Made by a program: the position numbers and the translations under genes. From Acidobacteriota bacterium (GTDB taxonomy: Bacteria > Acidobacteriota > Vicinamibacteria > Marinacidobacterales > Marinacidobacteraceae), in assembly GCA_009835985.1 (NCBI GenBank), contig VXWI01000010.1:1-64000 (forward strand): a stretch of 64,000 nucleotides of DNA, in the 5' to 3' direction. The notes below the pieces were generated by a model. That model had not been told where the DNA came from. It saw nothing but the letters and a program-made list of their open reading frames with translations, and ran no database searches. Shown here in pieces: positions 1-64,000 of this stretch (its first letter is position 1; each line of letters starts with the position of its first letter).

Positions 1-1314
1 GCCCCCGCCCGAAGACGCGCCTTCGCCGAGGGCTTCGATCTCCCCGCGCCCGGCGAGTTCGGTGACCACCCGTTCGGCGTCCGGGGCCCGCATGCCCAGC
101 CGGCGGCGCAGAACCGTCTCGCCGAGGCCCCGGATACCGGCCTCCTCGATGAAGGCGGCGGCCGCGCGGGCGTCGGTCACCCCGTCGAGCGCCGCCACCC
201 GGTCGCGGGCCGCCGGGCTCCGGGGAGAGCGCTTCGGCGGCAAGGCGTCCAGGATCCGGCCGCCGCCGATCGTGATCACCGGCGAGTAGCGCCGGATGAT
301 GAATGGGTCCCCGCGGACGGCGGTAAGCGGCCTCTCGAGGCGCAGCTGCACCAGTCCGGAGTCTCCGGGAGCCAGTCCCGCCGCTCCCCCCAGGAGCCGC
401 ACCCGGGCGAGGGAGGTGGCGGTGCCCACGTGGAGATGGACGCGGTCCTCGTCCTCGACCGGTCCGGACGCCCACCCGAGCACCTCGAGCCGCGCATCGA
501 GCATCCGGGTGGCACTGAGCTCGCCGGGCGAGGCGACGACCGATCCGCGATCGGCCGGGACCCGCCCGCCGCCGGCCAGGTTCAGCGCGGCCCGCTGTCC
601 GGCGCGGGCCGACGCGACGGAGGTTCCGTGGACCTCGAGTCCGCGGACCCGGGCGCGCACGCCCTCGGGAAGGACCTCGACCTCGCTTCCGGCAGCGACG
701 CGCCCCGACACCAGCGTCCCGGTGACCACGGAGCCGAAGCCGCGCATGGTGAAGGCTCGATCGACGGGCAGCCGGAAGGGGCCCGAGGCGTCGCGGGTCC
801 CGCCGGCGCCGGCCGCCGCCGCGAGCGCGCCGCGGAGTTCGGCGAGCCCCGCCCCGGTCTTCGAGGAAACCGGCACGACCGGAGACTCCGACATGGCCGA
901 GCCGGAGAGCAACTCCCGCACTTCGAGCGCGGCGATCTCGATGAACTCCGGATCCTCCACGAGGTCGATCCGGGTCAGCGCCACCACCGCCGACCGCACT
1001 CCGAGGAGGCGGCAGATCTCGATGTGTTCGCGGGTCTGGGGCATCACGGACTCGTCCGCCGCCACCACCAGCAGCACGATGTCGAACCCGGAGGCGCCCG
1101 CCAGCATGTTGCGCACGAACCGCTCGTGACCCGGAACGTCCACGAAGCCGTAGTTCACGTCCTCGTGCTCGAGGTGCGCGAAGCCGAGATCCACGGTGAT
1201 TCCCCGGGCCTTCTCTTCCTTCAGCCGGTCCGGGTCGGTGCCGGTGAGCGCCAGCACCAGCGAACTCTTCCCGTGGTCGATGTGGCCGGCGGTGCCGACG
1301 ACCACGTGTTGCAT
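1..1314 (-). CDS. selB: Selenocysteine-specific translation elongation factor SelB (partial, runs off the left window edge)
   Basis: Reverse-strand reading from ATG at 1314: [49 protein letters not shown]...[16 protein letters not shown]. It has the G1 motif GHIDHGKS, the '[13 protein letters not shown]' switch typical of SelB, and DVPGHE. No stop before position 1, so it is missing from the ORF track. Confidence 0.93.
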
Positions 1315-1406
1315 GCCGGGAGTGTAGGAAACCCGACCTCGGTCGCCGCCACCGCGCCGAGGCCGGATAATGGCCCGCCCACGCGATCCGCAAGGAGGAC
1401 CACGGC

Positions 1407-2276
1407 ATGCGTTCCCCGATCTTGAAGTCGATTCTGTTTGGCCTCGGCCTCGCCCTGCTGCTGCCCGGCGCCACTCCCGCCCAGCAGGGCCCCGAGAAGG
1501 GCTCGCTGGTCATCGTTGGCGGGGCGCTCCGCGACGACGCGATCCTCGAACGCTTCATCAGCCTCGCCGGCGGCCCCGAAGCTCCCATCGTGATCATTCC
1601 CACCGCCGGAGGGGAGGACGACTACGACGCGTGGTACGCGGGCGCCCGGCGTTTCCGCAACCTCGGCGCCAAGAATCTCACCGTCCTTCACACCTGGGAC
1701 CGGGAAGAGGCCGAGAGCGAAGCGTTCGCGGCGCCCATCACGAAGGCGCGCGGCGTGTGGTTTCCGGGCGGGCGCCAATGGAGGCTGGTGGACGCCTACG
1801 CCGACACCCGCACCGAGCGCGAACTGCACGCGCTGCTCGCCCGGGGCGGCGTGATCGGCGGGTCCTCGGCCGGGGCGACGATCCAGGGCGAATACCTCGC
1901 GCGGGGAGACACCAGCGGCAACACCATCATGATGGGCGACCACGAGGAAGGGTTCGCCTTCTTCAAGGGGACCGCCATCGACCAGCATCTGCTGGTCCGC
2001 AACCGGCACTTCGACCTCCTCGAGATCATCGCCGCGAGGCCCGAGCTGCTCGGCATCGGGATCGACGAGGACACCGCGATCGTGGTCCGCGGCAACGGTT
2101 TCGAAGTGATCGGCCAGGGCTACGTCGCGATCTACGACAACACCCGGGTGCTGCCGAACGGGGGCGGTTTCTATTTCCTGATGCCCGGAGACCGCTACAA
2201 CATCGAGACTCGGGAACCGATGCGCCTCCAGTTCGGAGAAGGCGCGTTCCAGACGACCGTCAAGAAGAGGCGCTGA
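1407..2276 (+). CDS. Cyanophycinase-like peptidase (S51 family), with signal peptide
   Basis: 289 aa; N-terminal hydrophobic signal; GSSAGA nucleophile motif and 'GIGIDEDTAIVV' typical of cyanophycinase/S51; AAGGAGG Shine-Dalgarno just upstream. Confidence 0.85.
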   Translation: MRSPILKSILFGLGLALLLPGATPAQQGPEKGSLVIVGGALRDDAILERFISLAGGPEAPIVIIPTAGGEDDYDAWYAGARRFRNLGAKNLTVLHTWDREEAESEAFAAPITKARGVWFPGGRQWRLVDAYADTRTERELHALLARGGVIGGSSAGATIQGEYLARGDTSGNTIMMGDHEEGFAFFKGTAIDQHLLVRNRHFDLLEIIAARPELLGIGIDEDTAIVVRGNGFEVIGQGYVAIYDNTRVLPNGGGFYFLMPGDRYNIETREPMRLQFGEGAFQTTVKKRR

Positions 2277-2328
2277 GTCCAGCTCACGTCCTGATAGCCG
2301 ACCGCCGCGAGACGCTGTCGGCGGGCCG

Positions 2329-3156
2329 TTAGAGCGGCTGGCCGTCTCCGGCCGCCGCCGGCTGGATCCTGAACTCGCCGTCTTCGAGGCGAAGCGCCGT
2401 CAGGGAGCCGTTCCAGACACAGCCCGAGTCGAGGCACACCGCCCGCGCGGACACCAGGAGGCCGAGGGCCGCCCAGTGTCCGAAGAGCACCGTGAAGCCG
2501 TCGGGAAGCGAAGCCCCTTCGAACCACGGACGGTGACCCGGTGGAACATTCTCGGGAGTTCCGTCGAAGTCGAATGCAGGCTGCCCCGCCCCGTCCACGA
2601 TTCGAATTCGGGTGAAGACGGAAGCCGCCGTCACCGCCTCGCTGAAGCCGTTCGCCGATCGTTGGCCGGCACCCGCGCGGCCGTCCCCGCGGAGCGAATA
2701 GAGCGCCCGGAGAAAGCCGGCGCGGTCCCGCATCAGCGCGTGCCTCGCGGCCGTTCCCCCGGACACGACCTTCGGAAGGCTCCATCCAGGCGGAACCCCG
2801 GCGTGGACGAGGAGATACCCGTCCTCCAGGTGGACGAAGGGGAGTTCCGCCACCCAGTCGCAGAGTTCCTCGACATCCGGAGCCTCGAGTACGGGAGCCA
2901 GCGTGTCGCGCGGGCGGGCCGGAATCACTCCCTCGCGCTGCGCCAGCAGGTGCAGGTCGTGGTTTCCGAGCACGCCCACCACCGATTCACGGTGCCGGTA
3001 CACCCAGCGAAGCATCCCGAGCGAGTCGGGGCCCCGGTTGACGAGGTCCCCGACGAACCACAACCGGTCCCGTCCGGGCCGGAATTCCAGACGGTCGAGG
3101 AGCGCCTGGAACGTGCTAAAACACCCCTGCACATCGCCGACGACCCAGGTTGCCAC
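2329..3156 (-). CDS. apaH: Bis(5'-nucleosyl)-tetraphosphatase, symmetrical
   Basis: MATWVVGDVQGCFSTFQALLDRL...FVGDLVNRGPDSLGMLRWV...VVGVLGNHDLHLLA: classic ApaH metallophosphatase motifs. Confidence 0.93.
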   Translation of the reverse strand: MATWVVGDVQGCFSTFQALLDRLEFRPGRDRLWFVGDLVNRGPDSLGMLRWVYRHRESVVGVLGNHDLHLLAQREGVIPARPRDTLAPVLEAPDVEELCDWVAELPFVHLEDGYLLVHAGVPPGWSLPKVVSGGTAARHALMRDRAGFLRALYSLRGDGRAGAGQRSANGFSEAVTAASVFTRIRIVDGAGQPAFDFDGTPENVPPGHRPWFEGASLPDGFTVLFGHWAALGLLVSARAVCLDSGCVWNGSLTALRLEDGEFRIQPAAAGDGQPL

Positions 3157-3277
3157 AGCGCGGGGATGCTAACGGGCCACCCGGAAAGGACCTTGAATCG
3201 ATGAACAGGGGGAGCCCCGGCGTGCGTCCCGCGGTCCGTCCGGACGATCAGGACCGGGACGGCCGCCGTCCCCGGAC

Positions 3278-4813
3278 ATGACCGCCCGGCGAAACCTCCC
3301 GATGGGCCTGTTCGCCGCGGTGGACCTCGGTTCCCGCAGCTTCCACCTCACCGTCGCCCGGGTCCACGGCGAGAACACGGAGGTGGTGGACCGGGTGAAG
3401 GAGGCGGTGCGCCTCGCCGCCGGGATCCGGGACAAGGCCATCGAACCTGCGACGTGGGAACGTGCGGAGGCGGCGCTGGCCCGGATCGGGGAACGCATCC
3501 GCGACATTCCCGCCGGCCAGGCGCGCGCGGTCGGTACGAATGCGTTCCGGCAGGTGAAGAACCGCAAGGCCCTCCTCGGTCGGGCAGCGAAAGCGCTCGG
3601 ACACCGCGTCGAGGTCATCTCGGGCGCGGAGGAAGCCCGGCTCATCTATCTGGGGGTGAGCCACCTGCTCCCGGAGGAGAACGGGCGCCGGCTGGTCGTG
3701 GACATCGGAGGCGGCAGCACCGAACTGGTGATCGGGCAGAGCCACGAACCGCTGCGCGCCGCCAGCCTCTACATGGGATGCGTTTCCTATACGCGGCGCT
3801 TCTTTCCGGGCGGCGTCATCACGAAGCAGGCGTTCGTGGCCGCCGAGACCGAGGTCCGCCGCGAACTCGAAACCGTGGAGGAGGGGTTCCTGGGTCTCGG
3901 CTGGTCGAGCGTCTTCGGGTCCTCGGGAACGGTGCTGGCCGCCGCGGAACTCCTGCGGGCGAACGGCGGTCTCACCCGCCCCGGGTTGAAGAGCCTCCGC
4001 GGCCGGATGATCCGCGCCGCCCACGTCGAGGCCCTCGCGGAGGGGCCGGACGCCATCTCCGGCTTTCCGGCCGACCGCGTCTGGGATTTCCCGGGCGGCG
4101 TGGCCATCCTCCGGGCGGCCATGAAGTCCCTGGACATCCAGAGGATCGAACCGGCCGACGGGGCGCTCCGCGAGGGGGTCCTGTTCGACCTGATCGGCCG
4201 CCGGCGCCGGGAAGACGTCCGGGAGGCCACGATCCGCAATCTGGTGAGCCAGTACCGCGTGGACCGCGAACAGGCGGAGCGGGTGAAGGCCACCGCGCTC
4301 GTCGGGCTCCGGCAGTTACGCGCGTCGTGGGGGCTCGAACACGAGTCGCACGAACGCTTCCTGCGCTGGGCCGCCGACCTCCACGAGGTGGGACTCTCGG
4401 TCTCGTTCAGCGGCTACCACCGCCACGGCGCCTACATCGTGAGGAACTCGGACATGCCCGGGTTCTCGCGGGACGACCAGGAACTCCTGGCGGCGCTCAT
4501 CGAGACCCACCGGCAGAAGCTCCGTTACGGGCGCTTCGACGAAATGACCGCCGCCGACGCGGTGACCACGGGGCGGCTGGCCGCGATCCTGCGTATCGCG
4601 GTGCTCCTCTGCCGCCGGCGCAGCCGGGAACCGCTGCCCCTGATCGAAGCGAACGCCGTGGACGGCCGCCTCGGACTTTCCTTCCCGCCGGGCTGGCTCG
4701 ACCACCACCCCCTGACCCGCGCCGGAATCGCTCAGGAGGCCACCGAACTCGCCGCGATCGGCCTCGAACTCCGGGTCCGGGACGCGGCGCTCTCGACCGC
4801 CGAAGGAGGGTAA
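3278..4813 (+). CDS. ppx: Exopolyphosphatase / guanosine pentaphosphatase (Ppx/GppA) with C-terminal HD-like region
   Basis: 511 aa; AAVDLGSRSFHLTVARV, GTNAFRQVKN, VVDIGGGSTELVIG motifs. Confidence 0.9.
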   Translation: MTARRNLPMGLFAAVDLGSRSFHLTVARVHGENTEVVDRVKEAVRLAAGIRDKAIEPATWERAEAALARIGERIRDIPAGQARAVGTNAFRQVKNRKALLGRAAKALGHRVEVISGAEEARLIYLGVSHLLPEENGRRLVVDIGGGSTELVIGQSHEPLRAASLYMGCVSYTRRFFPGGVITKQAFVAAETEVRRELETVEEGFLGLGWSSVFGSSGTVLAAAELLRANGGLTRPGLKSLRGRMIRAAHVEALAEGPDAISGFPADRVWDFPGGVAILRAAMKSLDIQRIEPADGALREGVLFDLIGRRRREDVREATIRNLVSQYRVDREQAERVKATALVGLRQLRASWGLEHESHERFLRWAADLHEVGLSVSFSGYHRHGAYIVRNSDMPGFSRDDQELLAALIETHRQKLRYGRFDEMTAADAVTTGRLAAILRIAVLLCRRRSREPLPLIEANAVDGRLGLSFPPGWLDHHPLTRAGIAQEATELAAIGLELRVRDAALSTAEGG

Positions 4814-4817
4814 GCCG

Positions 4818-6050
4818 TCAGTTACGCCGGGGGTTCTGGAAGTCGAAGAGCCACTGGAAGAGGAGCAGCAGCTCGTGATCGGGCTGCCATCCGAAACTCC
4901 AGCGATAGTCGGCGGACAGGTGCGTCATGCTCCACGGGAGTTCGTACCGCGTCCCCGTCGCGATGTAGCTCGAGAGGACGGGGGCTTCCACCGGACCGTG
5001 GTTCGTTTCGGTTCCGAACTCCCCCATCGCCCAGATTCCCTGAGGGAAGCGATGGCGGAACCGGGCGAACCCGCCGAAGTGTTCCCGCCCGAATTGCTCC
5101 CTGCGGAAGGCCGCGCCCCGAAAATCGCGGCTGCCGTCGGTTTCGCCTTCCATGTAAAAGCCCGTCTGCCGCCGCGGGGTCAGCGCATCATCCGGACCGT
5201 CCCGGCCCTCGTAGTGGCCGGCGTCAAGCAATATCGACGCCCCGCCGATGTCGAAGGTGCGGCCGACGCTGCCCAGCACGTCCTTGAAGGAGTTGTCCTC
5301 GGCCTCGTATCCGCTGCCCTGCACCACGTGAAGCCGCGCGTTGTAGGCCCCGCGGTCGAGGAACATGAAGATGCCGGTCTCCCGCGACCGGGTCAGCTTG
5401 GTGCCGACGGCCGCCTGGATCGTCTGGCGGGAGTGCGACGACTCGGTGAACTCGCCAAACCACGCGAGCGAACTGCGTCCCGCCCGGACTTGAAGGCCTC
5501 CACCCAGGTCGAATTGGGCCCAGAAATCGTGCATCCGCGTCTTGCCCAGGTCGTAGGTGACGTTGGTAACGATCCGGTTCCCGATCTTCGTCTTGCTCCA
5601 GAGGGAAAAGCTGCTGATCGAAGGGTCACCGAGATCCCCGGCCTCGTCGAGGACCCGGCCGCGGAACCGGACATTCGTGTCCACGAACGGGGGCGTACCG
5701 GCGCCGAGCTGCGCGGCCCCGGCATCGGCACTTGCTTCGCCTTCGGCGGCCTCGGGCTCGGCGGCGCTGGCGGTCTCGTCCGCTCCCTCGTCCGCTTCCT
5801 CCTCCGCAAGCTGCGCCTCACCCGCGAGTGAGGTGGCGGCCATCTGCGCAGCCAGCTTCGCCTGCACCGTTTCTTCCTGGGTAGCCCACCCGGAAGACGT
5901 GCCCCCGGCAACGGCCGTTCCGGCCATCGCCCAGGCGGTCAGGAAGAAGCAGAGCGCGCGGAACGGCGATCCACCTCGCAGCGCCACACAAAGGGGCGAA
6001 CGCCGGTCGCGAGCGCAACCGCGGCCACCCCGGGAATCCAAGCCCAGCAT
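4818..6050 (-). CDS. Outer-membrane porin-like beta-barrel protein (OprO/OprP-like)
   Basis: 410 aa; N-terminal signal-like segment, acidic Ala-rich linker, then alternating aromatic beta-strand pattern (RAGRSSLAWFGEFTESSHSRQTIQAA...). Family level only. Confidence 0.6.
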   Translation of the reverse strand: MLGLDSRGGRGCARDRRSPLCVALRGGSPFRALCFFLTAWAMAGTAVAGGTSSGWATQEETVQAKLAAQMAATSLAGEAQLAEEEADEGADETASAAEPEAAEGEASADAGAAQLGAGTPPFVDTNVRFRGRVLDEAGDLGDPSISSFSLWSKTKIGNRIVTNVTYDLGKTRMHDFWAQFDLGGGLQVRAGRSSLAWFGEFTESSHSRQTIQAAVGTKLTRSRETGIFMFLDRGAYNARLHVVQGSGYEAEDNSFKDVLGSVGRTFDIGGASILLDAGHYEGRDGPDDALTPRRQTGFYMEGETDGSRDFRGAAFRREQFGREHFGGFARFRHRFPQGIWAMGEFGTETNHGPVEAPVLSSYIATGTRYELPWSMTHLSADYRWSFGWQPDHELLLLFQWLFDFQNPRRN

Positions 6051-6232
6051 GGGGCTGGATTCTGCTCTTCGGGAGTTGCGTTTGTTTGAACGATTCTTGA
6101 TTCGCCAGTCACGATCCCATGAACATCAGGGAACAAAAGATGAAAACCCGGTGAATCCCGATGTCGAGAGTCGGTGGCGCCATTCGCAGACTCGTACCTT
6201 GCAGAAGCTGAATCGGCCGGGGCCAGGCTCGG

Positions 6233-7087
6233 TCAGCGGTCGTCGCGAATCGGATCCGCGGGATAGACCCCCAGGATCCGGACCGACCGGGAGAAGAAGC
6301 GGAGTTCTTCGAGCGCCTTCGCCACCCCCGAGTCCTCGGGATGGCCGACGACGTCGCAGTAGAACTGGGTCGAGGTGAACGACGCGTCCAGCATGTAGCT
6401 TTCGAGCTTTTGCATGTTCACGCCGCCCGTCGCGAACCCACCGAGCGCCTTGTAGAGAGCGCCCGGAAGATTCCGCACCTGGAACACGAACGTGGTGATC
6501 GCCCTCACGTCTCGCGGAACCCTGACCGGCTCCCGCGCCATGACGAGGAACCGGGTGATGTTCGTCGAGACGTCCGCGATGTCGGGCGCCAGCACCGAGA
6601 GCCCGTGAATTCCGGCGGCGAGCGCCGAGGCGATCGCCGCTTTCGTCGGGTCGCCGCTCTCGGCGATCAGGATCGCGGCCCCGGCGGTATCGGCCTCCGC
6701 CACCGGGCGAAGGCGTCGGCTCCGGATGAACTTCCGGCACTGGGCCAGCGCGTGCGGGTGGCTGTGAACGGTCCGCAGTCCGCCGAGCCGGGCGCCGCGC
6801 AGCCCCAGGAGCTGGTGCCGCACCCGGTGAAACGCTTCGCCGACGATCTGCAGACTGGACTCGGGTAGCAGGTGATGGATGTCCGCGACGCGTCCGGCGA
6901 CCGAGTTCTCGATGGGGATCATGGCGAGATCCGCCTTTTCCTCGGCCACTGCCGCGAATGCCTCCTCGAAAGCCTCGCAGGCCAGGGGCTCATGATCCGG
7001 ATACCGGTCCCGGCAGGCCATGTCCGAGTAGGACCCCGGATACCCCTGGAACGCGATCTTCAGTTCAGGCATCGACCTCGGGAGCAT
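6233..7087 (-). CDS. pheA: Prephenate dehydratase with C-terminal ACT domain
   Basis: MPELKIAFQGYPGSYSDMACRDRYP...MIPIENSVAGRVADIHHLL...TTFVFQVRNLPGALYKALGGFATGGVNMQKLESY: PDT and ACT motifs. Confidence 0.93.
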   Translation of the reverse strand: MLPRSMPELKIAFQGYPGSYSDMACRDRYPDHEPLACEAFEEAFAAVAEEKADLAMIPIENSVAGRVADIHHLLPESSLQIVGEAFHRVRHQLLGLRGARLGGLRTVHSHPHALAQCRKFIRSRRLRPVAEADTAGAAILIAESGDPTKAAIASALAAGIHGLSVLAPDIADVSTNITRFLVMAREPVRVPRDVRAITTFVFQVRNLPGALYKALGGFATGGVNMQKLESYMLDASFTSTQFYCDVVGHPEDSGVAKALEELRFFSRSVRILGVYPADPIRDDR

Positions 7088-7119
7088 ATGTCCGGAAGGT
7101 GTGTACGATCCTGGCGGTC

Positions 7120-7824
7120 GTGAAGCACATCCTGGTCATCGAGGACGATCCCGACATCGTCGAGTTGCTCCGGTTCAACCTGGAACGGGAGTCCTATCGG
7201 GTCGCGTCCACCACGACGGGTTCCGAGGGATGGTCCGCGTTGCAGCGGGAACAACCGGATCTGGTGATCCTGGACCTGATGCTGCCGGAGATCAGCGGGT
7301 TCGATCTCTGCCGCCGCCTGCGCAGGGACGCCCGGTACCAGAACCTGCCGGTCATCATGCTCACGGCCCGAAGCGAAGAGGCCGATGTGATCGCCGGGAT
7401 CGAACTCGGGGCGGACGACTACATCACCAAACCCTTCAGTCCCCGCGAACTGGTGGCGAGGGTGGGAGCGGTGCTTCGCCGAGCCGGGCGGGCCGAACGG
7501 CGTCCGCCCGCGGCCATCGACGAAACCCTCCAGTTCGGTGATCTGTCGATCGATCCCACCTCCCATCACGTGCAGCGGGGGGGAAACGACCTGCCGGTGA
7601 CTCATCTCGAATTCAAGCTGCTGCACCACCTGGCGTCCCACCCGCGACGGGTGTTCTCGCGGGAACAGCTCCTCGACCGGGTATGGGGACGCGAGAAATA
7701 CATCACGCTGCGCAGCGTGGATGTCTATGTGCGCCGGCTACGCCAGAAGATCGACATCCCGGGGGATCCTTCGCTGCTGAAGACGGTTCGGGGCGCCGGG
7801 TATCGCTTCGAACCCCCGGCTTGA
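7120..7824 (+). CDS. phoB: OmpR/PhoB-family response regulator
   Basis: GTG start at 7120 is in frame with the longer ORF 6958-7824. Receiver domain (VIEDDPDIVELLRFNL...DLMLP...LTARSEEADVIAGIELGADDYITKPFSPRELVAR) plus winged-helix C-terminus. Confidence 0.9.
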   Translation: MKHILVIEDDPDIVELLRFNLERESYRVASTTTGSEGWSALQREQPDLVILDLMLPEISGFDLCRRLRRDARYQNLPVIMLTARSEEADVIAGIELGADDYITKPFSPRELVARVGAVLRRAGRAERRPPAAIDETLQFGDLSIDPTSHHVQRGGNDLPVTHLEFKLLHHLASHPRRVFSREQLLDRVWGREKYITLRSVDVYVRRLRQKIDIPGDPSLLKTVRGAGYRFEPPA

Positions 7825-9764
7825 ACTCCAGGGCGCCGGAGGAACCGGGGCGGCCCGGACGGTTCCGCCGGCCGTCGCGGCTGGCGCTCCGGCTGACCGC
7901 CGCGAGCCTGCTGGTCGCGCTCGCCGCGCTCTTTGCGGTGCTCGCCACCACCGCTCAGGTCGTCAGGGAAAGCGCCGTCGCCTCCGCCTTTGCGGATCTG
8001 GACGGAGTCGTGGAGGTGGGACTCGCGAATGCGCCGACGGAAACGTCCGCGGCGCCGCTGCGGGACTGGGCCATGGCGCTCGCCTCTTTTGAAGGGGGCG
8101 GCGAGGAGGGCGCCACCCCGACACGGCGCGAGCGCCGGGTGACGCTCATCGCGAGCGACGGCACCGTACTCGCGGACTCCCACGAGGAAGCGCCAGCGAT
8201 GGACAACCACCGGGACCGTCCCGAGGTCATCGCGGCCTTCGCCACCGGCTACGGCCGCTCGCAGCGGTTCAGCGACACCCGCGGCGAGGATCTCACCTAC
8301 GTGGCGGTCAGGCTCCCGTGGCGGAACGACACGGTGCTGCGGCTATCGGAGCCGGTCGTTCGACTCGAGGAAACGGTGCGGGCGATCCTGACTCCCGTGA
8401 TCGTCGTGACGGCGCTCGCCTTCATCGTCGCGGCAGTGCTTTCGCTTTGGTATGCCGCCCGCTTCGGCGAGCGGATCGCGCGGCTCGTCCGATTCTCGGA
8501 GCGGGTCGCGCGGGGAGATTTCACTCCGGAGACGTCGCCCCTGCGGATGGACGAACTCGACCAGCTTCTCGCGTCGCTGAACCGGACCGCACTGGAGTTG
8601 CAGCGCAGCTTCGAGTCCCTGACCGCCGAGAAGAACCAGGGCGCCACCATCCTCTCCAGCGTCGCCGAGGGCGTCGCGGTCGTCGACGAGGACCTGCGCA
8701 TCCAGTATGTGAACGGCGCGTTCCGCGAGGTGCTTTCCCTTCCGGGCGAGTCGTGGCGCGACTATCGGGGGCGGCACGTCCGGAACGTCCTGGAAAAGAA
8801 GCGCCTTCTCAAGATGGTGCGGGCAGCGATGCAAGGCACGTCCGATGAACGCGAGATCTCGCTCAATGACCGGGAGGTGCTGGTCCGTGCCGCTCCGATC
8901 CGCCCGATCGCACCCGAGCGACCCCTGGCCGCGCCCGCCTCGGGGAACGGCGCTCAAACGCCCGGGCCGTCGGGCGCGGTGCTGGTTCTCATGGACGTGA
9001 CCCAACTCCACGCGCTGGAGCGGGTGCGGCGCGACTTCGTGGCCAACCTGTCCCACGAGATGAAAACGCCGTTGACCGCGATCCGCGGCTTCTCGGAGAC
9101 GCTCCTCGACGGCAACCTGGAAGGGCCCCCGGAGCAGCGGCGTTTTCTCGGGATCATCCGCCAGCACGCGATTCGGCTGTCCCACCTGACGGACGACCTG
9201 ATGCGGCTCGCCCGAATCGAGGCGGGCAAGCTGGAGGCCGAGCCGGTTCCGGTCGACGTCCAGGCCGTCGTCGAGTCCGTGCTTGAGTCGGCGCGTCCGA
9301 AGGCGGGCGAACGCAGCCTGGCGGCCCCGGTACCTGACGGCGGCCGCGCCGTCGAGACCGATCCCACGCTGCTCACGGAGATACTCGAGAACCTCGTGGA
9401 CAACGCGATCCGGTACTCGGCCATCGACGGGCGGATCGCGGTCGGGACAACATTCGGCGACGCGGAGGTGCGCGTCTCCGTCAGCGACAACGGTGTGGGC
9501 ATTCCGAAGGCGCATCTGGGCCGCATCTTCGAACGGTTCTACCGGGTGGACCCGGCCCGTTCCCGGGAAGTCGGTGGGACCGGGCTCGGGTTGGCGATCG
9601 CCAAGCACACCGTGGAGGTCCTCGGGGGGCGCATCGAGGTGGAGAGCGCCCCGAAGCGGGGCTCGACGTTCACCGTGGTCCTTCCGGCGCCCCAGCCGGA
9701 CGCTCCGGTCGCCGAGATCAGCGCCTCCGGTGACGCGGTCCTCGATCACGCGTCCCCGGCGTAG
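7821..9764 (+). CDS. phoR: PhoR-like sensor histidine kinase (HAMP, PAS, HisKA, HATPase)
   Basis: TTG start at 7821 overlaps the phoB stop (TTGA). Two TM segments; H-box VANLSHEMKTPLTAIRGFSETLLDG; N-box NLVDNAIRYS; GTGLGLAIAKH. Confidence 0.88.
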   Translation: MNSRAPEEPGRPGRFRRPSRLALRLTAASLLVALAALFAVLATTAQVVRESAVASAFADLDGVVEVGLANAPTETSAAPLRDWAMALASFEGGGEEGATPTRRERRVTLIASDGTVLADSHEEAPAMDNHRDRPEVIAAFATGYGRSQRFSDTRGEDLTYVAVRLPWRNDTVLRLSEPVVRLEETVRAILTPVIVVTALAFIVAAVLSLWYAARFGERIARLVRFSERVARGDFTPETSPLRMDELDQLLASLNRTALELQRSFESLTAEKNQGATILSSVAEGVAVVDEDLRIQYVNGAFREVLSLPGESWRDYRGRHVRNVLEKKRLLKMVRAAMQGTSDEREISLNDREVLVRAAPIRPIAPERPLAAPASGNGAQTPGPSGAVLVLMDVTQLHALERVRRDFVANLSHEMKTPLTAIRGFSETLLDGNLEGPPEQRRFLGIIRQHAIRLSHLTDDLMRLARIEAGKLEAEPVPVDVQAVVESVLESARPKAGERSLAAPVPDGGRAVETDPTLLTEILENLVDNAIRYSAIDGRIAVGTTFGDAEVRVSVSDNGVGIPKAHLGRIFERFYRVDPARSREVGGTGLGLAIAKHTVEVLGGRIEVESAPKRGSTFTVVLPAPQPDAPVAEISASGDAVLDHASPA

Positions 9765-11727
9765 CGGCGCGGGTCGGTTCCGCGAGCAGTCCGAACTCGA
9801 GGTCGCCCCGCAGTGGATCCACCCGGACAAGCTGGGCTTCGAGCGCGTCGCCGAGCCGGAAGCTCCGGCCGGTCGCCGGACAGTGGAGCGAATGGTCGTG
9901 GCGGCGGAAGCGGAAGCGTCCCCCCGTGAGCAAGGCCACGGGCACCGTCCCGCGGGCGGGAATCTCGTCGAGTTCGATGGCCAGACCGAAACGGCCCGTC
10001 TCGGAAATCCGCGCGGAGAAACCGTCGCCGAGCCGGCAGGCGAGCAGCCGCGCGATGCGCCGTTCGACCAGGGTCCGTTCCGCCGCCTCGGCATTCCGCT
10101 CGGTCTCGGAACACGCCGCGGCGAGCCCCGGCAGCGTCTGGGGATCCGGGCGCCGGGACGACCCGCCCTCCGCCGCGGCGAGCGCACGATGGGCGACGAG
10201 GTCCGGGTAGCGCCGGATCGGCGAGGTGAAGTGCGTGTAGTCCGGTAGCGCGAGCGCGAAGTGTCCCCGCGCGCGGGGCGAATACACCGCCTTCTGCATG
10301 GCGCGGAGCAGCTTACGGCGCAGGAAGGGCGCCTCGGGCCGGGCTTCGATGCGGGCCAGCAGCCGGGCGCAGTGGACCGGACGGAGCGGCTCCTGGGGAA
10401 CGCGGAGCCGTTCGCCGAAGCCGGAGAGCAGGTCCTCGAAGGAATCAACCCGGGTTTCGGCGGGGGCCTCGTGAACCCGGTGGAGCGCCGGAGTGCCGGT
10501 GCCTCGCAGCCGTTCGGCGACCGCCTGGTTGGCGAGCAGCATGAAGTCCTCGACGAGCCGGTGGGCCTCGTTTCTTTCGCCGTAGCGGGCGTCGAGCAGG
10601 TTCCCGTCGGCATCGGCGGTCACCACGGGCTCCGGCAGATCGAGGTCCATCGCTCCCCGCTCGGCGCGCGCCCTGGCGAGAAGCGCGGCGGCCCGTCCCA
10701 TGGTCCGGACGGCCGTGCCGATCGGTCCGGAGTCGATACCGGCGAGGAGACGCGCACCGTCCTCATAGGACAGCCGGGCCGCGCTCCGGATCACGCCGCG
10801 GAAGAAGCGGGTCTCCTGCAACCGCCCGTCCGGGCCGATCCGGAGGCGCACCGACCGGACCAACCGGTCCACGTCCGGGAAGAGCGAGCAGATGCCCGAG
10901 GACAACGCTTCGGGCAGCATCGGCACGGCGCGCTCGGGGAAGTAGGCCGAAGTTCCGCGCAGGGCCGCCTCCTCGTCGACCGGACTGCCCGGCGGGACGT
11001 AGTGGCTGACGTCGGCGATGTGAACTCCGATCTCGAAGCCTCCGTCCGGCAGCTCGGCCGCCTCGATTGCGTCGTCGTGGTCGCGGGCGTCCTCGGGATC
11101 CATCGTCAGAACCAGCCGGCCGCGGAGATTCTCGCGGGCCCCGAGCTCGCCGGGGGCGACCGCGGCGGGCGCTGCCTCCGCCTGGGCGAGCGCCGCCGGC
11201 GGGAACTCATCGCGGATCGAGTACTTCGCAAGGACCGCAAGCAGTTCCGCCCGGGGCTCGTCGGCCGGGCCATAGACGGACGTCACCTCGCCGATGACGG
11301 GTTGCCCGGGGGCTGGATAGCGCCGGATGCGCACTTCGACGAGATCTCCCGGCAGCGCCCCGCCGGCCGGGATCAGGATCTCGCGCGCCCACTGCCGGTC
11401 CCAGACGGCGACGGTCCGTTCCGGTGTTACCAGGCCGACGACCGTGGAGGCGCCCCGCCTGACGACCCGGACGACGGTCCCCTCGAGCCGTCCGCGCCGT
11501 GTGCGGAACGACGGCTCGACGTCCACCAGATCGCCCGGGAGCGTCCCACCCAGCCGGCCGCGGGTGATGTGGATGTCCTCCGCGCCGTCCGACCCCTCCG
11601 GGATCACCCAGCCGTCCCCCTCCGGCCGACCCTCGAAACGTCCCTGCACCAGGCGCGGAGTGGAGCGTGGCCCGGAGACGCTTCGGGGCCGGCGGCGGCC
11701 TCGATCGCGCCGACCACTGCTGCCCAT
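9718..11727 (-). CDS. rnr: Ribonuclease R (RNase II/R family)
   Basis: 669 aa; TMDPEDARDHDDAIEA catalytic motif, IGVHIADVSHYVPPGSPVDEEAALRGTSAYFP, DYTHFTSPIRRYPDLVAHRAL. Confidence 0.93.
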   Translation of the reverse strand: MGSSGRRDRGRRRPRSVSGPRSTPRLVQGRFEGRPEGDGWVIPEGSDGAEDIHITRGRLGGTLPGDLVDVEPSFRTRRGRLEGTVVRVVRRGASTVVGLVTPERTVAVWDRQWAREILIPAGGALPGDLVEVRIRRYPAPGQPVIGEVTSVYGPADEPRAELLAVLAKYSIRDEFPPAALAQAEAAPAAVAPGELGARENLRGRLVLTMDPEDARDHDDAIEAAELPDGGFEIGVHIADVSHYVPPGSPVDEEAALRGTSAYFPERAVPMLPEALSSGICSLFPDVDRLVRSVRLRIGPDGRLQETRFFRGVIRSAARLSYEDGARLLAGIDSGPIGTAVRTMGRAAALLARARAERGAMDLDLPEPVVTADADGNLLDARYGERNEAHRLVEDFMLLANQAVAERLRGTGTPALHRVHEAPAETRVDSFEDLLSGFGERLRVPQEPLRPVHCARLLARIEARPEAPFLRRKLLRAMQKAVYSPRARGHFALALPDYTHFTSPIRRYPDLVAHRALAAAEGGSSRRPDPQTLPGLAAACSETERNAEAAERTLVERRIARLLACRLGDGFSARISETGRFGLAIELDEIPARGTVPVALLTGGRFRFRRHDHSLHCPATGRSFRLGDALEAQLVRVDPLRGDLEFGLLAEPTRAATPGTRDRGPRHRRR

Positions 11728-11754
11728 CGACTGCTAGAATCGCCCGTCCCGCGG

Positions 11755-11838
11755 GCCGAAGTGGCGGAACGGCAGACGCGCTGCGTTCAGGGCGCAGTAC
11801 TCCTTGCGAGTGTCAGGGTTCAAATCCCTGCTTCGGCA
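11755..11838 (+). tRNA. tRNA-Leu (anticodon CAG)
   Basis: Acceptor GCCGAAG/CTTCGGC; anticodon stem-loop CTGCG-TTCAGGG-CGCAG; long variable arm; T arm CAGGGTTCAAATCCCTG. CCA not fully encoded (ACCG). Confidence 0.95.
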
Positions 11839-11847
11839 CCGCGCGCT

Positions 11848-12078
11848 GGTCGGCCGGCGGACGGGGCCACTGGACCGGGTCCGAAAAGATCACGAATCCT
11901 TGTAAACGCAAGGCCCCGTCCGCCGACCGACCGGCACTTCGTGCCCCGAATCGAAACTCGCCGCATTGGGTTGTACGGGTTTGAACCATAAGGCCCCGTT
12001 CACAAACGCAGGCGAGTTCCGATTCGCGCTGTCTTTTTTGTGAAAGGGGGCCCGCCCCCCTTTCACACTTTCCCCCCA
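11848..12078 (-). repeat. Intact copy (copy A) of a dispersed multi-stem palindromic repeat / candidate structured RNA
   Basis: On the minus strand: GGGGGGAAAGTG box, hairpin P1 (12040-12050/12056-12066), P2 (12011-12026/11947-11962), P3 GGCAC-GAA-GTGCC (11933-11945), P4 21-bp stem (11912-11932/11848-11868). Same architecture as the 58354-58542 copy. Confidence 0.8.
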
Positions 12079-12109
12079 GATTCCGCGAGATCGCGTACCG
12101 GCTTGGAAC

Positions 12110-12126
12110 GCCGACCTCTGGTCGGC
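12110..12126 (-). repeat. Small dispersed hairpin GCCGACC-AGA-GGTCGGC followed by GTTCCAAGCCGG
   Basis: Perfect 7-bp stem with AGA loop; matches 37154-37186 with compensatory stem changes. Confidence 0.6.
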
Positions 12127-12161
12127 ACGCAGGACGGCACCGCGCGGAGTGGCGTCCACCG

Positions 12162-12650
12162 CTACGAAAACACGTAGAGGAGCGTTCCGCCCGGGGCCCC
12201 CTCCAACAACAACACGATGCGTCCGGGTCCATCGCCGTAAGCCTGGCGGTAACGGTCACGGAGCGGGCTCAGGTCGAACTCGTAGTCCTGGGTCAGCCAC
12301 GCCTCGCAGGAGTCACCGTTCGCGTCGTGCGCGAGAGACAAGGGGAGCTGCACGGGATCCGATTCCCGAAACGACTCCGAAACGACCAGGGTGAACTCGT
12401 GGCGGGCGCAGCCCCCGGCATACGAAAGGTTGAGGCTCAGCGCGTCGCCGGCAATTGCGGCGCCATTCAGAACGAAAGAGTCCTGGCCATAGAGATGCGG
12501 CGCCTCCGAAACGACCACGGCGCCGGAACCGGGTCCCGCAGGGGGAACGTCATCCACCGAGATCGCGACGGGAGTACCCGGTCCGCCCGGGCCGCAGCCC
12601 GCCAAGGCAACGATTCCCAGAAGCCCGATTCGCGAGGGCAACGAATTCAC
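12162..12650 (-). CDS. Putative lipoprotein of unknown function
   Basis: GTG start at 12650: VNSLPSRIGLLGIVALAGCGPGG... with lipobox LAGC. The longer ORF start at 12797 would precede the signal peptide. Confidence 0.55.
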   Translation of the reverse strand: MNSLPSRIGLLGIVALAGCGPGGPGTPVAISVDDVPPAGPGSGAVVVSEAPHLYGQDSFVLNGAAIAGDALSLNLSYAGGCARHEFTLVVSESFRESDPVQLPLSLAHDANGDSCEAWLTQDYEFDLSPLRDRYRQAYGDGPGRIVLLLEGAPGGTLLYVFS

Positions 12651-12881
12651 TGGGCCGATACTCCACGAGGGCCGGACCTGGTCGGCGGGGATCTCCGTCC
12701 GCTCGGCGGCTGTTCCCGACGGCGATTCTACCGGCAGAGTGGCGTCCGGTCCTGCTCTGTTTCTCCGCGTCTCCCTCGCGCGCAGCGCGGCCTGCACCGC
12801 CCTCCTGACGCCGCACGGTGCCGGCCTGAGAACCGCCGCTCCCCTGCTAAGCTCCCGCCGCCAGGAGGCTACGGCGCCGCT

Positions 12882-12966
12882 GCGAAAGTGGCGGAACTGG
12901 CAGACGCGCTGGATTTAGGATCCAGTGGGGTAACCCGTGGGGGTTCGAGTCCCCCCTTTCGCACCA
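12882..12966 (+). tRNA. tRNA-Leu (anticodon TAG), CCA encoded
   Basis: Acceptor GCGAAAG/CTTTCGC-A-CCA; anticodon stem-loop CTGGA-TTTAGGA-TCCAG; variable arm; T arm GGGGGTTCGAGTCCCCC. Confidence 0.95.
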
Positions 12967-13005
12967 GCGCGCCCCTCCCCACCACCGAGTCTGAGCAGCG
13001 AGTTC

Positions 13006-14412
13006 GTGGACAACAGCACCCCTTCCGGATCCGAGAACGAACCCCCCGGCGCCGCGGCCGGCGGCCCTCCCCGTCCGCCGTTCCCTGAGAAGGATCGGAT
13101 CCCCGACCTGGCCTTCCGGCTTGACGAGGAGGGCCAGTCGCGGCGCGCGATCGAAGTCACGATTCCGGCTCCGGTGTTCGAGGAGGCGGTCCAGCAGGAA
13201 CTGCGGCGCATTCGCCAGAAGGCGCACCTGCGCGGGTTCCGCAAGGGCAAGGCTCCCAGGGAGCGGATCGAACTCCTGTACGGGAGCGACGCCATCGAAA
13301 AGGCCGTGAGCCGCCTGCTCGGGCGGGCGACCCGGCAAAGCCTTCACGAACTCGATGTCCAGCCGCTCGACGTTCCGAAGGCCACGCCGGAGGAGACCGC
13401 CCGGGGCCAACCACTCGTGGCGAAACTCCGCTTCAGCGTGTGGCCGGAGGTGGGAACGGTCGACTTCCAGGGGATCCGGGTCACCACCCGGGAGGTTTCG
13501 GTGACGGAGTCGGATATCGGCGAAACCCTGGAGCAACTGCGGATGGAGAAAGCCCAGCCGGGGCCGGTCGAGGGACGCGGCATTCAGGACGGCGATTTCG
13601 TCGTCGGCGATCTTCAGGAATCGAGCGCCATCGAACTGGCCGGAGCGGCGCCGCCGCAGGTCACGAAGGACGTTCCGCTGAAGGTGGGAAGCGAGGCCTA
13701 CCACCCGTCGCTCCACGAGGCGCTCCAGGGCGCCGGCGAAGGGGACACCGTGGTCGCGACCGCCAGTTTCGGCGAGGAATCCCCGGACCCGCAGCGCGCC
13801 GGCCGGTCGATCCGGGCCGCCTTCACGATCAAGCAGGCGCGAACCCCGATAATGCCGGCTCTCGACGACGCCTTCGCGCGCGAGCTGGGCGCGGACTCGC
13901 TGCTCGCCCTCCGCGGCGACATCCGGGACCGGCTGCGCCGGCGCGCCGATCAGAACGAACGCCGCGCGGTCACCGAGCAACTCGTGGACGCGCTCCGCGC
14001 CAGGAACCCGGTGGAGCCGCCCGAACCGCTCGTCGAGCGGGATCTCGACAATCGGGTGCGGATGTTGGCGAACAGCATGGTGCAGGGGGGGATGCCGGCC
14101 GAGCAGGTGCGCTCCGAGCTCGAAAAGCACCTGGACACGCTCCGCGCCGAGTGCGAGAAGACGGTGGCTTCCACGATCCTGGTGGACGCGCTGGCCGACC
14201 AGCAAGGCATCGAAACGACCGAGGAAGCGGTCGAGGCGCGGCTTGAAGCGGAGGCCTCCGCCGCCGGCAAGACACAGACGGCGCTCCGGGCCGCCATGGA
14301 GAAGGACGGCCGCCTCGAACGGATCCGCACCCAGCTCCGGCGGGACGCGGCCATCGACTTCCTGAGGGACCGGGCCGAGCTCACGCCGGCCCAGGACCAG
14401 GCGCCGCGGTGA
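13006..14412 (+). CDS. tig: Trigger factor (peptidyl-prolyl isomerase, ribosome-associated chaperone)
   Basis: GTG start at 13006 avoids overlap with the t[51 protein letters not shown] is the trigger factor N-domain signature; next to clpP. Confidence 0.9.
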
Positions 14413-14486
14413 CGGTTTCTGGCGGTACGACCTCGTATGCTCACGCGAGCCTCCAGGACCCAGCAAAACCACGAGGAACGAACACC

Positions 14487-15080
14487 GTGATCCGAGACCA
14501 GATCCTGATCCCGCACGTCATCGAGCAGACCGGACGCGGGGAACGCGCCTACGACATCTACTCCCGGCTGCTGAAGGACAACATCGTCTTCATCGGGCAG
14601 CCGATCAGCGACGAGCTCGCGAACACCGTGGTCGCCCAGCTCCTCTTCCTCGAGTCGGAAGACCCGGAGAAGGAAGTCTCCCTCTACATCAACTGCCCCG
14701 GGGGCTCCGTGACGGCGGGTCTCGCGATCTACGACACATTGCAGTTCATCCGGCCGGACGTGACCACGTACTGCCTCGGTCAGGCATCCAGCATGGGGGC
14801 CATCCTGCTCGCCGCCGGGGCGCGCGGCAAGCGGTTTGCGCTCCCGAACGCCACCGTGATGATCCACCAGCCGCTCGGCGGCGCCCGCGGCCAGGCGACC
14901 GACATTCAGATCCAGGCAAACGAGATCATGCGGATCCGCGCGCGACTCACCGGGATCCTCGCCCATCACACCGGGCGCTCGTCGAAGGAGATCGGCCGCG
15001 ACATCGAGCGGGACCACTACATGACCGCCGAGGAGGCCAAGGCCTACGGGGTGGTGGACTCCGTCATCGAGCACCGCTGA
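14487..15080 (+). CDS. clpP: ATP-dependent Clp protease proteolytic subunit
   Basis: GTG start 14487; YLNCPGG-like [42 protein letters not shown] catalytic motifs. Confidence 0.96.
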
Positions 15081-15189
15081 CGGAGGCGCCGGGGGCCGCC
15101 GGGCCACTTGATTCCGGCTCCCGAAAAAGGCAAACTGACCCGTCACCCGAGCGCGATTTCTGCGTCCGGATTCCATCTCTGGATACGGC

Positions 15190-17607
15190 ATGAAGACACC
15201 GACCGCCATCAGGACCGCCTCCTGCCTCCTGGTGCTCCTGATGAGCGCCGCTGTCGCTGCGGCCTCGGGTTCGTCGCTCCGCGAAGAAACGCGGCGAGCC
15301 GCTGAGGAGACGCGGTCGGACGCCATCGCCAACCGGGTGGTGCGAAGCACCTGCACGATGTGCCACAACGACCGGCTGATGACGGGAAACCTGTCGCTCC
15401 AGGAGTTCGACGTGGCGAGCGCGGCGGAGCACGCCGACGTCGCCGAGGCGATGGTCCGGAAGCTGCGCGCCGGCATGATGCCGCCGCCCGGAGCGCGCCG
15501 GCCGGGCAGCGAGGCGCTGCTGAGCCTGGTGGAGACCCTGGAGTCCCGGCTCGACGAGGCCGCGGAGCGGTCCCCCAACCCCGGAGACCGGCCCTTCCAG
15601 CGCCTCAACCGCCACGAGTACGGGGAGGCGATCCGTGAGCTTCTGGATCTCGAAGTGGATGCCGGAGACTGGCTGCCGCTCGACCAGATGAGCAACAACT
15701 TCGACAACATCGCCGAGGCCCAGACACTCTCGGCGACCCTGCTCGAGAGCTACCTGAACGCCGCCAGCGCCATCAGCCGTCTCGCGATCGGCCAGCGCGG
15801 CGGAAAGCCCGTGGACCACACCTACACGAACTCGCAGTACCTCTCGCAACACCCCTGGGACCACGTGGAAGGCGCCCCCTACGGAACGCGCGGCGGGCTG
15901 GTGGTGGACCACACGTTCCCGGCGGACGCCGAATACACCTTCGGGGTCACCTTTACCTCCGGGGCCAACACCCGCATCGAGGACATCGACGTTTCGATCG
16001 ACGGCGAACGGGTAGCGCTGCTCGCCTACAACACGAACCGCCGGACCGGCGCCGACGGCCGGGGCAGCGTGATCACCCTGACCCGGCCTCTCTTCGTCCG
16101 GGCCGGTACGCGGCGGATCGCCGCCGCCTTCATCCGGCGGCAGCACGGACCCTACGAGGACCTCATTCGTCCCCACGACTGGTCCTATGCCGGGGGCGGC
16201 TCGGGGGGTGCGGGCGTCACGACACTGCCCCACGTTCGGGACGTCATCATCACCGGCCCCTACAACGCCACGGGCCTTTCCGAAACGCCAAGCCGGCGCC
16301 GCATCTTCTCCTGCCGCCCAACGACCCCCGAAGAAGCGAGGCCCTGCGCCAGCGAGATCCTGGCGCGGCTCGGCCGCGAGGCTTACCGGCGAAACCTCAG
16401 CGGTAAGGAAGTCGAAGATCTGCTCGGGTTCTTCGACGAAGGAGCCGCGGCCGAAGGCTTCGAGGCCGGGGTGCGGACAGCGCTCGAAGCGCTGCTCGCG
16501 AGTCCACACTTCGTGCTGCGCCTCGAACGCGCGCCGGCGGACGCCCCCGTCCGGGGATTCCGGCTGAGCGACACGGACATCGCCTCGCGACTCTCGTTCT
16601 TCCTGTGGGGAGCGCCCCCGGACGATGAGCTCCGGAGGCTGGCCGACGCGGGCCTCCTGACCGAGGAGGAAGTCGAACGGCAGGCGCTCAGGATGCTCGC
16701 CGACCCGCGCGCCGGGGCGTTGGGCCGCCGTTTCGCCGCCCAGTGGTTCCGGTTGCAGGACATGGACAAGGTCAAGCCGGATCCAAACTTCTTCCCGAAC
16801 TTCGACGACAACCTCGCGACCGCGATGCGGCGCGAGACCGAGTCGTTCTTCGCCAACCTGGTGCAGGAAGACAGCAGTCTTCTCGACCTGTTCCAGGCCG
16901 ACTACACCTTCCTCAACGAACGGCTCGCCCGCCACTACGGGATACCGGGAGTCGCCGGCCGGCAGTTCCGCCGCGTCCGGTATCCGGACGAGACCCGCCG
17001 CGGGGTCTTCGGGCACGGCAGCGTGCTGGTGCTGACCTCGCTGGCCAACCGCACCTCTCCGGTGCTCCGGGGCAAATGGGTGATGGAAGTGCTTATGGGC
17101 ACGCCGCCGCCCCCGCCGCCGCCCGACACCCCCGTGCTCGAAGAGATCGAGGAGGTCGCTGACGGGCGGAGGCTCACCACCCGCGAGCGGATGGAGATGC
17201 ACGCCGCCAACCCGAGCTGCAATTCGTGCCACCGGTTCATCGACCCGATCGGCCTCGCCCTCGACAACTTCGACGTCACCGGCAAGTGGCGCCTCCGCGA
17301 AAACGGGGGTCCGCTGGACACCCGCGGCGACTTCTACGACGGCACGCCGGTATCCAGCCCGAGCGAGCTGGTGGACGCTCTGCTGCACCGGCCGATTCCG
17401 CTGGCGCGCACCTTCACCGAGAACCTGCTGGCCTTCGCCATCGGCCGGCCGATGGAGCCCTTCGACGGCCCGACCGTCCGCAACATCGCCCGGGCCGCCG
17501 AACGAAACGACTACCGCATGGCGTCCTTCATCATGGGCGTGGTGCGCAGCGACGCCTTCCAGCGCAAGCGGGGTGAAACAGCGTCCCCCGTCCAGACAAT
17601 CCAATAG
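15190..17607 (+). CDS. DUF1592-type secreted c-type cytochrome-like protein (DUF1587/DUF1592/DUF1588/DUF1585 architecture)
   Basis: 805 aa, signal peptide; CTMCH and CNSCH haem-type motifs; RLNRHEYGEAIRELLDL, RLSFFLWGAPPDDELRRLAD, RRGVFGHGSVLVLTSLANRTSPVLRGKWVMEVLMGTPPPPPPPD, HRFIDPIGLALDNFD. Confidence 0.88.
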   Translation: MKTPTAIRTASCLLVLLMSAAVAAASGSSLREETRRAAEETRSDAIANRVVRSTCTMCHNDRLMTGNLSLQEFDVASAAEHADVAEAMVRKLRAGMMPPPGARRPGSEALLSLVETLESRLDEAAERSPNPGDRPFQRLNRHEYGEAIRELLDLEVDAGDWLPLDQMSNNFDNIAEAQTLSATLLESYLNAASAISRLAIGQRGGKPVDHTYTNSQYLSQHPWDHVEGAPYGTRGGLVVDHTFPADAEYTFGVTFTSGANTRIEDIDVSIDGERVALLAYNTNRRTGADGRGSVITLTRPLFVRAGTRRIAAAFIRRQHGPYEDLIRPHDWSYAGGGSGGAGVTTLPHVRDVIITGPYNATGLSETPSRRRIFSCRPTTPEEARPCASEILARLGREAYRRNLSGKEVEDLLGFFDEGAAAEGFEAGVRTALEALLASPHFVLRLERAPADAPVRGFRLSDTDIASRLSFFLWGAPPDDELRRLADAGLLTEEEVERQALRMLADPRAGALGRRFAAQWFRLQDMDKVKPDPNFFPNFDDNLATAMRRETESFFANLVQEDSSLLDLFQADYTFLNERLARHYGIPGVAGRQFRRVRYPDETRRGVFGHGSVLVLTSLANRTSPVLRGKWVMEVLMGTPPPPPPPDTPVLEEIEEVADGRRLTTRERMEMHAANPSCNSCHRFIDPIGLALDNFDVTGKWRLRENGGPLDTRGDFYDGTPVSSPSELVDALLHRPIPLARTFTENLLAFAIGRPMEPFDGPTVRNIARAAERNDYRMASFIMGVVRSDAFQRKRGETASPVQTIQ

Positions 17608-17618
17608 GAGAGACCACC

Positions 17619-19025
17619 ATGTCGCTCATTACCGGAAAGTACCTGCCTCGCCGGACCTTCCTGCGCGGAGCCGGGGCCGCCGTGGCCCTTCCCTACCTCG
17701 ACGCGATGTTGCCGGCAGGCCTCGGCAGCAAGGCCGAGGCGTCGCCGACGGACGTGACGCGCCTCGTCTGCATCGAGGAGGTGCACGGCCTCCCCGGATG
17801 CAACGAATGGGGCGCCACCCAGCACCTGTTCGCACCGGCCGCCGAGGGACGCGACTTCAAGATGTCGGACGACAACGCGCTGAAGTCTCTCGAGCCGTAC
17901 CAGGAGTACCTCACCATCGTCAGTAACACCGACGTGCGGATGGCGGAGGCGTTCACCGGGCCGGAAATCGGGGGAGACCACTTCCGGTCGTCCGCGGTCT
18001 TCCTGACCCAGTCCCATCCGAAGCAGACGCAGGGATCGGACATCTGGTGCGGCACCTCGCTCGACCAGTACTACGCGCAGGCGTTCGGCCAGGCCACGCC
18101 CATGCCGTCCATGCAGCTCTGCATCGAGAACCTGGATCAGGCCGGCGGTTGCACCTACAACTACTCCTGCGCCTACACCGACTCGATCAGCTGGGCGTCA
18201 CCGAACGAGCCGCTGCCGATGATCCGCGACCCGCGCGTCGCCTTCGAGATGCTGTTCGGCGCCGGGAGCACACCCGAGGAGCGCGCCGAGCGCCGTGCCA
18301 CCCGCCGAAGCATTCTCGACTGGATCCTGAGCGACGTGGCCGAAGTCCGCAACGAACTCGGGAACATCGACCGCCTCCGGATGGACCGCTACCTCGACCA
18401 CGTTCGCGAGGTCGAGCGGCGCATCCAGATGGTCGAGGGCTACAACAACAGCGGCGAGACCCGCGAGTTGCCGGACGCGCCTCCGGGGGTGCCGGACTCC
18501 TTCTCCGAGCACATGCAGCTCCTGTTCGACTTGCAGGTGCTGGCGCTCGAGACCGACATGACCCGGGTGATCTCGTTCAAGACCGGACGCGATGCCCAGA
18601 ACCGCTCGTTCCCGGAGAGCGGGACGAACTCGCCGTTCCACCCTGCGTCGCACCACGGCAACCGGGAAGAGCGGATCATGGACTTCAACACGATCTGCAA
18701 GTACCGGGTGGGGCAGCTCCCCTACTTCCTGGAGCAGCTCAAGAACACGGAGGAGGGCGGCGTTTCGCTGCTCGACAAGACGGCGATCATCTGGGGCTCT
18801 CCCATGGCGGACGCCAACATCCATAACCACCGGCGCGCTCCGCTCATGTTCCTGGGCCGGGCGAACGGGCACCTCACCGGCAACCTCCACGTGAAGGCTC
18901 CGGACGAGACGCCGATGGCAAACGCGATGCTGGCCCTCGTGCAGTCGCTCGGCCTCGAAATGGAGTCCTTCGGCGACAGCAATGGAACGCTCTCCGTGAC
19001 GGAGCCGATCACGGACACGGACTAG
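17619..19025 (+). CDS. DUF1552 domain protein with Tat-like signal
   Basis: YLPRRTFLRGAGAAVALPYLDAMLP signal; immediately follows the DUF1592 gene, the usual partner arrangement; conserved C-terminal HHGNREERIMDFNTICKYRVGQLPYFLEQLK. Confidence 0.85.
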   Translation: MSLITGKYLPRRTFLRGAGAAVALPYLDAMLPAGLGSKAEASPTDVTRLVCIEEVHGLPGCNEWGATQHLFAPAAEGRDFKMSDDNALKSLEPYQEYLTIVSNTDVRMAEAFTGPEIGGDHFRSSAVFLTQSHPKQTQGSDIWCGTSLDQYYAQAFGQATPMPSMQLCIENLDQAGGCTYNYSCAYTDSISWASPNEPLPMIRDPRVAFEMLFGAGSTPEERAERRATRRSILDWILSDVAEVRNELGNIDRLRMDRYLDHVREVERRIQMVEGYNNSGETRELPDAPPGVPDSFSEHMQLLFDLQVLALETDMTRVISFKTGRDAQNRSFPESGTNSPFHPASHHGNREERIMDFNTICKYRVGQLPYFLEQLKNTEEGGVSLLDKTAIIWGSPMADANIHNHRRAPLMFLGRANGHLTGNLHVKAPDETPMANAMLALVQSLGLEMESFGDSNGTLSVTEPITDTD

Positions 19026-19059
19026 GAGTCCGGTCCCAACCGGGTAAAGGAGAAGGCCA

Positions 19060-20910
19060 GTGCGGACTTCCAGTTGTCTGAGCGCCGCCCTCGCGGTGCT
19101 CCTGATCGCCGGTTTTGCGATCTCGGCGCCGCCGGTGGCGGCGCCGGTGGCCGATGCCGCGAGGATCGGTGACCTCGACGCGGTCCGGGCCCTGCTCGCG
19201 GCCGGAGAAGACGTGAGCGCCGCCCACGGGGACGGTATGTCGGCGCTCCACTGGGCCGCGGAGCGCGGCGACGCGGAGCTCGTCGAAACGCTCCTCCAGG
19301 GCGGCGCCACCGTGGACGCGGTGACCCGCATCGGCAGCTACACCCCGCTGCACGTCGCGAGCGCCGCCGGGCAGGCCGAGGTGATGCAGCTGCTGCTCGC
19401 CGCCGGTTCCGACCCGACGAGCGCAACGAGCCCGGGTGGAGCGACCCCTTTGCACCTCGCCGCGAATGCCGGCAGCGTCGAGGCGATCACCGCCCTGGTC
19501 GATCACGGGGCCGAGGTGGACGCCCGGGAGCGGACCTGGGGACAGACCCCCCTGATCTTCGCGGCCGCGCTCAACCGCGTGGAGGCGATCCGGGCGCTGC
19601 TCGAGCGCGGCGCGGATCCGAACGCGGCGTCCCGGGTCGTGGATCTCGTGGCCGACTACGAGTTGGCCGAGGCGGCGAAGAAACGGCAGCAGTCGGTACT
19701 CGAGGCCTTCACCGGCGGGGAAGGTGAGCCGAGTTCTCCGCAGATACAGACCGCGGTCCTCGCGGCCCGCGAGCTCTACCTGTCCGGGGAAGTCCCGGAG
19801 AAGAAGAGCGACGACAACGATCCCTTCGCCCGCTTCCGCCGGCCGCAAATGAAGGCCAAGGGTGGGTTGACCCCGTTGCTGCACGCCGCCCGGCAGGGAT
19901 TCCACGAAGCCGCGACCGCGCTCCTCGAGGGCGATGCCGACGTCAATCAGGTGTCCACCGGCAACGGCACCAGTCCGCTGCTGATGGCGGCGATCAACGG
20001 GCAGTTCGATCTGGCGATGGCGCTACTCGAGCGGGGCGCCGATCCCAACGTCGCGGCGACGGAAAACGGCGTTACCCCGCTGTGGGGGACGGTCAACGCC
20101 GAATGGCAACCCCGGACGCGGTATCCGCAGCCCCAGGAGCACGACCGGCAGGAGACGACCTACCTGGATCTCATGCGGGCGCTGCTCGAGGCCGGCGCCG
20201 ATCCGAACGCCCGGATCACCAAGCACCCCTGGTACATGGTCTACAGCGGCTGCGGCAACTCGAACTGCGGCCTCGTCAACACGGAGGGCGCGACGGCTTT
20301 CTGGCGGGCCGCCTACGCCACCGACATCCCGGCAATGCGCCTGCTGGCCGAGTACGGGGCCGATCCCAACATCCCCACCAAGGCGCCGGAACCACGGCGG
20401 CGGCGGGGCGGCACCACGGCCGACAATGACGAGAAGAACAGTTCCCTCTCGGCGCTGCCCGCCGCGCCCGGGCTCTGGATCCCGACCGATCTGACCTCCA
20501 TGGGCCCCGATCCGTCCGGGCTCCCACCCTACAAGGCCGGCGGTCCGGGGGTGTACGCCATCCACGCCGCTTCCGGGGTGGGCTACGGCGAGGGCTTCGC
20601 CGGGAACGCCCACCGGCACTCGGACTCGTGGCTGGAGGCCGTCCAGTACCTGATCGAGTTGGGCGCCGAAGTGAACGAGCGAGATCAGAACGGCTACAAC
20701 GCGATCCACCACGCGGCGGCGCGGGGTGACAACGAAATGATCCTCTTCCTGGTGGAGCACGGCGGCGATGTCACCGCGGTGAGCCGGCGCGGCCAGACGA
20801 CGGCCGACATGGCCAACGGCCCGGTACAGCGGGTATCGCCGATTCCCGAGACCGTGGCGCTGCTGGAGAGCCTGGGCTCGAAGAACAACCACAACTGTGT
20901 TTCGTGTTGA
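19060..20910 (+). CDS. Secreted ankyrin-repeat protein
   Basis: GTG start; signal peptide; many ankyrin repeats (GMSALHWAAERGDAELVETLLQGGATVDAV..., GATPLHLAANAGSVEAITALVDHGAEVDA..., GYNAIHHAAARGDNEMILFLVEHGGDVTAV). Confidence 0.88.
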   Translation: MRTSSCLSAALAVLLIAGFAISAPPVAAPVADAARIGDLDAVRALLAAGEDVSAAHGDGMSALHWAAERGDAELVETLLQGGATVDAVTRIGSYTPLHVASAAGQAEVMQLLLAAGSDPTSATSPGGATPLHLAANAGSVEAITALVDHGAEVDARERTWGQTPLIFAAALNRVEAIRALLERGADPNAASRVVDLVADYELAEAAKKRQQSVLEAFTGGEGEPSSPQIQTAVLAARELYLSGEVPEKKSDDNDPFARFRRPQMKAKGGLTPLLHAARQGFHEAATALLEGDADVNQVSTGNGTSPLLMAAINGQFDLAMALLERGADPNVAATENGVTPLWGTVNAEWQPRTRYPQPQEHDRQETTYLDLMRALLEAGADPNARITKHPWYMVYSGCGNSNCGLVNTEGATAFWRAAYATDIPAMRLLAEYGADPNIPTKAPEPRRRRGGTTADNDEKNSSLSALPAAPGLWIPTDLTSMGPDPSGLPPYKAGGPGVYAIHAASGVGYGEGFAGNAHRHSDSWLEAVQYLIELGAEVNERDQNGYNAIHHAAARGDNEMILFLVEHGGDVTAVSRRGQTTADMANGPVQRVSPIPETVALLESLGSKNNHNCVSC

Positions 20911-21671
20911 GCCTGCATAGGGCAAGGCGCCTGGCAGCCGCGCTGCTGCTGGCCGCCGTCCTTCCGGCGGTAGCCGTGGCGCAGGAAGCCGAAGACGTCA
21001 CGCCCTGGATGGAAATGGCGCTCGTCGGGGTGGATCCGGGTCAGGTGGACGAGTTCCTGGCGGCGCAGCGCGAGTTGGCGTCCCTCGAGCAGAAGGCCGG
21101 CGTTGCCTGGCGGAGCGTCAGCCGCACCGCGGTGTTCGGGGACACCTACCGGTTCGTGATCGTGAGGCCGCTCGCCCAGTTCGCCCGGCTGGATCGGCCC
21201 GGCCGTCCCGATCCCGCCCGCGCCCCCGTCGAGAGCCGCATCCGGCGCACCGTGACCAGTCGTCAGACCTTCGCGCTCCGGACGACGCCCGACATCGACA
21301 ACCCGCTCCCCGACGGCCGGGATCCGGCCCTGATGCTGGTTCAGCTCGTCTCCGTGGTCCCCGGCCGCGAACGGGACTACATCCGGGTCATGGCCGAGGA
21401 AGTGCTGCCTCACTTCGAGGAGGCGAACATGCACCACTCCTCGGGTGCCCTGACGCTCGGAGGCGACAGTGGCTACGTCCACTTCTTCCATCTGGGGAAC
21501 TTCGCGGCGCTCGACCAGGGCTCGCCGATGGCTCGCGCCCTCGGGCCCGAGGGCGCCCTGGAGGTCACCGCGAAGCTCGCGGGCGTGCTGGCCCGGACGG
21601 AGCAGTGGGTTGTCCGTCATCTCCCGGACCTGAGCTTCCGGCAGCAGGAAGAAGCCGAAAGCAAGAACTGA
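20904..21671 (+). CDS. Secreted protein of unknown function
   Basis: 255 aa; overlaps the end of the ankyrin gene (coupled); signal peptide [17 protein letters not shown]; no family recognised. Confidence 0.65.
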
Positions 21672-21729
21672 CAGCCGGCGGCGGGCCCCTCCGAGACGGC
21701 TCTACCCGCGCGGCTACAATGGCCATCGC

Positions 21730-23004
<1,275 letters not shown>

Positions 23005-23049
23005 TCCGGCCCGGGGATCCGTCGGGGTCCCTCCTGCACTCTCCTGCCC

Positions 23050-23679
23050 ATGCCAAAAGCGCCCCGCGACCGCGCTCGCTTCGTGACGAGCGCCGTCAAC
23101 AAGGCGGGTTTTCCGTCCTCCGGCCTTCCCGAGGTGGCGTTCGTGGGCAGGTCGAACGTGGGGAAGTCGAGTCTTCTCAACCGGCTGGCCGGACAGCGCG
23201 GCCTGGCCCACGTTTCCCGGACGCCCGGCCGGACGCGCATGGTCAACTTCTTCGAGGTCGCCGGGCGCTACCGGCTGGTGGACCTTCCGGGTTACGGCTA
23301 CGCCCGGGCGCCGGAGACGCTCCGCGCGGGATGGGAGGACCTCGTGCTCGCCTACCTGACCGGACGGGAGAGTCTGGTGCTGAACCTGTTGCTGGTCGAT
23401 GCCCGGCGCGATCCACTCCCGAACGACCTGAAGGCGCTGGAACTGCTCAGTTCCAGTGGGCGGCCGGTGGTCGTGGTGGCGACCAAGGTGGACAAGCTCA
23501 AGAGCTCGCAGGCCGCATCGCGGTTGCGGCAGCTTTCGCAGGCATTCGGAGGTGACGGGGAGGTTCCGGTGATTCCCTGCTCGACGGTGTCGAGCGGCAA
23601 ACGGCCGCGGGACCCACGGCGGGAAGGCGTCGGCAAGGTTCGCCAATTGATCGTCGAGAGGGTGGAGGCATGGCGCTGA
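23050..23679 (+). CDS. engB: Ribosome biogenesis GTP-binding protein EngB/YsxC
   Basis: VAFVGRSNVGKSSLLNRLAGQRGLAHVSRTPGRTRMVNFFEV...LVDLPGYGYA; VATKVDKL. Confidence 0.93.
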   Translation: MPKAPRDRARFVTSAVNKAGFPSSGLPEVAFVGRSNVGKSSLLNRLAGQRGLAHVSRTPGRTRMVNFFEVAGRYRLVDLPGYGYARAPETLRAGWEDLVLAYLTGRESLVLNLLLVDARRDPLPNDLKALELLSSSGRPVVVVATKVDKLKSSQAASRLRQLSQAFGGDGEVPVIPCSTVSSGKRPRDPRREGVGKVRQLIVERVEAWR

Positions 23680-25031
23680 GTTCGGGCGCCGGCACGATCC
23701 GGCGGCGTTCCCGGAAGGTGTTCCGGGCCGGCCCCCGGGTCCTCGAAAAGGCGCCGCCCCCTTCCGGTCCGGTCCTGTACACCGCGGAACTCGCCCGTAT
23801 GAGCCCCCCGGACCTGCAGCAGGTGGCGGCGGATCTGGGGATCGACACTCCCGACGCGCTGACCCGGCAGGACCTCCTCTACCGCGTGCTCGGCGCGCAC
23901 ACGAGTCAGGGAGGGCGGGTCGTGGCCCAGGGGACCCTGCACCGCCTGGTGGAGGGGTTCGGGTTCCTCCGCTCGCCCATCAATTCCTATCTTCCGGGCC
24001 CCAACGACGTGTACGTCTCGCCCACCCAGATTCGCCGGTTCAATCTCCGGAACGGCGACATGCTGCTCGGCGACATCCGCCGGCCGCGCCGTGGGGAGCG
24101 CTATTTCGGATTGCGCGACCTCGAGATGGTGAACGGCGAGTCGGCCGTGGAGAACCCCGAGCGTCCCGAGTTCGAAGCCCTCACCCCTCTCCATCCGGAC
24201 CACATGATCCGGCTCGAGAACGACTCGGGGGACCTCGCGGCGCGGGTCGTGGACCTGGTGGCGCCCATCGGGGCCGGCCAGCGCGGACTCATCGTGGCGC
24301 CACCGCGGGCCGGCAAGACGGTGCTGCTGCAATCGATCGCGAACGGCATCCAGAAGAACCACCCGGACGTCGAGTTGCTGGTCCTTCTGGTGGACGAGCG
24401 GCCCGAGGAAGTCTCCGACATGGTCAAGAACGTCCGCGGCGAAATCCTCAGCTCGACCTTCGACGAACGCGGCATCCGCCACATCCAGGTCGCCGAAGCG
24501 GCGCTGGATCGGGCCAGACGCCGCGTCGAGCTGGGCAGGGACGTGGTCATCCTCCTCGACTCCCTGACTCGCCTGGCGCGGGCCTATAACCACACCAAGG
24601 CCTCAGCCCAGGGCCGGCTGCTCTCCGGAGGCATGGACGCAACCGCCATCCAGTACCCGAAGAAGTTCTTCGGCGCCGCCCGGAACATCGAGGACGGAGG
24701 TTCCCTGACCATCCTGGCCACCGCGCTCGTGGACACCGGCAGCCGGCTCGACGATCTCGTCTACGAGGAGTTCAAGGGCACCGGGAACATGGAGATCCAC
24801 CTGGACCAGCGTCTTCTGGAGCAGCGCCTCTTCCCCGCAATCGACCTCCACCAGAGCGGCACGCGGCGGGAGGAACTGTTGCTTTCTCCGGAAGAGTTGC
24901 AGCGGATGGTCGTCCTCCGGCGGGTGCTCGCCTCGCTGGACGCGGTGGAAGCGATGGCGCTCGTCATCGAGAAGATGGGGCAGACCCGGTCGAATGCGGA
25001 GTTCCTGCAGGCGATGACCGACTCCGACTGA
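23670..25031 (+). CDS. rho: Transcription termination factor Rho
   Basis: [75 protein letters not shown]. Confidence 0.97.
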
Positions 25032-25164
25032 CGCGGCTCCGCGGCACGGTGGGGAACGCACTGCCGGGAGCCGGGGGTGAAACTCACGCGGCATTCGACA
25101 CCCGCTGAGCGCCGCGGTGCTCACGCGAGTTCCACCACCGGCTGCTAGACTTCGCGCCCCTCAG

Positions 25165-25404
25165 ATGCGCCCCGACATCCACCCCGAGTACCAGGAAATC
25201 ACGGTGGCCTGTGCCTGCGGCACCAGTTTCGTGACCCGTTCCACGCGGGGCAGCGATCTCCGGCTTGAAATCTGTTCCACCTGCCATCCGTTCTTCACGG
25301 GCAAACACCGGATCGTGGACTCGACCGGACGGGTGGAACGGTTCCGTCAGAAGTACGGCGAGGTTCGGTCGCGGCGGGCCGCGCGGGCGAGCACCACGCA
25401 GTAG
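25165..25404 (+). CDS. rpmE: 50S ribosomal protein L31 (Cys-containing type)
   Basis: MRPDIHPEYQEITVACACGTSFVTRSTRGSDLRLEICSTCHPFFTGKHRIVDSTGRVERFRQKYG. Confidence 0.95.
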   Translation: MRPDIHPEYQEITVACACGTSFVTRSTRGSDLRLEICSTCHPFFTGKHRIVDSTGRVERFRQKYGEVRSRRAARASTTQ

Positions 25405-25599
25405 AAACCCTTTCGGATCACGGTTCGCGGCCGGTTCGGGTTCCGGGCTGGCGCCGGTCCGCCCTCCGACAGCGCCGCGCTGCGGCGGGAACCCGGCCGT
25501 CCCCGGACCGCTACCATGATGCCCGGGCTCTCCCGCGTGTGGGCCGCAACGGCGGGTGCCCCATCGGCCCGCAGCAAAACCGCCAATAGAGAAATCGCC

Positions 25600-26709
25600 A
25601 TGACCACCAGGGCCGCGACCGGAAACGCCGGCGCGGGAATCGAAGCCGCCCTGGCCGCCGCTGCAGAGCGCTACCGGGAAGTCACGGAGCGGCTCGCAAG
25701 CCCCGGCGTTCTGGCGGATCCGGCAGAACTCCGCCGTCTCTCCTCGGTGCACGCAGAGCTGGAGCCGCTGATGGAGGCCGGGGGACGGCAGCGGCAACTC
25801 GGCGCCCGGCTCGCGGAAGCGATTGAAATGGAGAGTGACCCGGACCCTGAAGTGGCCGAGCTGGCGGCCGAGGAAGCCGCCGACACGCGCGCCGAACTCG
25901 AACGCGTCACCGACGAGATCCGGCGCCGCCTGCTCCCCCGGGATCCGAACGACGACCGCAACGTGCTGCTCGAGGTGAGGGCCGGCACCGGCGGTGAGGA
26001 AGCCGCCCTCTTCGCTCGCGAGGTCTTCCGGATGTACGAGCAGTACGCGCGGTCCAACGGATTCCGCGTGGATGTGGTCTCCAGCCAGGAATCCCCGGTG
26101 GGGGGCATCAAGGAAATCGTCTCGGTGATCGAGGGCAAGGGCGCTTTCAGCCGACTGAAGTTCGAGAGCGGCGTGCACCGCGTGCAGCGGGTGCCGGCGA
26201 CCGAGGCGTCCGGGCGCATCCATACCTCCGCGGTCACGGTGGCCGTGCTCCCGGAGGCCGAGGACGTCGAGATCCAGATCGACCCCAGGGACTTGCGCGT
26301 GGACACGTTCTGTTCCTCCGGCCCTGGTGGCCAGAGCGTGAACACCACCTATTCCGCCGTGCGCATCACCCACCTGCCCTCCGGACTGGTGGTGAGCTGC
26401 CAGGATGAGAAATCACAGATCAAGAACAAATCGAAGGCGCTGCGGGTGTTGAAATCCCGATTGCTCGAAGTGGCTCGGCAGGAGCAGCAGGCACAGGTGG
26501 CCGAGGCGCGGCGCGGACAGGTGGGGCGCGGCGACCGCAGCGAGAAGATCCGGACGTACAACTTCAAGGAGAACCGGATCACCGACCATCGGATCGCGCT
26601 CACCCTGCACTCTCTCCCGAACGTCCTGGGGGGAGAGCTCGATCCGCTGATCGAGCCGCTCCACGCCCAGGAACAGTCCGAACGGCTGAAGGCCCTGAAG
26701 GGCCCGTGA
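25600..26709 (+). CDS. prfA: Peptide chain release factor 1
   Basis: EVRAGTGGEEAALFA; HRVQRVPATEASGRIHTSAVTVAVLPE; CSSGPGGQSVNTTYSAVRITH (GGQ motif). Confidence 0.95.
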   Translation: MTTRAATGNAGAGIEAALAAAAERYREVTERLASPGVLADPAELRRLSSVHAELEPLMEAGGRQRQLGARLAEAIEMESDPDPEVAELAAEEAADTRAELERVTDEIRRRLLPRDPNDDRNVLLEVRAGTGGEEAALFAREVFRMYEQYARSNGFRVDVVSSQESPVGGIKEIVSVIEGKGAFSRLKFESGVHRVQRVPATEASGRIHTSAVTVAVLPEAEDVEIQIDPRDLRVDTFCSSGPGGQSVNTTYSAVRITHLPSGLVVSCQDEKSQIKNKSKALRVLKSRLLEVARQEQQAQVAEARRGQVGRGDRSEKIRTYNFKENRITDHRIALTLHSLPNVLGGELDPLIEPLHAQEQSERLKALKGP

Positions 26710-26921
26710 ACGCAGTCCCACGCCGTTCGAGCGGCGATGCATCCCGGCTGAACGTGACCGCTGCGCGCCCCTCATCGTTGCGTGTCGGTCGGAGTACACC
26801 CGGTATTCCTCCCTCACGCGCCTTGTCAGCCGGGCCCCCACCGGGAGGACTGGCCCCACCGGGAGAGCTGGGCCTCCCCGCTCTCGGCGCTCGCGCCACT
26901 TCGCCCAAGGGCCCTTAACCC

Positions 26922-27785
26922 CTGAGCGAACCGACGGTCCAGGCCGCGCTCCGCCAGGGTGCGGAGCGGCTCGCCGCCGCCGGGATCGCGTCTCCGGAGT
27001 TCGACGCCGGTCTCCTGCTGCGGGCCGCCGCCCGCTGGTCCGCCGCCGAGCTGGTCGCGCGGACCCGGGACCGGCTTTCTCCCGCAGTGCGGGACCGGTT
27101 CGCCACCCTGATCGCCGGGAGAGAGACCCGCCAGCCGCTACAGCACCTCGTGGGCGAGGTGGAGTTCTTCGGCCTGACCCTCACGGTCGGTCCCGAGGCG
27201 CTCATTCCCCGCCCGGACACCGAGACCCTCGTGGAGGCGGCTCTCGTCCGGTTCGCCCAGCACGGCCCGACTCCTTGCCGGATCGCGGACGTGGGGTGCG
27301 GGACAGGAGCCATCGCGCTCGCCCTGGCCTCCCGCCTGGCCGGCGTCCAGATCGTCGCGCTCGACAACGCCCAGGGAGCGCTCGCCCTCGCCGCCGGGAA
27401 CGTGAGGAGGCGCGACCTCGAGTCCCGGGTCCGGGTGGTGGCCGGCGACCTGCTCACGCCGCTGGCGCCCCGGTCGCTGGACGGGGTCGTCGCCAACCTC
27501 CCCTATGTCCCCGATGCCGAGATCGACCGGCTCGAACCCGAGGTCCGGGACCACGAGCCCCGGCACGCTCTCGCCGGAGGCCCGGACGGCCTGGGTCCGC
27601 TTCGCCGGCTCGCTCCCATGGCGGCGCGGGCCGTCCGTCCCGGCGGCCACGTCCTGGTCGAGATCGGAGCCGGACAACGGGGCGCCGCGGCCGGCATCCT
27701 GACGGACGCCGGACTCGGACCCGTCGAGTCCATTCCCGACCTGCAGGGCATCCCCCGGGTGCTGGCCATTTCGGTTCGCGGTTGA
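26922..27785 (+). CDS. prmC: Peptide chain release factor N5-glutamine methyltransferase
   Basis: IADVGCGTGAIALALA and VVANLPYVP (NPPY-type) motifs. The N-terminal domain (SEPTVQAALRQGAERLAAAGIASPEFDAGLLLRAAARW...) lies upstream of the track's GTG start, with an in-frame stop at 26916 and CTG at 26922. Confidence 0.85.
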   Translation: MSEPTVQAALRQGAERLAAAGIASPEFDAGLLLRAAARWSAAELVARTRDRLSPAVRDRFATLIAGRETRQPLQHLVGEVEFFGLTLTVGPEALIPRPDTETLVEAALVRFAQHGPTPCRIADVGCGTGAIALALASRLAGVQIVALDNAQGALALAAGNVRRRDLESRVRVVAGDLLTPLAPRSLDGVVANLPYVPDAEIDRLEPEVRDHEPRHALAGGPDGLGPLRRLAPMAARAVRPGGHVLVEIGAGQRGAAAGILTDAGLGPVESIPDLQGIPRVLAISVRG

Positions 27786-27819
27786 CCGGACCCGCGACCC
27801 GAGCGGATAGGATCGAACC

Positions 27820-29301
27820 GTGATCTACGTCGTCACCGTCCTCGGCTACCTGGGGCTCCTGGTGTTCGTCGCCCTTCGCCGGGCGCGGAACGTGTCCACC
27901 CAGGACGACTTCATGGTCGCGGGACGATCGGTGCCGTGGCAGATTCTGGTGGGGACCCTCGTCTGCACCTGGATCGGCTCCGGGAGTCTCTTCGGCGGCG
28001 CCGGCCGGGGGTTCCGCGAGGGCTTCTCCGCGATCTGGCTGAGCGCCGGCGCCTGGGTCGGGATCGCAGTGGTCTTCTTTCTCGCCGCCAGGGTGCGGCG
28101 GATCGCGGAGTACACCGTTCCCGATCTGCTGGAGCGCCGCTACCACCCGGCGGCGCGGCTGCTCGGGACGACGGCGATCGCGATCGCCTACCTCACGATC
28201 GCCGGCTACCAGTTCGTGGGAGGCGGACGGCTGCTGGCCATCCTCTTCCCGGGGCTCGACCCCGATGTCGGCATGACCATCGTCGCGGTGCTGGTGACCG
28301 TCTTCGCGGTGAGCGCCGGGATGCTCTCGGTCATCAGCCTGGACGTGGTGAACGGGATCATCATCATCGTCAGCATCCTGATCGCGGCGCCCCTGGCCTT
28401 CGCCGGGGCCGGCGGGCTCGAGGGGCTGACCAGCGCCCTTCCGGAGACCCACTTCACGATCACGGGCCGGCTCGGCATGTCGGCGGCCATTGGACTCTTC
28501 CTGCCCAGCATGCTGCTCCTGCTCGGCGAAAGCGGCATGTACCAGAAGTTCTATGCCGCCCGGTCCGGCGCCGCGGCCCGGAAAGCGGTGCTAGGGATGC
28601 TCGCGGGGGTCATCCTGCTCGAGGTCCTGATCGTCGCCACCGCGGTCTTCGCGGCCGCCGGCTACTGGAACGATCCCGCGTTCCGCGGCGCGGGGGGATT
28701 CGACGCACGGGCTACCGAGACGGTGCTCCTCGAATTCGCGCGGCACCAGCTCCCGGCGTTTGCGGGGTGCCTCCTGCTGGCCGGCGCGGTGGCCATCATC
28801 TTCTCGACCGCGACCACCTTCCTGCTGGTCCCTTCCACCGGAATGGCGCGCGATGTCTACCAGCGCTTCGTGCGTCCGGATGCCGACTCAGGGGCGGTGA
28901 TCCGCTTCCAGCGTTTCGCGATGGTGGGCCTCTCGGGGCTGGCTCTCGTGATCACCACCCGTTTCGAAAGCATCCTGGACATGGCGCTCTATGCCTACAC
29001 GATGGTGGGGGCCGCAGTGACCCCCGCCCTGCTGGCGGCGTTCCTCTGGCGCCGGGCGAGCCCGATCGGGGGCGTCATTTCCATCTCCGCCGGGATCGTG
29101 ACCACCCTGATCTTCGGAGTCCTGAACTCCGCCGGGTTCGAGCGGATCGGGTTCCTCCCGACCGACTACGACTACGTCATCTACCCCGCCGCGGTCGCCT
29201 CGGTCTCCGGGTTGATCATCGGCAGCCTGCTCACGGCGCCGGCACCGCCCGAGCAGGTGGACCCGTTCACGGGAGGGGGGAACTCCGATGCCGGAAGCTG
29301 A
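27820..29301 (+). CDS. Sodium:solute symporter (SSS family)
   Basis: 493 aa, about 13 TM segments; DDFMVAGRSVPWQILVGTLVCTWIGSGSLFGGAG, EYTVPDLLERRYHPAARLLG. Confidence 0.85.
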   Translation: MIYVVTVLGYLGLLVFVALRRARNVSTQDDFMVAGRSVPWQILVGTLVCTWIGSGSLFGGAGRGFREGFSAIWLSAGAWVGIAVVFFLAARVRRIAEYTVPDLLERRYHPAARLLGTTAIAIAYLTIAGYQFVGGGRLLAILFPGLDPDVGMTIVAVLVTVFAVSAGMLSVISLDVVNGIIIIVSILIAAPLAFAGAGGLEGLTSALPETHFTITGRLGMSAAIGLFLPSMLLLLGESGMYQKFYAARSGAAARKAVLGMLAGVILLEVLIVATAVFAAAGYWNDPAFRGAGGFDARATETVLLEFARHQLPAFAGCLLLAGAVAIIFSTATTFLLVPSTGMARDVYQRFVRPDADSGAVIRFQRFAMVGLSGLALVITTRFESILDMALYAYTMVGAAVTPALLAAFLWRRASPIGGVISISAGIVTTLIFGVLNSAGFERIGFLPTDYDYVIYPAAVASVSGLIIGSLLTAPAPPEQVDPFTGGGNSDAGS

Positions 29302-30073
29302 AGCCGGCATCGTCCGCCGGGGACCCGCCGTCCGGGTCGAGATGCGTTGGCCCGAGAAGCGGAACGCCCTTTCGGTGGCCATGATGGACCGGCTGGCGGC
29401 GAAGCTCCGGGAAGGGGCCGGGGAAGAGGGGGCGCGGGCCATCGTGCTGGCAGGCGCCGCCCCGGCCTTTTCGGCGGGCCACTACCTGCCCGAGATGGTG
29501 GGGGCGAGCCCGGAGCAACAGCGGCGCATCTTCGCCGCGTGTTCGGCCCTCATGGACACGATCCGGGCGCTGCCGCTGCCGGTGATCGCCGAGGTGCGCG
29601 GCATCGCCACCGCCGCCGGCTGTCAACTCGTCGCGGCCTGCGACCTCGCGGTAGCCGCCGACGCCGCACGCTTCGCCACTCCCGGGGTCCGCATCGGACT
29701 CTTCTGCTCCACCCCGATGGTCCCCGTCAGCCGCGCGGTCGGCTCGAAGCGCGCCATGGAGATGCTGCTCACCGGAGACTTCGTGGATGCGCAGACCGCG
29801 CTCGATTGGGGGCTCGTGAACCGGGTGGTCCCGGACGACCGGCTCGAGGACGAGACCCAGTCGTTCGTCGAGCGCATCGCCGAGGCGAGTCCCTTCGTGG
29901 TGGCGCTCGGCAAACGCGCGTTCCACCGTCAGGTCGGCCTCAGCGTCGAAGACGCCTATGCGGCGATGTCGGAAGTGATGTGCGAAAACGCGGTCGAACC
30001 CGACGCCCAGGAAGGGATGCGCGCCTTCCTCGAGAAGCGGCAACCGCGGTGGACACAGAGCGCGGACTCGTAG
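29288..30073 (+). CDS. Enoyl-CoA hydratase/isomerase family protein
   Basis: Crotonase fold: RNALSVAMMDRLAAKL, AFSAGHYLPEM, EVRGIATAAGCQLVAACDLAVAADAARFATPGVRIGLF. Confidence 0.88.
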   Translation: MPEAEAGIVRRGPAVRVEMRWPEKRNALSVAMMDRLAAKLREGAGEEGARAIVLAGAAPAFSAGHYLPEMVGASPEQQRRIFAACSALMDTIRALPLPVIAEVRGIATAAGCQLVAACDLAVAADAARFATPGVRIGLFCSTPMVPVSRAVGSKRAMEMLLTGDFVDAQTALDWGLVNRVVPDDRLEDETQSFVERIAEASPFVVALGKRAFHRQVGLSVEDAYAAMSEVMCENAVEPDAQEGMRAFLEKRQPRWTQSADS

Positions 30074-30095
30074 GCGCGCGCCTCTGCCAGCGGCT

Positions 30096-30959
30096 TCAGC
30101 CGGCACGCCGCCGGAGCCGGTAAGCCGCGTTCCGGTCGTCCCGGTGGAACCGGACGACCTCGTATCCCCGATCGAAGAGTTCGACCAGGGCCTCACGGCT
30201 CCTCACTCTCCAGTCCATGGCGAGTCCGATGTCCTTGTTGAGCACATCGTTGAAGTCGGCGGGAATCAGATAGAGGACGTCACCGTCGCCGCCGGCGGGC
30301 ATCGCCTGGTCGCGGCTTACCGGGAGTCCGTCCCCACGGAAGGCGACGGCGTTGACCGCCGGCAGATCCGGGATTCCGGGAGGAGGAATCAGCTCGCGGC
30401 GGCGGGCGCGCGCGATCCGTTCGGAATCGAGCCGCCAGTCCGGTTCCAGCCGGTCGGTCGGCAACCCGCCGTGGAGGGGGCTGTTGCTGTTGCCGTACAC
30501 GTTCAGGCGGTACACCGACGAGACGCAGCCCAGGTGGTTGATGTTCAGGTTCGCATTCCGCGCCTGGAGAGGATCGAAAGTCCAGTTCACGCGCCGGACG
30601 CCCTGCGCCAGGACCCGGTCCGCCTGTGCCCACTTGAGCGCCAGGCCGATGCCGGATCCCTGGTACTCGGGGCGCACCGCGAGCATGTGTGAGTGGTGGA
30701 ACGGCTCTCCTTCGCCTTGTCCGGGGAACCCGCACACGAACCCTGCCATCCGCCGGCCGATGAAGGCGCCGGCGGTGATCGCGCCGTAGTGGCCCATCAC
30801 CGCCATGAGCCCGGCCGGGACCACGTCCAGCTCGATGAAGCCCCAGACCTCCTGCTGGATTGCCTCGCACATCTTCATGTCGTCCATGCCGGCGAGGTCA
30901 CGGATCGAGAAGTCTTGGGGCACGTCGCTACCGAGGGGGCGGCAAGTGTAAGGAAGCAT
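30096..30959 (-). CDS. GNAT-family N-acetyltransferase
   Basis: HSHMLAVRPEYQGSGIGLALKWAQADRVLAQGVRRVNWTFDPLQARNANLNINHLGCVSSVYRLNVYG: acetyl-CoA binding motif and conserved predicted-GNAT signature. Confidence 0.75.
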   Translation of the reverse strand: MLPYTCRPLGSDVPQDFSIRDLAGMDDMKMCEAIQQEVWGFIELDVVPAGLMAVMGHYGAITAGAFIGRRMAGFVCGFPGQGEGEPFHHSHMLAVRPEYQGSGIGLALKWAQADRVLAQGVRRVNWTFDPLQARNANLNINHLGCVSSVYRLNVYGNSNSPLHGGLPTDRLEPDWRLDSERIARARRRELIPPPGIPDLPAVNAVAFRGDGLPVSRDQAMPAGGDGDVLYLIPADFNDVLNKDIGLAMDWRVRSREALVELFDRGYEVVRFHRDDRNAAYRLRRRAG

Positions 30960-31043
30960 GCTCCCGGACGCGCGCTGGAATCCCCCCGTACAGACCACGC
31001 CCCCGTGTGCTCGGTCGGGACATCACACTAGAATCCGGACCCG

Positions 31044-31574
31044 TTGAACGATCTCCTGCGAGGGCGCCGTGCCCAACTGTCCGCCCTCTTCGCGGCGGTA
31101 TTGATCGCCGACCGCGTCACCAAGATCCTTGCGGAACGGTCGCTCTCGATGGGGAGCCCGGTAGAAGTGATTCCCGGGTTCTTCCAGCTCACCCTGGTCC
31201 ACAACACCGGGATGGCTTTCGGACTGCTGGGGAGCGCGTCGATTCCGGGAAAGGCATGGCTGCTCACCGCCGTTTCGGCGGGACTGCTCGTGGCGATCGT
31301 CTGGTTCGCGTGGCGCGCGGGACCACTGAACACCATGACCACCGTCGGGCTCGTCGCGATGCTGTCGGGCGCCATCGGCAACATCCTCGACCGGCTCCTC
31401 TACGGCTACGTCGTGGACTTCTTCGACTTCTACGTCGGGAGCACCCATTGGCCCGCGTTCAACATCGCGGACGCGATGATCTGCACCGGGGTCGGCCTGC
31501 TCGTCCTGGAGAGTGTCCGAGACCTGCGGAGGGAAGCCGGCGGGGCGGGCCAGGAAGACCTGAGCGGGACCTGA
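31044..31574 (+). CDS. lspA: Lipoprotein signal peptidase (signal peptidase II)
   Basis: LIADRVTKILAE; LVHNTGMAFGLL; GAIGNILDRLLYGYVVDFFDFY; AFNIADAMI. Confidence 0.95.
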   Translation: MNDLLRGRRAQLSALFAAVLIADRVTKILAERSLSMGSPVEVIPGFFQLTLVHNTGMAFGLLGSASIPGKAWLLTAVSAGLLVAIVWFAWRAGPLNTMTTVGLVAMLSGAIGNILDRLLYGYVVDFFDFYVGSTHWPAFNIADAMICTGVGLLVLESVRDLRREAGGAGQEDLSGT

Positions 31575-31578
31575 GTCG

Positions 31579-32370
31579 ATGTTCCCCCGTCTCGCGGACT
31601 TCGGTGCGTTCGAACTCTTCGGGCGAACGTTCCACCCCATCCTCCACACCTACGGCATCCTCATGTTCGCAGGGTTCATCGGGGGGCTCTACGTGGCGGC
31701 GAAACGCGCGCCGCGCTACGGCATTCAGCCGCAGCACATCTACGACCTCGGGCTCTACCTGGTGATCGGGGCGCTGGTCGGCGCCAAGGTGCTGCTGATC
31801 CTGCTGGACCCGGCGCGGTTCCTGGCAAATCCCGCCGGCTTCATCACTGCCGGCGGCGTCTTCTTCGGCGGCCTGCTGGGAGCCGTCGGAGCCTCGATCT
31901 GGTTCTTCCGGAAGCGAGGGATTCCCGTCTGGCACGGCGGCGACCTGATGGCGCCCTCGATTGCGCTCGGGCACGGGATCGGCCGCCTCGGTTGCTTTGC
32001 CGCCGGGTGCTGCTACGGGATCCCGGCCGAGGGCCTGCCGGCGATCACCTTCACCGACGTCCACGCGCATGAGGTCACCGGGGTGCCGCTGCACGTGCCC
32101 CTTCATCCGACCCAGCTCTACGAGGCGGGCCTCGAATTCGCCCTCTTCTTCTTCCTGCTGTGGCTCGCGCCGCGCCGCAAGTTCCAGGGCCAGCTCTTCC
32201 TGACCTGGGCCATCGTCTATCCGGTGTCCCGGTTCATGATCGAGTTCCTCCGCGGAGATCCGCGCGGGTTCGTGCTGGACGGACTGCTCTCGACCTCCCA
32301 GTTCGTCGGCATCTGGATCGTGGCCGCGGCGGTGATCTCGCTTCTTGTCCTCCGACGGCGCGCCGCCTGA
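31579..32370 (+). CDS. lgt: Prolipoprotein diacylglyceryl transferase
   Basis: AGFITAGGVFFGGLLGA; ALGHGIGRLGCFAAGCCYG; HPTQLYEAGLEFALF; FRGDPR-like motif. Confidence 0.95.
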   Translation: MFPRLADFGAFELFGRTFHPILHTYGILMFAGFIGGLYVAAKRAPRYGIQPQHIYDLGLYLVIGALVGAKVLLILLDPARFLANPAGFITAGGVFFGGLLGAVGASIWFFRKRGIPVWHGGDLMAPSIALGHGIGRLGCFAAGCCYGIPAEGLPAITFTDVHAHEVTGVPLHVPLHPTQLYEAGLEFALFFFLLWLAPRRKFQGQLFLTWAIVYPVSRFMIEFLRGDPRGFVLDGLLSTSQFVGIWIVAAAVISLLVLRRRAA

Positions 32371-33367
32371 AGCGCGGGACGCCGCCGGCGAGACGGATCT
32401 CGAATTCGAGATCGGCGCGGCCGATGGCGGCCGGCGCCTCGATCTGATCGCTTCGGAGTACCTCCCGGACATCAGCCGCAGCGAGGCGGCGCGGTGGGTG
32501 GAGGCGGGGTTCGTCCTGCTCGACGGGCGGGTCCGCCGTCCCGGTCACCGCTGCCGCACGGGTCAGCGGGTGGTCGTCGCGGCCCCGGGTGACGGCAGCA
32601 CTCCGCGCTTCGGCGCCCCCGGCGAGAACGACCCCCTGTCCCCGGAACCGGTACCGCTCGAGGTTCTCCACGAGGACCCCTGCCTGGTCGTGATCGACAA
32701 ACCGGCGGGGCTGGTGGTGCATCCGGGTCCCGGCCACCGGCAGGGGACCCTGGCGAACGGGCTGATCCACCGATACCCGGAGATCGCCCGCGTCGGTTCC
32801 CCGGGCCGGCCGGGGCTGGTCCATCGGCTCGACCGCGGCACGAGCGGCGTGCTGGTCGCCGCCCGCACGGAGCCGGCGCGGCTGCGCCTCACCGCGGCCT
32901 TCGCGGAACGACAGGTGCAAAAGCAGTATCTGGCCCTGGTGATGGGCCGGTTTGGAGAGCATCGCCGGATCGAGGAACCCATCGGACGCGATCCGAAGCA
33001 CGGGCAGCGCTATCGCTGCCGGGGCAGGTACGCGCGGGACGCCGAAACCGAGGCCTGGCCCCTCGAAGAGCTGCCGCTCACGACGTTCGTCGGCATCCGC
33101 CTGCACACCGGCCGCACCCACCAGGCCCGCGTCCATCTGTCCCACACCGGCCATCCGATCGCCGGCGACGTGATGTACGGCCCCGGAGCCCCGCGCCGTG
33201 GCGGCGGACAGGCGGGCGCGGCGCTCCGCCGCCTCGAACGCCCGGCTTTGCACGCGGCCGAGATCGCCTTCGCGCATCCGGGGACGGGAGAGCCGGTCCG
33301 CTTCGCGGCGCCGCTCGCCGAAGACCTCCAGCGGACGCTCATGGCGCTGCGCTCGGCGACGGCCTGA
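32345..33367 (+). CDS. rluD: RluA/RluD-family 23S rRNA pseudouridine synthase
   Basis: S4-like N-terminus; VIDKPAGLVVHPGPGHRQGTLANGLIHRYPEIARVGSPGRPGLVHRLDRGTSGVLVAARTE; GRTHQARVHLSHTGHPIAGD. Confidence 0.92.
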   Translation: MSSDGAPPEARDAAGETDLEFEIGAADGGRRLDLIASEYLPDISRSEAARWVEAGFVLLDGRVRRPGHRCRTGQRVVVAAPGDGSTPRFGAPGENDPLSPEPVPLEVLHEDPCLVVIDKPAGLVVHPGPGHRQGTLANGLIHRYPEIARVGSPGRPGLVHRLDRGTSGVLVAARTEPARLRLTAAFAERQVQKQYLALVMGRFGEHRRIEEPIGRDPKHGQRYRCRGRYARDAETEAWPLEELPLTTFVGIRLHTGRTHQARVHLSHTGHPIAGDVMYGPGAPRRGGGQAGAALRRLERPALHAAEIAFAHPGTGEPVRFAAPLAEDLQRTLMALRSATA

Positions 33368-33375
33368 AGATCGAG

Positions 33376-33438
33376 GCCCCCGGAAACGGGGGCGGCCAGC
33401 CAGGCCCTACGGCAAGGGGCCTGCATCTTTTCCTGGCC
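33376..33438 (+). promoter_or_regulatory. Candidate structured leader upstream of the pyrR-pyrB-pyrC operon
   Basis: Hairpin GCCCCCG-GAAA-CGGGGGC (33376-33393), then nested stem GGCCAG(CAGGCCC..GGGCCTG)CTGGCC (33394-33438), in the gap between the rluD stop and pyrR start. Confidence 0.4.
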
Positions 33439-33481
33439 CGTTCGATCCGCCAATCGCTTAGGATTCGCGCGGTCAGCCGGA

Positions 33482-34015
33482 ATGAACACGGTTCTCGGAA
33501 ACGAGGAATTCCGGGCAGCGCTATTCCGGCTCGGGGATCTGGTAGCTGCGGGAGCGCCGGATCCGCTCGCCATCCTGGGCATCCGCCGGCGGGGGGTGCC
33601 GCTCGCCGCCCGCATCCGCCGACGCCTCGAGAGCGCCGGCCGCCGGAACATCCCGGTCGGGGAGCTGGACATCAATCTCTACCGCGACGATGTCCACGAC
33701 CGGGGCATTCCCCGCATCGGCGAGACGCGCATCCCCTTCGCGCTGGAGGAACATCACATCCTGCTCGTGGACGATGTCCTCTTCACCGGACGGACGGTCC
33801 GGGCGGCGCTCACCGCGCTCGGCAACTTCGGGCGGCCGCGGAGCGTGCGGCTGGCGGTCATGGTGGACCGGGGCGGCCGGGAGCTGCCCATCGCCGCCGA
33901 CTTCGTGGGCCTGGCGGTCCAGGCGGGTGACGGGGACATGGTGCGGGTCCGGGTCGAAGAAGAGGACGGGGAGGACAGGGTCATCATGCTGCCCCGCGGA
34001 GAGGCCGCGGCATGA
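33482..34015 (+). CDS. pyrR: Bifunctional pyr operon regulator / uracil phosphoribosyltransferase PyrR
   Basis: LAILGIRRRGVPLAARI; HILLVDDVLFTGRTVRAALTAL; VMVDRGGRELPIAADFVG. Confidence 0.95.
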   Translation: MNTVLGNEEFRAALFRLGDLVAAGAPDPLAILGIRRRGVPLAARIRRRLESAGRRNIPVGELDINLYRDDVHDRGIPRIGETRIPFALEEHHILLVDDVLFTGRTVRAALTALGNFGRPRSVRLAVMVDRGGRELPIAADFVGLAVQAGDGDMVRVRVEEEDGEDRVIMLPRGEAAA

Positions 34016-34944
34016 GACACCTGCTCGGTATCCGCGGCCTCACCCCCGAGGAGGCGCTCGGGATCCTGGACGAAGCGCCCCGTTATCAGGACGTGGCCGA
34101 TCAGCCGGTGCCGCGTGTTCCGGTGCTCGTGGGGCGCACGGTGACCCACCTCTTCATGGAACCCTCGACGCGCACCCAGGCTTCGTTCCAGCTCGCCGCG
34201 AAGCGTCTTTCGGCGGAACCCCTGTCCTTCGTTCCCAAGTCCTCCTCGCTCTCCAAGGGGGAGACCTTCCTGGACACCGCCCGCACGCTCGCCTCGATGG
34301 CGCCCGACATCGTGGTGGTCCGGAGCGCCGAGTCGGGAGCGCCCCACGTGCTGGCACGGGAAATTCCGACGGCGCAGGTCATCAACGCGGGGGACGGGAT
34401 CAGCGAGCATCCCACGCAGGCGCTGCTCGACGCGTTCACCATCCGCAAGCACCTCGGACGCATCGCCGGCGTGCGGGTGACGATCATCGGCGACCTGCTC
34501 CACAGCCGGGTGTTCCGGTCGAATGCCCGCCTCCTGACCATGCTCGGCGCCGAAGTGCGCTGTTGCGGACCGCCGACGCTCGTGCCCTCCGGGCTCGACC
34601 GGTTGGGGGTGCGTCCGGTGCTCCATCCGGAGGAGGCCCTCGAAGGCGCCGAGGCGGTCATGGTGCTCCGCATCCAGCACGAGCGCATGCACGCCTCCTT
34701 CATCCCCACCGAACGCGAGTACTACCGCGAGTTCGGCCTCACCGGCGAACGGCTCGCCTTGACCGACAACGCCATCGTGCTGCATCCCGGCCCCCTCAAC
34801 CGGGGCGTCGAGATCTCCTCGGAGGTGGCGGACGGACCCCGATCGGTGATTCTGGACCAGGTGCGGAACGGCGTCGCCGTCCGGATGGCGGTACTCGCCG
34901 AAATCGCGCGCAGCAGTCCCAGGAGTCACCGGACCGGTGGCTGA
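34012..34944 (+). CDS. pyrB: Aspartate carbamoyltransferase catalytic subunit
   Basis: LFMEPSTRTQASFQLAAKRL; NAGDGISEHPTQALLDAFTI; VLHPGPLNRGVEISSEVAD. Confidence 0.96.
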   Translation: MRHLLGIRGLTPEEALGILDEAPRYQDVADQPVPRVPVLVGRTVTHLFMEPSTRTQASFQLAAKRLSAEPLSFVPKSSSLSKGETFLDTARTLASMAPDIVVVRSAESGAPHVLAREIPTAQVINAGDGISEHPTQALLDAFTIRKHLGRIAGVRVTIIGDLLHSRVFRSNARLLTMLGAEVRCCGPPTLVPSGLDRLGVRPVLHPEEALEGAEAVMVLRIQHERMHASFIPTEREYYREFGLTGERLALTDNAIVLHPGPLNRGVEISSEVADGPRSVILDQVRNGVAVRMAVLAEIARSSPRSHRTGG

Positions 34945-36232
34945 GCGGCCGGTGGTCCTGCGGGGGGGCCGCGTCGTCGATCCGGCCGGCGAACTCGATG
35001 CCGTCCTGGATCTGCGCCTCGCAGCAGGACGGATCGCGGCCGTCGGCGAAGACCTCGCCGAACCCGGTGACCGGGTGGTGGACGTTGACGGACTGGTGGC
35101 GGCACCCGGCTTCTGCGACATGCACGTCCACTTCCGCGAGCCCGGTCTGGAGTACAAGGAGACGGTGGGGAGCGGGGCCGCCGCCGCGGTCGCCGGCGGG
35201 TTCACGGCCGTGGCCTGCATGGCGAACACCGATCCGGTGAACGACAACCCTTCGGTGACCGCTCACATCCGCCAGCTGGCGGAACAGACCGGCCTCGCGC
35301 ACGTACACCCGATCGGGGCCACCACCCAGGGGATGAACGGGGAGCGGATCTCCGAGTTCGGCGCCCTCAAGGAGGCCGGCGCGGTAGCCGTCTCCGACGA
35401 CGGGCTACCGGTCGGCGACCCCGCCGTGATGCGGAAGGCGCTCGAGTATTCGAGGCTTCATGACCTGCCGGTCATCGAACACTGCGAGACCCTGGAACTG
35501 ACCGGCGAAGGAGCGATGCGCGAGGGGGCGTACGCCGCCTGGATCGGACTCCCGGGAATCCCCGCCGCCTCGGAGTTCATCGCCGTGGAGCGGAACGTCG
35601 CTCTCGCCGAGATGACCGGCGCCCGCCTCCACATCGCGCACCTCTCGACCGAGCGTTCCGCCGCCGCGGTGCGCCGCGCGAAGGCCGCCGGGATGCGGGT
35701 CACCGCCGAGATCACGCCCCACCACCTCGTCCTGACCGAGGAGGCGGTCGGCGACTACGACACGGCGGCCAAGATGAAACCCCCGCTCGCTGCCGATGCC
35801 GACCGCGAGGCGCTCTTGACGGCCCTCGTGGACGGCACCGCCGACGCGATCGCCACCGACCACGCTCCCCATCACGAGGACGAGAAGAAGCTGTGCTTCC
35901 AGAGCGCCCCCTTCGGGATCGTGGGACTCGAGACCGCGGTACCCCTCATCCTCGATCGCCTCGTGGCGCCCGGCGCGATCTCCCTCGCCCAGGCAATCCG
36001 GCTGCTCTCCACGGGTCCGCGCCGGATCCTCGGCCTGCCGGGCGGCAACCTCCGGCCCGGAAGTCCCGCGGACATCACCCTGCTCGACCTCGAGGCCACC
36101 GGCACGATCGACCCGGCGTCGTTCCGGAGCCGGGGGCGGAGCACTCCGTTCGCGGGGCTCTCCCTGAAGGGGCAGGTCGCCGCGACCTGGGTCGGAGGGC
36201 GGGAGGTCTATTCGCGAGACGCCGGCCGGTAA
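34937..36232 (+). CDS. pyrC: Dihydroorotase
   Basis: PGFCDMHVHFREPGLEYKETVGSGAAAAVAGGFTAVACMANTDP; ATDHAPHHEDEK. Confidence 0.95.
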   Translation: MAERPVVLRGGRVVDPAGELDAVLDLRLAAGRIAAVGEDLAEPGDRVVDVDGLVAAPGFCDMHVHFREPGLEYKETVGSGAAAAVAGGFTAVACMANTDPVNDNPSVTAHIRQLAEQTGLAHVHPIGATTQGMNGERISEFGALKEAGAVAVSDDGLPVGDPAVMRKALEYSRLHDLPVIEHCETLELTGEGAMREGAYAAWIGLPGIPAASEFIAVERNVALAEMTGARLHIAHLSTERSAAAVRRAKAAGMRVTAEITPHHLVLTEEAVGDYDTAAKMKPPLAADADREALLTALVDGTADAIATDHAPHHEDEKKLCFQSAPFGIVGLETAVPLILDRLVAPGAISLAQAIRLLSTGPRRILGLPGGNLRPGSPADITLLDLEATGTIDPASFRSRGRSTPFAGLSLKGQVAATWVGGREVYSRDAGR

Positions 36233-36239
36233 CAGGCCG

Positions 36240-37109
36240 TTGATGCCGCCGCGCGGTTGGGAAGACGCCGTCGAGCGCGTGTTCCGGCGGCACGGCGCCG
36301 GTAGTCTCGACTCCGACCCCCTCCAGTTTCCGCGGCGTTTCCGGCGCGCTGACGATCGGGAGATTGCGGCGTACTTCGCCGCGTCGCTTTCCTACGGGAA
36401 CGCCCGGGCCGTGTGCTCCTCGCTCGAGCGCGTCTTCGCGTGGGTCGGGCCGCATCCCGCGCGCTTCGTGAGGGAATTCGAACCGAGGCGGGAGGCTGCC
36501 GCGCTGGGCCGCTTCCGGCACCGCTGGTCGAGCGCCGGGGACCTCGTCCGACTCGCGGTCATGCTGCGCGGCATCCTCGGACAACACGGGACGCTGCAGG
36601 CTCTGTTCGGCCGAGGCGTCGTCCGCGGACCCGGCGGACGGACGGACCTGGCGGCGACCATCGGGCGGTTCCGTGAGGCAGCACTGGCGTACGACGAAAC
36701 GCCGCCGGAAGACGATCTTTCCCGGCCCGGTCCCCGCTACTTTTTCCCCGACCCACACACCTCGGCCGCCAAGCGCACCACGATGTTCCTGCGCTGGGTC
36801 GTCCGGCCGGACGATGGCCTGGACCTTGGACTCTGGGACTGCCTCCATCCGCGAGACCTGGTGGCGCCGCTCGACACTCACATGTTCCAGATCGCCCGGC
36901 AATTGCATCTGACCCGCCGGAAAACCCCGGCCTGGCGGGCGGCGCTCGACCTGACCCGGGGACTCCGGCGGCTGGACCCGGAGGACCCGGTGAAGTACGA
37001 CTTCGCGCTCAGCCGGCTGGGGATCGTCGAGGGCTGCCCACGGCACCGCCGGAGCGAACCGTGCGAGTTGTGTGGGTTGCTGGGGAGGGGAAAACGACGA
37101 CGGAACTGA
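36240..37109 (+). CDS. TIGR02757/DUF2400 family protein
   Basis: DREIAAYFAASLSYGNARAV; TTMFLRWVVRPDDGLDLGLWDCLHPRDLVAPLDTHMFQIARQLHLT. Confidence 0.8.
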   Translation: MMPPRGWEDAVERVFRRHGAGSLDSDPLQFPRRFRRADDREIAAYFAASLSYGNARAVCSSLERVFAWVGPHPARFVREFEPRREAAALGRFRHRWSSAGDLVRLAVMLRGILGQHGTLQALFGRGVVRGPGGRTDLAATIGRFREAALAYDETPPEDDLSRPGPRYFFPDPHTSAAKRTTMFLRWVVRPDDGLDLGLWDCLHPRDLVAPLDTHMFQIARQLHLTRRKTPAWRAALDLTRGLRRLDPEDPVKYDFALSRLGIVEGCPRHRRSEPCELCGLLGRGKRRRN

Positions 37110-37153
37110 GACCCCCGGCGCTCTCCCGTTTCGTCCGCCTCTCGGCGGACGAT

Positions 37154-37186
37154 GCCGGCCAGAGGCCGGCGCTCCGAGCCGGCGTT
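37154..37186 (+). repeat. Second copy of the small dispersed hairpin (GCCGGCC-AGA-GGCCGGC-GCTCCGAGCCGGC)
   Basis: Perfect 7-bp stem, AGA loop; matches 12110-12126 with compensatory stem changes. Sits between convergent genes, so it could also act as a terminator. Confidence 0.55.
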
Positions 37187-37189
37187 CCC

Positions 37190-38746
37190 TTACCGGACCG
37201 TTACCCGCGAGCGTTCCGCGAGGGTGCCCTGGGCGCGCTCCACCGCAACGATCGCCTTGTTGTAGTCGATGATCGCCTGGAGTTCGTTGGCGCGGGCCTG
37301 GGCGAGGTCGCGCTGCGCCTGCACGATGAAGTAGCTGGTGGTCATGCCGACCTCGAACTTCTTCTGCTCGGCGTCGAGGCTCGACTCCTGCAGTTCGCGC
37401 GCGACCCGGCTGGCGTCGATCCGGCGCCGGTTCGTCTCGACCTGGCGCACCGCGGTGCGGACCTCCTGGGCGATCAGGACCTCCTGTTGACGGATGGTTT
37501 CGCGCTGCCGGGTGAGATCGGTCTGGGCCTGGGCGTGGTCCGCGTGGGCCTGGTTCGGGCCGATGGGGTAGGAGAAGGAGAGACCGACCTCCCAGTCCCG
37601 GTAGTCGAGACCACCCAACTGGGAGAGCGCGTCCCCGTAGCCGCCCGGAATCGTGTCGATGGCGGGGCCGAAGAACCCCTCTCGCAGGAGCTCCGTACCC
37701 CCGACGCCGGTGAGCTGGGCCCGCCCCACGAGGTCCACCGAGGGAAGCGTCTGGTTGCGGAAGAACCGCACGTCGTACTGGTTGGTGTCCAGCTGGACGC
37801 GCTGGGAGCGCAACTCGGGCCGGCGCTGGAGCGCCACCCGGATGGCGTCGTCGGTGTCAACGGCGTAGTCCTCGATGGACGGGGCATCGACCGGCCGGAT
37901 CTCCCCGTCCCAGAACCCGACCCCGTCGGGATCGCGGATCAGCGCCTTGAGCGCATCCTCGGTCTGGCGGATCTGCTCTTCCGCCAGGATCAGCTCTTCC
38001 TCGCGGGCCGCCGCCTCCGCCTGCGCCTGCAGGACGTCGATCGGCGCCATCGTCCCCACTTCCACCTGCACCTGGTTGTTGCGCAGCAGGTCCTGGGCCA
38101 GCTCCAGCGACTGCGTGGCGACCTCATGGCTCCGGATGGCGAAGACGAGATCCCAATAGGCGTTCTGCACGTCGCGCAGCACGTCCAGCACGCTGGTTTC
38201 GAACTCGTGTCCCGCCTGCCGCTCACCGTTCTGCGAAACCACGATCTGGCGCCGCTGCGGGTCGGCGCGGAAGTTCTGGAGCAGGGGTTGGGTGACCTGC
38301 GCGTTCAGGGTGCTCCGGTAGCGCGGATTGAAGGTGAAGAAGGCGCTGTTCGTCGCCAGGCGGTTGTTGTTGAACTGTACAAGGTAGTTGGCGCCGAAGG
38401 GCAACTGCTGTTCGAAACGCAGGTTGTAGTTCAGGTTGTCGCGCTCGTTCTGTTCTGCCCCGTCGAGCTGGCTCTCCGCCGGCGAGAGGCTTTCCGTTAC
38501 GTTGGTGTCCAGCACCATCTGCGGCGTGTAGACGCGCCGGGCCGACGAGAGCGCGAAGGTCGACGATTGCCGGGCCAACCGCGAAATCTGGACGCTCAGG
38601 TTGTTCTCGAGGGCCTGCTGGATGGCGTCCTCGAGGCTCAGCTCGAGCGGGGCCGGCTGGCCGGCGACGTCCTCCTCGGAAGAACCCGCCAGGACCATAC
38701 CCGGCAGGGCCAGCGAAAGGACAAGAATTGCGGTGGTGGTGCGCAT
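37190..38746 (-). CDS. tolC: TolC-family outer-membrane efflux protein
   Basis: ATG at 38746 with signal peptide; LSLEDAIQQALENNLSVQISRLARQ and a second coiled repeat; hairpin-helix pattern of TolC. Confidence 0.85.
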   Translation of the reverse strand: MRTTTAILVLSLALPGMVLAGSSEEDVAGQPAPLELSLEDAIQQALENNLSVQISRLARQSSTFALSSARRVYTPQMVLDTNVTESLSPAESQLDGAEQNERDNLNYNLRFEQQLPFGANYLVQFNNNRLATNSAFFTFNPRYRSTLNAQVTQPLLQNFRADPQRRQIVVSQNGERQAGHEFETSVLDVLRDVQNAYWDLVFAIRSHEVATQSLELAQDLLRNNQVQVEVGTMAPIDVLQAQAEAAAREEELILAEEQIRQTEDALKALIRDPDGVGFWDGEIRPVDAPSIEDYAVDTDDAIRVALQRRPELRSQRVQLDTNQYDVRFFRNQTLPSVDLVGRAQLTGVGGTELLREGFFGPAIDTIPGGYGDALSQLGGLDYRDWEVGLSFSYPIGPNQAHADHAQAQTDLTRQRETIRQQEVLIAQEVRTAVRQVETNRRRIDASRVARELQESSLDAEQKKFEVGMTTSYFIVQAQRDLAQARANELQAIIDYNKAIVAVERAQGTLAERSRVTVR

Positions 38747-38885
38747 GAGGTGTCTCCTCGAGAAAGAACGGGGAAGCGGTCCGGCAGGGATCTCATCTAC
38801 AAGACGCGCCCAAGCCGAATTTTCTACCGTCGTTCCATGAATACGAAGTTCCGCCGCCCGAGGTTTCGCGCCTGAGGGAAGTGTC

Positions 38886-39665
38886 ATGGGATCAACAGTC
38901 CGGGTGCGTCTGGATCTCGCCTATGACGGGACCGACTTCGCCGGCTGGCAGGCGCAGCCGGACCGGGACACCGTCCAGGGACGGATCGAGGCCGCCGTCG
39001 GGCGGCTCTACCACCAGGCCCCCGGGCAAAGGACGCCCGTGGTCGGCGCCGGAAGGACCGACGCCGGGGTCCACGCCGAAGAACAGGTAGCTCATTTCGA
39101 CCCACCCACCGCGATTCCTCCCGCGGGGATCCGGGCGGGACTGAACGCCCTGCTGCCCGACTCGATCCGGGTCCTCGCCGCGGCCGAGGCCGCTCGCGAC
39201 TTCCACGCCCGATTCAGCGCGGCCGGCAAGACGTACCGCTATCACCTGCTGACGGAGGCGGTGGTTTCACCCCTCAAGAGCCGCTACGCCTGGCCGGTGG
39301 GCGACGGCCTTTCCCGGAAGGCCATGGAGAAGGGCGCCGAGGCTCTCGCAGGCCGCCACGATTTCCGCGCCTTCTTCACCGCGCCTCCCGGAGAACAGCC
39401 GGAGACACCCGTCCGGACCGTCTTCACGGCGCGCTTTGTCGAGGCGGAAAACCAGCTGGTCTTCGAGGTCACGGCGGAGGGGTTCCTCCGCTACATGGTT
39501 CGCCGGATAGTGGGGACCCTGGTGGCAATCGGGCGGGGACAGCTTCCGCCGGCACGGGTCGCCGAGATGCTTCGCGATCCCGACGCGTCGGGTCCGAGAT
39601 TCCGGGCGCCCGCAGCCGGGCTCCGTCTATACCGCGTGCACTACGGGGCTCCCGGGCGCTGCTAA
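38886..39665 (+). CDS. truA: tRNA pseudouridine(38-40) synthase TruA
   Basis: LDLAYDGTDFAGWQAQPDRDTVQGRIEAA; GAGRTDAGVHAEEQVAHFD; FLRYMVRRIVGTLVAIGRG. Confidence 0.95.
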   Translation: MGSTVRVRLDLAYDGTDFAGWQAQPDRDTVQGRIEAAVGRLYHQAPGQRTPVVGAGRTDAGVHAEEQVAHFDPPTAIPPAGIRAGLNALLPDSIRVLAAAEAARDFHARFSAAGKTYRYHLLTEAVVSPLKSRYAWPVGDGLSRKAMEKGAEALAGRHDFRAFFTAPPGEQPETPVRTVFTARFVEAENQLVFEVTAEGFLRYMVRRIVGTLVAIGRGQLPPARVAEMLRDPDASGPRFRAPAAGLRLYRVHYGAPGRC

Positions 39666-39677
39666 ATTGGCAGCTCC

Positions 39678-40454
39678 GTGCCCGGGAGCTCCGTGACCAT
39701 CGACATCGCTCCCGAGAAGGAGGCCGCCGGGCTGCTCGCGCGGATCGACCGTACCCGGCTGCCGCTTCACGTCGCCGCCATCATGGACGGGAACGGGCGC
39801 TGGGCGGCGGCCCGCGGACTCCCCAGGGTTGAGGGACACGCGGCCGGAGTGGAGTCGGTCCGGGACACCGTGGAAGGCGCCGCCAGCCTGGGACTCGGGG
39901 CCCTCACCATGTTCGCCTTCTCCATCGAGAACTGGAGCCGGCCCCCCGAGGAGGTCGAAGTGCTCATGGAGCTGGTCAAACGCTACCTGCGGCTCGAGAC
40001 CGAGAACCTGATCGCGAACGACATCCGCTTCCGGCCCATCGGGCGACTGGGCGAACTGCCGACCGATGTGCAGGCCATGCTGCGCGAGACCGCTGACGCC
40101 ACCGCGCACTGCAAGGGGCTCGGCCTCAACATCGCCCTGAACTATGGAGGCCGGGCCGAGATCGTGGACGCCGCCCGGCGCATCGCCGAACGCGCGGTGC
40201 GGGAAGGAAAGGCGCCCGAACTGGACGAGCACGCCTTTGGGGATTACCTGTACACGCGCGGCCTTCCCGATCCCGACCTCCTGATCCGCACCAGCGGCGA
40301 GGAGCGGGTTTCCAACTTCCTCCTCTTCCAGAGCGCCTACACGGAGTTCTGGACGACGCCCACCTTCTGGCCGGACTTCCGGCGGCGGCACCTCTTCGAG
40401 GCGATCCTCGCCTACCAGCGCCGCAGCCGGAGGTACGGCGGAATCTCCGACTAG
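39678..40454 (+). CDS. uppS: Isoprenyl (undecaprenyl) diphosphate synthase
   Basis: HVAAIMDGNGRWAAARGLPRVEGHAAGVESVRDTV; TMFAFSIENWSRPPEEV; PDLLIRTSGEERVSNFLLFQSAYTEFW. Confidence 0.96.
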   Translation: MPGSSVTIDIAPEKEAAGLLARIDRTRLPLHVAAIMDGNGRWAAARGLPRVEGHAAGVESVRDTVEGAASLGLGALTMFAFSIENWSRPPEEVEVLMELVKRYLRLETENLIANDIRFRPIGRLGELPTDVQAMLRETADATAHCKGLGLNIALNYGGRAEIVDAARRIAERAVREGKAPELDEHAFGDYLYTRGLPDPDLLIRTSGEERVSNFLLFQSAYTEFWTTPTFWPDFRRRHLFEAILAYQRRSRRYGGISD

Positions 40455-40466
40455 CGGGCAGCCGGC

Positions 40467-41291
40467 ATGCGGCGGGTCATCAGTGCGGCGGTGGTCGCCG
40501 CAGGCACACTGGCCCTTTGCCTGCTCGTGCCCCCCTGGGTTCGCCAGCTCGCGATCCTGCTCGCGGCGGCCTACGCCTGCCGGGAGGCGATCCGGATGGC
40601 GGGGGCGATCGAGGGGGCCGCGGACGGACCCGAGGCTTCGCGGGGCGGGAAAGTGCCGCCCGCCGGCCTGGCCGCGACCGTCGTACTGATGCTGCTGGTC
40701 GCGGGCTTTGGAGTCTCCAGTGGCCCGAGTGCCGTGCCGCTGGCGGCGATGTCACTCCTCGCGATCGCCGCGCTCGTCCTTCCGGCCACGCCGCGAACGC
40801 TGGGCTGGCTCGGGGCCGCGGCGCTTGCCGCCCTGTGGATCGGTTTTCCCACTGCGGCGCTCCTCGCCCTGACCTCCGGCGACGACGGAGGCCGGATCCT
40901 GCTCTTCCTGCTCGCCACCGTGATGGTGGGAGAAGCGGGCGCCTTCTTCGGGGGCAAGCTCATCGGCGGGCCCCGGCTCGCGCCGGCCCTGAGCCCCGGC
41001 AAGACGTGGGCGGGGTTCGTCGCCCAGCTGGCCTTCGGCGGCGCCGCCGGGGCGGCGGCGGTCCCGCTCCTCTCCTCCGGCTTCGGGGCCGGGACCGGAA
41101 GCGCGCTCGGGGTCGGGATCTCGGCGGCCGCTGCTCTCGGAGACCTGTTCGAGTCGTTCTGGAAACGGGCGTCGGGCCGCAAGGACAGCGGCCGGATCAT
41201 CCCCGGCCACGGCGGCCTGCTCGACCGGATCGACGGGGTGCTGTTCGGGGCGCTGGCGCTACTGGCCGCGTCCGTGATCGTGCCGTTCTAG
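40467..41291 (+). CDS. cdsA: Phosphatidate cytidylyltransferase
   Basis: Multi-TM; GEAGAFFGGKLIGGPRLAPALSPGKTWAGFVAQL; KDSGRIIPGHGGLLDRIDGVLFGAL. Confidence 0.93.
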   Translation: MRRVISAAVVAAGTLALCLLVPPWVRQLAILLAAAYACREAIRMAGAIEGAADGPEASRGGKVPPAGLAATVVLMLLVAGFGVSSGPSAVPLAAMSLLAIAALVLPATPRTLGWLGAAALAALWIGFPTAALLALTSGDDGGRILLFLLATVMVGEAGAFFGGKLIGGPRLAPALSPGKTWAGFVAQLAFGGAAGAAAVPLLSSGFGAGTGSALGVGISAAAALGDLFESFWKRASGRKDSGRIIPGHGGLLDRIDGVLFGALALLAASVIVPF

Positions 41292-41323
41292 CCGCCCGCT
41301 ACCGGCGGGGCGACGGACGTCCG

Positions 41324-42640
41324 TCAGCCAAAGAGGCCGGTCTTCGACAGGTCGAGGTACACGACGAGCACGAAGACGAGGAGCATGAACGCGGCTCCCG
41401 CGGCCATGAGGGCCTTGCGCATGCCGAGGCTGAGATCGCGTCGCGCCGCCGACTCCACGAGCAGCACCGCGATCTGCCCGCCGTCGAGAACGGGGATCGG
41501 CAGCAGGTTGAGGACGCCGAGACTGAGGCTCAGGATCGCCATCAGGAGCAGCACGTCGGTAGGGCCGCGGCGGAGCGCGTCCCCGGAGGCCTGGGCGATC
41601 CCGATAGGACCGGAGAACTGGCGCGGGGAGCCCTGGCCCGTCACCACACGACCGAGCTGGCCGACGGTGAGCCCCCCCCAACGGACCGTCTCGGCTACCG
41701 CCTCCTGCACCGCATCCGGGATCGATGCCGCTCGCACCAGGCGGAACGGAGGCTGAAACTGGACGCCGACCTGGGGGACGGTCTCGCCGGTGTTCGGATC
41801 CTCGCGCAGTCTGGGAACGACCGAGAAGACGATCTCGCGATCGCCGCGCGCCACGGCGACGGCGATCTCCCTCACTCCGGAGGAACGCACGAGGGCCGCG
41901 ACCTCCGAGGTGCTGCCCACCGGCATGCCGTCGACGCGCACGATCCGGTCGCCCGGCGCGAAGCCGGCCGTCTCGGCGGGGGTGTCCGGAGCCACGGCCG
42001 CGATAATCGGCGGGTACGGCGGATAGACGCCGGCAACACCCACCGCGTCGGGTCCCTCCGAGCGGATCGCGACGGAGAAGTCACGCGGCGCCCCCTCTCT
42101 TTCGACTCCGAAGACGACCTGCTGGTCCGGCCGGACGATGATGGCTTCCATCGCCGTCCGCCAGTCGGCAACCGGCTCGCCGGCGATGGTCACGATCCGG
42201 TCCCCGGAGCGAATTCCCGCGATGTCGGCAGGAGAGCGTTCGGCCACGTAGGTGACGACGGGGGGATCGGACAGGCCGATCCGCCGTTCCATGCCGACAT
42301 AGAAGAGCCCCGCCAGGATCGCCACCGCCAGCACGAAGTTCATGGCGGGGCCGGCGAAGAGAATGGCGAGCCGTTCCCCGCGGGTCCGGTTCTGGAGTTC
42401 GGCGGGGTCGTCGCTCCCGTAACCGGGCGCGTCTCCCGCCATCTTGACGTAGCCGCCGAGGGGCAGGAGGCCGATCGTCCACTCGGTATCCCCGATCCGT
42501 CGGCGGTAGACGTTCGGCGGGAAGCCGATCGAAAACGTCTCGACCCGCACGCCGATGAAACGCGCCACCAGGTAGTGGCCGAACTCGTGCACGACGACGA
42601 GGGTTCCCACCACGAGCACGAAGGCAATGAGGGTGATCAT
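41324..42640 (-). CDS. rseP: RIP/site-2 zinc metalloprotease RseP with two PDZ domains
   Basis: VVVHEFGHYLVARFIGVRVETFSIGFPP (HExxH); two PDZ-like segments; LNLLPIPVLDGGQIAVLL. Confidence 0.93.
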   Translation of the reverse strand: MITLIAFVLVVGTLVVVHEFGHYLVARFIGVRVETFSIGFPPNVYRRRIGDTEWTIGLLPLGGYVKMAGDAPGYGSDDPAELQNRTRGERLAILFAGPAMNFVLAVAILAGLFYVGMERRIGLSDPPVVTYVAERSPADIAGIRSGDRIVTIAGEPVADWRTAMEAIIVRPDQQVVFGVEREGAPRDFSVAIRSEGPDAVGVAGVYPPYPPIIAAVAPDTPAETAGFAPGDRIVRVDGMPVGSTSEVAALVRSSGVREIAVAVARGDREIVFSVVPRLREDPNTGETVPQVGVQFQPPFRLVRAASIPDAVQEAVAETVRWGGLTVGQLGRVVTGQGSPRQFSGPIGIAQASGDALRRGPTDVLLLMAILSLSLGVLNLLPIPVLDGGQIAVLLVESAARRDLSLGMRKALMAAGAAFMLLVFVLVVYLDLSKTGLFG

Positions 42641-42642
42641 GG

Positions 42643-43830
42643 TCAGCGAGCGGTGGCGGGGGCGAGGTCCTCGACGAGCTCGTCGGCGTAGGAGCGCGCC
42701 CAGGCGTCAGCGCGGGCGACCCCCTCCAGGTCTTCCGGCTCGGCGGGAGAGTGGGCGGCCAGAGTATCGCCCACGACGGACGGGATTCCGGGGAACGGGA
42801 TCCGGCCGTCGAGGAAGGCCGCCACGGCGACCTCGTTCGCCGCATTGAGTACGGCCGGAGCGTCGCCCCCGGCCGCCAGGGCCTCGCCGGCGAGACGGAG
42901 GCAGGGGAAGCGGTCGGGATCGGGCGGCTCGAAGCGAAGGTCGAGCGGCCGGTCGAGCGGCAGCGGGGCGAGTCCCGTCGGCAGGCGCTCCGGCCAGGTG
43001 AGCGCGTACTGCACCGGCGTCCGCATGTGTGTGACGCCGAGCTGGGCCAGGATCGAGCCGTCCTCGAACTCGACCATGGAGTGGACGATGGACTCCGGGT
43101 GGACCACCACCCGGATCGCCTCCGGCGGCTGGTCGAAGAGCCACCGCGCCTCGATCATCTCGAGGCCCTTGTTCATCATCGTCGCGGAATCGATGGTGAT
43201 CTTGGGTCCCATCCGCCAGGTGGGATGGCGGAGCGCGAGCTGCGGGGTCGCGGCGGCGATCTCGGCGGCCGACGCCGTGCGGAACGGACCCCCGGAAGCG
43301 GTCAGCCAGATGCGGCGGACGGGGTCCCGCCGGTCTGCAAGGCACTGGTGAATCGCGGCGTGTTCGCTGTCCACCGGAATCAGCCGGGCTCCGGACGCGG
43401 CAGCGGCGCGGGCCATCACCGCACCGGCGGCCACCAGCGATTCCTTGTTGGCCAGGCCGACCACCTTCCCGGCGTGAAGGGCCGCCAGGGTCGGCCGGAG
43501 TCCCGCCGCGCCGACGATCCCCGAAATGACGAACCCGGCGTCCGGCGCGGTGGCGGCCCGCTCGAGCCCGCCAGGGCCTCCCGCGACTTCGATCCCCGAG
43601 AGCCGCCTCCCGTGGGTGCGTTCGAACTTCTCGGCTTCTGCTTCCCGGCCGAGCGCCACGAGCTCCGGGCGATAGCGCTCGCACAGCGCGTAGAGGCGGT
43701 CGGAAGCGCGGCCGGCGGCAAGGGCAACGACCCGGAACCGGTCCGGGTAGCGATCCACCACCTCGAGGGTCGTCGAACCGATCGAGCCCGTCGCCCCCAG
43801 GATGGAAACACCGCGGGTTTCGGGGCTCAT
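42643..43830 (-). CDS. dxr: 1-deoxy-D-xylulose 5-phosphate reductoisomerase
   Basis: ATG at 43830; SILGATGSIGSTTLEVVDRYPDRF; ALANKE-like VGLANKESLVAAG; SEHAAIHQCL; MNKGLEMIEARWLF. Confidence 0.95.
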   Translation of the reverse strand: MSPETRGVSILGATGSIGSTTLEVVDRYPDRFRVVALAAGRASDRLYALCERYRPELVALGREAEAEKFERTHGRRLSGIEVAGGPGGLERAATAPDAGFVISGIVGAAGLRPTLAALHAGKVVGLANKESLVAAGAVMARAAAASGARLIPVDSEHAAIHQCLADRRDPVRRIWLTASGGPFRTASAAEIAAATPQLALRHPTWRMGPKITIDSATMMNKGLEMIEARWLFDQPPEAIRVVVHPESIVHSMVEFEDGSILAQLGVTHMRTPVQYALTWPERLPTGLAPLPLDRPLDLRFEPPDPDRFPCLRLAGEALAAGGDAPAVLNAANEVAVAAFLDGRIPFPGIPSVVGDTLAAHSPAEPEDLEGVARADAWARSYADELVEDLAPATAR

Positions 43831-43941
43831 CGCTTCGTCTTCAACCAGGCACGCCGGCGACTCTGCCGACGCGACGATTCTAGAGCGGCGAGGCACCCGA
43901 ACCGGCCGGCCCCACCGAGCCTTAACATTCGGGGCCGCCGC

Positions 43942-45051
43942 ATGAAGATCGACCGACTCACGATCCGGGAACTCCGACTCGACCTCAAGTACCCCTTCGA
44001 AACCAGCTTCGCACGGGTGACCGAACAGCAGTTCCTCCTCCTCGAGGCCGTGATCGACGGAGTGAGCGGGCATTCCGAGTGTGTAGCCGACGTGGCGCCC
44101 GGCTATTCCTACGAAACGGTTCGCACCGCCGAACACCTCATCCGCGATTTCCTGTGGCCGCTGGCGGCCGGGAACGACTACGCCCATCCGGATGAGGTCG
44201 TTCCGTCCTTCGCCCCGGTCCGCGGCCACAACATGGCGAAGGCCGCCATCGAGATGGCGGTGTGGGACGCCTTCGCGCGCCTCGAGGACAAACCGCTCGC
44301 CCGCGTGCTCGGTGGAACCCGTTCGCGCACCGTTTCCGGGGTCTCGATCGGAATCCAGGACACCGTGGAACAGCTCCTGGACAAGATCGGGCTGGAACTC
44401 TCCCGGGGTTACCGGCGGATCAAGATCAAGATCAAGCCCGGGTGGGATGTGGACGTGGTACGGAGAGTGCGCGAGCGGTACCCGGACATGCCGCTGATGG
44501 TGGACGCGAACAGCGCCTACACCCTCGCCGACGAACCGCTCTTCCGGGAACTCGACCAGTTCGGGTTGATGATGATCGAGCAGCCCCTCGAGCACGACGA
44601 CATGTGGGACCACGCCGCGCTCCAGCGGATGATCTCGACGCCGATCTGCCTGGACGAGTCGGTGCATTCCGTCGCCGACGCCCGCCGGGCGATCGAGATG
44701 GGGGCGTGCCGGATTATCAACGTCAAGGCGGGCCGGGTCGGCGGACTGGCGGCGGCGCGCGACATCGCGGCCCTCGCCGAGAGCCACGGGATTCCGGTGT
44801 GGTGCGGCGGAATGTTGGAGAGCGGCGTCGGCCGGGCCCACAACATCCACCTCTCCTCGCTTTCCGGTTTCTCGATGCCGGGCGACGTGGCCGCCTCCGA
44901 CCGCTACTTCACGGAGGAGATCATCGAACCTCCCGTGACCGTGGATCCCGACGGGTCGCTCCCGATCCCCGAGGGCGCCGGAATCGGCTTCGCGCTGCGC
45001 GAAAGCGTGATCCGGCGCCACACCCTTTGCGAGACCACGCTCTCCCGCTGA
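43942..45051 (+). CDS. Enolase-superfamily protein: o-succinylbenzoate synthase / N-acylamino acid racemase-like
   Basis: MKIDRLTIRELRLDLKYPFETSFARVTEQQFLLLEAV; IKIKIKPGWDVDVVRRVRERYPDMPLMVDANSAYTLAD; ICLDESVHS; WCGGMLESGVGRAHN. Confidence 0.82.
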   Translation: MKIDRLTIRELRLDLKYPFETSFARVTEQQFLLLEAVIDGVSGHSECVADVAPGYSYETVRTAEHLIRDFLWPLAAGNDYAHPDEVVPSFAPVRGHNMAKAAIEMAVWDAFARLEDKPLARVLGGTRSRTVSGVSIGIQDTVEQLLDKIGLELSRGYRRIKIKIKPGWDVDVVRRVRERYPDMPLMVDANSAYTLADEPLFRELDQFGLMMIEQPLEHDDMWDHAALQRMISTPICLDESVHSVADARRAIEMGACRIINVKAGRVGGLAAARDIAALAESHGIPVWCGGMLESGVGRAHNIHLSSLSGFSMPGDVAASDRYFTEEIIEPPVTVDPDGSLPIPEGAGIGFALRESVIRRHTLCETTLSR

Positions 45052-47189
45052 CCCGCCGGGTTCCGGGGCCGCGCTCCGGACCCGCGGTCCTGCGAACCGC
45101 TGCCTGCCTGCTGCTCGCCGCTCTCCCGGTCTCGGCGCAACCCGCAGCGCCGCAGCGCGGGCCCGCGGAACGCCAGCTGCCGGCCCCGCCGGTCCTCCCG
45201 ACTCCCGAGCGCCTCGCCCGCGTTCTCTCGCTCGAAGACGCGCGGTCCTTCGGCGACGGGTGGCTCCGGGACCGGGTATACGACCCGGACCCCGAGGTCC
45301 GGCGCCGGGCCGTACTCGCCCTCGGCCGCATCGGCCGGCCCGAGGCCCTTGAACCGCTGGTGACCGCTCTCACCAGCGACGAGGCGGGCGCCGTTCGCTC
45401 GACCGCGGCCTTCGCCCTGGGTATCGTCGAGGATCCGCTGCCGGCGGAAGCGGTCTCGGCGCTCGAGGCGGCGCTGCTGGACGGCTCGAGCCGGGTTCGC
45501 GAGAAAGCGATCGAGGCGATCGGGCGGCGGGGCGGCGAGCGCGCCGGCGAGATCGTCGCGGGCTGGCTCGCCGGCCTGGTGGAAGTGTCGGGCTACGCGG
45601 ACCGCCGCGAGGACGTCGAGGCGTTCCGGCGGCGGACGTCCTGGGACGAAGCAAGGCTCGGACTCTTCGCCCTGGCGCGCATCGGGGACGACGGGGGCGA
45701 CCCCGGGGACACCGGCAGCGTCCTCGGCCTCGGCGGGTCGCCCCGAACGCTCTGGTGGGCTTCGGCGTGGACCGCGGCCCGTCTCGGGGATCCGGACCTC
45801 GTGTCCCTGCATCGCGCCTACGCCGGCTCGCCGGATCCGGTCATCCGGGCTCTGGGCGTTCGCGGTCTCGGTTCGACGGGGCTTCCGGTGGCCGAGGACA
45901 TCGCCCCCGAACTCAGCCACCCGAGCGATACCGTGAGGATCGAGGCGATCCGCGCGGTCCGGGCGCTCGCGGAGGCGGACCTGCCGGTGGGCGCCACAAC
46001 CGGCGCCCGGCTCTTCGAGGCGCTCGACGATCCGGTCCCGGCGATCCGCCGGGAGGCGCTCCGCGGGCTGGGCGACGTGCGGCACCCGGAGGCAACCCAG
46101 GCGCTGATCCGGCGGATGCAGTCCTCCGATCCCGAGGTGCGCGCCGGCGCTCTGCGGGCTCTCTACCCCCAGGACCAGGAGGGATTCTTCCTGCTGCTCT
46201 CCGGCTGGTCGGACCGCGATCCGGCCGGCAGGATCGCGATGACCCGCGGGCTGTCCGAGATCCCCGACCCGCGCATCCGCAGTTACCTCTTGCGGAACCC
46301 GCTCAACGACCCGGACACCAGGGTACGCGCGGTCGCCCTCGCCGGGCTCGGCGGACTCGAGCAAACCCTCCAAAGCGCCGGAGACGGGAGCCCGGAGGTC
46401 ACCGCTGCCCTGATCCGCCACCTCGGCGCGGCGGATCCGTACGAGCGCGCCGCCGCCGCGGCGGCGCTCGGGCGTCTCGAGACCGGGGCCGAGAGCCTAC
46501 GGCAGTCCTACGGCGTGGACGACGCCGCGGTGCCGGATTTCCGGCTGGCCGCGCTCCGTGCCGGCCTTTCCCAGGGACCGGAGAACGACCGGATCGGGTT
46601 CGCACGCGAAGCACTCGCCGATCCGGCCTGGCCCGTCCGCCGCGAGGCCCATGAATTCCTCCGCCGCTCGGGAGCCGCCGACGAAGATCCGGCCCCCGCC
46701 GGGACGGCGGAGACCGCCGACTATCGGGCCATGCTCGAGGCCCCCTTCAGTCCGCTCGCCTGGATCGAGACTTCCCGGGGAACCATCGAGATCGAACTCT
46801 TCATCGGCGACGCGCCCCGCACCGTGTCGAACTTCATCCGCCTCGCCCGCGAGGGCTTCTACGACGGTCTCCGCTTCCACCGCGTCGTCCCGAACTTCGT
46901 GCTCCAGGCGGGTGACCCGCGGGGGGACTCCGCGGGGGGTCCCGGTTACACGATCCGCTGCGAGATCGGCGAGGGCTTCTACATGCGCGGGAGCGTGGGT
47001 ATGGCGCTCGACGGCAAGGACACCGGCGGCAGTCAGTTCTTCATCACCCTGCTTCCCCAGCCGCACCTCAACGGCCGCTACACCCTCTTCGGGCACGTGC
47101 GGGACGGATTCGCCGTCCTCGACCAGGTCGAGCCCGGCGATCGGATCCGCCGCGTCCGCATCTGGGACGGCGTCACCGCGCCCGAGTAG
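45027..47189 (+). CDS. HEAT-repeat protein fused to a C-terminal cyclophilin-type peptidyl-prolyl isomerase
   Basis: Signal-like N-terminus, repeated HEAT-type helices (VRRRAVLALGRIGRPEALEPLVTAL...), then GTIEIELFIGDAPRTVSNFIRLAREGFYDGLRFHRVVPNFVLQAGDPRGD...GSQFFITLLPQPHLNGRYTLFGHV. Start uncertain (TTG 45027 or CTG 45048). Confidence 0.8.
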   Translation: MRDHALPLTRRVPGPRSGPAVLRTAACLLLAALPVSAQPAAPQRGPAERQLPAPPVLPTPERLARVLSLEDARSFGDGWLRDRVYDPDPEVRRRAVLALGRIGRPEALEPLVTALTSDEAGAVRSTAAFALGIVEDPLPAEAVSALEAALLDGSSRVREKAIEAIGRRGGERAGEIVAGWLAGLVEVSGYADRREDVEAFRRRTSWDEARLGLFALARIGDDGGDPGDTGSVLGLGGSPRTLWWASAWTAARLGDPDLVSLHRAYAGSPDPVIRALGVRGLGSTGLPVAEDIAPELSHPSDTVRIEAIRAVRALAEADLPVGATTGARLFEALDDPVPAIRREALRGLGDVRHPEATQALIRRMQSSDPEVRAGALRALYPQDQEGFFLLLSGWSDRDPAGRIAMTRGLSEIPDPRIRSYLLRNPLNDPDTRVRAVALAGLGGLEQTLQSAGDGSPEVTAALIRHLGAADPYERAAAAAALGRLETGAESLRQSYGVDDAAVPDFRLAALRAGLSQGPENDRIGFAREALADPAWPVRREAHEFLRRSGAADEDPAPAGTAETADYRAMLEAPFSPLAWIETSRGTIEIELFIGDAPRTVSNFIRLAREGFYDGLRFHRVVPNFVLQAGDPRGDSAGGPGYTIRCEIGEGFYMRGSVGMALDGKDTGGSQFFITLLPQPHLNGRYTLFGHVRDGFAVLDQVEPGDRIRRVRIWDGVTAPE

Positions 47190-48034
47190 TGCCGGACGGC
47201 GCCAATCGGTCGCGGCCCCGCTTCGGGCTGTTGGCCGTGGACCTCGACGGTACCCTGCTGAACTCACGGAAGGAGGTCTCCGCGCCGAACCGGGCGGCCC
47301 TGGCCCGAGCGGAGGCGGCGGGGGTCGCACTGGCGTTCATCTCCGGCCGGCGGTACTCGGAACTCAGGGCCCTGACCGCTGACCTCTCGGGCGCCGCCTT
47401 CCGGGTCGCGCACGGCGGCGCCCTCATCCGGCGCCGCGGCCGGACCATCGCCGAGATCCCGCTGCCGAAGACGGCGGCCGAACTCGCGGTGCGGTCCGCG
47501 CGACGGCTTCAAATCCCCGCCCTGATCAGCGAACGCGACGGCAGCGTCCGTATCACCGCCCATTCCCCAACCTCGCCCCGGGTCGCGCGCTACTTGCGGA
47601 CGGTCCGGCCAGAGCCCCGCTTCGACCCGGACCCGACGTTCGCCTCGGACCCGCTCCACCTCGTGATCGCCGGCACTCCGGAGACCTGCCGCGAGGCGGA
47701 ACGCGAACTCAGGGAGGCGCTCGGGGACTCCGTCAACCTCGCCCGGACCGAGTACGCGGCCTCCCGTCTCGGCCTGTTGGACGTCCTGGCGAGCGCCGCC
47801 AACAAGGGGACCGCGCTCGCCAGGATCGCGGGGGAGGCCGGTCTGCCGCTCAGCGCCACGTTGGCGATCGGCGACAACTGGAACGACCTCGAGATGCTCG
47901 AGACCGCGGGGGTTGGAGTGTTGATGGAGAACGCCGAGCCGGAGCTGAAGACCCGAGGCTTCGAAACCACCGCCTCGCACGACGCGCACGGGGTGGCGGC
48001 GGCGATCGATCGACTGGTATTGGGCGCGCGGTGA
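47189..48034 (+). CDS. HAD-superfamily hydrolase, Cof type
   Basis: LAVDLDGTLLNSRKEVSAPNRAALARAEAAGVALAFISGRRYSELR; IGDNWNDLEMLETAGVGVLMENA. Confidence 0.9.
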   Translation: MPDGANRSRPRFGLLAVDLDGTLLNSRKEVSAPNRAALARAEAAGVALAFISGRRYSELRALTADLSGAAFRVAHGGALIRRRGRTIAEIPLPKTAAELAVRSARRLQIPALISERDGSVRITAHSPTSPRVARYLRTVRPEPRFDPDPTFASDPLHLVIAGTPETCREAERELREALGDSVNLARTEYAASRLGLLDVLASAANKGTALARIAGEAGLPLSATLAIGDNWNDLEMLETAGVGVLMENAEPELKTRGFETTASHDAHGVAAAIDRLVLGAR

Positions 48035-49164
48035 AACCCGGCTTCGCGGTCCGGCGCCGGAGCGGGCGAGCCCGGCTTGGACGGCTCGAAACCGCTCACG
48101 GTCCGGTGGAGACGCCCGCCTTCATGCCGGTGGCTACCGGAGGGGCGATCCGGGGTCTCACGAGCGCGGGCGTGGCCGCTACCGGAACCCGGATCCTGCT
48201 GAGCAACGCCTGGCACCTCATGCTCCAGCCGGGCGACGAGCGGATCGCGGAGCTCGGGGGCCTGCACCGGCTGATGGCGTGGGATCGCCCCATCCTCACG
48301 GACAGCGGCGGCTATCAGGTGGCGAGTCTGGCGACCCTGCGGAAAATCTCGGAGACCGGCGTGCACCTGCGCTCCTACCGGGACGGATCGCCGCACGAAC
48401 TGACTCCGGAGCGGGCGGTCGAAATCCAGCGGAACCTCGGTTCGGACATCGCGATGGTTCTCGACGAATGTCTCGCGCTCCCCGCTCCGCCGGACGAAGT
48501 CGAACGGGCGGCGGCGCGCAGCCTGCGCTGGGCCGAGCGCTCGCTGGCGGCGCCACGCGCTCCGGGCCAACTTCTGTTCGGGATCGTCCAGGGGGGCACC
48601 CTGCCCGGGGTGAGGCGCGAAAACGCCCGGGCCCTCCTCTCCCTCGGTCCCCCGGGAGAGGGGTTCGACGGCTTCGGCATCGGCGGCCTGCTGATGGGAG
48701 AACCAACCCGCGACACCCGCCGGATGACCGAGCTGTCCGCGGACGTTCTTGGCGAGGAACGACCCCGGTATCTCATGGGGGCCGGTCTGCCGGCGGACCT
48801 GATCGAATCGGCCGGGCTCGGCGTGGACCTCTTCGACAGCGTGATCCCGACACGGCTGGCCCGCCGCGGCATCGTCTTCACCTCGACCGGGCGGCTGAAC
48901 ATCTCGCGGGCTCCCTACCGTGACGACGCGGCCCGGCTCGACGGCGAATGCGAGTGCCTCGCCTGCCGCGACTACTGCCGCGCCTGGCTGCACCACCTGC
49001 TCCGGGCGAGGGAACGCATCGCCGCCACCCTGCTCAGCGCCCACAACCTCACCTTCTATGCCGGACTCATGGCCCGCATGCGGGAAGCGATCGCCACGGA
49101 CCGCTTCGCCGAGTTTCACGAGGAGAACCGCCGCCGGTGGAGTTCCGCGGGGACCGCCGGGTAG
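48031..49164 (+). CDS. tgt: Queuine tRNA-ribosyltransferase
   Basis: TPAFMPVATGGAIRGL; ILTDSGGYQVASL; SDIAMVLDECLALP; FGIVQGG; CECLACRDYCRAWLHHL zinc motif. Confidence 0.95.
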   Translation: MKPGFAVRRRSGRARLGRLETAHGPVETPAFMPVATGGAIRGLTSAGVAATGTRILLSNAWHLMLQPGDERIAELGGLHRLMAWDRPILTDSGGYQVASLATLRKISETGVHLRSYRDGSPHELTPERAVEIQRNLGSDIAMVLDECLALPAPPDEVERAAARSLRWAERSLAAPRAPGQLLFGIVQGGTLPGVRRENARALLSLGPPGEGFDGFGIGGLLMGEPTRDTRRMTELSADVLGEERPRYLMGAGLPADLIESAGLGVDLFDSVIPTRLARRGIVFTSTGRLNISRAPYRDDAARLDGECECLACRDYCRAWLHHLLRARERIAATLLSAHNLTFYAGLMARMREAIATDRFAEFHEENRRRWSSAGTAG

Positions 49165-49301
49165 GACTATCCGTCTCCACCGGAAATCCCTTTCCGCAGC
49201 TGTACCGAGGGGCGGAAAAGCACACGAGCGAGTTGCGCCTCGCCGATGCGTCGCCCACCCACGCCCCGATGGCGCGACTCTGACCCGACGGAAAAAACAA
49301 T

Positions 49302-49359
49302 GGAGCGAACTCTGTTCGCTCCCCGCGAGTTCGGGGGAAAGTGTGAAAGGGGGTCCGCC
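49302..49359 (+). repeat. Left remnant of the interrupted multi-stem repeat, ending in the attL core
   Basis: Hairpin GGAGCGAAC-TCT-GTTCGCTCC (49302-49322), then CGCGAGTTCGGGGGAAAGTG-TGAAAGGGGGTCCGCC, collinear with the 5' part of copy A. The matching 3' part is found only at 58370 onward. Confidence 0.75.
49344..49359 (+). repeat. Putative attL core (16-bp direct repeat)
   Basis: TGAAAGGGGGTCCGCC, identical to 58354-58369; flanking bases differ on both sides. Confidence 0.8.
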
Positions 49360-49543
49360 ACCGTCACAACCGTAACCCAATGACCCCATTGGCTTTACGG
49401 ACACCGATCCGGTTCACTGGCCCCCGCCGAGGCCCCCCGCGCGGACGGGATTCTGCGGCGAGTTTTGGGCCCGTGCGGGACCACAAAGCACTCAACGAGC
49501 AGGCGGTCAGGGCCGAGCATTCTGCATCCGCGACCGGGGGTGT

Positions 49544-50293
49544 TCATCTCGCTTTCGGATCGGATGGCACATCCCGAACCGCGAGCATCTCATCACCGGT
49601 GGTAGTGACGATACGCACCGCGATCCGGCCGGACTTCGGGCGGCGGAACGGGGCCGAGGTCAGCGACTCCATGCTCGCCCAATGCTCCGGCCGGATGCGA
49701 GCGCCGAGGGCAGACTTGAAGCGCTTGAGTTGGCGGTCCTGCGACTTGCCGGGGAAGTGGATGCGGCGGGCGTAGAACGACTTGCCATCGTGGTCGGTGT
49801 CGAGCAACCAGCAATCAATGTCTCCCGGCTTCCCGGCGCGGATGTTCCCGGTCGCCGGGTCGTAGGTGTTCCACCCCTTCACTTCGACGACGATCCGCGC
49901 CGGTTGGCCGGGCGCGTCCCTTAACTCGATCTCCGGCTCGCCGACCACGACGAAGGCACGGTCTTTCTGGCCCGCCTTCAACTCGGCGATGGCGAGGTCC
50001 CGGTTCGCCCGGAGGCGGATGATCTCGAACCGCCCTCGCGCTTCGCGCGGCGCGGAATCGGCCTCGTATTCGAATGCGGCGACGATCAGTGTGCGGATGG
50101 CCCGCCGCCCGGCTGCCTCCTCGGCGGCGCGGTCCACCTGGTTCCGCGTCGCGGTCTGGTCGTCGGAAAGCACGGCTAGCGCCACGCGCTCGCCAGTCTC
50201 GCGGACCCGGGCTTCGTGGGTGAGGAAATCGGATGCATCGGGCCAAGTCTCGACTTCATCGAGATGCCAACGAAGCGCCCCCCCCCCCGACAT
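49544..50293 (-). pseudogene. mod: C-terminal portion of the Type III DNA methyltransferase Mod, out of frame with the upstream part
   Basis: 249-aa ORF: RFEIIRLRANRDLAIAELKAGQKDRAFVVVGEPEIEL...DIDCWLLDTDHDGKSFYARRIHFPG...SGRIAVRIVTTTGDEMLAVRDV, as in Mod C-termini. Begins inside the G11 tract where the upstream mod ORF terminates. Confidence 0.75.
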
Positions 50294-52121
50294 TTGTCAG
50301 GTTTGCGACGAAACCGGCGTTTCCGAGGGACTCCAGCATCCGCTCGCGGACTCCGGCGCGGAGTTCGCTCTCCTCGGCGCCGCCGGCCAGCGGTTCGTAG
50401 CGCCACGGGGAGTGGGATTCCACCGTGAAGGGTGCGGCGAGGCGCTTCCAGCCCTTTTTCTTCCGGGGCCGGTCCACGAGGAGGGTGGGCGTCTGAGGCA
50501 GATCGTAGGCGAGGATCTCCGCGGACACGTGAGGGAGTCGTTCATGGACGAAACCCGAGGCTGGGTCGTGGCTCGCCGTGGAGTCAGGCCTGGCCCCTGC
50601 TGAGCCCTCCGAGCCGCTGAGATCCACCTCTGCCTGCCACCCCTCTAGGTCGTCCTTGGTCAGGAACCAGTCGTGGACGCCGGTGAGGATGCGCTGCCGG
50701 GCGAGCGCCACCGGGACGGCACTCGCGTCAATCGTGATCCAGCGCCGTCCCCAACGCTCGGCAACGAGGGCGGTCGTGCCGGAACCGCAGGTGGGGTCGA
50801 GGATGAGATCGCCGGGATCGGTGGCCATCAGGATGCAGCGCTCGATGACGGACTCGGCGGTCTCAACGACGTAGTGCATGTCATCGGGTTTCATCTGTCG
50901 GTGCCAGAGGTTGTCAATCTTCACGCCGGCAAATTCGTCCTCGAAACGCATCCAGCGGAGCGGGCTGTCTTCTTTGGCGGCATCCAAACGTCCGAGTTCG
51001 GCGAGTCGCTCCATCCCTTCCATGCTCACCGACCAATGGCGCGTCGCAGGGCATGGGTACTCGCGGCCCCGCCAAGTAAATGACTCGGAGCGGCCGGTCC
51101 GAGATTCTCCCTGCGAATCCAGGGGCCGGCGCTGATAAACCCGTGCGCCGACAGGAAGGTGGTTGTCCGGATCCTCTCGTTCAGCCACTGTCGGGGCGCG
51201 CCGCGCTCCGTCGGGGAGGAGAACCATCGCGTCCCAGTTCATCGCCTTGATCTTTTCCGAGCGAGTAAGCGCTTCGTAGAGCTGTCTGAACTTCAACCGT
51301 TCCTTCGCCGGGGAGTACCACAGGAGCCAGTCGTTCACCTCCGGGAGGGTGTTAGCCGAGGTCGAACCACTTTTCTTGAAGGCGATCGTCGCCACCCTGT
51401 TCTCTGGGCCGAACACCTCGTCAAGCACCAGCGAGCAGCGGTGCAGGTTCTCCGAGCTGATCTGGAGGAAAAAGCTCCCCGACTCCGTGAGCAACTCGCG
51501 TCCGAACGCCGCCGTCCGATATACCGCGTCCAGATACGAGTGAATCCCGTCCCGGTATGTGTCCCGAAACGCCTTCGCCGGTGCCGCCTCGGAAGGCGTC
51601 CCTCCGGCACGCTTCCGCGTGTTCGGCTGGAATGAGGCGTCGAACTTGATGCCGTAGGGCGGGTCCCAGTAGATCATCTGGACCTTTCCGGCGAGGTCCT
51701 CCTTCCCGGCGAGCGACGCCATCACGTCTTCGGAATGCCCCTTGATGAGCCGGTTCGACCAGTTCCCCCGGTGGGTGTAGCAGGACCACGCGGCGTCGGG
51801 CGGCAGCCCGTTGAATTCGTCGAACAGGGTCGGCGCCGGTTCTCCCCTGAGCTGTTCGGCGAACGCCGTCGGCGAGACCTTCTCGTGGACGTAGAGCGGG
51901 CCGGCGTTCGTGGTCAGCTCGTCGAGCGACTTCCCCCGCCGCCAGGAGAGCCGCGGCCCCTCCGACGCTCGCCGCTCCGGCGTGTAGGGGACCGCCGCAA
52001 GTTCTTCCTCCCGCATGTAGCGCTCGGTCTGGTCGGTGGGCAGGTTGGCTCGCTTCGCCTCGGCATGGGTGTAGGCGAGTAGCGGCTTCGTCGCGCGGGT
52101 CGCCTTCTTCTTCGCGCTCAC
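50256..52121 (-). CDS. mod: Type III-like site-specific DNA methyltransferase (N-6 adenine / N-4 cytosine), N-terminal part truncated by frameshift
   Basis: GTG start 52121 overlaps the res stop (TAGTG). VQMIYWDPPYGIKFDASFQPN (DPPY motif), LILDPTCGSGTTALVAERWGRRWITIDAS (FxGxG-type SAM motif). Confidence 0.88.
   Translation of the reverse strand: MSAKKKATRATKPLLAYTHAEAKRANLPTDQTERYMREEELAAVPYTPERRASEGPRLSWRRGKSLDELTTNAGPLYVHEKVSPTAFAEQLRGEPAPTLFDEFNGLPPDAAWSCYTHRGNWSNRLIKGHSEDVMASLAGKEDLAGKVQMIYWDPPYGIKFDASFQPNTRKRAGGTPSEAAPAKAFRDTYRDGIHSYLDAVYRTAAFGRELLTESGSFFLQISSENLHRCSLVLDEVFGPENRVATIAFKKSGSTSANTLPEVNDWLLWYSPAKERLKFRQLYEALTRSEKIKAMNWDAMVLLPDGARRAPTVAEREDPDNHLPVGARVYQRRPLDSQGESRTGRSESFTWRGREYPCPATRHWSVSMEGMERLAELGRLDAAKEDSPLRWMRFEDEFAGVKIDNLWHRQMKPDDMHYVVETAESVIERCILMATDPGDLILDPTCGSGTTALVAERWGRRWITIDASAVPVALARQRILTGVHDWFLTKDDLEGWQAEVDLSGSEGSAGARPDSTASHDPASGFVHERLPHVSAEILAYDLPQTPTLLVDRPRKKKGWKRLAAPFTVESHSPWRYEPLAGGAEESELRAGVRERMLESLGNAGFVANLTNVGGGGASLASR
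50278..50288 (-). repeat. Homopolymer G11 (coding strand) in mod
   Basis: Eleven consecutive C on the + strand (CGAAGCG-CCCCCCCCCCC-GACATTTG). G10 or G13 would fuse the 622-codon and 249-aa ORFs in frame. Confidence 0.95.
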
Positions 52122-54997
52122 TAGTCCTCCCGTCCGTCCATGGCGGCGGAGATCTGCTCCGCAGCATCCAGCAGGCTCTCGATCCAGACCACCCTCCATT
52201 GCCCGTAGTCCTCGCCGCCTTCCCGATACGCGGAGACTGCGTCGCACCAGCGGCCAAGCCAGACCCGCTTCGCCTCCTCGCTGGCCTCCCCGGCCTTCAA
52301 TCCCTTGAACTCGATCACGAGATGGAGCGATCGTTTCCCCGGCCTCGGAACCGCCCGCGCCACGAAGTCGGGCTCGGTCCGCCGCCAGAGATCGAGCTCC
52401 GGGTCGAACCAGGGAACCTCCCAGCCCAGCCGGAAGTTCCGCGCCCAAGCGGCGACGCCTGGATGCTTGTCGAGGATCCCGGCGAGTTCCCGTTCGGGGA
52501 GCGAGTGACACGCCGCCGCGTTCAACTCGGAGCGCGTGGCGTCGTGGCGGTGCGGCAGGGTCGTCTCGAAGTCCACGTCGGCGGTATCCCGAAACCGCGC
52601 CGACCCGCGGTCGCGCTCGTCGGCGAAGACCGGTCGCCACGGAGCAAGCGGCACGTGCGGCTCGCAGGCCGCGGCGATGTCGCGCAACGCCCTCTCGTCG
52701 TACTGGAGCCCCGATGAGTCAGGGCAGACGACCTGCGGCAACCGCAGGACCTCGCGCACCGCCGTCAGCGAATCCATGAACGCAATCCGCCGCTGCCTCC
52801 GATGTAGATCTCGGTGATCGCCGACCCTGGCCGCGGCCTGCCATAGGTCCGTCTCCTCGCGATCCTCGCGAAGAATCTGCTGTTCGTCGCCGGCCGAACC
52901 CGCTTCGGCCGTGACATCGGGAGTGGGACGATGGTCCACCGTCCGGGCCGCGACCTTCGCCGGGTTCAGGACCCAGCGCGTCACCCTTTCAGGGGGTGCG
53001 TACCCGACGACGTTCGGAAAAACGATCCGGCAACCGCCGCGGCCGAGAACGGTGAACACGCGCCACGGCTGGATCGGAACCAGTGGCGCCGGGTCATTGT
53101 CGCTGCGGGCGAAGGTGTAGGGGATCCCGAAAACGTTTGCGTACTCCGGGGCCTGCGGCTCGTCCTTCCCGCTGAACGCGGTGCGCCGGAGCGCCCGCCC
53201 CGTCACCTGCTCGCAGAGAAGGAGGCTCCCGAAGCGGCGGTAGCCGAAGATGTGGGTCACGTTCCGGGCATCCCAGCCCTCGGTGAGCATCCCCACGGAC
53301 ACCACACAGCGGATGTGTTCGCCGGGTTCGCCCTTCCGTCCCGCGGTCGTGAAGATCTCACGGATCGCACCCTGTTTCTCCGCTTTCGTCTCCGCGTCCG
53401 GCGCGTGGAGAGCCGCCTGCTCCTCGATGGCGGCCGCCGCCTTGCCGGTCAGTCCTTCGGGGTCGCCGAGCTTCGAATGGACGAGGACCGTGGGCGGGTG
53501 AGGCTTGGACGTACCGTCGGTTTCGTAGTTCGAGAGGAGGGCGAGCTTGCCCGGTGTTCCCAGCCCGCCAGCGCGCGGAGCCCCAGCGATCCAGGAGTGG
53601 AGCCGCTCGGCGTTCGCGATCTTGTTGGCCACGACGATGAAGATGGGGAGGATTCCTCTCTGCCGGAAGGCGGGCTCGACCCGGGTCTCGTAGTGCTCGT
53701 AGAGTTCGGCGAGCGGCTCCCGCACCTTCCCCTGCGGCCCGCCCCTCGGCACATCCTTCCCTTCCGCGAAGACGTACACGTTCCGGTACCTCGGCTGCTC
53801 GGCACTGCGGTCGTCGGCGACGGGCACCCGCGGCACCTTGGTGAGCCCCGACTCGATGGCGTCGAGCAGGGGGAAGTCGGAAACCGTCCAGGGAAAAATC
53901 TCCGAGTTCAGTTCCGCTGGCCGTCGCAGCCACATCGGAGTCGCCGAGAGATCGAAGACCTGTTCCAGGCGGTCCTCGTCGTGAAGCGCCTCGAGCGCCG
54001 AAAACCAAAGTGCCGCCTCCTGCCGGTCCTTCCGCTCCTCGGCGTCCACTTTCCCCTTGATCTCCCCAGGGGCGTAGCAGTGGTGCGCCTCGTCGTTGAA
54101 GACCACGAGGTGGGCTCCCCGCCGGTGCGCCCGCAGGAGCCGGTCGAGCATCGCCTGCGGCGTCTCGGTCCAGTTCGCCGGCTCGGGCGTCCCGGCGCGC
54201 AGGAAGCGCTTCTCCTTCCCGCCCGCGTCCTCGATGCCGTCGGGGCCGCTCCGCCGCTGGAACTTCTGGAAGTTGAGGATGCTCCAGCGCATCCGCCGGC
54301 GGTAGCGCTCGAAGCCGCGTGGCGTGATGGAGTCCCAGAGCCGGTCTCCGTTCTTCGGATCCAGCGCGGCGAGACGGTCCCGCACGGTGAGATTCGGTGC
54401 GATCGCGAGGAAGTGCGCCTCCGCCCGGGACCGGGCCGCCCACCACAGCGCAAGCATCGCCATGAGGTTCGTTTTCCCGGTTCCCGTGGCCATCTTGAGG
54501 GCCAGTCGCGGAATCCCGGCGTTCCACCGCCCGTTGACTTCGGCTAGCCGCGCCGCGATCCGGGCATGATCGTCGGGCGCCGCTTGCGGGCCGGCCTCGA
54601 GGAGCCAGATCGCCGTCTCGGCGCCTTCGAGTTGGCACCAGAACGGCCGAAACTCCGACCCGGGCGAGGTCCAATGTTCGAGCAGCCGCCGCGTCGGGGA
54701 GGAGAGTCCGGGCCGACCAGCGGAGCGCCAGTCCCCGAGCAGTGTGCGCAACTCGTTGATGGTGCGGTGGGGTTCCAGCGCCGCCGTCCACGGTTGGGAA
54801 TCGGGTGCCGTCCCCCAGACCGATGGGGCGCCTTTCGGTGCCGGGACTCCGGAGGACGAGAAGCTCGGGCGCCGTCCGGGACTCTGGTGATCCGTGGTTC
54901 GACCCGTGGCATCGAGGCACCAGTGCGTGGTGGGTGCCTCGTACGGAGTGCGCAGAACCGGGTTGCGTGCCGCGCTCGGGCTCGTCGGTTTCGCCAC
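52121..54997 (-). CDS. res: Type III-like restriction endonuclease subunit (SF2 helicase; resembles the BPTD_3080-type family)
   Basis: 958 aa; RTPYEAPTTHWCLDATGRTTDHQSPGRRPS N-terminus; LALKMATGTGKTNLMAMLALWWA (Walker A); VVFNDEAHHCY (DEAH); DLSATPMWLRRP; VTHIFGYRRFGSLLLCEQVTGRALRR. Confidence 0.87.
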   Translation of the reverse strand: MAKPTSPSAARNPVLRTPYEAPTTHWCLDATGRTTDHQSPGRRPSFSSSGVPAPKGAPSVWGTAPDSQPWTAALEPHRTINELRTLLGDWRSAGRPGLSSPTRRLLEHWTSPGSEFRPFWCQLEGAETAIWLLEAGPQAAPDDHARIAARLAEVNGRWNAGIPRLALKMATGTGKTNLMAMLALWWAARSRAEAHFLAIAPNLTVRDRLAALDPKNGDRLWDSITPRGFERYRRRMRWSILNFQKFQRRSGPDGIEDAGGKEKRFLRAGTPEPANWTETPQAMLDRLLRAHRRGAHLVVFNDEAHHCYAPGEIKGKVDAEERKDRQEAALWFSALEALHDEDRLEQVFDLSATPMWLRRPAELNSEIFPWTVSDFPLLDAIESGLTKVPRVPVADDRSAEQPRYRNVYVFAEGKDVPRGGPQGKVREPLAELYEHYETRVEPAFRQRGILPIFIVVANKIANAERLHSWIAGAPRAGGLGTPGKLALLSNYETDGTSKPHPPTVLVHSKLGDPEGLTGKAAAAIEEQAALHAPDAETKAEKQGAIREIFTTAGRKGEPGEHIRCVVSVGMLTEGWDARNVTHIFGYRRFGSLLLCEQVTGRALRRTAFSGKDEPQAPEYANVFGIPYTFARSDNDPAPLVPIQPWRVFTVLGRGGCRIVFPNVVGYAPPERVTRWVLNPAKVAARTVDHRPTPDVTAEAGSAGDEQQILREDREETDLWQAAARVGDHRDLHRRQRRIAFMDSLTAVREVLRLPQVVCPDSSGLQYDERALRDIAAACEPHVPLAPWRPVFADERDRGSARFRDTADVDFETTLPHRHDATRSELNAAACHSLPERELAGILDKHPGVAAWARNFRLGWEVPWFDPELDLWRRTEPDFVARAVPRPGKRSLHLVIEFKGLKAGEASEEAKRVWLGRWCDAVSAYREGGEDYGQWRVVWIESLLDAAEQISAAMDGRED

Positions 54998-55077
54998 CGG
55001 GTCCGATTATCCCGCAAGGCACGAACGAGTCGGACCGCACCGGGTCCCGCGCCAGACATCGGCGACTTTGAATGTTC

Positions 55078-55214
55078 CAGCCGCCATCGCCCTCTTACGG
55101 CCCGCAGTCCGGGCCGCCTACCGGCGTTCGGACCTGTTCGAGTGGCGGCGGGTGCTCATGGAGCAGTGGGCCGCGTGCCTGACGATGGAACGGGGAGCGC
55201 GGCTCCCCGAATAG
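55078..55214 (+). pseudogene. Remnant of a tyrosine integrase C-terminus
   Basis: + frame reading AAIALLRPAVRAAYRRSDLFEWRRVLMEQWAACL resembles the resident integrase C-terminus VEGAYRRTDLFEERRPVMDAWGEYVG. No integrase body upstream. Confidence 0.6.
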
Positions 55215-55286
55215 ACCGCCAAGCGGTCATCGATTCGCAGGCGAAGCACCAGAGTCGGCAGGCCAACTTGGTCGTGGGCCAGCCTA

Positions 55287-55306
55287 CCCAGTGTACGTAC
55301 ACTGGG
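55287..55306. repeat. Perfect 20-bp palindrome CCCAGTGTACGTACACTGGG
   Basis: Sequence equals its own reverse complement; lies in a non-coding stretch. Confidence 0.9.
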
Positions 55307-55833
55307 CTCTGGCGAGGGGAGGCTGCGCCCCCCTTCGAACCCCCGGCTCCCGCGCCGCCGACGGAGTAGCGGACGCACGGGGGCAAGCCCCCGAACCCCC
55401 GCACCGGCGCGCGCTCACCGCGCAGCGGCGCACCGTGTGGTCGCCAGCCACGTCACGCTGGCGAACCGAGCCGCCTACGGCGTGGTGGAGGCCCTCCGGC
55501 TCCCCAAGGCCGGGGAGCCGGTCCAAGCGCCCTCGAAGAGCCCGGGATCGCCGCTTTGGTCCGCATCGGGGACCACCGGGCGGCCGGCGGCCTGGCCCGC
55601 CGCCTTCATCCGCACGCGGGCTTGTCAAGAGACACGCGTTCCGCGCCTGGCGGCGGTACCGCTTCCGGTAGCACCCCAGGGACCTCACCGGCGAAAACTG
55701 CGCGTCACGGCGAGATCAACCCTTACTATGATGTGACGGTGATTTTCGCAGCCCGCCGGATTCCGGCGTCCAGAATGCTCCGGGCGAACTCGTGCGCACC
55801 GAGGTGCCGAAGGCTCTTGGGCGGCGGGCAGCC

Positions 55834-56157
55834 ATGACAACGTTGATCGTCCCCTACCGCTGCGACGGCGGCGCGGACCGGGTAGGCTCGACACTCGGGT
55901 TCCGCCAGACCGGCTCCGAGTGGATCGGCGATTGTCCCGCGTGCGAGGGTTCAGAGGCTCTGGCGCTCCGGCCATCCGGTGAGGATCGCCCCGGACAGTT
56001 CGTCTGCGTCTGCCGGGGAGCGTGCGAGGAGGCGACCGGCCTGCGCGCTGTCCTTATCCGGATCCTCGGCCCGGAGGCTGCCCCCCAACCGCCGCGGAAC
56101 ACCAAGGTGCTTGACGACATGAACTTCGGCGGAGCGCTTGCCCGCAAGCGCGCCTGA
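55834..56157 (+). CDS. Small Cys-rich protein, CHC2/primase zinc-finger-like (tentative)
   Basis: MTTLIVPYRCDGGADRVGSTLGFRQTGSEWIGDCPACEGSEALALRPSGEDRPGQFVCVCRGACEEATGLRAVLIRIL: spaced Cys pairs and a primase-like 'GDCPAC..GSEAL'. Confidence 0.45.
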   Translation: MTTLIVPYRCDGGADRVGSTLGFRQTGSEWIGDCPACEGSEALALRPSGEDRPGQFVCVCRGACEEATGLRAVLIRILGPEAAPQPPRNTKVLDDMNFGGALARKRA

Positions 56158-56632
56158 GCGGAAGTCTCCGTCTACGTCACGCTGGCAGACCAAGCTCGCC
56201 CGGTCTCGCAGAGGCCCTCCGGCTCCCGACCGCCGGGCAGCGGGCCAACGGGGTCGTGAGCGGTTTGCGTGGGCGGTCGCCGCGATGCCTCAGTTTGAGG
56301 AGTGCAGCGGCACTAGTCCCGCCGGCGGAACAGCAGCAGGGCGAACCCAACGAGGGCCGCGGCCACCAGGCAGATCGTCAGGATGAGCATGGGACTGGAG
56401 TCGGGAGGAACCGGAAGGAGTACGCGCAACTACAAGGGTAGTAATCCGGCCCGCGGAGATTGCGGCTTACGTCCCCCGACGGGAAGCATCGTACACGACC
56501 TCTGCCAGCACATTCGTGTTGGCCGCTTTAACTAGACGGAGCCCTGCCGGCCGCTTGAGGCGGCGGGGCGGGGAACGAACCGAGCGTGCCGTGAGCAGTG
56601 CCCGTCGAAGGACACACCTGCCTCCGTCGCGT

Positions 56633-56810
56633 AACGAAGGCACGTTCGAAGCCTTCCCGCAGGGATCACTCGCGCCGGAGGCGCGGGCTGGGAGCGACCG
56701 CCGGCACGGGAGGGAAGAGTGGGACAAGCACTCTCCTCCGGGGCAGTTTTTCGACAAGAAAAGGCGGGTCGCTCCCAGCCCCGCTCCTTATGACCCCGAA
56801 TTGCGGGGTC
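56633..56810. other. Cluster of consecutive strong hairpins in non-coding island DNA (candidate ncRNA or regulatory structure)
   Basis: GAAGGC..GCCTTC; CGCGCC-GGA-GGCGCG (56671-56685); long stem 56685-56702/56763-56781 enclosing AGAGTG..CACTCT; GACCCCG-AATTG-CGGGGTC (56792-56810). Confidence 0.5.
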
Positions 56811-57019
56811 AGCGGGACGAATTCCCAAGAAGGACAACCGGAATCACGCTCACGGGACTGGCACAAGCAGTGGCAAAAGGGGGGATCGTCTTAGTTGCGT
56901 GCGAAAGCGACCCCGAGCATGTCCCCGGCGAGCTCAAAACGCCCCACGGGAGTCGGATCGGTGTCGCGCTTGGCCCGGGACGACCGGACGCGAGCACCAT
57001 GTCGTCGAGGTCGGCCGTT

Positions 57020-58168
57020 TTACGCCCCGACGTACTCCCCCCAGGCGTCCATCACCGGCCTCCGCTCCTCGAACAGGTCCGTCCGGCGATACGCACCCTC
57101 AACCCCCTGGACCGTATGCGCCAGCGCCGCCTCCGCCAGCATCGGCGCGTTCCCACGCTCCGCACTCCAGTCGCTGAACGTCGAGCGGAACCCGTGAACC
57201 GTCGCACGCTCCCCTACCCCTGCCGACCACAGCGCGTTCGTCAGCGCCATGTCCTTCAACTCCCGCTCCCCCGAGCGGCCGGGGAACACCAGGTCGCAAC
57301 CCCTTCGGCTCCGCAACGAGCGGGCGCGCTCCAGGACCGCGACCGCCTGCGGACTCAGGGGAACCCGGTGCTCCTTCCCCGCCTTCATCCGCTCGCCGGG
57401 AACCGTCCAGCTGCGACCTTCCACGTCGATCTCCGACCAGCGCGCCCCCCGCGCCTCTCCGCTGCGCGCCGCCGTCAGGATCAAGAACCGGAGGCAGAGG
57501 CGGACTGCCGCCCGCGAACGCGACTCCTCCACCTTCGCCAGGAGCTCACGCACGTCCCTGTGAGGCAGGGCGCGGTGGCTCTTCACCCGCCGCCGCCGTT
57601 TCGGGAGCGCCCCGTCGATGGCCTCGCCCGCCGCGTTCCGCTCCACGAACTCCCGCGCCTGCGCCCAGCCCAGCACCGTGCGGACCTGCTGGCGCACCCG
57701 CTGGGCGGTGGTCGGCTTCCGGTTCCAGAGGTCCTCGTGGAAGAGCACCCGGAGCACGTCGTCCCCCCGGATCGCGTCCACCCGCATCGCTCCGAGCGTG
57801 GGGAGGACGTACCGCGCAAGGGTCCGCTCCCACGCCTCCGCGTACCGATCGCCCCGCCAGTTGGCCCGGCGCTCCGCCAGGGTCCGCTCCGCCGCCTCCC
57901 GGAAGGTGGGGACGCCCCCGCGGCGGCGCTCGGCGATGGGGTCCTTCCCCTCCCAGAGGACGCGGCGGTTCTGGAGGGCGACCATGCGGGCCTCGGCGAG
58001 CGAAACCAAGTCGAAGGGACCGATGGTGATGTCGCGGCGGACGCCGTTGACGGTGATCCGCTGGACCCATACCTTGGTGGCCCGAACCCGCAGGTAGAGG
58101 CCCCCACCGGCGCCATAGCGGCCGGGTTTGGTGAGGGCCTTGGCCCTTGCTGCGGTCATGTTCGCCAT
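57020..58168 (-). CDS. int: P4-type tyrosine recombinase/integrase
   Basis: Start MANMTAARAKALTKPGRYGAGGGLYLRV at 58168 (DUF4102-like N-domain); LTAARSGEARGARWSEID, HRVPLS, VHGFRSTFSDWSAE, AHTVQGVEGAYRRTDLFEERRPVMDAW catalytic-domain motifs. Confidence 0.93.
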   Translation of the reverse strand: MANMTAARAKALTKPGRYGAGGGLYLRVRATKVWVQRITVNGVRRDITIGPFDLVSLAEARMVALQNRRVLWEGKDPIAERRRGGVPTFREAAERTLAERRANWRGDRYAEAWERTLARYVLPTLGAMRVDAIRGDDVLRVLFHEDLWNRKPTTAQRVRQQVRTVLGWAQAREFVERNAAGEAIDGALPKRRRRVKSHRALPHRDVRELLAKVEESRSRAAVRLCLRFLILTAARSGEARGARWSEIDVEGRSWTVPGERMKAGKEHRVPLSPQAVAVLERARSLRSRRGCDLVFPGRSGERELKDMALTNALWSAGVGERATVHGFRSTFSDWSAERGNAPMLAEAALAHTVQGVEGAYRRTDLFEERRPVMDAWGEYVGA

Positions 58169-58353
58169 GTTTGCCACTTCCGAACCGATTAGGCCCACTT
58201 TCTGGCCCACGGATTCGGCGGGAAGTGTAGCACCTTGAAGGCATGGCAGGGGACGGTGAGGGAATCGACCTAGAGTGCCAATAGCGTTGATAGTCTCGAC
58301 ATATAGGCCGTTATGACTCTGCTTGGGAACGCATGGCAACAGATCACTATGGA

Positions 58354-58369
58354 TGAAAGGGGGTCCGCC
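58354..58369 (+). repeat. Putative attR core (16-bp direct repeat)
   Basis: TGAAAGGGGGTCCGCC, identical to 49344-49359. Confidence 0.8.
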
Positions 58370-58542
58370 CCCTTTCACAAAAAAGAAACGACAAACCGGA
58401 ACTCGCCGAAGCGCGCACCAGCGCGCGAGGGAGTTTCGGTTTGCGGCGCGAAGCGCCGGGCGGTTCGGGAGCGGGGATGCCACTCGCTCGCGCTCGACGG
58501 CTCGATTTGCCTCGCCCCTGCACCCCCGCTCCCGGACCGCTC
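58354..58542 (+). repeat. Right, larger part of the interrupted multi-stem repeat (copy C)
   Basis: P1 58354-58363/58368-58377; P2 CAAACCGGAACTC (58392-58404)/GAGTTTCGGTTTG (58431-58443); P3 GGCGC-GAA-GCGCC (58445-58457); P4 CGGTTCGGGAGCGGGG (58461-58476)/CCCCGCTCCCGGACCG (58524-58539). Confidence 0.8.
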
Positions 58543-58649
58543 GACGTCGCAGGGCGTGGTATCCTGCCTGACTCGGCGCCCGGCCCGCTCTCCCGAGGGG
58601 GATGCGGGTTTTTTCACATCAGAGTTTTCCCGGGAGCCGAGCCCTGACC

Positions 58650-58952
58650 ATGCTTCCCACACTGCTCCAGGCGGACCCGGCCGGCGGCGCGTTCGGCATG
58701 CAGATCGTGCTGTTCGCCATCATTTTCGGGATCTTCTACTTCATCGTTTTCCGCCCGATGCGCAAGCGCCAGCGGGAGACCGAAGCGATGCTGCGGAGCC
58801 TCGAACGCGGGGCCCGGGTGGTGACGACCGGCGGCATACACGGGACCATCGCCGGGATTCAGGGTGACATCGTGCAGCTCAAGGTCGCCGAGTCGGTCAA
58901 GCTGCAGATCTCGAAGAGCGCTGTCGCCAGCGTGATCGACAGAAAGCACTGA
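58650..58952 (+). CDS. yajC: Preprotein translocase subunit YajC
   Basis: 101 aa; single TM FAIIFGIFYFIVFRPMRKRQRETEAMLRSLERGARVVTTGGIHGTIAGI; upstream of secD. Confidence 0.94.
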   Translation: MLPTLLQADPAGGAFGMQIVLFAIIFGIFYFIVFRPMRKRQRETEAMLRSLERGARVVTTGGIHGTIAGIQGDIVQLKVAESVKLQISKSAVASVIDRKH

Positions 58953-58983
58953 GCGCCAGGACGGCAGTTCGAGCAGCCTACTG

Positions 58984-60522
58984 ATGGCCCGACGCCTTCG
59001 CCTCAAAGGAGTCCTGCTCCTTCTCCTGGTGGCGGGGCTCGTCTACGTGGTCAACCCGCCCCGGGACACCCTCGTGCTGGGGCTGGATCTGCAGGGCGGC
59101 ATTCACCTCGTGATGCGGGTCCACACCGAGGACGCGGTGCGGGTGCTGACCGACGAGACCGCCGAGCAGTTCGCCGAGAACCTCGACAACCAGGAAATCG
59201 ACTTCGCGGACATCGAAACCGAAGGACTGGGACAACTCACCATCCTGAACCTGGATGAGTCACGGCTCCGTGAAGTCCGGGACACTGTCGCCTTCAGCTG
59301 GCCGGGCTGGGACCTGCGGAGCGCCGGCGGCGGCGACTGGTCGTTCAACCTCCGCCCCAGCGAAGAGATCGTGGTCCGCGAACAGACGGTCACCCAGGCG
59401 ATGGAGACCATTCGCCGCCGGGTGGACGAGCTGGGGGTCGCGGAGCCGGTGATCACGACCCACGGGAACACCGGCGACCAGATCCTCGTGCAGTTGCCCG
59501 GCTACGAAGACGTGGCGCGGGCCAAGGAGATCATCCAGGCCACGGCCCAGCTCGAACTCCGGCTCGTGCAGGCGGGGCCCGCCCTCGACGAGGCGGCCCT
59601 GCCCCCGCTGAACAGCTCGGTGGAGAACATTCCGACGGAACTGCCCACCGGCGCGATCGGCTACTACCAGGTCAACCGGGTCGCCGCCATCACCGGCCGC
59701 GACCTCCGGAACGCCCGGCAGGCGATCGACTTCCAGACGAACACCCCCAACGTGGAGTTCAGCCTGCACGCCGAGGGCGCCTCCCGGTTCCGCGACTTCA
59801 CCGGCGCCAACGTGGGCCGCCAGATGGCCATCGTTCTCGATGACTTGGCGGTCTCCGCCCCGGTCATCCAGAGCCCGATCTACGACCAGGGCCAGATCAC
59901 CGGGAACTTCACCGTGGACGAAGCCGTGGATCTGGCGCTGGTGCTGCGCGCCGGAGCGCTCCCCGCATCCCTCGAGTACCAGGAGGAACGCACCGTCGGA
60001 CCTTCCCTCGGCGCGGACTCGATCCGCAGCGGGGTGACGGCATCGCTCGCCGGCCTGGCGGGCGTTTTGCTCTTCATCATCTTCTACTACCGGCTCTCGG
60101 GAATGAACGCCGTCGTCGCGTTGCTCCTGAACCTCCTGATCCTGGTGGGCGCGATGGCGTACTTCGCCGCCACCCTGACGCTCCCGGGCATCGCCGGCGT
60201 CATCCTGACCATCGGCATGGGGGTGGATGCGAACGTGCTCATCTTCGAGCGCATCAAGGAGGAAATGCGAACCGGAAAGCCCCCCCGGACGGCCATTTCG
60301 GTGGGGTTCTCGCGCGTCTTCTGGACGATCGTGGATGCGAACATGACGAGCCTGGTAGCCGCCGCCATCCTCTTCCAGTTCGGCACCGGCCCCGTCCAGG
60401 GGTTCGCGGTGACCCTCAGCATCGGGCTGGTGAGCAACGTGTTCACCGCCATGTTCGTGTCTCGCTACATCTTCGATCTGGTGCTCTCCGGACGGCGCCA
60501 GGTCGCCGCGCTCAGCATCTAG
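58984..60522 (+). CDS. secD: Protein translocase subunit SecD
   Basis: LGLDLQGGIHLVMRV; IRRRVDELGVAEPVI; SIRSGVTASLAGLAGVLLFIIFYYRLSGMNAVVALLLNLL; TIGMGVDANVLIFERIKEEM. Confidence 0.96.
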   Translation: MARRLRLKGVLLLLLVAGLVYVVNPPRDTLVLGLDLQGGIHLVMRVHTEDAVRVLTDETAEQFAENLDNQEIDFADIETEGLGQLTILNLDESRLREVRDTVAFSWPGWDLRSAGGGDWSFNLRPSEEIVVREQTVTQAMETIRRRVDELGVAEPVITTHGNTGDQILVQLPGYEDVARAKEIIQATAQLELRLVQAGPALDEAALPPLNSSVENIPTELPTGAIGYYQVNRVAAITGRDLRNARQAIDFQTNTPNVEFSLHAEGASRFRDFTGANVGRQMAIVLDDLAVSAPVIQSPIYDQGQITGNFTVDEAVDLALVLRAGALPASLEYQEERTVGPSLGADSIRSGVTASLAGLAGVLLFIIFYYRLSGMNAVVALLLNLLILVGAMAYFAATLTLPGIAGVILTIGMGVDANVLIFERIKEEMRTGKPPRTAISVGFSRVFWTIVDANMTSLVAAAILFQFGTGPVQGFAVTLSIGLVSNVFTAMFVSRYIFDLVLSGRRQVAALSI

Positions 60523-60540
60523 CGGGCTGGCGGGAACCGA

Positions 60541-61530
60541 ATGGACATCCTCGGCGACACCCGGATCGACTGGATCAAGTACCGCTGGTGGTTCGCCGGC
60601 ATCTCCCTCGCCCTCCTCGTCGCCGGCGTCTTCGACGTGATCCGCAAGGACGGTCTTCGCTACGGGATCGATTTCTCGGAGGGCACCATGGTGGTGGCCA
60701 AGTTCGCCGAGGCGCCGGAAATCGATGAGGTGCGGGCCGTCGTCAACGATCTGGGGTACGGGAGCGCGGTCATCCAGAGCTACGACCGCCCCGAAATGAA
60801 CCAGGTCATGATCCGGGTCGAGAAGGCGGCGGAAGACGAAACCGGGGGGGCTGCGGGCCAGCAGTCAACGGAAGCCGGAATCGACGAGACGGCCAACCGG
60901 ATCCTCGCGGCTTTGAGGGGCGGGGCCGCCGGCGAGCTGGTCTCCTCGAGCACCGAAATCGTGGGGCCGGTGGTGGGCGAGGAACTCCGGCGGCGCGCGC
61001 GGAACGCCACTCTGATGGCTCTCTTCGCGATGCTCATCTACATCGGTTTTCGATTCGAGCCGGTGTACGGGGTCGGCGCCACCGTAGCGGTCATCCACGA
61101 CGTGCTGGTGACGCTCGCTCTCGTGTCCCTCTTCAACTACGAGATCAGTCTGAACGTAATCGCCGCGTTCATGACACTCGTGGGCTACTCGGTGAACGAC
61201 ACGATCGTCATCTTCGACCGGGTGCGGGAAAACCGCCACATCCATCGGCGTCTGGATCTCGGGGCGATCGTCAACCTGTCGATCAACCAGACCCTCCGGC
61301 GCACCGTTCTCACCTCGGGGCTGACCCTCCTCGCCGTGGGGGCGCTGCTGACCTGGGGCGGCGAGGTGCTCCGGGCCTTCTCCTTCGTGCTGGTGGCCGG
61401 GGTCTTCGTGGGCACGTATTCCTCGATCGCGATCGCTTCACCGATCGTGCTGTGGTGGCGCTCGGTACGCGGCGGGACGGCCGCCACCGCGGAGCAGCAG
61501 CGGCCGCAGGCGCCCCCGGTCAGGGTCTGA
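60541..61530 (+). CDS. secF: Protein translocase subunit SecF
   Basis: YGIDFSEGTMVVAKF; VGPVVGEELRRRARNATLMALFAMLIYIGFRFE; GYSVNDTIVIFDRVREN; INQTLRRTVLTSGLTLLAV. Confidence 0.96.
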   Translation: MDILGDTRIDWIKYRWWFAGISLALLVAGVFDVIRKDGLRYGIDFSEGTMVVAKFAEAPEIDEVRAVVNDLGYGSAVIQSYDRPEMNQVMIRVEKAAEDETGGAAGQQSTEAGIDETANRILAALRGGAAGELVSSSTEIVGPVVGEELRRRARNATLMALFAMLIYIGFRFEPVYGVGATVAVIHDVLVTLALVSLFNYEISLNVIAAFMTLVGYSVNDTIVIFDRVRENRHIHRRLDLGAIVNLSINQTLRRTVLTSGLTLLAVGALLTWGGEVLRAFSFVLVAGVFVGTYSSIAIASPIVLWWRSVRGGTAATAEQQRPQAPPVRV

Positions 61531-61648
61531 CTCCCCTCGGCGCCAAGTTCGCGCGCTCCCGCGCCGGCGGGCCGCTAGACTCGGCGAGCGAGGTTCGTAC
61601 GAAGTGCCGCCTGGACGCTCAAGGGGAAGGACGCGGGTCGGCCTCGGG

Positions 61649-62374
61649 ATGCCACACACGCCCTCGCCCGGCTTCGGTATTTCCCTGCCGCTCGGAATCA
61701 CGCTGCACGGCGCTCTGCTGGCGGCGCTGCTTCACCCCTCCTTCGAGGTGCGCACTGACCAGCTTCCCGCGTTCGAGGCGTACCGGATCCATCTCTTTGC
61801 GCCTCCCGCGGCCGCGCTCCGCCTGGGGGACCCCACCGCGGAACCCGAACCCGAGCAATCGACGGGAGCAATCCGCGATACGGTGGCAAGGCTCGCTCCC
61901 CTCTTCGCGCGCACGGATCTGGTCGAGGTGCTCGAAGCGATCGAGATCCCGTCGTCGTTCGGGGCCGAGCACGGGATTCCGGACGGATTCTGGGAGGGGC
62001 TGGAATTCGGGGAACCGGCCGGCGTGGTCGGCGGGATTCCCGGAGGCGTTCCGGGCGGACAGATCGGCGGCCTCCGGGCAGCGGCCGATCCCGTGCTCCC
62101 TCCGCCGGACGAACCCCCCGCGGCGCTTTCGATGCCGCGTCCGCGCTTCCCGAAGCAGGCGCTGCGGGACGGCGTCCGCGGGCGGGTCGTCCTGCGGGGC
62201 CTGATCACGGAGCGCGGGACGGTGGAAGTCCTCCGGGTTCTCCGCTCCGTCCCGGGACTGAACGCGGAGGCCATTCGGGTCGTGGAGTCGGAATGGCGGT
62301 TCCGCCCGGCCCAGCGGAACGGCCGGCCGGTGGCCTCGCTCAGCAACCTCGTGGTTCGTTTCTCCCTCCGTTGA
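61649..62374 (+). CDS. TonB-family energy transducer
   Basis: TM-like N-terminus; GGIPGGVPGGQIGG linker; C-terminal PRFPKQALRDGVRGRVVLRGLITERGTVEVLRVLRSVPGLNAEAIRVVESEWRFRPAQRNGRPVA. Confidence 0.82.
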   Translation: MPHTPSPGFGISLPLGITLHGALLAALLHPSFEVRTDQLPAFEAYRIHLFAPPAAALRLGDPTAEPEPEQSTGAIRDTVARLAPLFARTDLVEVLEAIEIPSSFGAEHGIPDGFWEGLEFGEPAGVVGGIPGGVPGGQIGGLRAAADPVLPPPDEPPAALSMPRPRFPKQALRDGVRGRVVLRGLITERGTVEVLRVLRSVPGLNAEAIRVVESEWRFRPAQRNGRPVASLSNLVVRFSLR

Positions 62375-62539
62375 ACGAGGCCGGCGACGGGGATTCCCGC
62401 GGTCCGCTGCGCTCCGCGGATGGCCCCGGCGGCCTCCGCTCCAGGGAGAGACAAACGGGAAGCAACGCGGCCGCCACGGGCCGTCCCGGGACCGCGGCGC
62501 GAGCCCCTCACGGCGGTCCGCCCAGGCAGTGATTCTCGG

Positions 62540-62569
62540 TTGACATGGCGGGGGCCCGAGTGCTAGTTT
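62540..62569 (+). promoter_or_regulatory. Possible sigma70-type promoter (TTGACA-N18-TAGTTT)
   Basis: TTGACA at 62540 and TAGTTT at 62564, upstream of the second TonB gene. Confidence 0.3.
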
Positions 62570-62712
62570 CTCCACCTTCATCAGGCAGCCTGGCAAGTCG
62601 TCTGCCGTCCCGCAGGGGCCTCGGACCCGGCGGCTATCCGGGCTGTTGTCAGCTTCCCCCTTCGCCTTCTCCCCGCTGTTGAGGGAGGGGCGGATCGGGA
62701 AAGGAGCCTAAC

Positions 62713-63423
62713 GTGTCAAGAGAGCCAAACTTCAAACTGGCGGGCCGCGACCAGAATCTCGGCCGTTCCCTCGGCAGTTTCGCCTTCTCGTTTCTGCTCC
62801 AGGGCGGCGCCGTGGTGGCGTTCATCGTCATTCCCATTCTCGCTGTCAACCTCCCCACTCCGGAAGGCATCATGACCTTCATGGCCGCGGCCCCGCCACC
62901 GCCACCGCCGCCGCCGCCGCCACCGCCACCGAAGGCCAGGCGCCGCGCTGCTCCGAAGCCGGTTCTCAACACGACTCCGCAGTTCGTGGCGCCGGTGGAC
63001 ATTCCGGACGACCTCGGTGACGCCGGGGTGGACTTCGGAGTTCCCGGCGGCGTCGAGGGTGGAGTTCCCGGCGGGATCATCGGCGGTATCGTCGGCGGCC
63101 TGCCTTCGGGCCCCCCGCCCCCGCCGCCCAAGGCCGCTCCGGTCCGCGTCGGCGGAGAGATCCGGGAGCCGACCCGCACGGTCTACGTGCAGCCCATCTA
63201 TCCGGAAATCGCCAAGCAGGCCCGCGTCTCGGGAGTGGTGATCCTCGAGGCCATCATCGACCCGTCCGGCAACGTGACGAACATCTCGGTGCTTCGCTCG
63301 ATTCCCCTGCTCGACCAGGCGGCAATGGACGCGGTGCGGCAGTGGAGATACCAACCCACTCTGCTCAACGGCGTGCCGGTTCCCATCGTCATGACCGTGA
63401 CGGTAACCTTCAACCTTGGCTGA
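62713..63423 (+). CDS. tonB: TonB-family energy transducer
   Basis: TM segment, polyproline PPPPPPPPPPPP, GVPGGVEGGVPGGIIGGIVGG linker, C-terminal IYPEIAKQARVSGVVILEAIIDPSGNVTNISVLRSIPLLDQAAMDAVRQWRYQPTLLNGVPVPIVMTVTVTF. Confidence 0.9.
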   Translation: MSREPNFKLAGRDQNLGRSLGSFAFSFLLQGGAVVAFIVIPILAVNLPTPEGIMTFMAAAPPPPPPPPPPPPPKARRRAAPKPVLNTTPQFVAPVDIPDDLGDAGVDFGVPGGVEGGVPGGIIGGIVGGLPSGPPPPPPKAAPVRVGGEIREPTRTVYVQPIYPEIAKQARVSGVVILEAIIDPSGNVTNISVLRSIPLLDQAAMDAVRQWRYQPTLLNGVPVPIVMTVTVTFNLG

Positions 63424-63616
63424 CGCCGATCCGGAACGACGACCCCGGAAGCCCGGTTTTCCAGTCCAGACCACCCAGTTTCATCAAGGCTGATTTCGCC
63501 CTGCCCACGATGCGGATTGACCGGATCCCAGCGATCCGACTCGTACCGATCCTCAGTCCGGTCCCGGGCAGGAGAAGCCAAACGCTTTTTTCCTAGATCC
63601 CAGGAGGACGAACGGA

Positions 63617-64000
63617 ATGTCTTTTGACTTGCTTGAGATCTGGTCCCACATGGGGCCGGCTGCAAAGCTCATCAACGGCGTGATGGCCATCATGTCGGTT
63701 TATTCGCTCTCGGTCATGATCGAGCGCTGGCTGACCTACCAGAAGGCGAAGGGCCAGTCGCGCGGCTACTCCGTGCGCATCGCCAAGGAGCTCAAGGCAG
63801 GCAACATCGACAGTGCCATCAAGGTGAGCAAGGACAAGGATGTCAAGAACAGCCACCTCGCCAAAGTGCTGCTGGCCGGACTTCAGGAAATCCAGTTCCA
63901 GACCGAGGAAGGTAGCGGGGACAAGGACATCACGATGGAAGCGGCCCACCGGGCCATCCAGCGGGCCACCGCCATCAGCATGATGGACCTGCGCCGCAAT
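63617..64000 (+). CDS. exbB: MotA/TolQ/ExbB proton channel family protein (partial, runs off the right edge)
   Basis: MSFDLLEIWSHMGPAAKLINGVMAIMSVYSLSVMIERWLTYQKAKGQSRGY..., downstream of tonB; no stop before the window end. Confidence 0.85.
   Translation, partial: MSFDLLEIWSHMGPAAKLINGVMAIMSVYSLSVMIERWLTYQKAKGQSRGYSVRIAKELKAGNIDSAIKVSKDKDVKNSHLAKVLLAGLQEIQFQTEEGSGDKDITMEAAHRAIQRATAISMMDLRRN

Follow-up and report, generated by a model that had tools for sequence, protein, structure and literature searches.

The window, the whole stretch of 64,000 nucleotides that was analysed, carries a tRNA-Leu(CAG) gene and, 7 bp beyond its 3′ end, the P4 end of one copy (copy A) of a dispersed, many-hairpin repeat. 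Farther along it carries a second copy, split by a genomic island with genes for a tyrosine integrase, a type III methyltransferase and a ResIII-type helicase/restriction subunit (Table 1). The repeat is about 300 bases long and is present at about ten to thirty copies per genome in one Acidobacteriota genus. The first-pass annotation had described copies A and C as sharing a box, P1, a linker, P2, P3 and P4, and we found that both contain all of these parts in the given order. An outer hairpin module, P0, precedes the box in other copies; copy A lacks P0 and has a REP hairpin in its place. In what follows, the strand proposed by the first-pass annotation is called the box-first strand and its complement the P4-first strand.

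Table 1. Repeat copies, island and neighbouring features of the window.
Feature	Position	Strand	Basis or remark
tRNA-Leu(CAG)	11755..11840	+	ARAGORN, Rfam tRNA
Copy A	11848..12078	-	Sequence; covariance-model match G000:C46:11931-12076:-, 79.8 bits; fold z
Copy A box; P1; A-rich linker	12077-12066; 12065-12041; 12040-12027	-	Minus-strand order
Copy A P2 outer arms	12026-12014 / 11959-11947	-	Long loop between
Copy A P3; P4	11945-11933; 11932-11848	-	
P0 hairpin GGAGCGAACAGAGTTCGCTCC then ATTGTTTTTT	49302..49322	-	Rho-independent terminator-like outer module, split copy B/C
Box + left P1 arm	49333..49359	+	Left half of split repeat; direct repeat, orthologous empty site
Genomic island inside P1, ~9.0 kb	49344..58369		16-bp direct repeat, integrase, uninterrupted orthologous site L043/L089
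attL TGAAAGGGGGTCCGCC	49344-49359	+	Direct repeat with 58354-58369
Type III methyltransferase, C-terminal part, cargo	49544..50293	-	PADLOC MTase_III 5.2e-34, profile 740-980
Type III DNA methyltransferase, N-terminal + central part, cargo	50256..52640	-	Pfam N6_N4_Mtase 5e-28; PADLOC MTase_III 8e-112, profile 81-584
ResIII-type helicase/restriction subunit, cargo	52121..54997	-	Pfam ResIII 1.5e-6; PADLOC REase_III weak match, 0.0031
Island tyrosine integrase	57020..58162	-	Pfam Phage_integrase 1.1e-17, Phage_int_M, Arm-DNA-bind_3
attR TGAAAGGGGGTCCGCC	58354..58369	+	Direct repeat
Copy C, right half of split repeat	58354..58542	+	Sequence, BLAST, covariance-model match
Copy C P1; linker; P2	58354-58377; 58378-58391; 58392-58443	+	
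Copy C P3; P4	58444-58458; 58459-58542	+	

A covariance model covering P1-P3 was built from 29 copies. In this alignment 96.9% of the cells were paired, against only 33-55% in slid registers, and 28 cells showed changes on both sides of a pair, against 6.2 +/- 1.9 in shuffles (0/500) and 1-3 in slid registers. The both-sided changes fall on six pairs, the covarying stems being P1-P3, and this bears out the earlier claim that the stems differ in sequence yet stay paired. Copy A folded with z = -7.8 on the minus strand and -7.0 on the plus strand relative to dinucleotide shuffles. P4 is wholly different between paralogues, with its inverted repeat kept; it mostly spans 79-91 nt (modal 85-86, a near-constancy that comes partly from differently drawn stem ends), and its loops of ~43 nt are unrelated in sequence between paralogues despite this near-constant span. 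In one class of copies the P2 loop is long, at 46-49 nt.

Two further features of the structure were observed. About ten copies (L004, L045, L046, L049, L051, L057, L067, L076, L077 and L092) carry a ~100-nt hairpin module, CCCGAGCCAGGAGCGGTTGGAAGCCGGG...GCGGCAC, at the same place between P2 and P3. The box and left P1 arm (49333-49353, and other copies) form a homopurine mirror repeat, GGGGGAAAG-TGT-GAAAGGGGG, for which H-DNA is possible in principle; a purine-motif triplex was nevertheless rejected, since the box often varies (AATG, AAAGC) without the P1 arm and the mirror is thus not kept.

The first-pass annotation had proposed a dispersed repeat with further copies, to be sought with a covariance model in the genome and its relatives. 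Such copies were found: a DNA-level BLAST of the own genome (G000) gave ~13 copies or partial copies, while the covariance model gave 17 matches there and ~115 over the 8 genomes of the genus (4-31 per genome). A DNA search of 60 relatives identified the repeat in 7/7 congeners and essentially nowhere else. An exact pattern searched against 85,462 species genomes hit 44 loci. Every one lies in an Acidobacteriota metagenome bin; these bins appear to belong to the same species group and, judging from their isolate names, come largely from marine-sponge material. Rfam, searched at gathering and lax thresholds, returned tRNAs only and no family for the repeat, in agreement with the earlier note, which had recognised no named RNA family; the sub-threshold matches were mostly to long-hairpin microRNA models.

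The covariance model also gave two weak matches in a sister-genus genome (G009), whereas a further 110 genomes sampled from the class yielded no match. These two matches look like genuine relatives, probably a rearranged sister family. The G009 elements, of which there are about eight copies, keep the order P1-linker-P2-P3-P4: P1 is GGGGGATCCCCC followed by an A-rich linker, P2 has an entirely different sequence with pairing kept, P3 is the identical GGCGCGAAGCGCC, and the P4 loop is 42 nt. One of them lies beside a tRNA with the same polarity as in the main genus. Several G009 copies (L229, L230, L232, L237, L238, L239) are immediately preceded by an identical 60-bp sequence ending ...CCGTAGCGCTGTAAG, probably an IS end, which at L238 adjoins a CRISPR-like array.

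The first-pass annotation had further taken a G-T pair in P2 and a T-G pair in P4, kept in copies A and C, as G-U pairs that predict the transcribed strand. Raw wobble counts over the family do favour the box-first strand (P1 6:0, P2 45:5, P4 76:11), although these cells are not independent of one another. At the P2 position in question, however, 62 copies showed G-T 38 times, G-G 15 times and G-C 9 times, indicating that mismatches are tolerated there; a quarter of the copies have no pair at this position. The P4 excess is located in the conserved stem base, where the wobble is common by descent, and in the variable (distal) part of P4 the ratio over 40 clusters was GT/TG 16 : AC/CA 9 (p = 0.26). 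Because the P2 site is not a kept pair and the excess in P4 comes from the conserved stem base, the raw wobble excess is not independent evidence, and wobble asymmetry as a proof of strand was rejected, failing once inherited and unpaired positions are removed. A weak lean to the box-first strand is left at an inner P2 pair, which is U-G in 8/29 copies and A-C in none. The P4-first strand is the one indicated by gene context and by the P0 terminator.

In 29 of the 34 independent loci, the gene or tRNA next to P4 has the opposite orientation (29 vs 5, p = 4e-5), and the 3′ ends that face P4 are mostly 3-8 bp away, as judged from gene calls by a home-made simple codon-score model. Among the tRNA-adjacent copies, the tRNA lies on the P0 side in only one. 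The arrangement of tRNA-Leu(CAG) and repeat recurs in three congeners (L062, L081, L088), and read-through from this tRNA would produce a + strand transcript of copy A, against the earlier proposal. On the P4-first strand, a T tract follows P0 in 43 of 55 copies and an A tract in none; the tract has a mean of 6.6 T in 14 nt against a window background of 2.1, and among random 14-mers of the window 1.4% reach 6 T. A terminator scan detected P0 at 49322-49302 on the minus strand, and also in L007 and L013. The linker after P2 is likewise 52% T and 4% A on the P4-first strand (66 copies). P0 has the hairpin and T tract of a Rho-independent terminator (43/55), in the matching orientation (29:5). 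Because of the 29/34 orientation, the P0 T tract and the T-rich linker, the repeat can be interpreted as a structured 3′ UTR that ends in a putative Rho-independent terminator. There are exceptions: some copies, copy A among them, are without P0, and at the split copy at yajC the P4-side neighbour is on the same strand. As a counter-point, selection on the fold of such a transcript should leave wobbles of the P4-first strand, whereas the few free ones lean to the box-first strand.

The stretch at 49302-49359 had been noted as a remnant that completes copy C. It is indeed the missing 5′ part (P0, box and left P1 arm); what had been missed is the attachment site of an island, copy C and the remnant being a single element cut inside P1 by ~9.0 kb of inserted DNA. 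In a congener (G006, L043/L089), an intact repeat joins the same flanks at ~90% identity, and the two matches overlap by 11 bp. The island integrase shows catalytic-type R, HxxR and Y motifs, and its N-terminal end is directed at P1. The frame of its longest ORF extends to 58483 but on this last stretch reads through the repeat; short matches of the integrase to many repeat copies were accordingly discarded as an artefact. The type III methyltransferase (49544-52640, minus strand) lies in two overlapping frames, which may reflect a frameshift, phase variation or an assembly error.

We found the same junction across the genus. Close relatives of this integrase (subfamily A, 85-98% identical) abut P1 with the N-terminus toward it at 13/13 loci with a readable repeat junction; at L103, the core is followed by what is apparently a further island end, with no repeat half beyond it. 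Subfamilies B (61%) and C (54%) abut tRNA genes. When one repeat locus was searched against the genus, the 11 bp TGAAAGGGGGT formed the start of 16 right halves and the end of 17 left halves, the island counts resting on BLAST ends. A second island in the own genome (G000:C68) shares its left end and its core with the window island. A direct-repeat core at both ends, an adjacent integrase gene and an uninterrupted orthologue together mark a tyrosine-integrase attB, and to judge from these junctions P1 is a dedicated multicopy attB for this island family, at which the islands would integrate and excise. The attP of excised island circles is predicted to be GATCACTATGGA-TGAAAGGGGGT-CCGCCACCGTC. 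That the islands carry the repeat as cargo was unsupported, as only the core is common to islands and repeat. At L109/L225 (G000:C68:37900-47200), one repeat copy is interrupted in two places: P1 holds an island, and apical P2 holds ~2.3 kb of other DNA.

We consider it probable that the repeat is a 3′-end terminator cassette that islands exploit as a multicopy attB. This modular, palindrome-rich intergenic repeat would form the 3′ end of transcription units, with the transcript running from the stop codon or tRNA end through a few bases into P4, P3, P2 and a U-rich tract, and on through P1 and a pyrimidine box to P0, whose GC hairpin and U tract should stop transcription. Apart from this 3′-end role, the P1 hairpin TGAAAGGGGG-nnnn-CCCCCTTTCA would be the chromosomal attB, where the island tyrosine integrase is expected to recombine within the 11 bp core. 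The junctions and one occupied/empty pair show the outcome, in which the box and P0 are separated by the island from P1-P4. A bolder version, which we regard as rather unlikely, is a landing-pad system: a maintained, host-dispersed, terminator-sealed cassette in which P1 and P3 serve different integrase lineages, islands with defence or other genes accumulate safely behind genes, and the ~86-nt P4 hairpin, with its unrelated loops of constant length, is a further functional module.

A less probable but still credible alternative to the terminator cassette is a non-autonomous, MITE/REPIN-like repeat that folds as ssDNA on the box-first strand and is mobilised in trans by an HUH or tyrosine enzyme, its 3′-end sites reflecting target choice and the terminator being incidental. 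The lean of the wobbles to one strand is consistent with it, as are the sub-modules that occur apart ([P3-P4] without [P0-P2] at L177, L196 and L213) and the presence/absence at one locus (L005), where the repeat is present in G000 and absent from G002, G007 and G004. At L005, these three congeners have REPs where the repeat would be, with no clean target-site duplication and much diverged spacers. Movement by some trans-acting enzyme is likely. However, no clean duplication was seen at the empty sites, with their much diverged spacers, and this reading gives no account of P0 or of the T tract that follows it. In addition, all 8 congeners encode RAYT-type Y1 transposases, 1-2 per genome (L093-L100; that of the own genome at G000:C102:28593), which are flanked by ordinary small REPs (GCCGGTCTGGAGACCGGCGTTCC) instead of the repeat. 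In the genomes inspected, the RAYT loci held small GCCGG..CCGGCG REPs and no module of the repeat was seen; a RAYT/REP origin was rejected, the RAYT genes being present but beside other repeats.

A stand-alone structured ncRNA on the box-first strand, from box to P4, would account for the covarying stems and the raw wobble counts, but the wobble excess falls mostly at inherited or unpaired positions, a scan of three regions gave no promoter-like site, at 29/34 loci P4 runs up against a convergent gene's 3′ end, and the A-rich tracts yield terminators on the other strand only. We hold this reading to be very improbable. Chance palindromes or an assembly artefact might be suspected, since all genomes are fragmented draft metagenome bins with many copies close to contig ends; ~115 matches spread over 8 species with independent assemblies, orthologous copies at ~90% identity and covariation above that of all shuffles make the probability of this negligible.

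Integron attC sites are also palindromic, sequence-variable structured stems recombined by a tyrosine recombinase. Unlike in that system, the island integrase has an island-type Arm-DNA-binding domain, there are no cassette arrays, and the core is an ordinary short inverted repeat. Among known elements, intergenic repeats that are terminator-like or modular (SPRITE, BOX, ERIC) and REPs come closest. SPRITE, BOX and RUP of Streptococcus pneumoniae are small intergenic structured repeats, some of them modular, which insert into one another, and SPRITE carries a Rho-independent terminator-like sequence (PMC10969869). The present repeat resembles them in being small, intergenic, structured and modular or terminator-like, but differs in sequence and phylum, in its four to five stems in fixed order, in its fixed polarity to gene 3′ ends and in serving as an integrase attB. 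REP/BIME and ERIC are dispersed extragenic palindromes, often at gene ends (PMC1525189, PMC10969869), and REPs are known targets of IS3, IS110, IS4, IS256 and IS5 family elements (PMC1525189). REPs are thus hit by IS transposases, whereas P1 is an attB for island tyrosine integrases; the repeat is also ~300 bp long, against 20-40 or ~127 bp for REP/ERIC, and the RAYT-REPs of the genus are a different repeat. As at the tRNA-gene attB sites catalogued by Islander (PMC4383910), there are a tyrosine integrase, a direct-repeat core and an int gene beside one junction, but the target is a multicopy non-coding repeat with many equivalent sites per genome. The titles and abstracts covered, a part of the literature, described no integrase with an extragenic repeat as attB.

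A dispersed non-coding repeat would here take a role that is usually that of tRNA genes, as the multicopy attachment site of tyrosine-integrase islands. Its location immediately after genes, where an insertion does no harm, suggests a reason for this use, and a multicopy attB helps to explain the tens of related integrases per genome in the genus (9-41). The locus is also a cautionary case, in which two-copy covariation and apparent G-U pairs suggested one strand, and the family and gene context indicate the other.

Another integrase subfamily of the genus, larger (dozens of members) and ~47% identical, lies directly beside short REP-like palindromes, for example GCCGACCGGAGGTCGGC or GCGGCCCTGCGGGCCGC (L070:4912-6231, L075:1544-2908, L131-L150, L108, L129), and REP palindromes appear to serve as attB sites as well. 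At L070, L075, L131 and L132, members of this subfamily adjoin the repeat's P3 hairpin (GCGGCGC|TAA), and L070 has islands at both P1 and P3.
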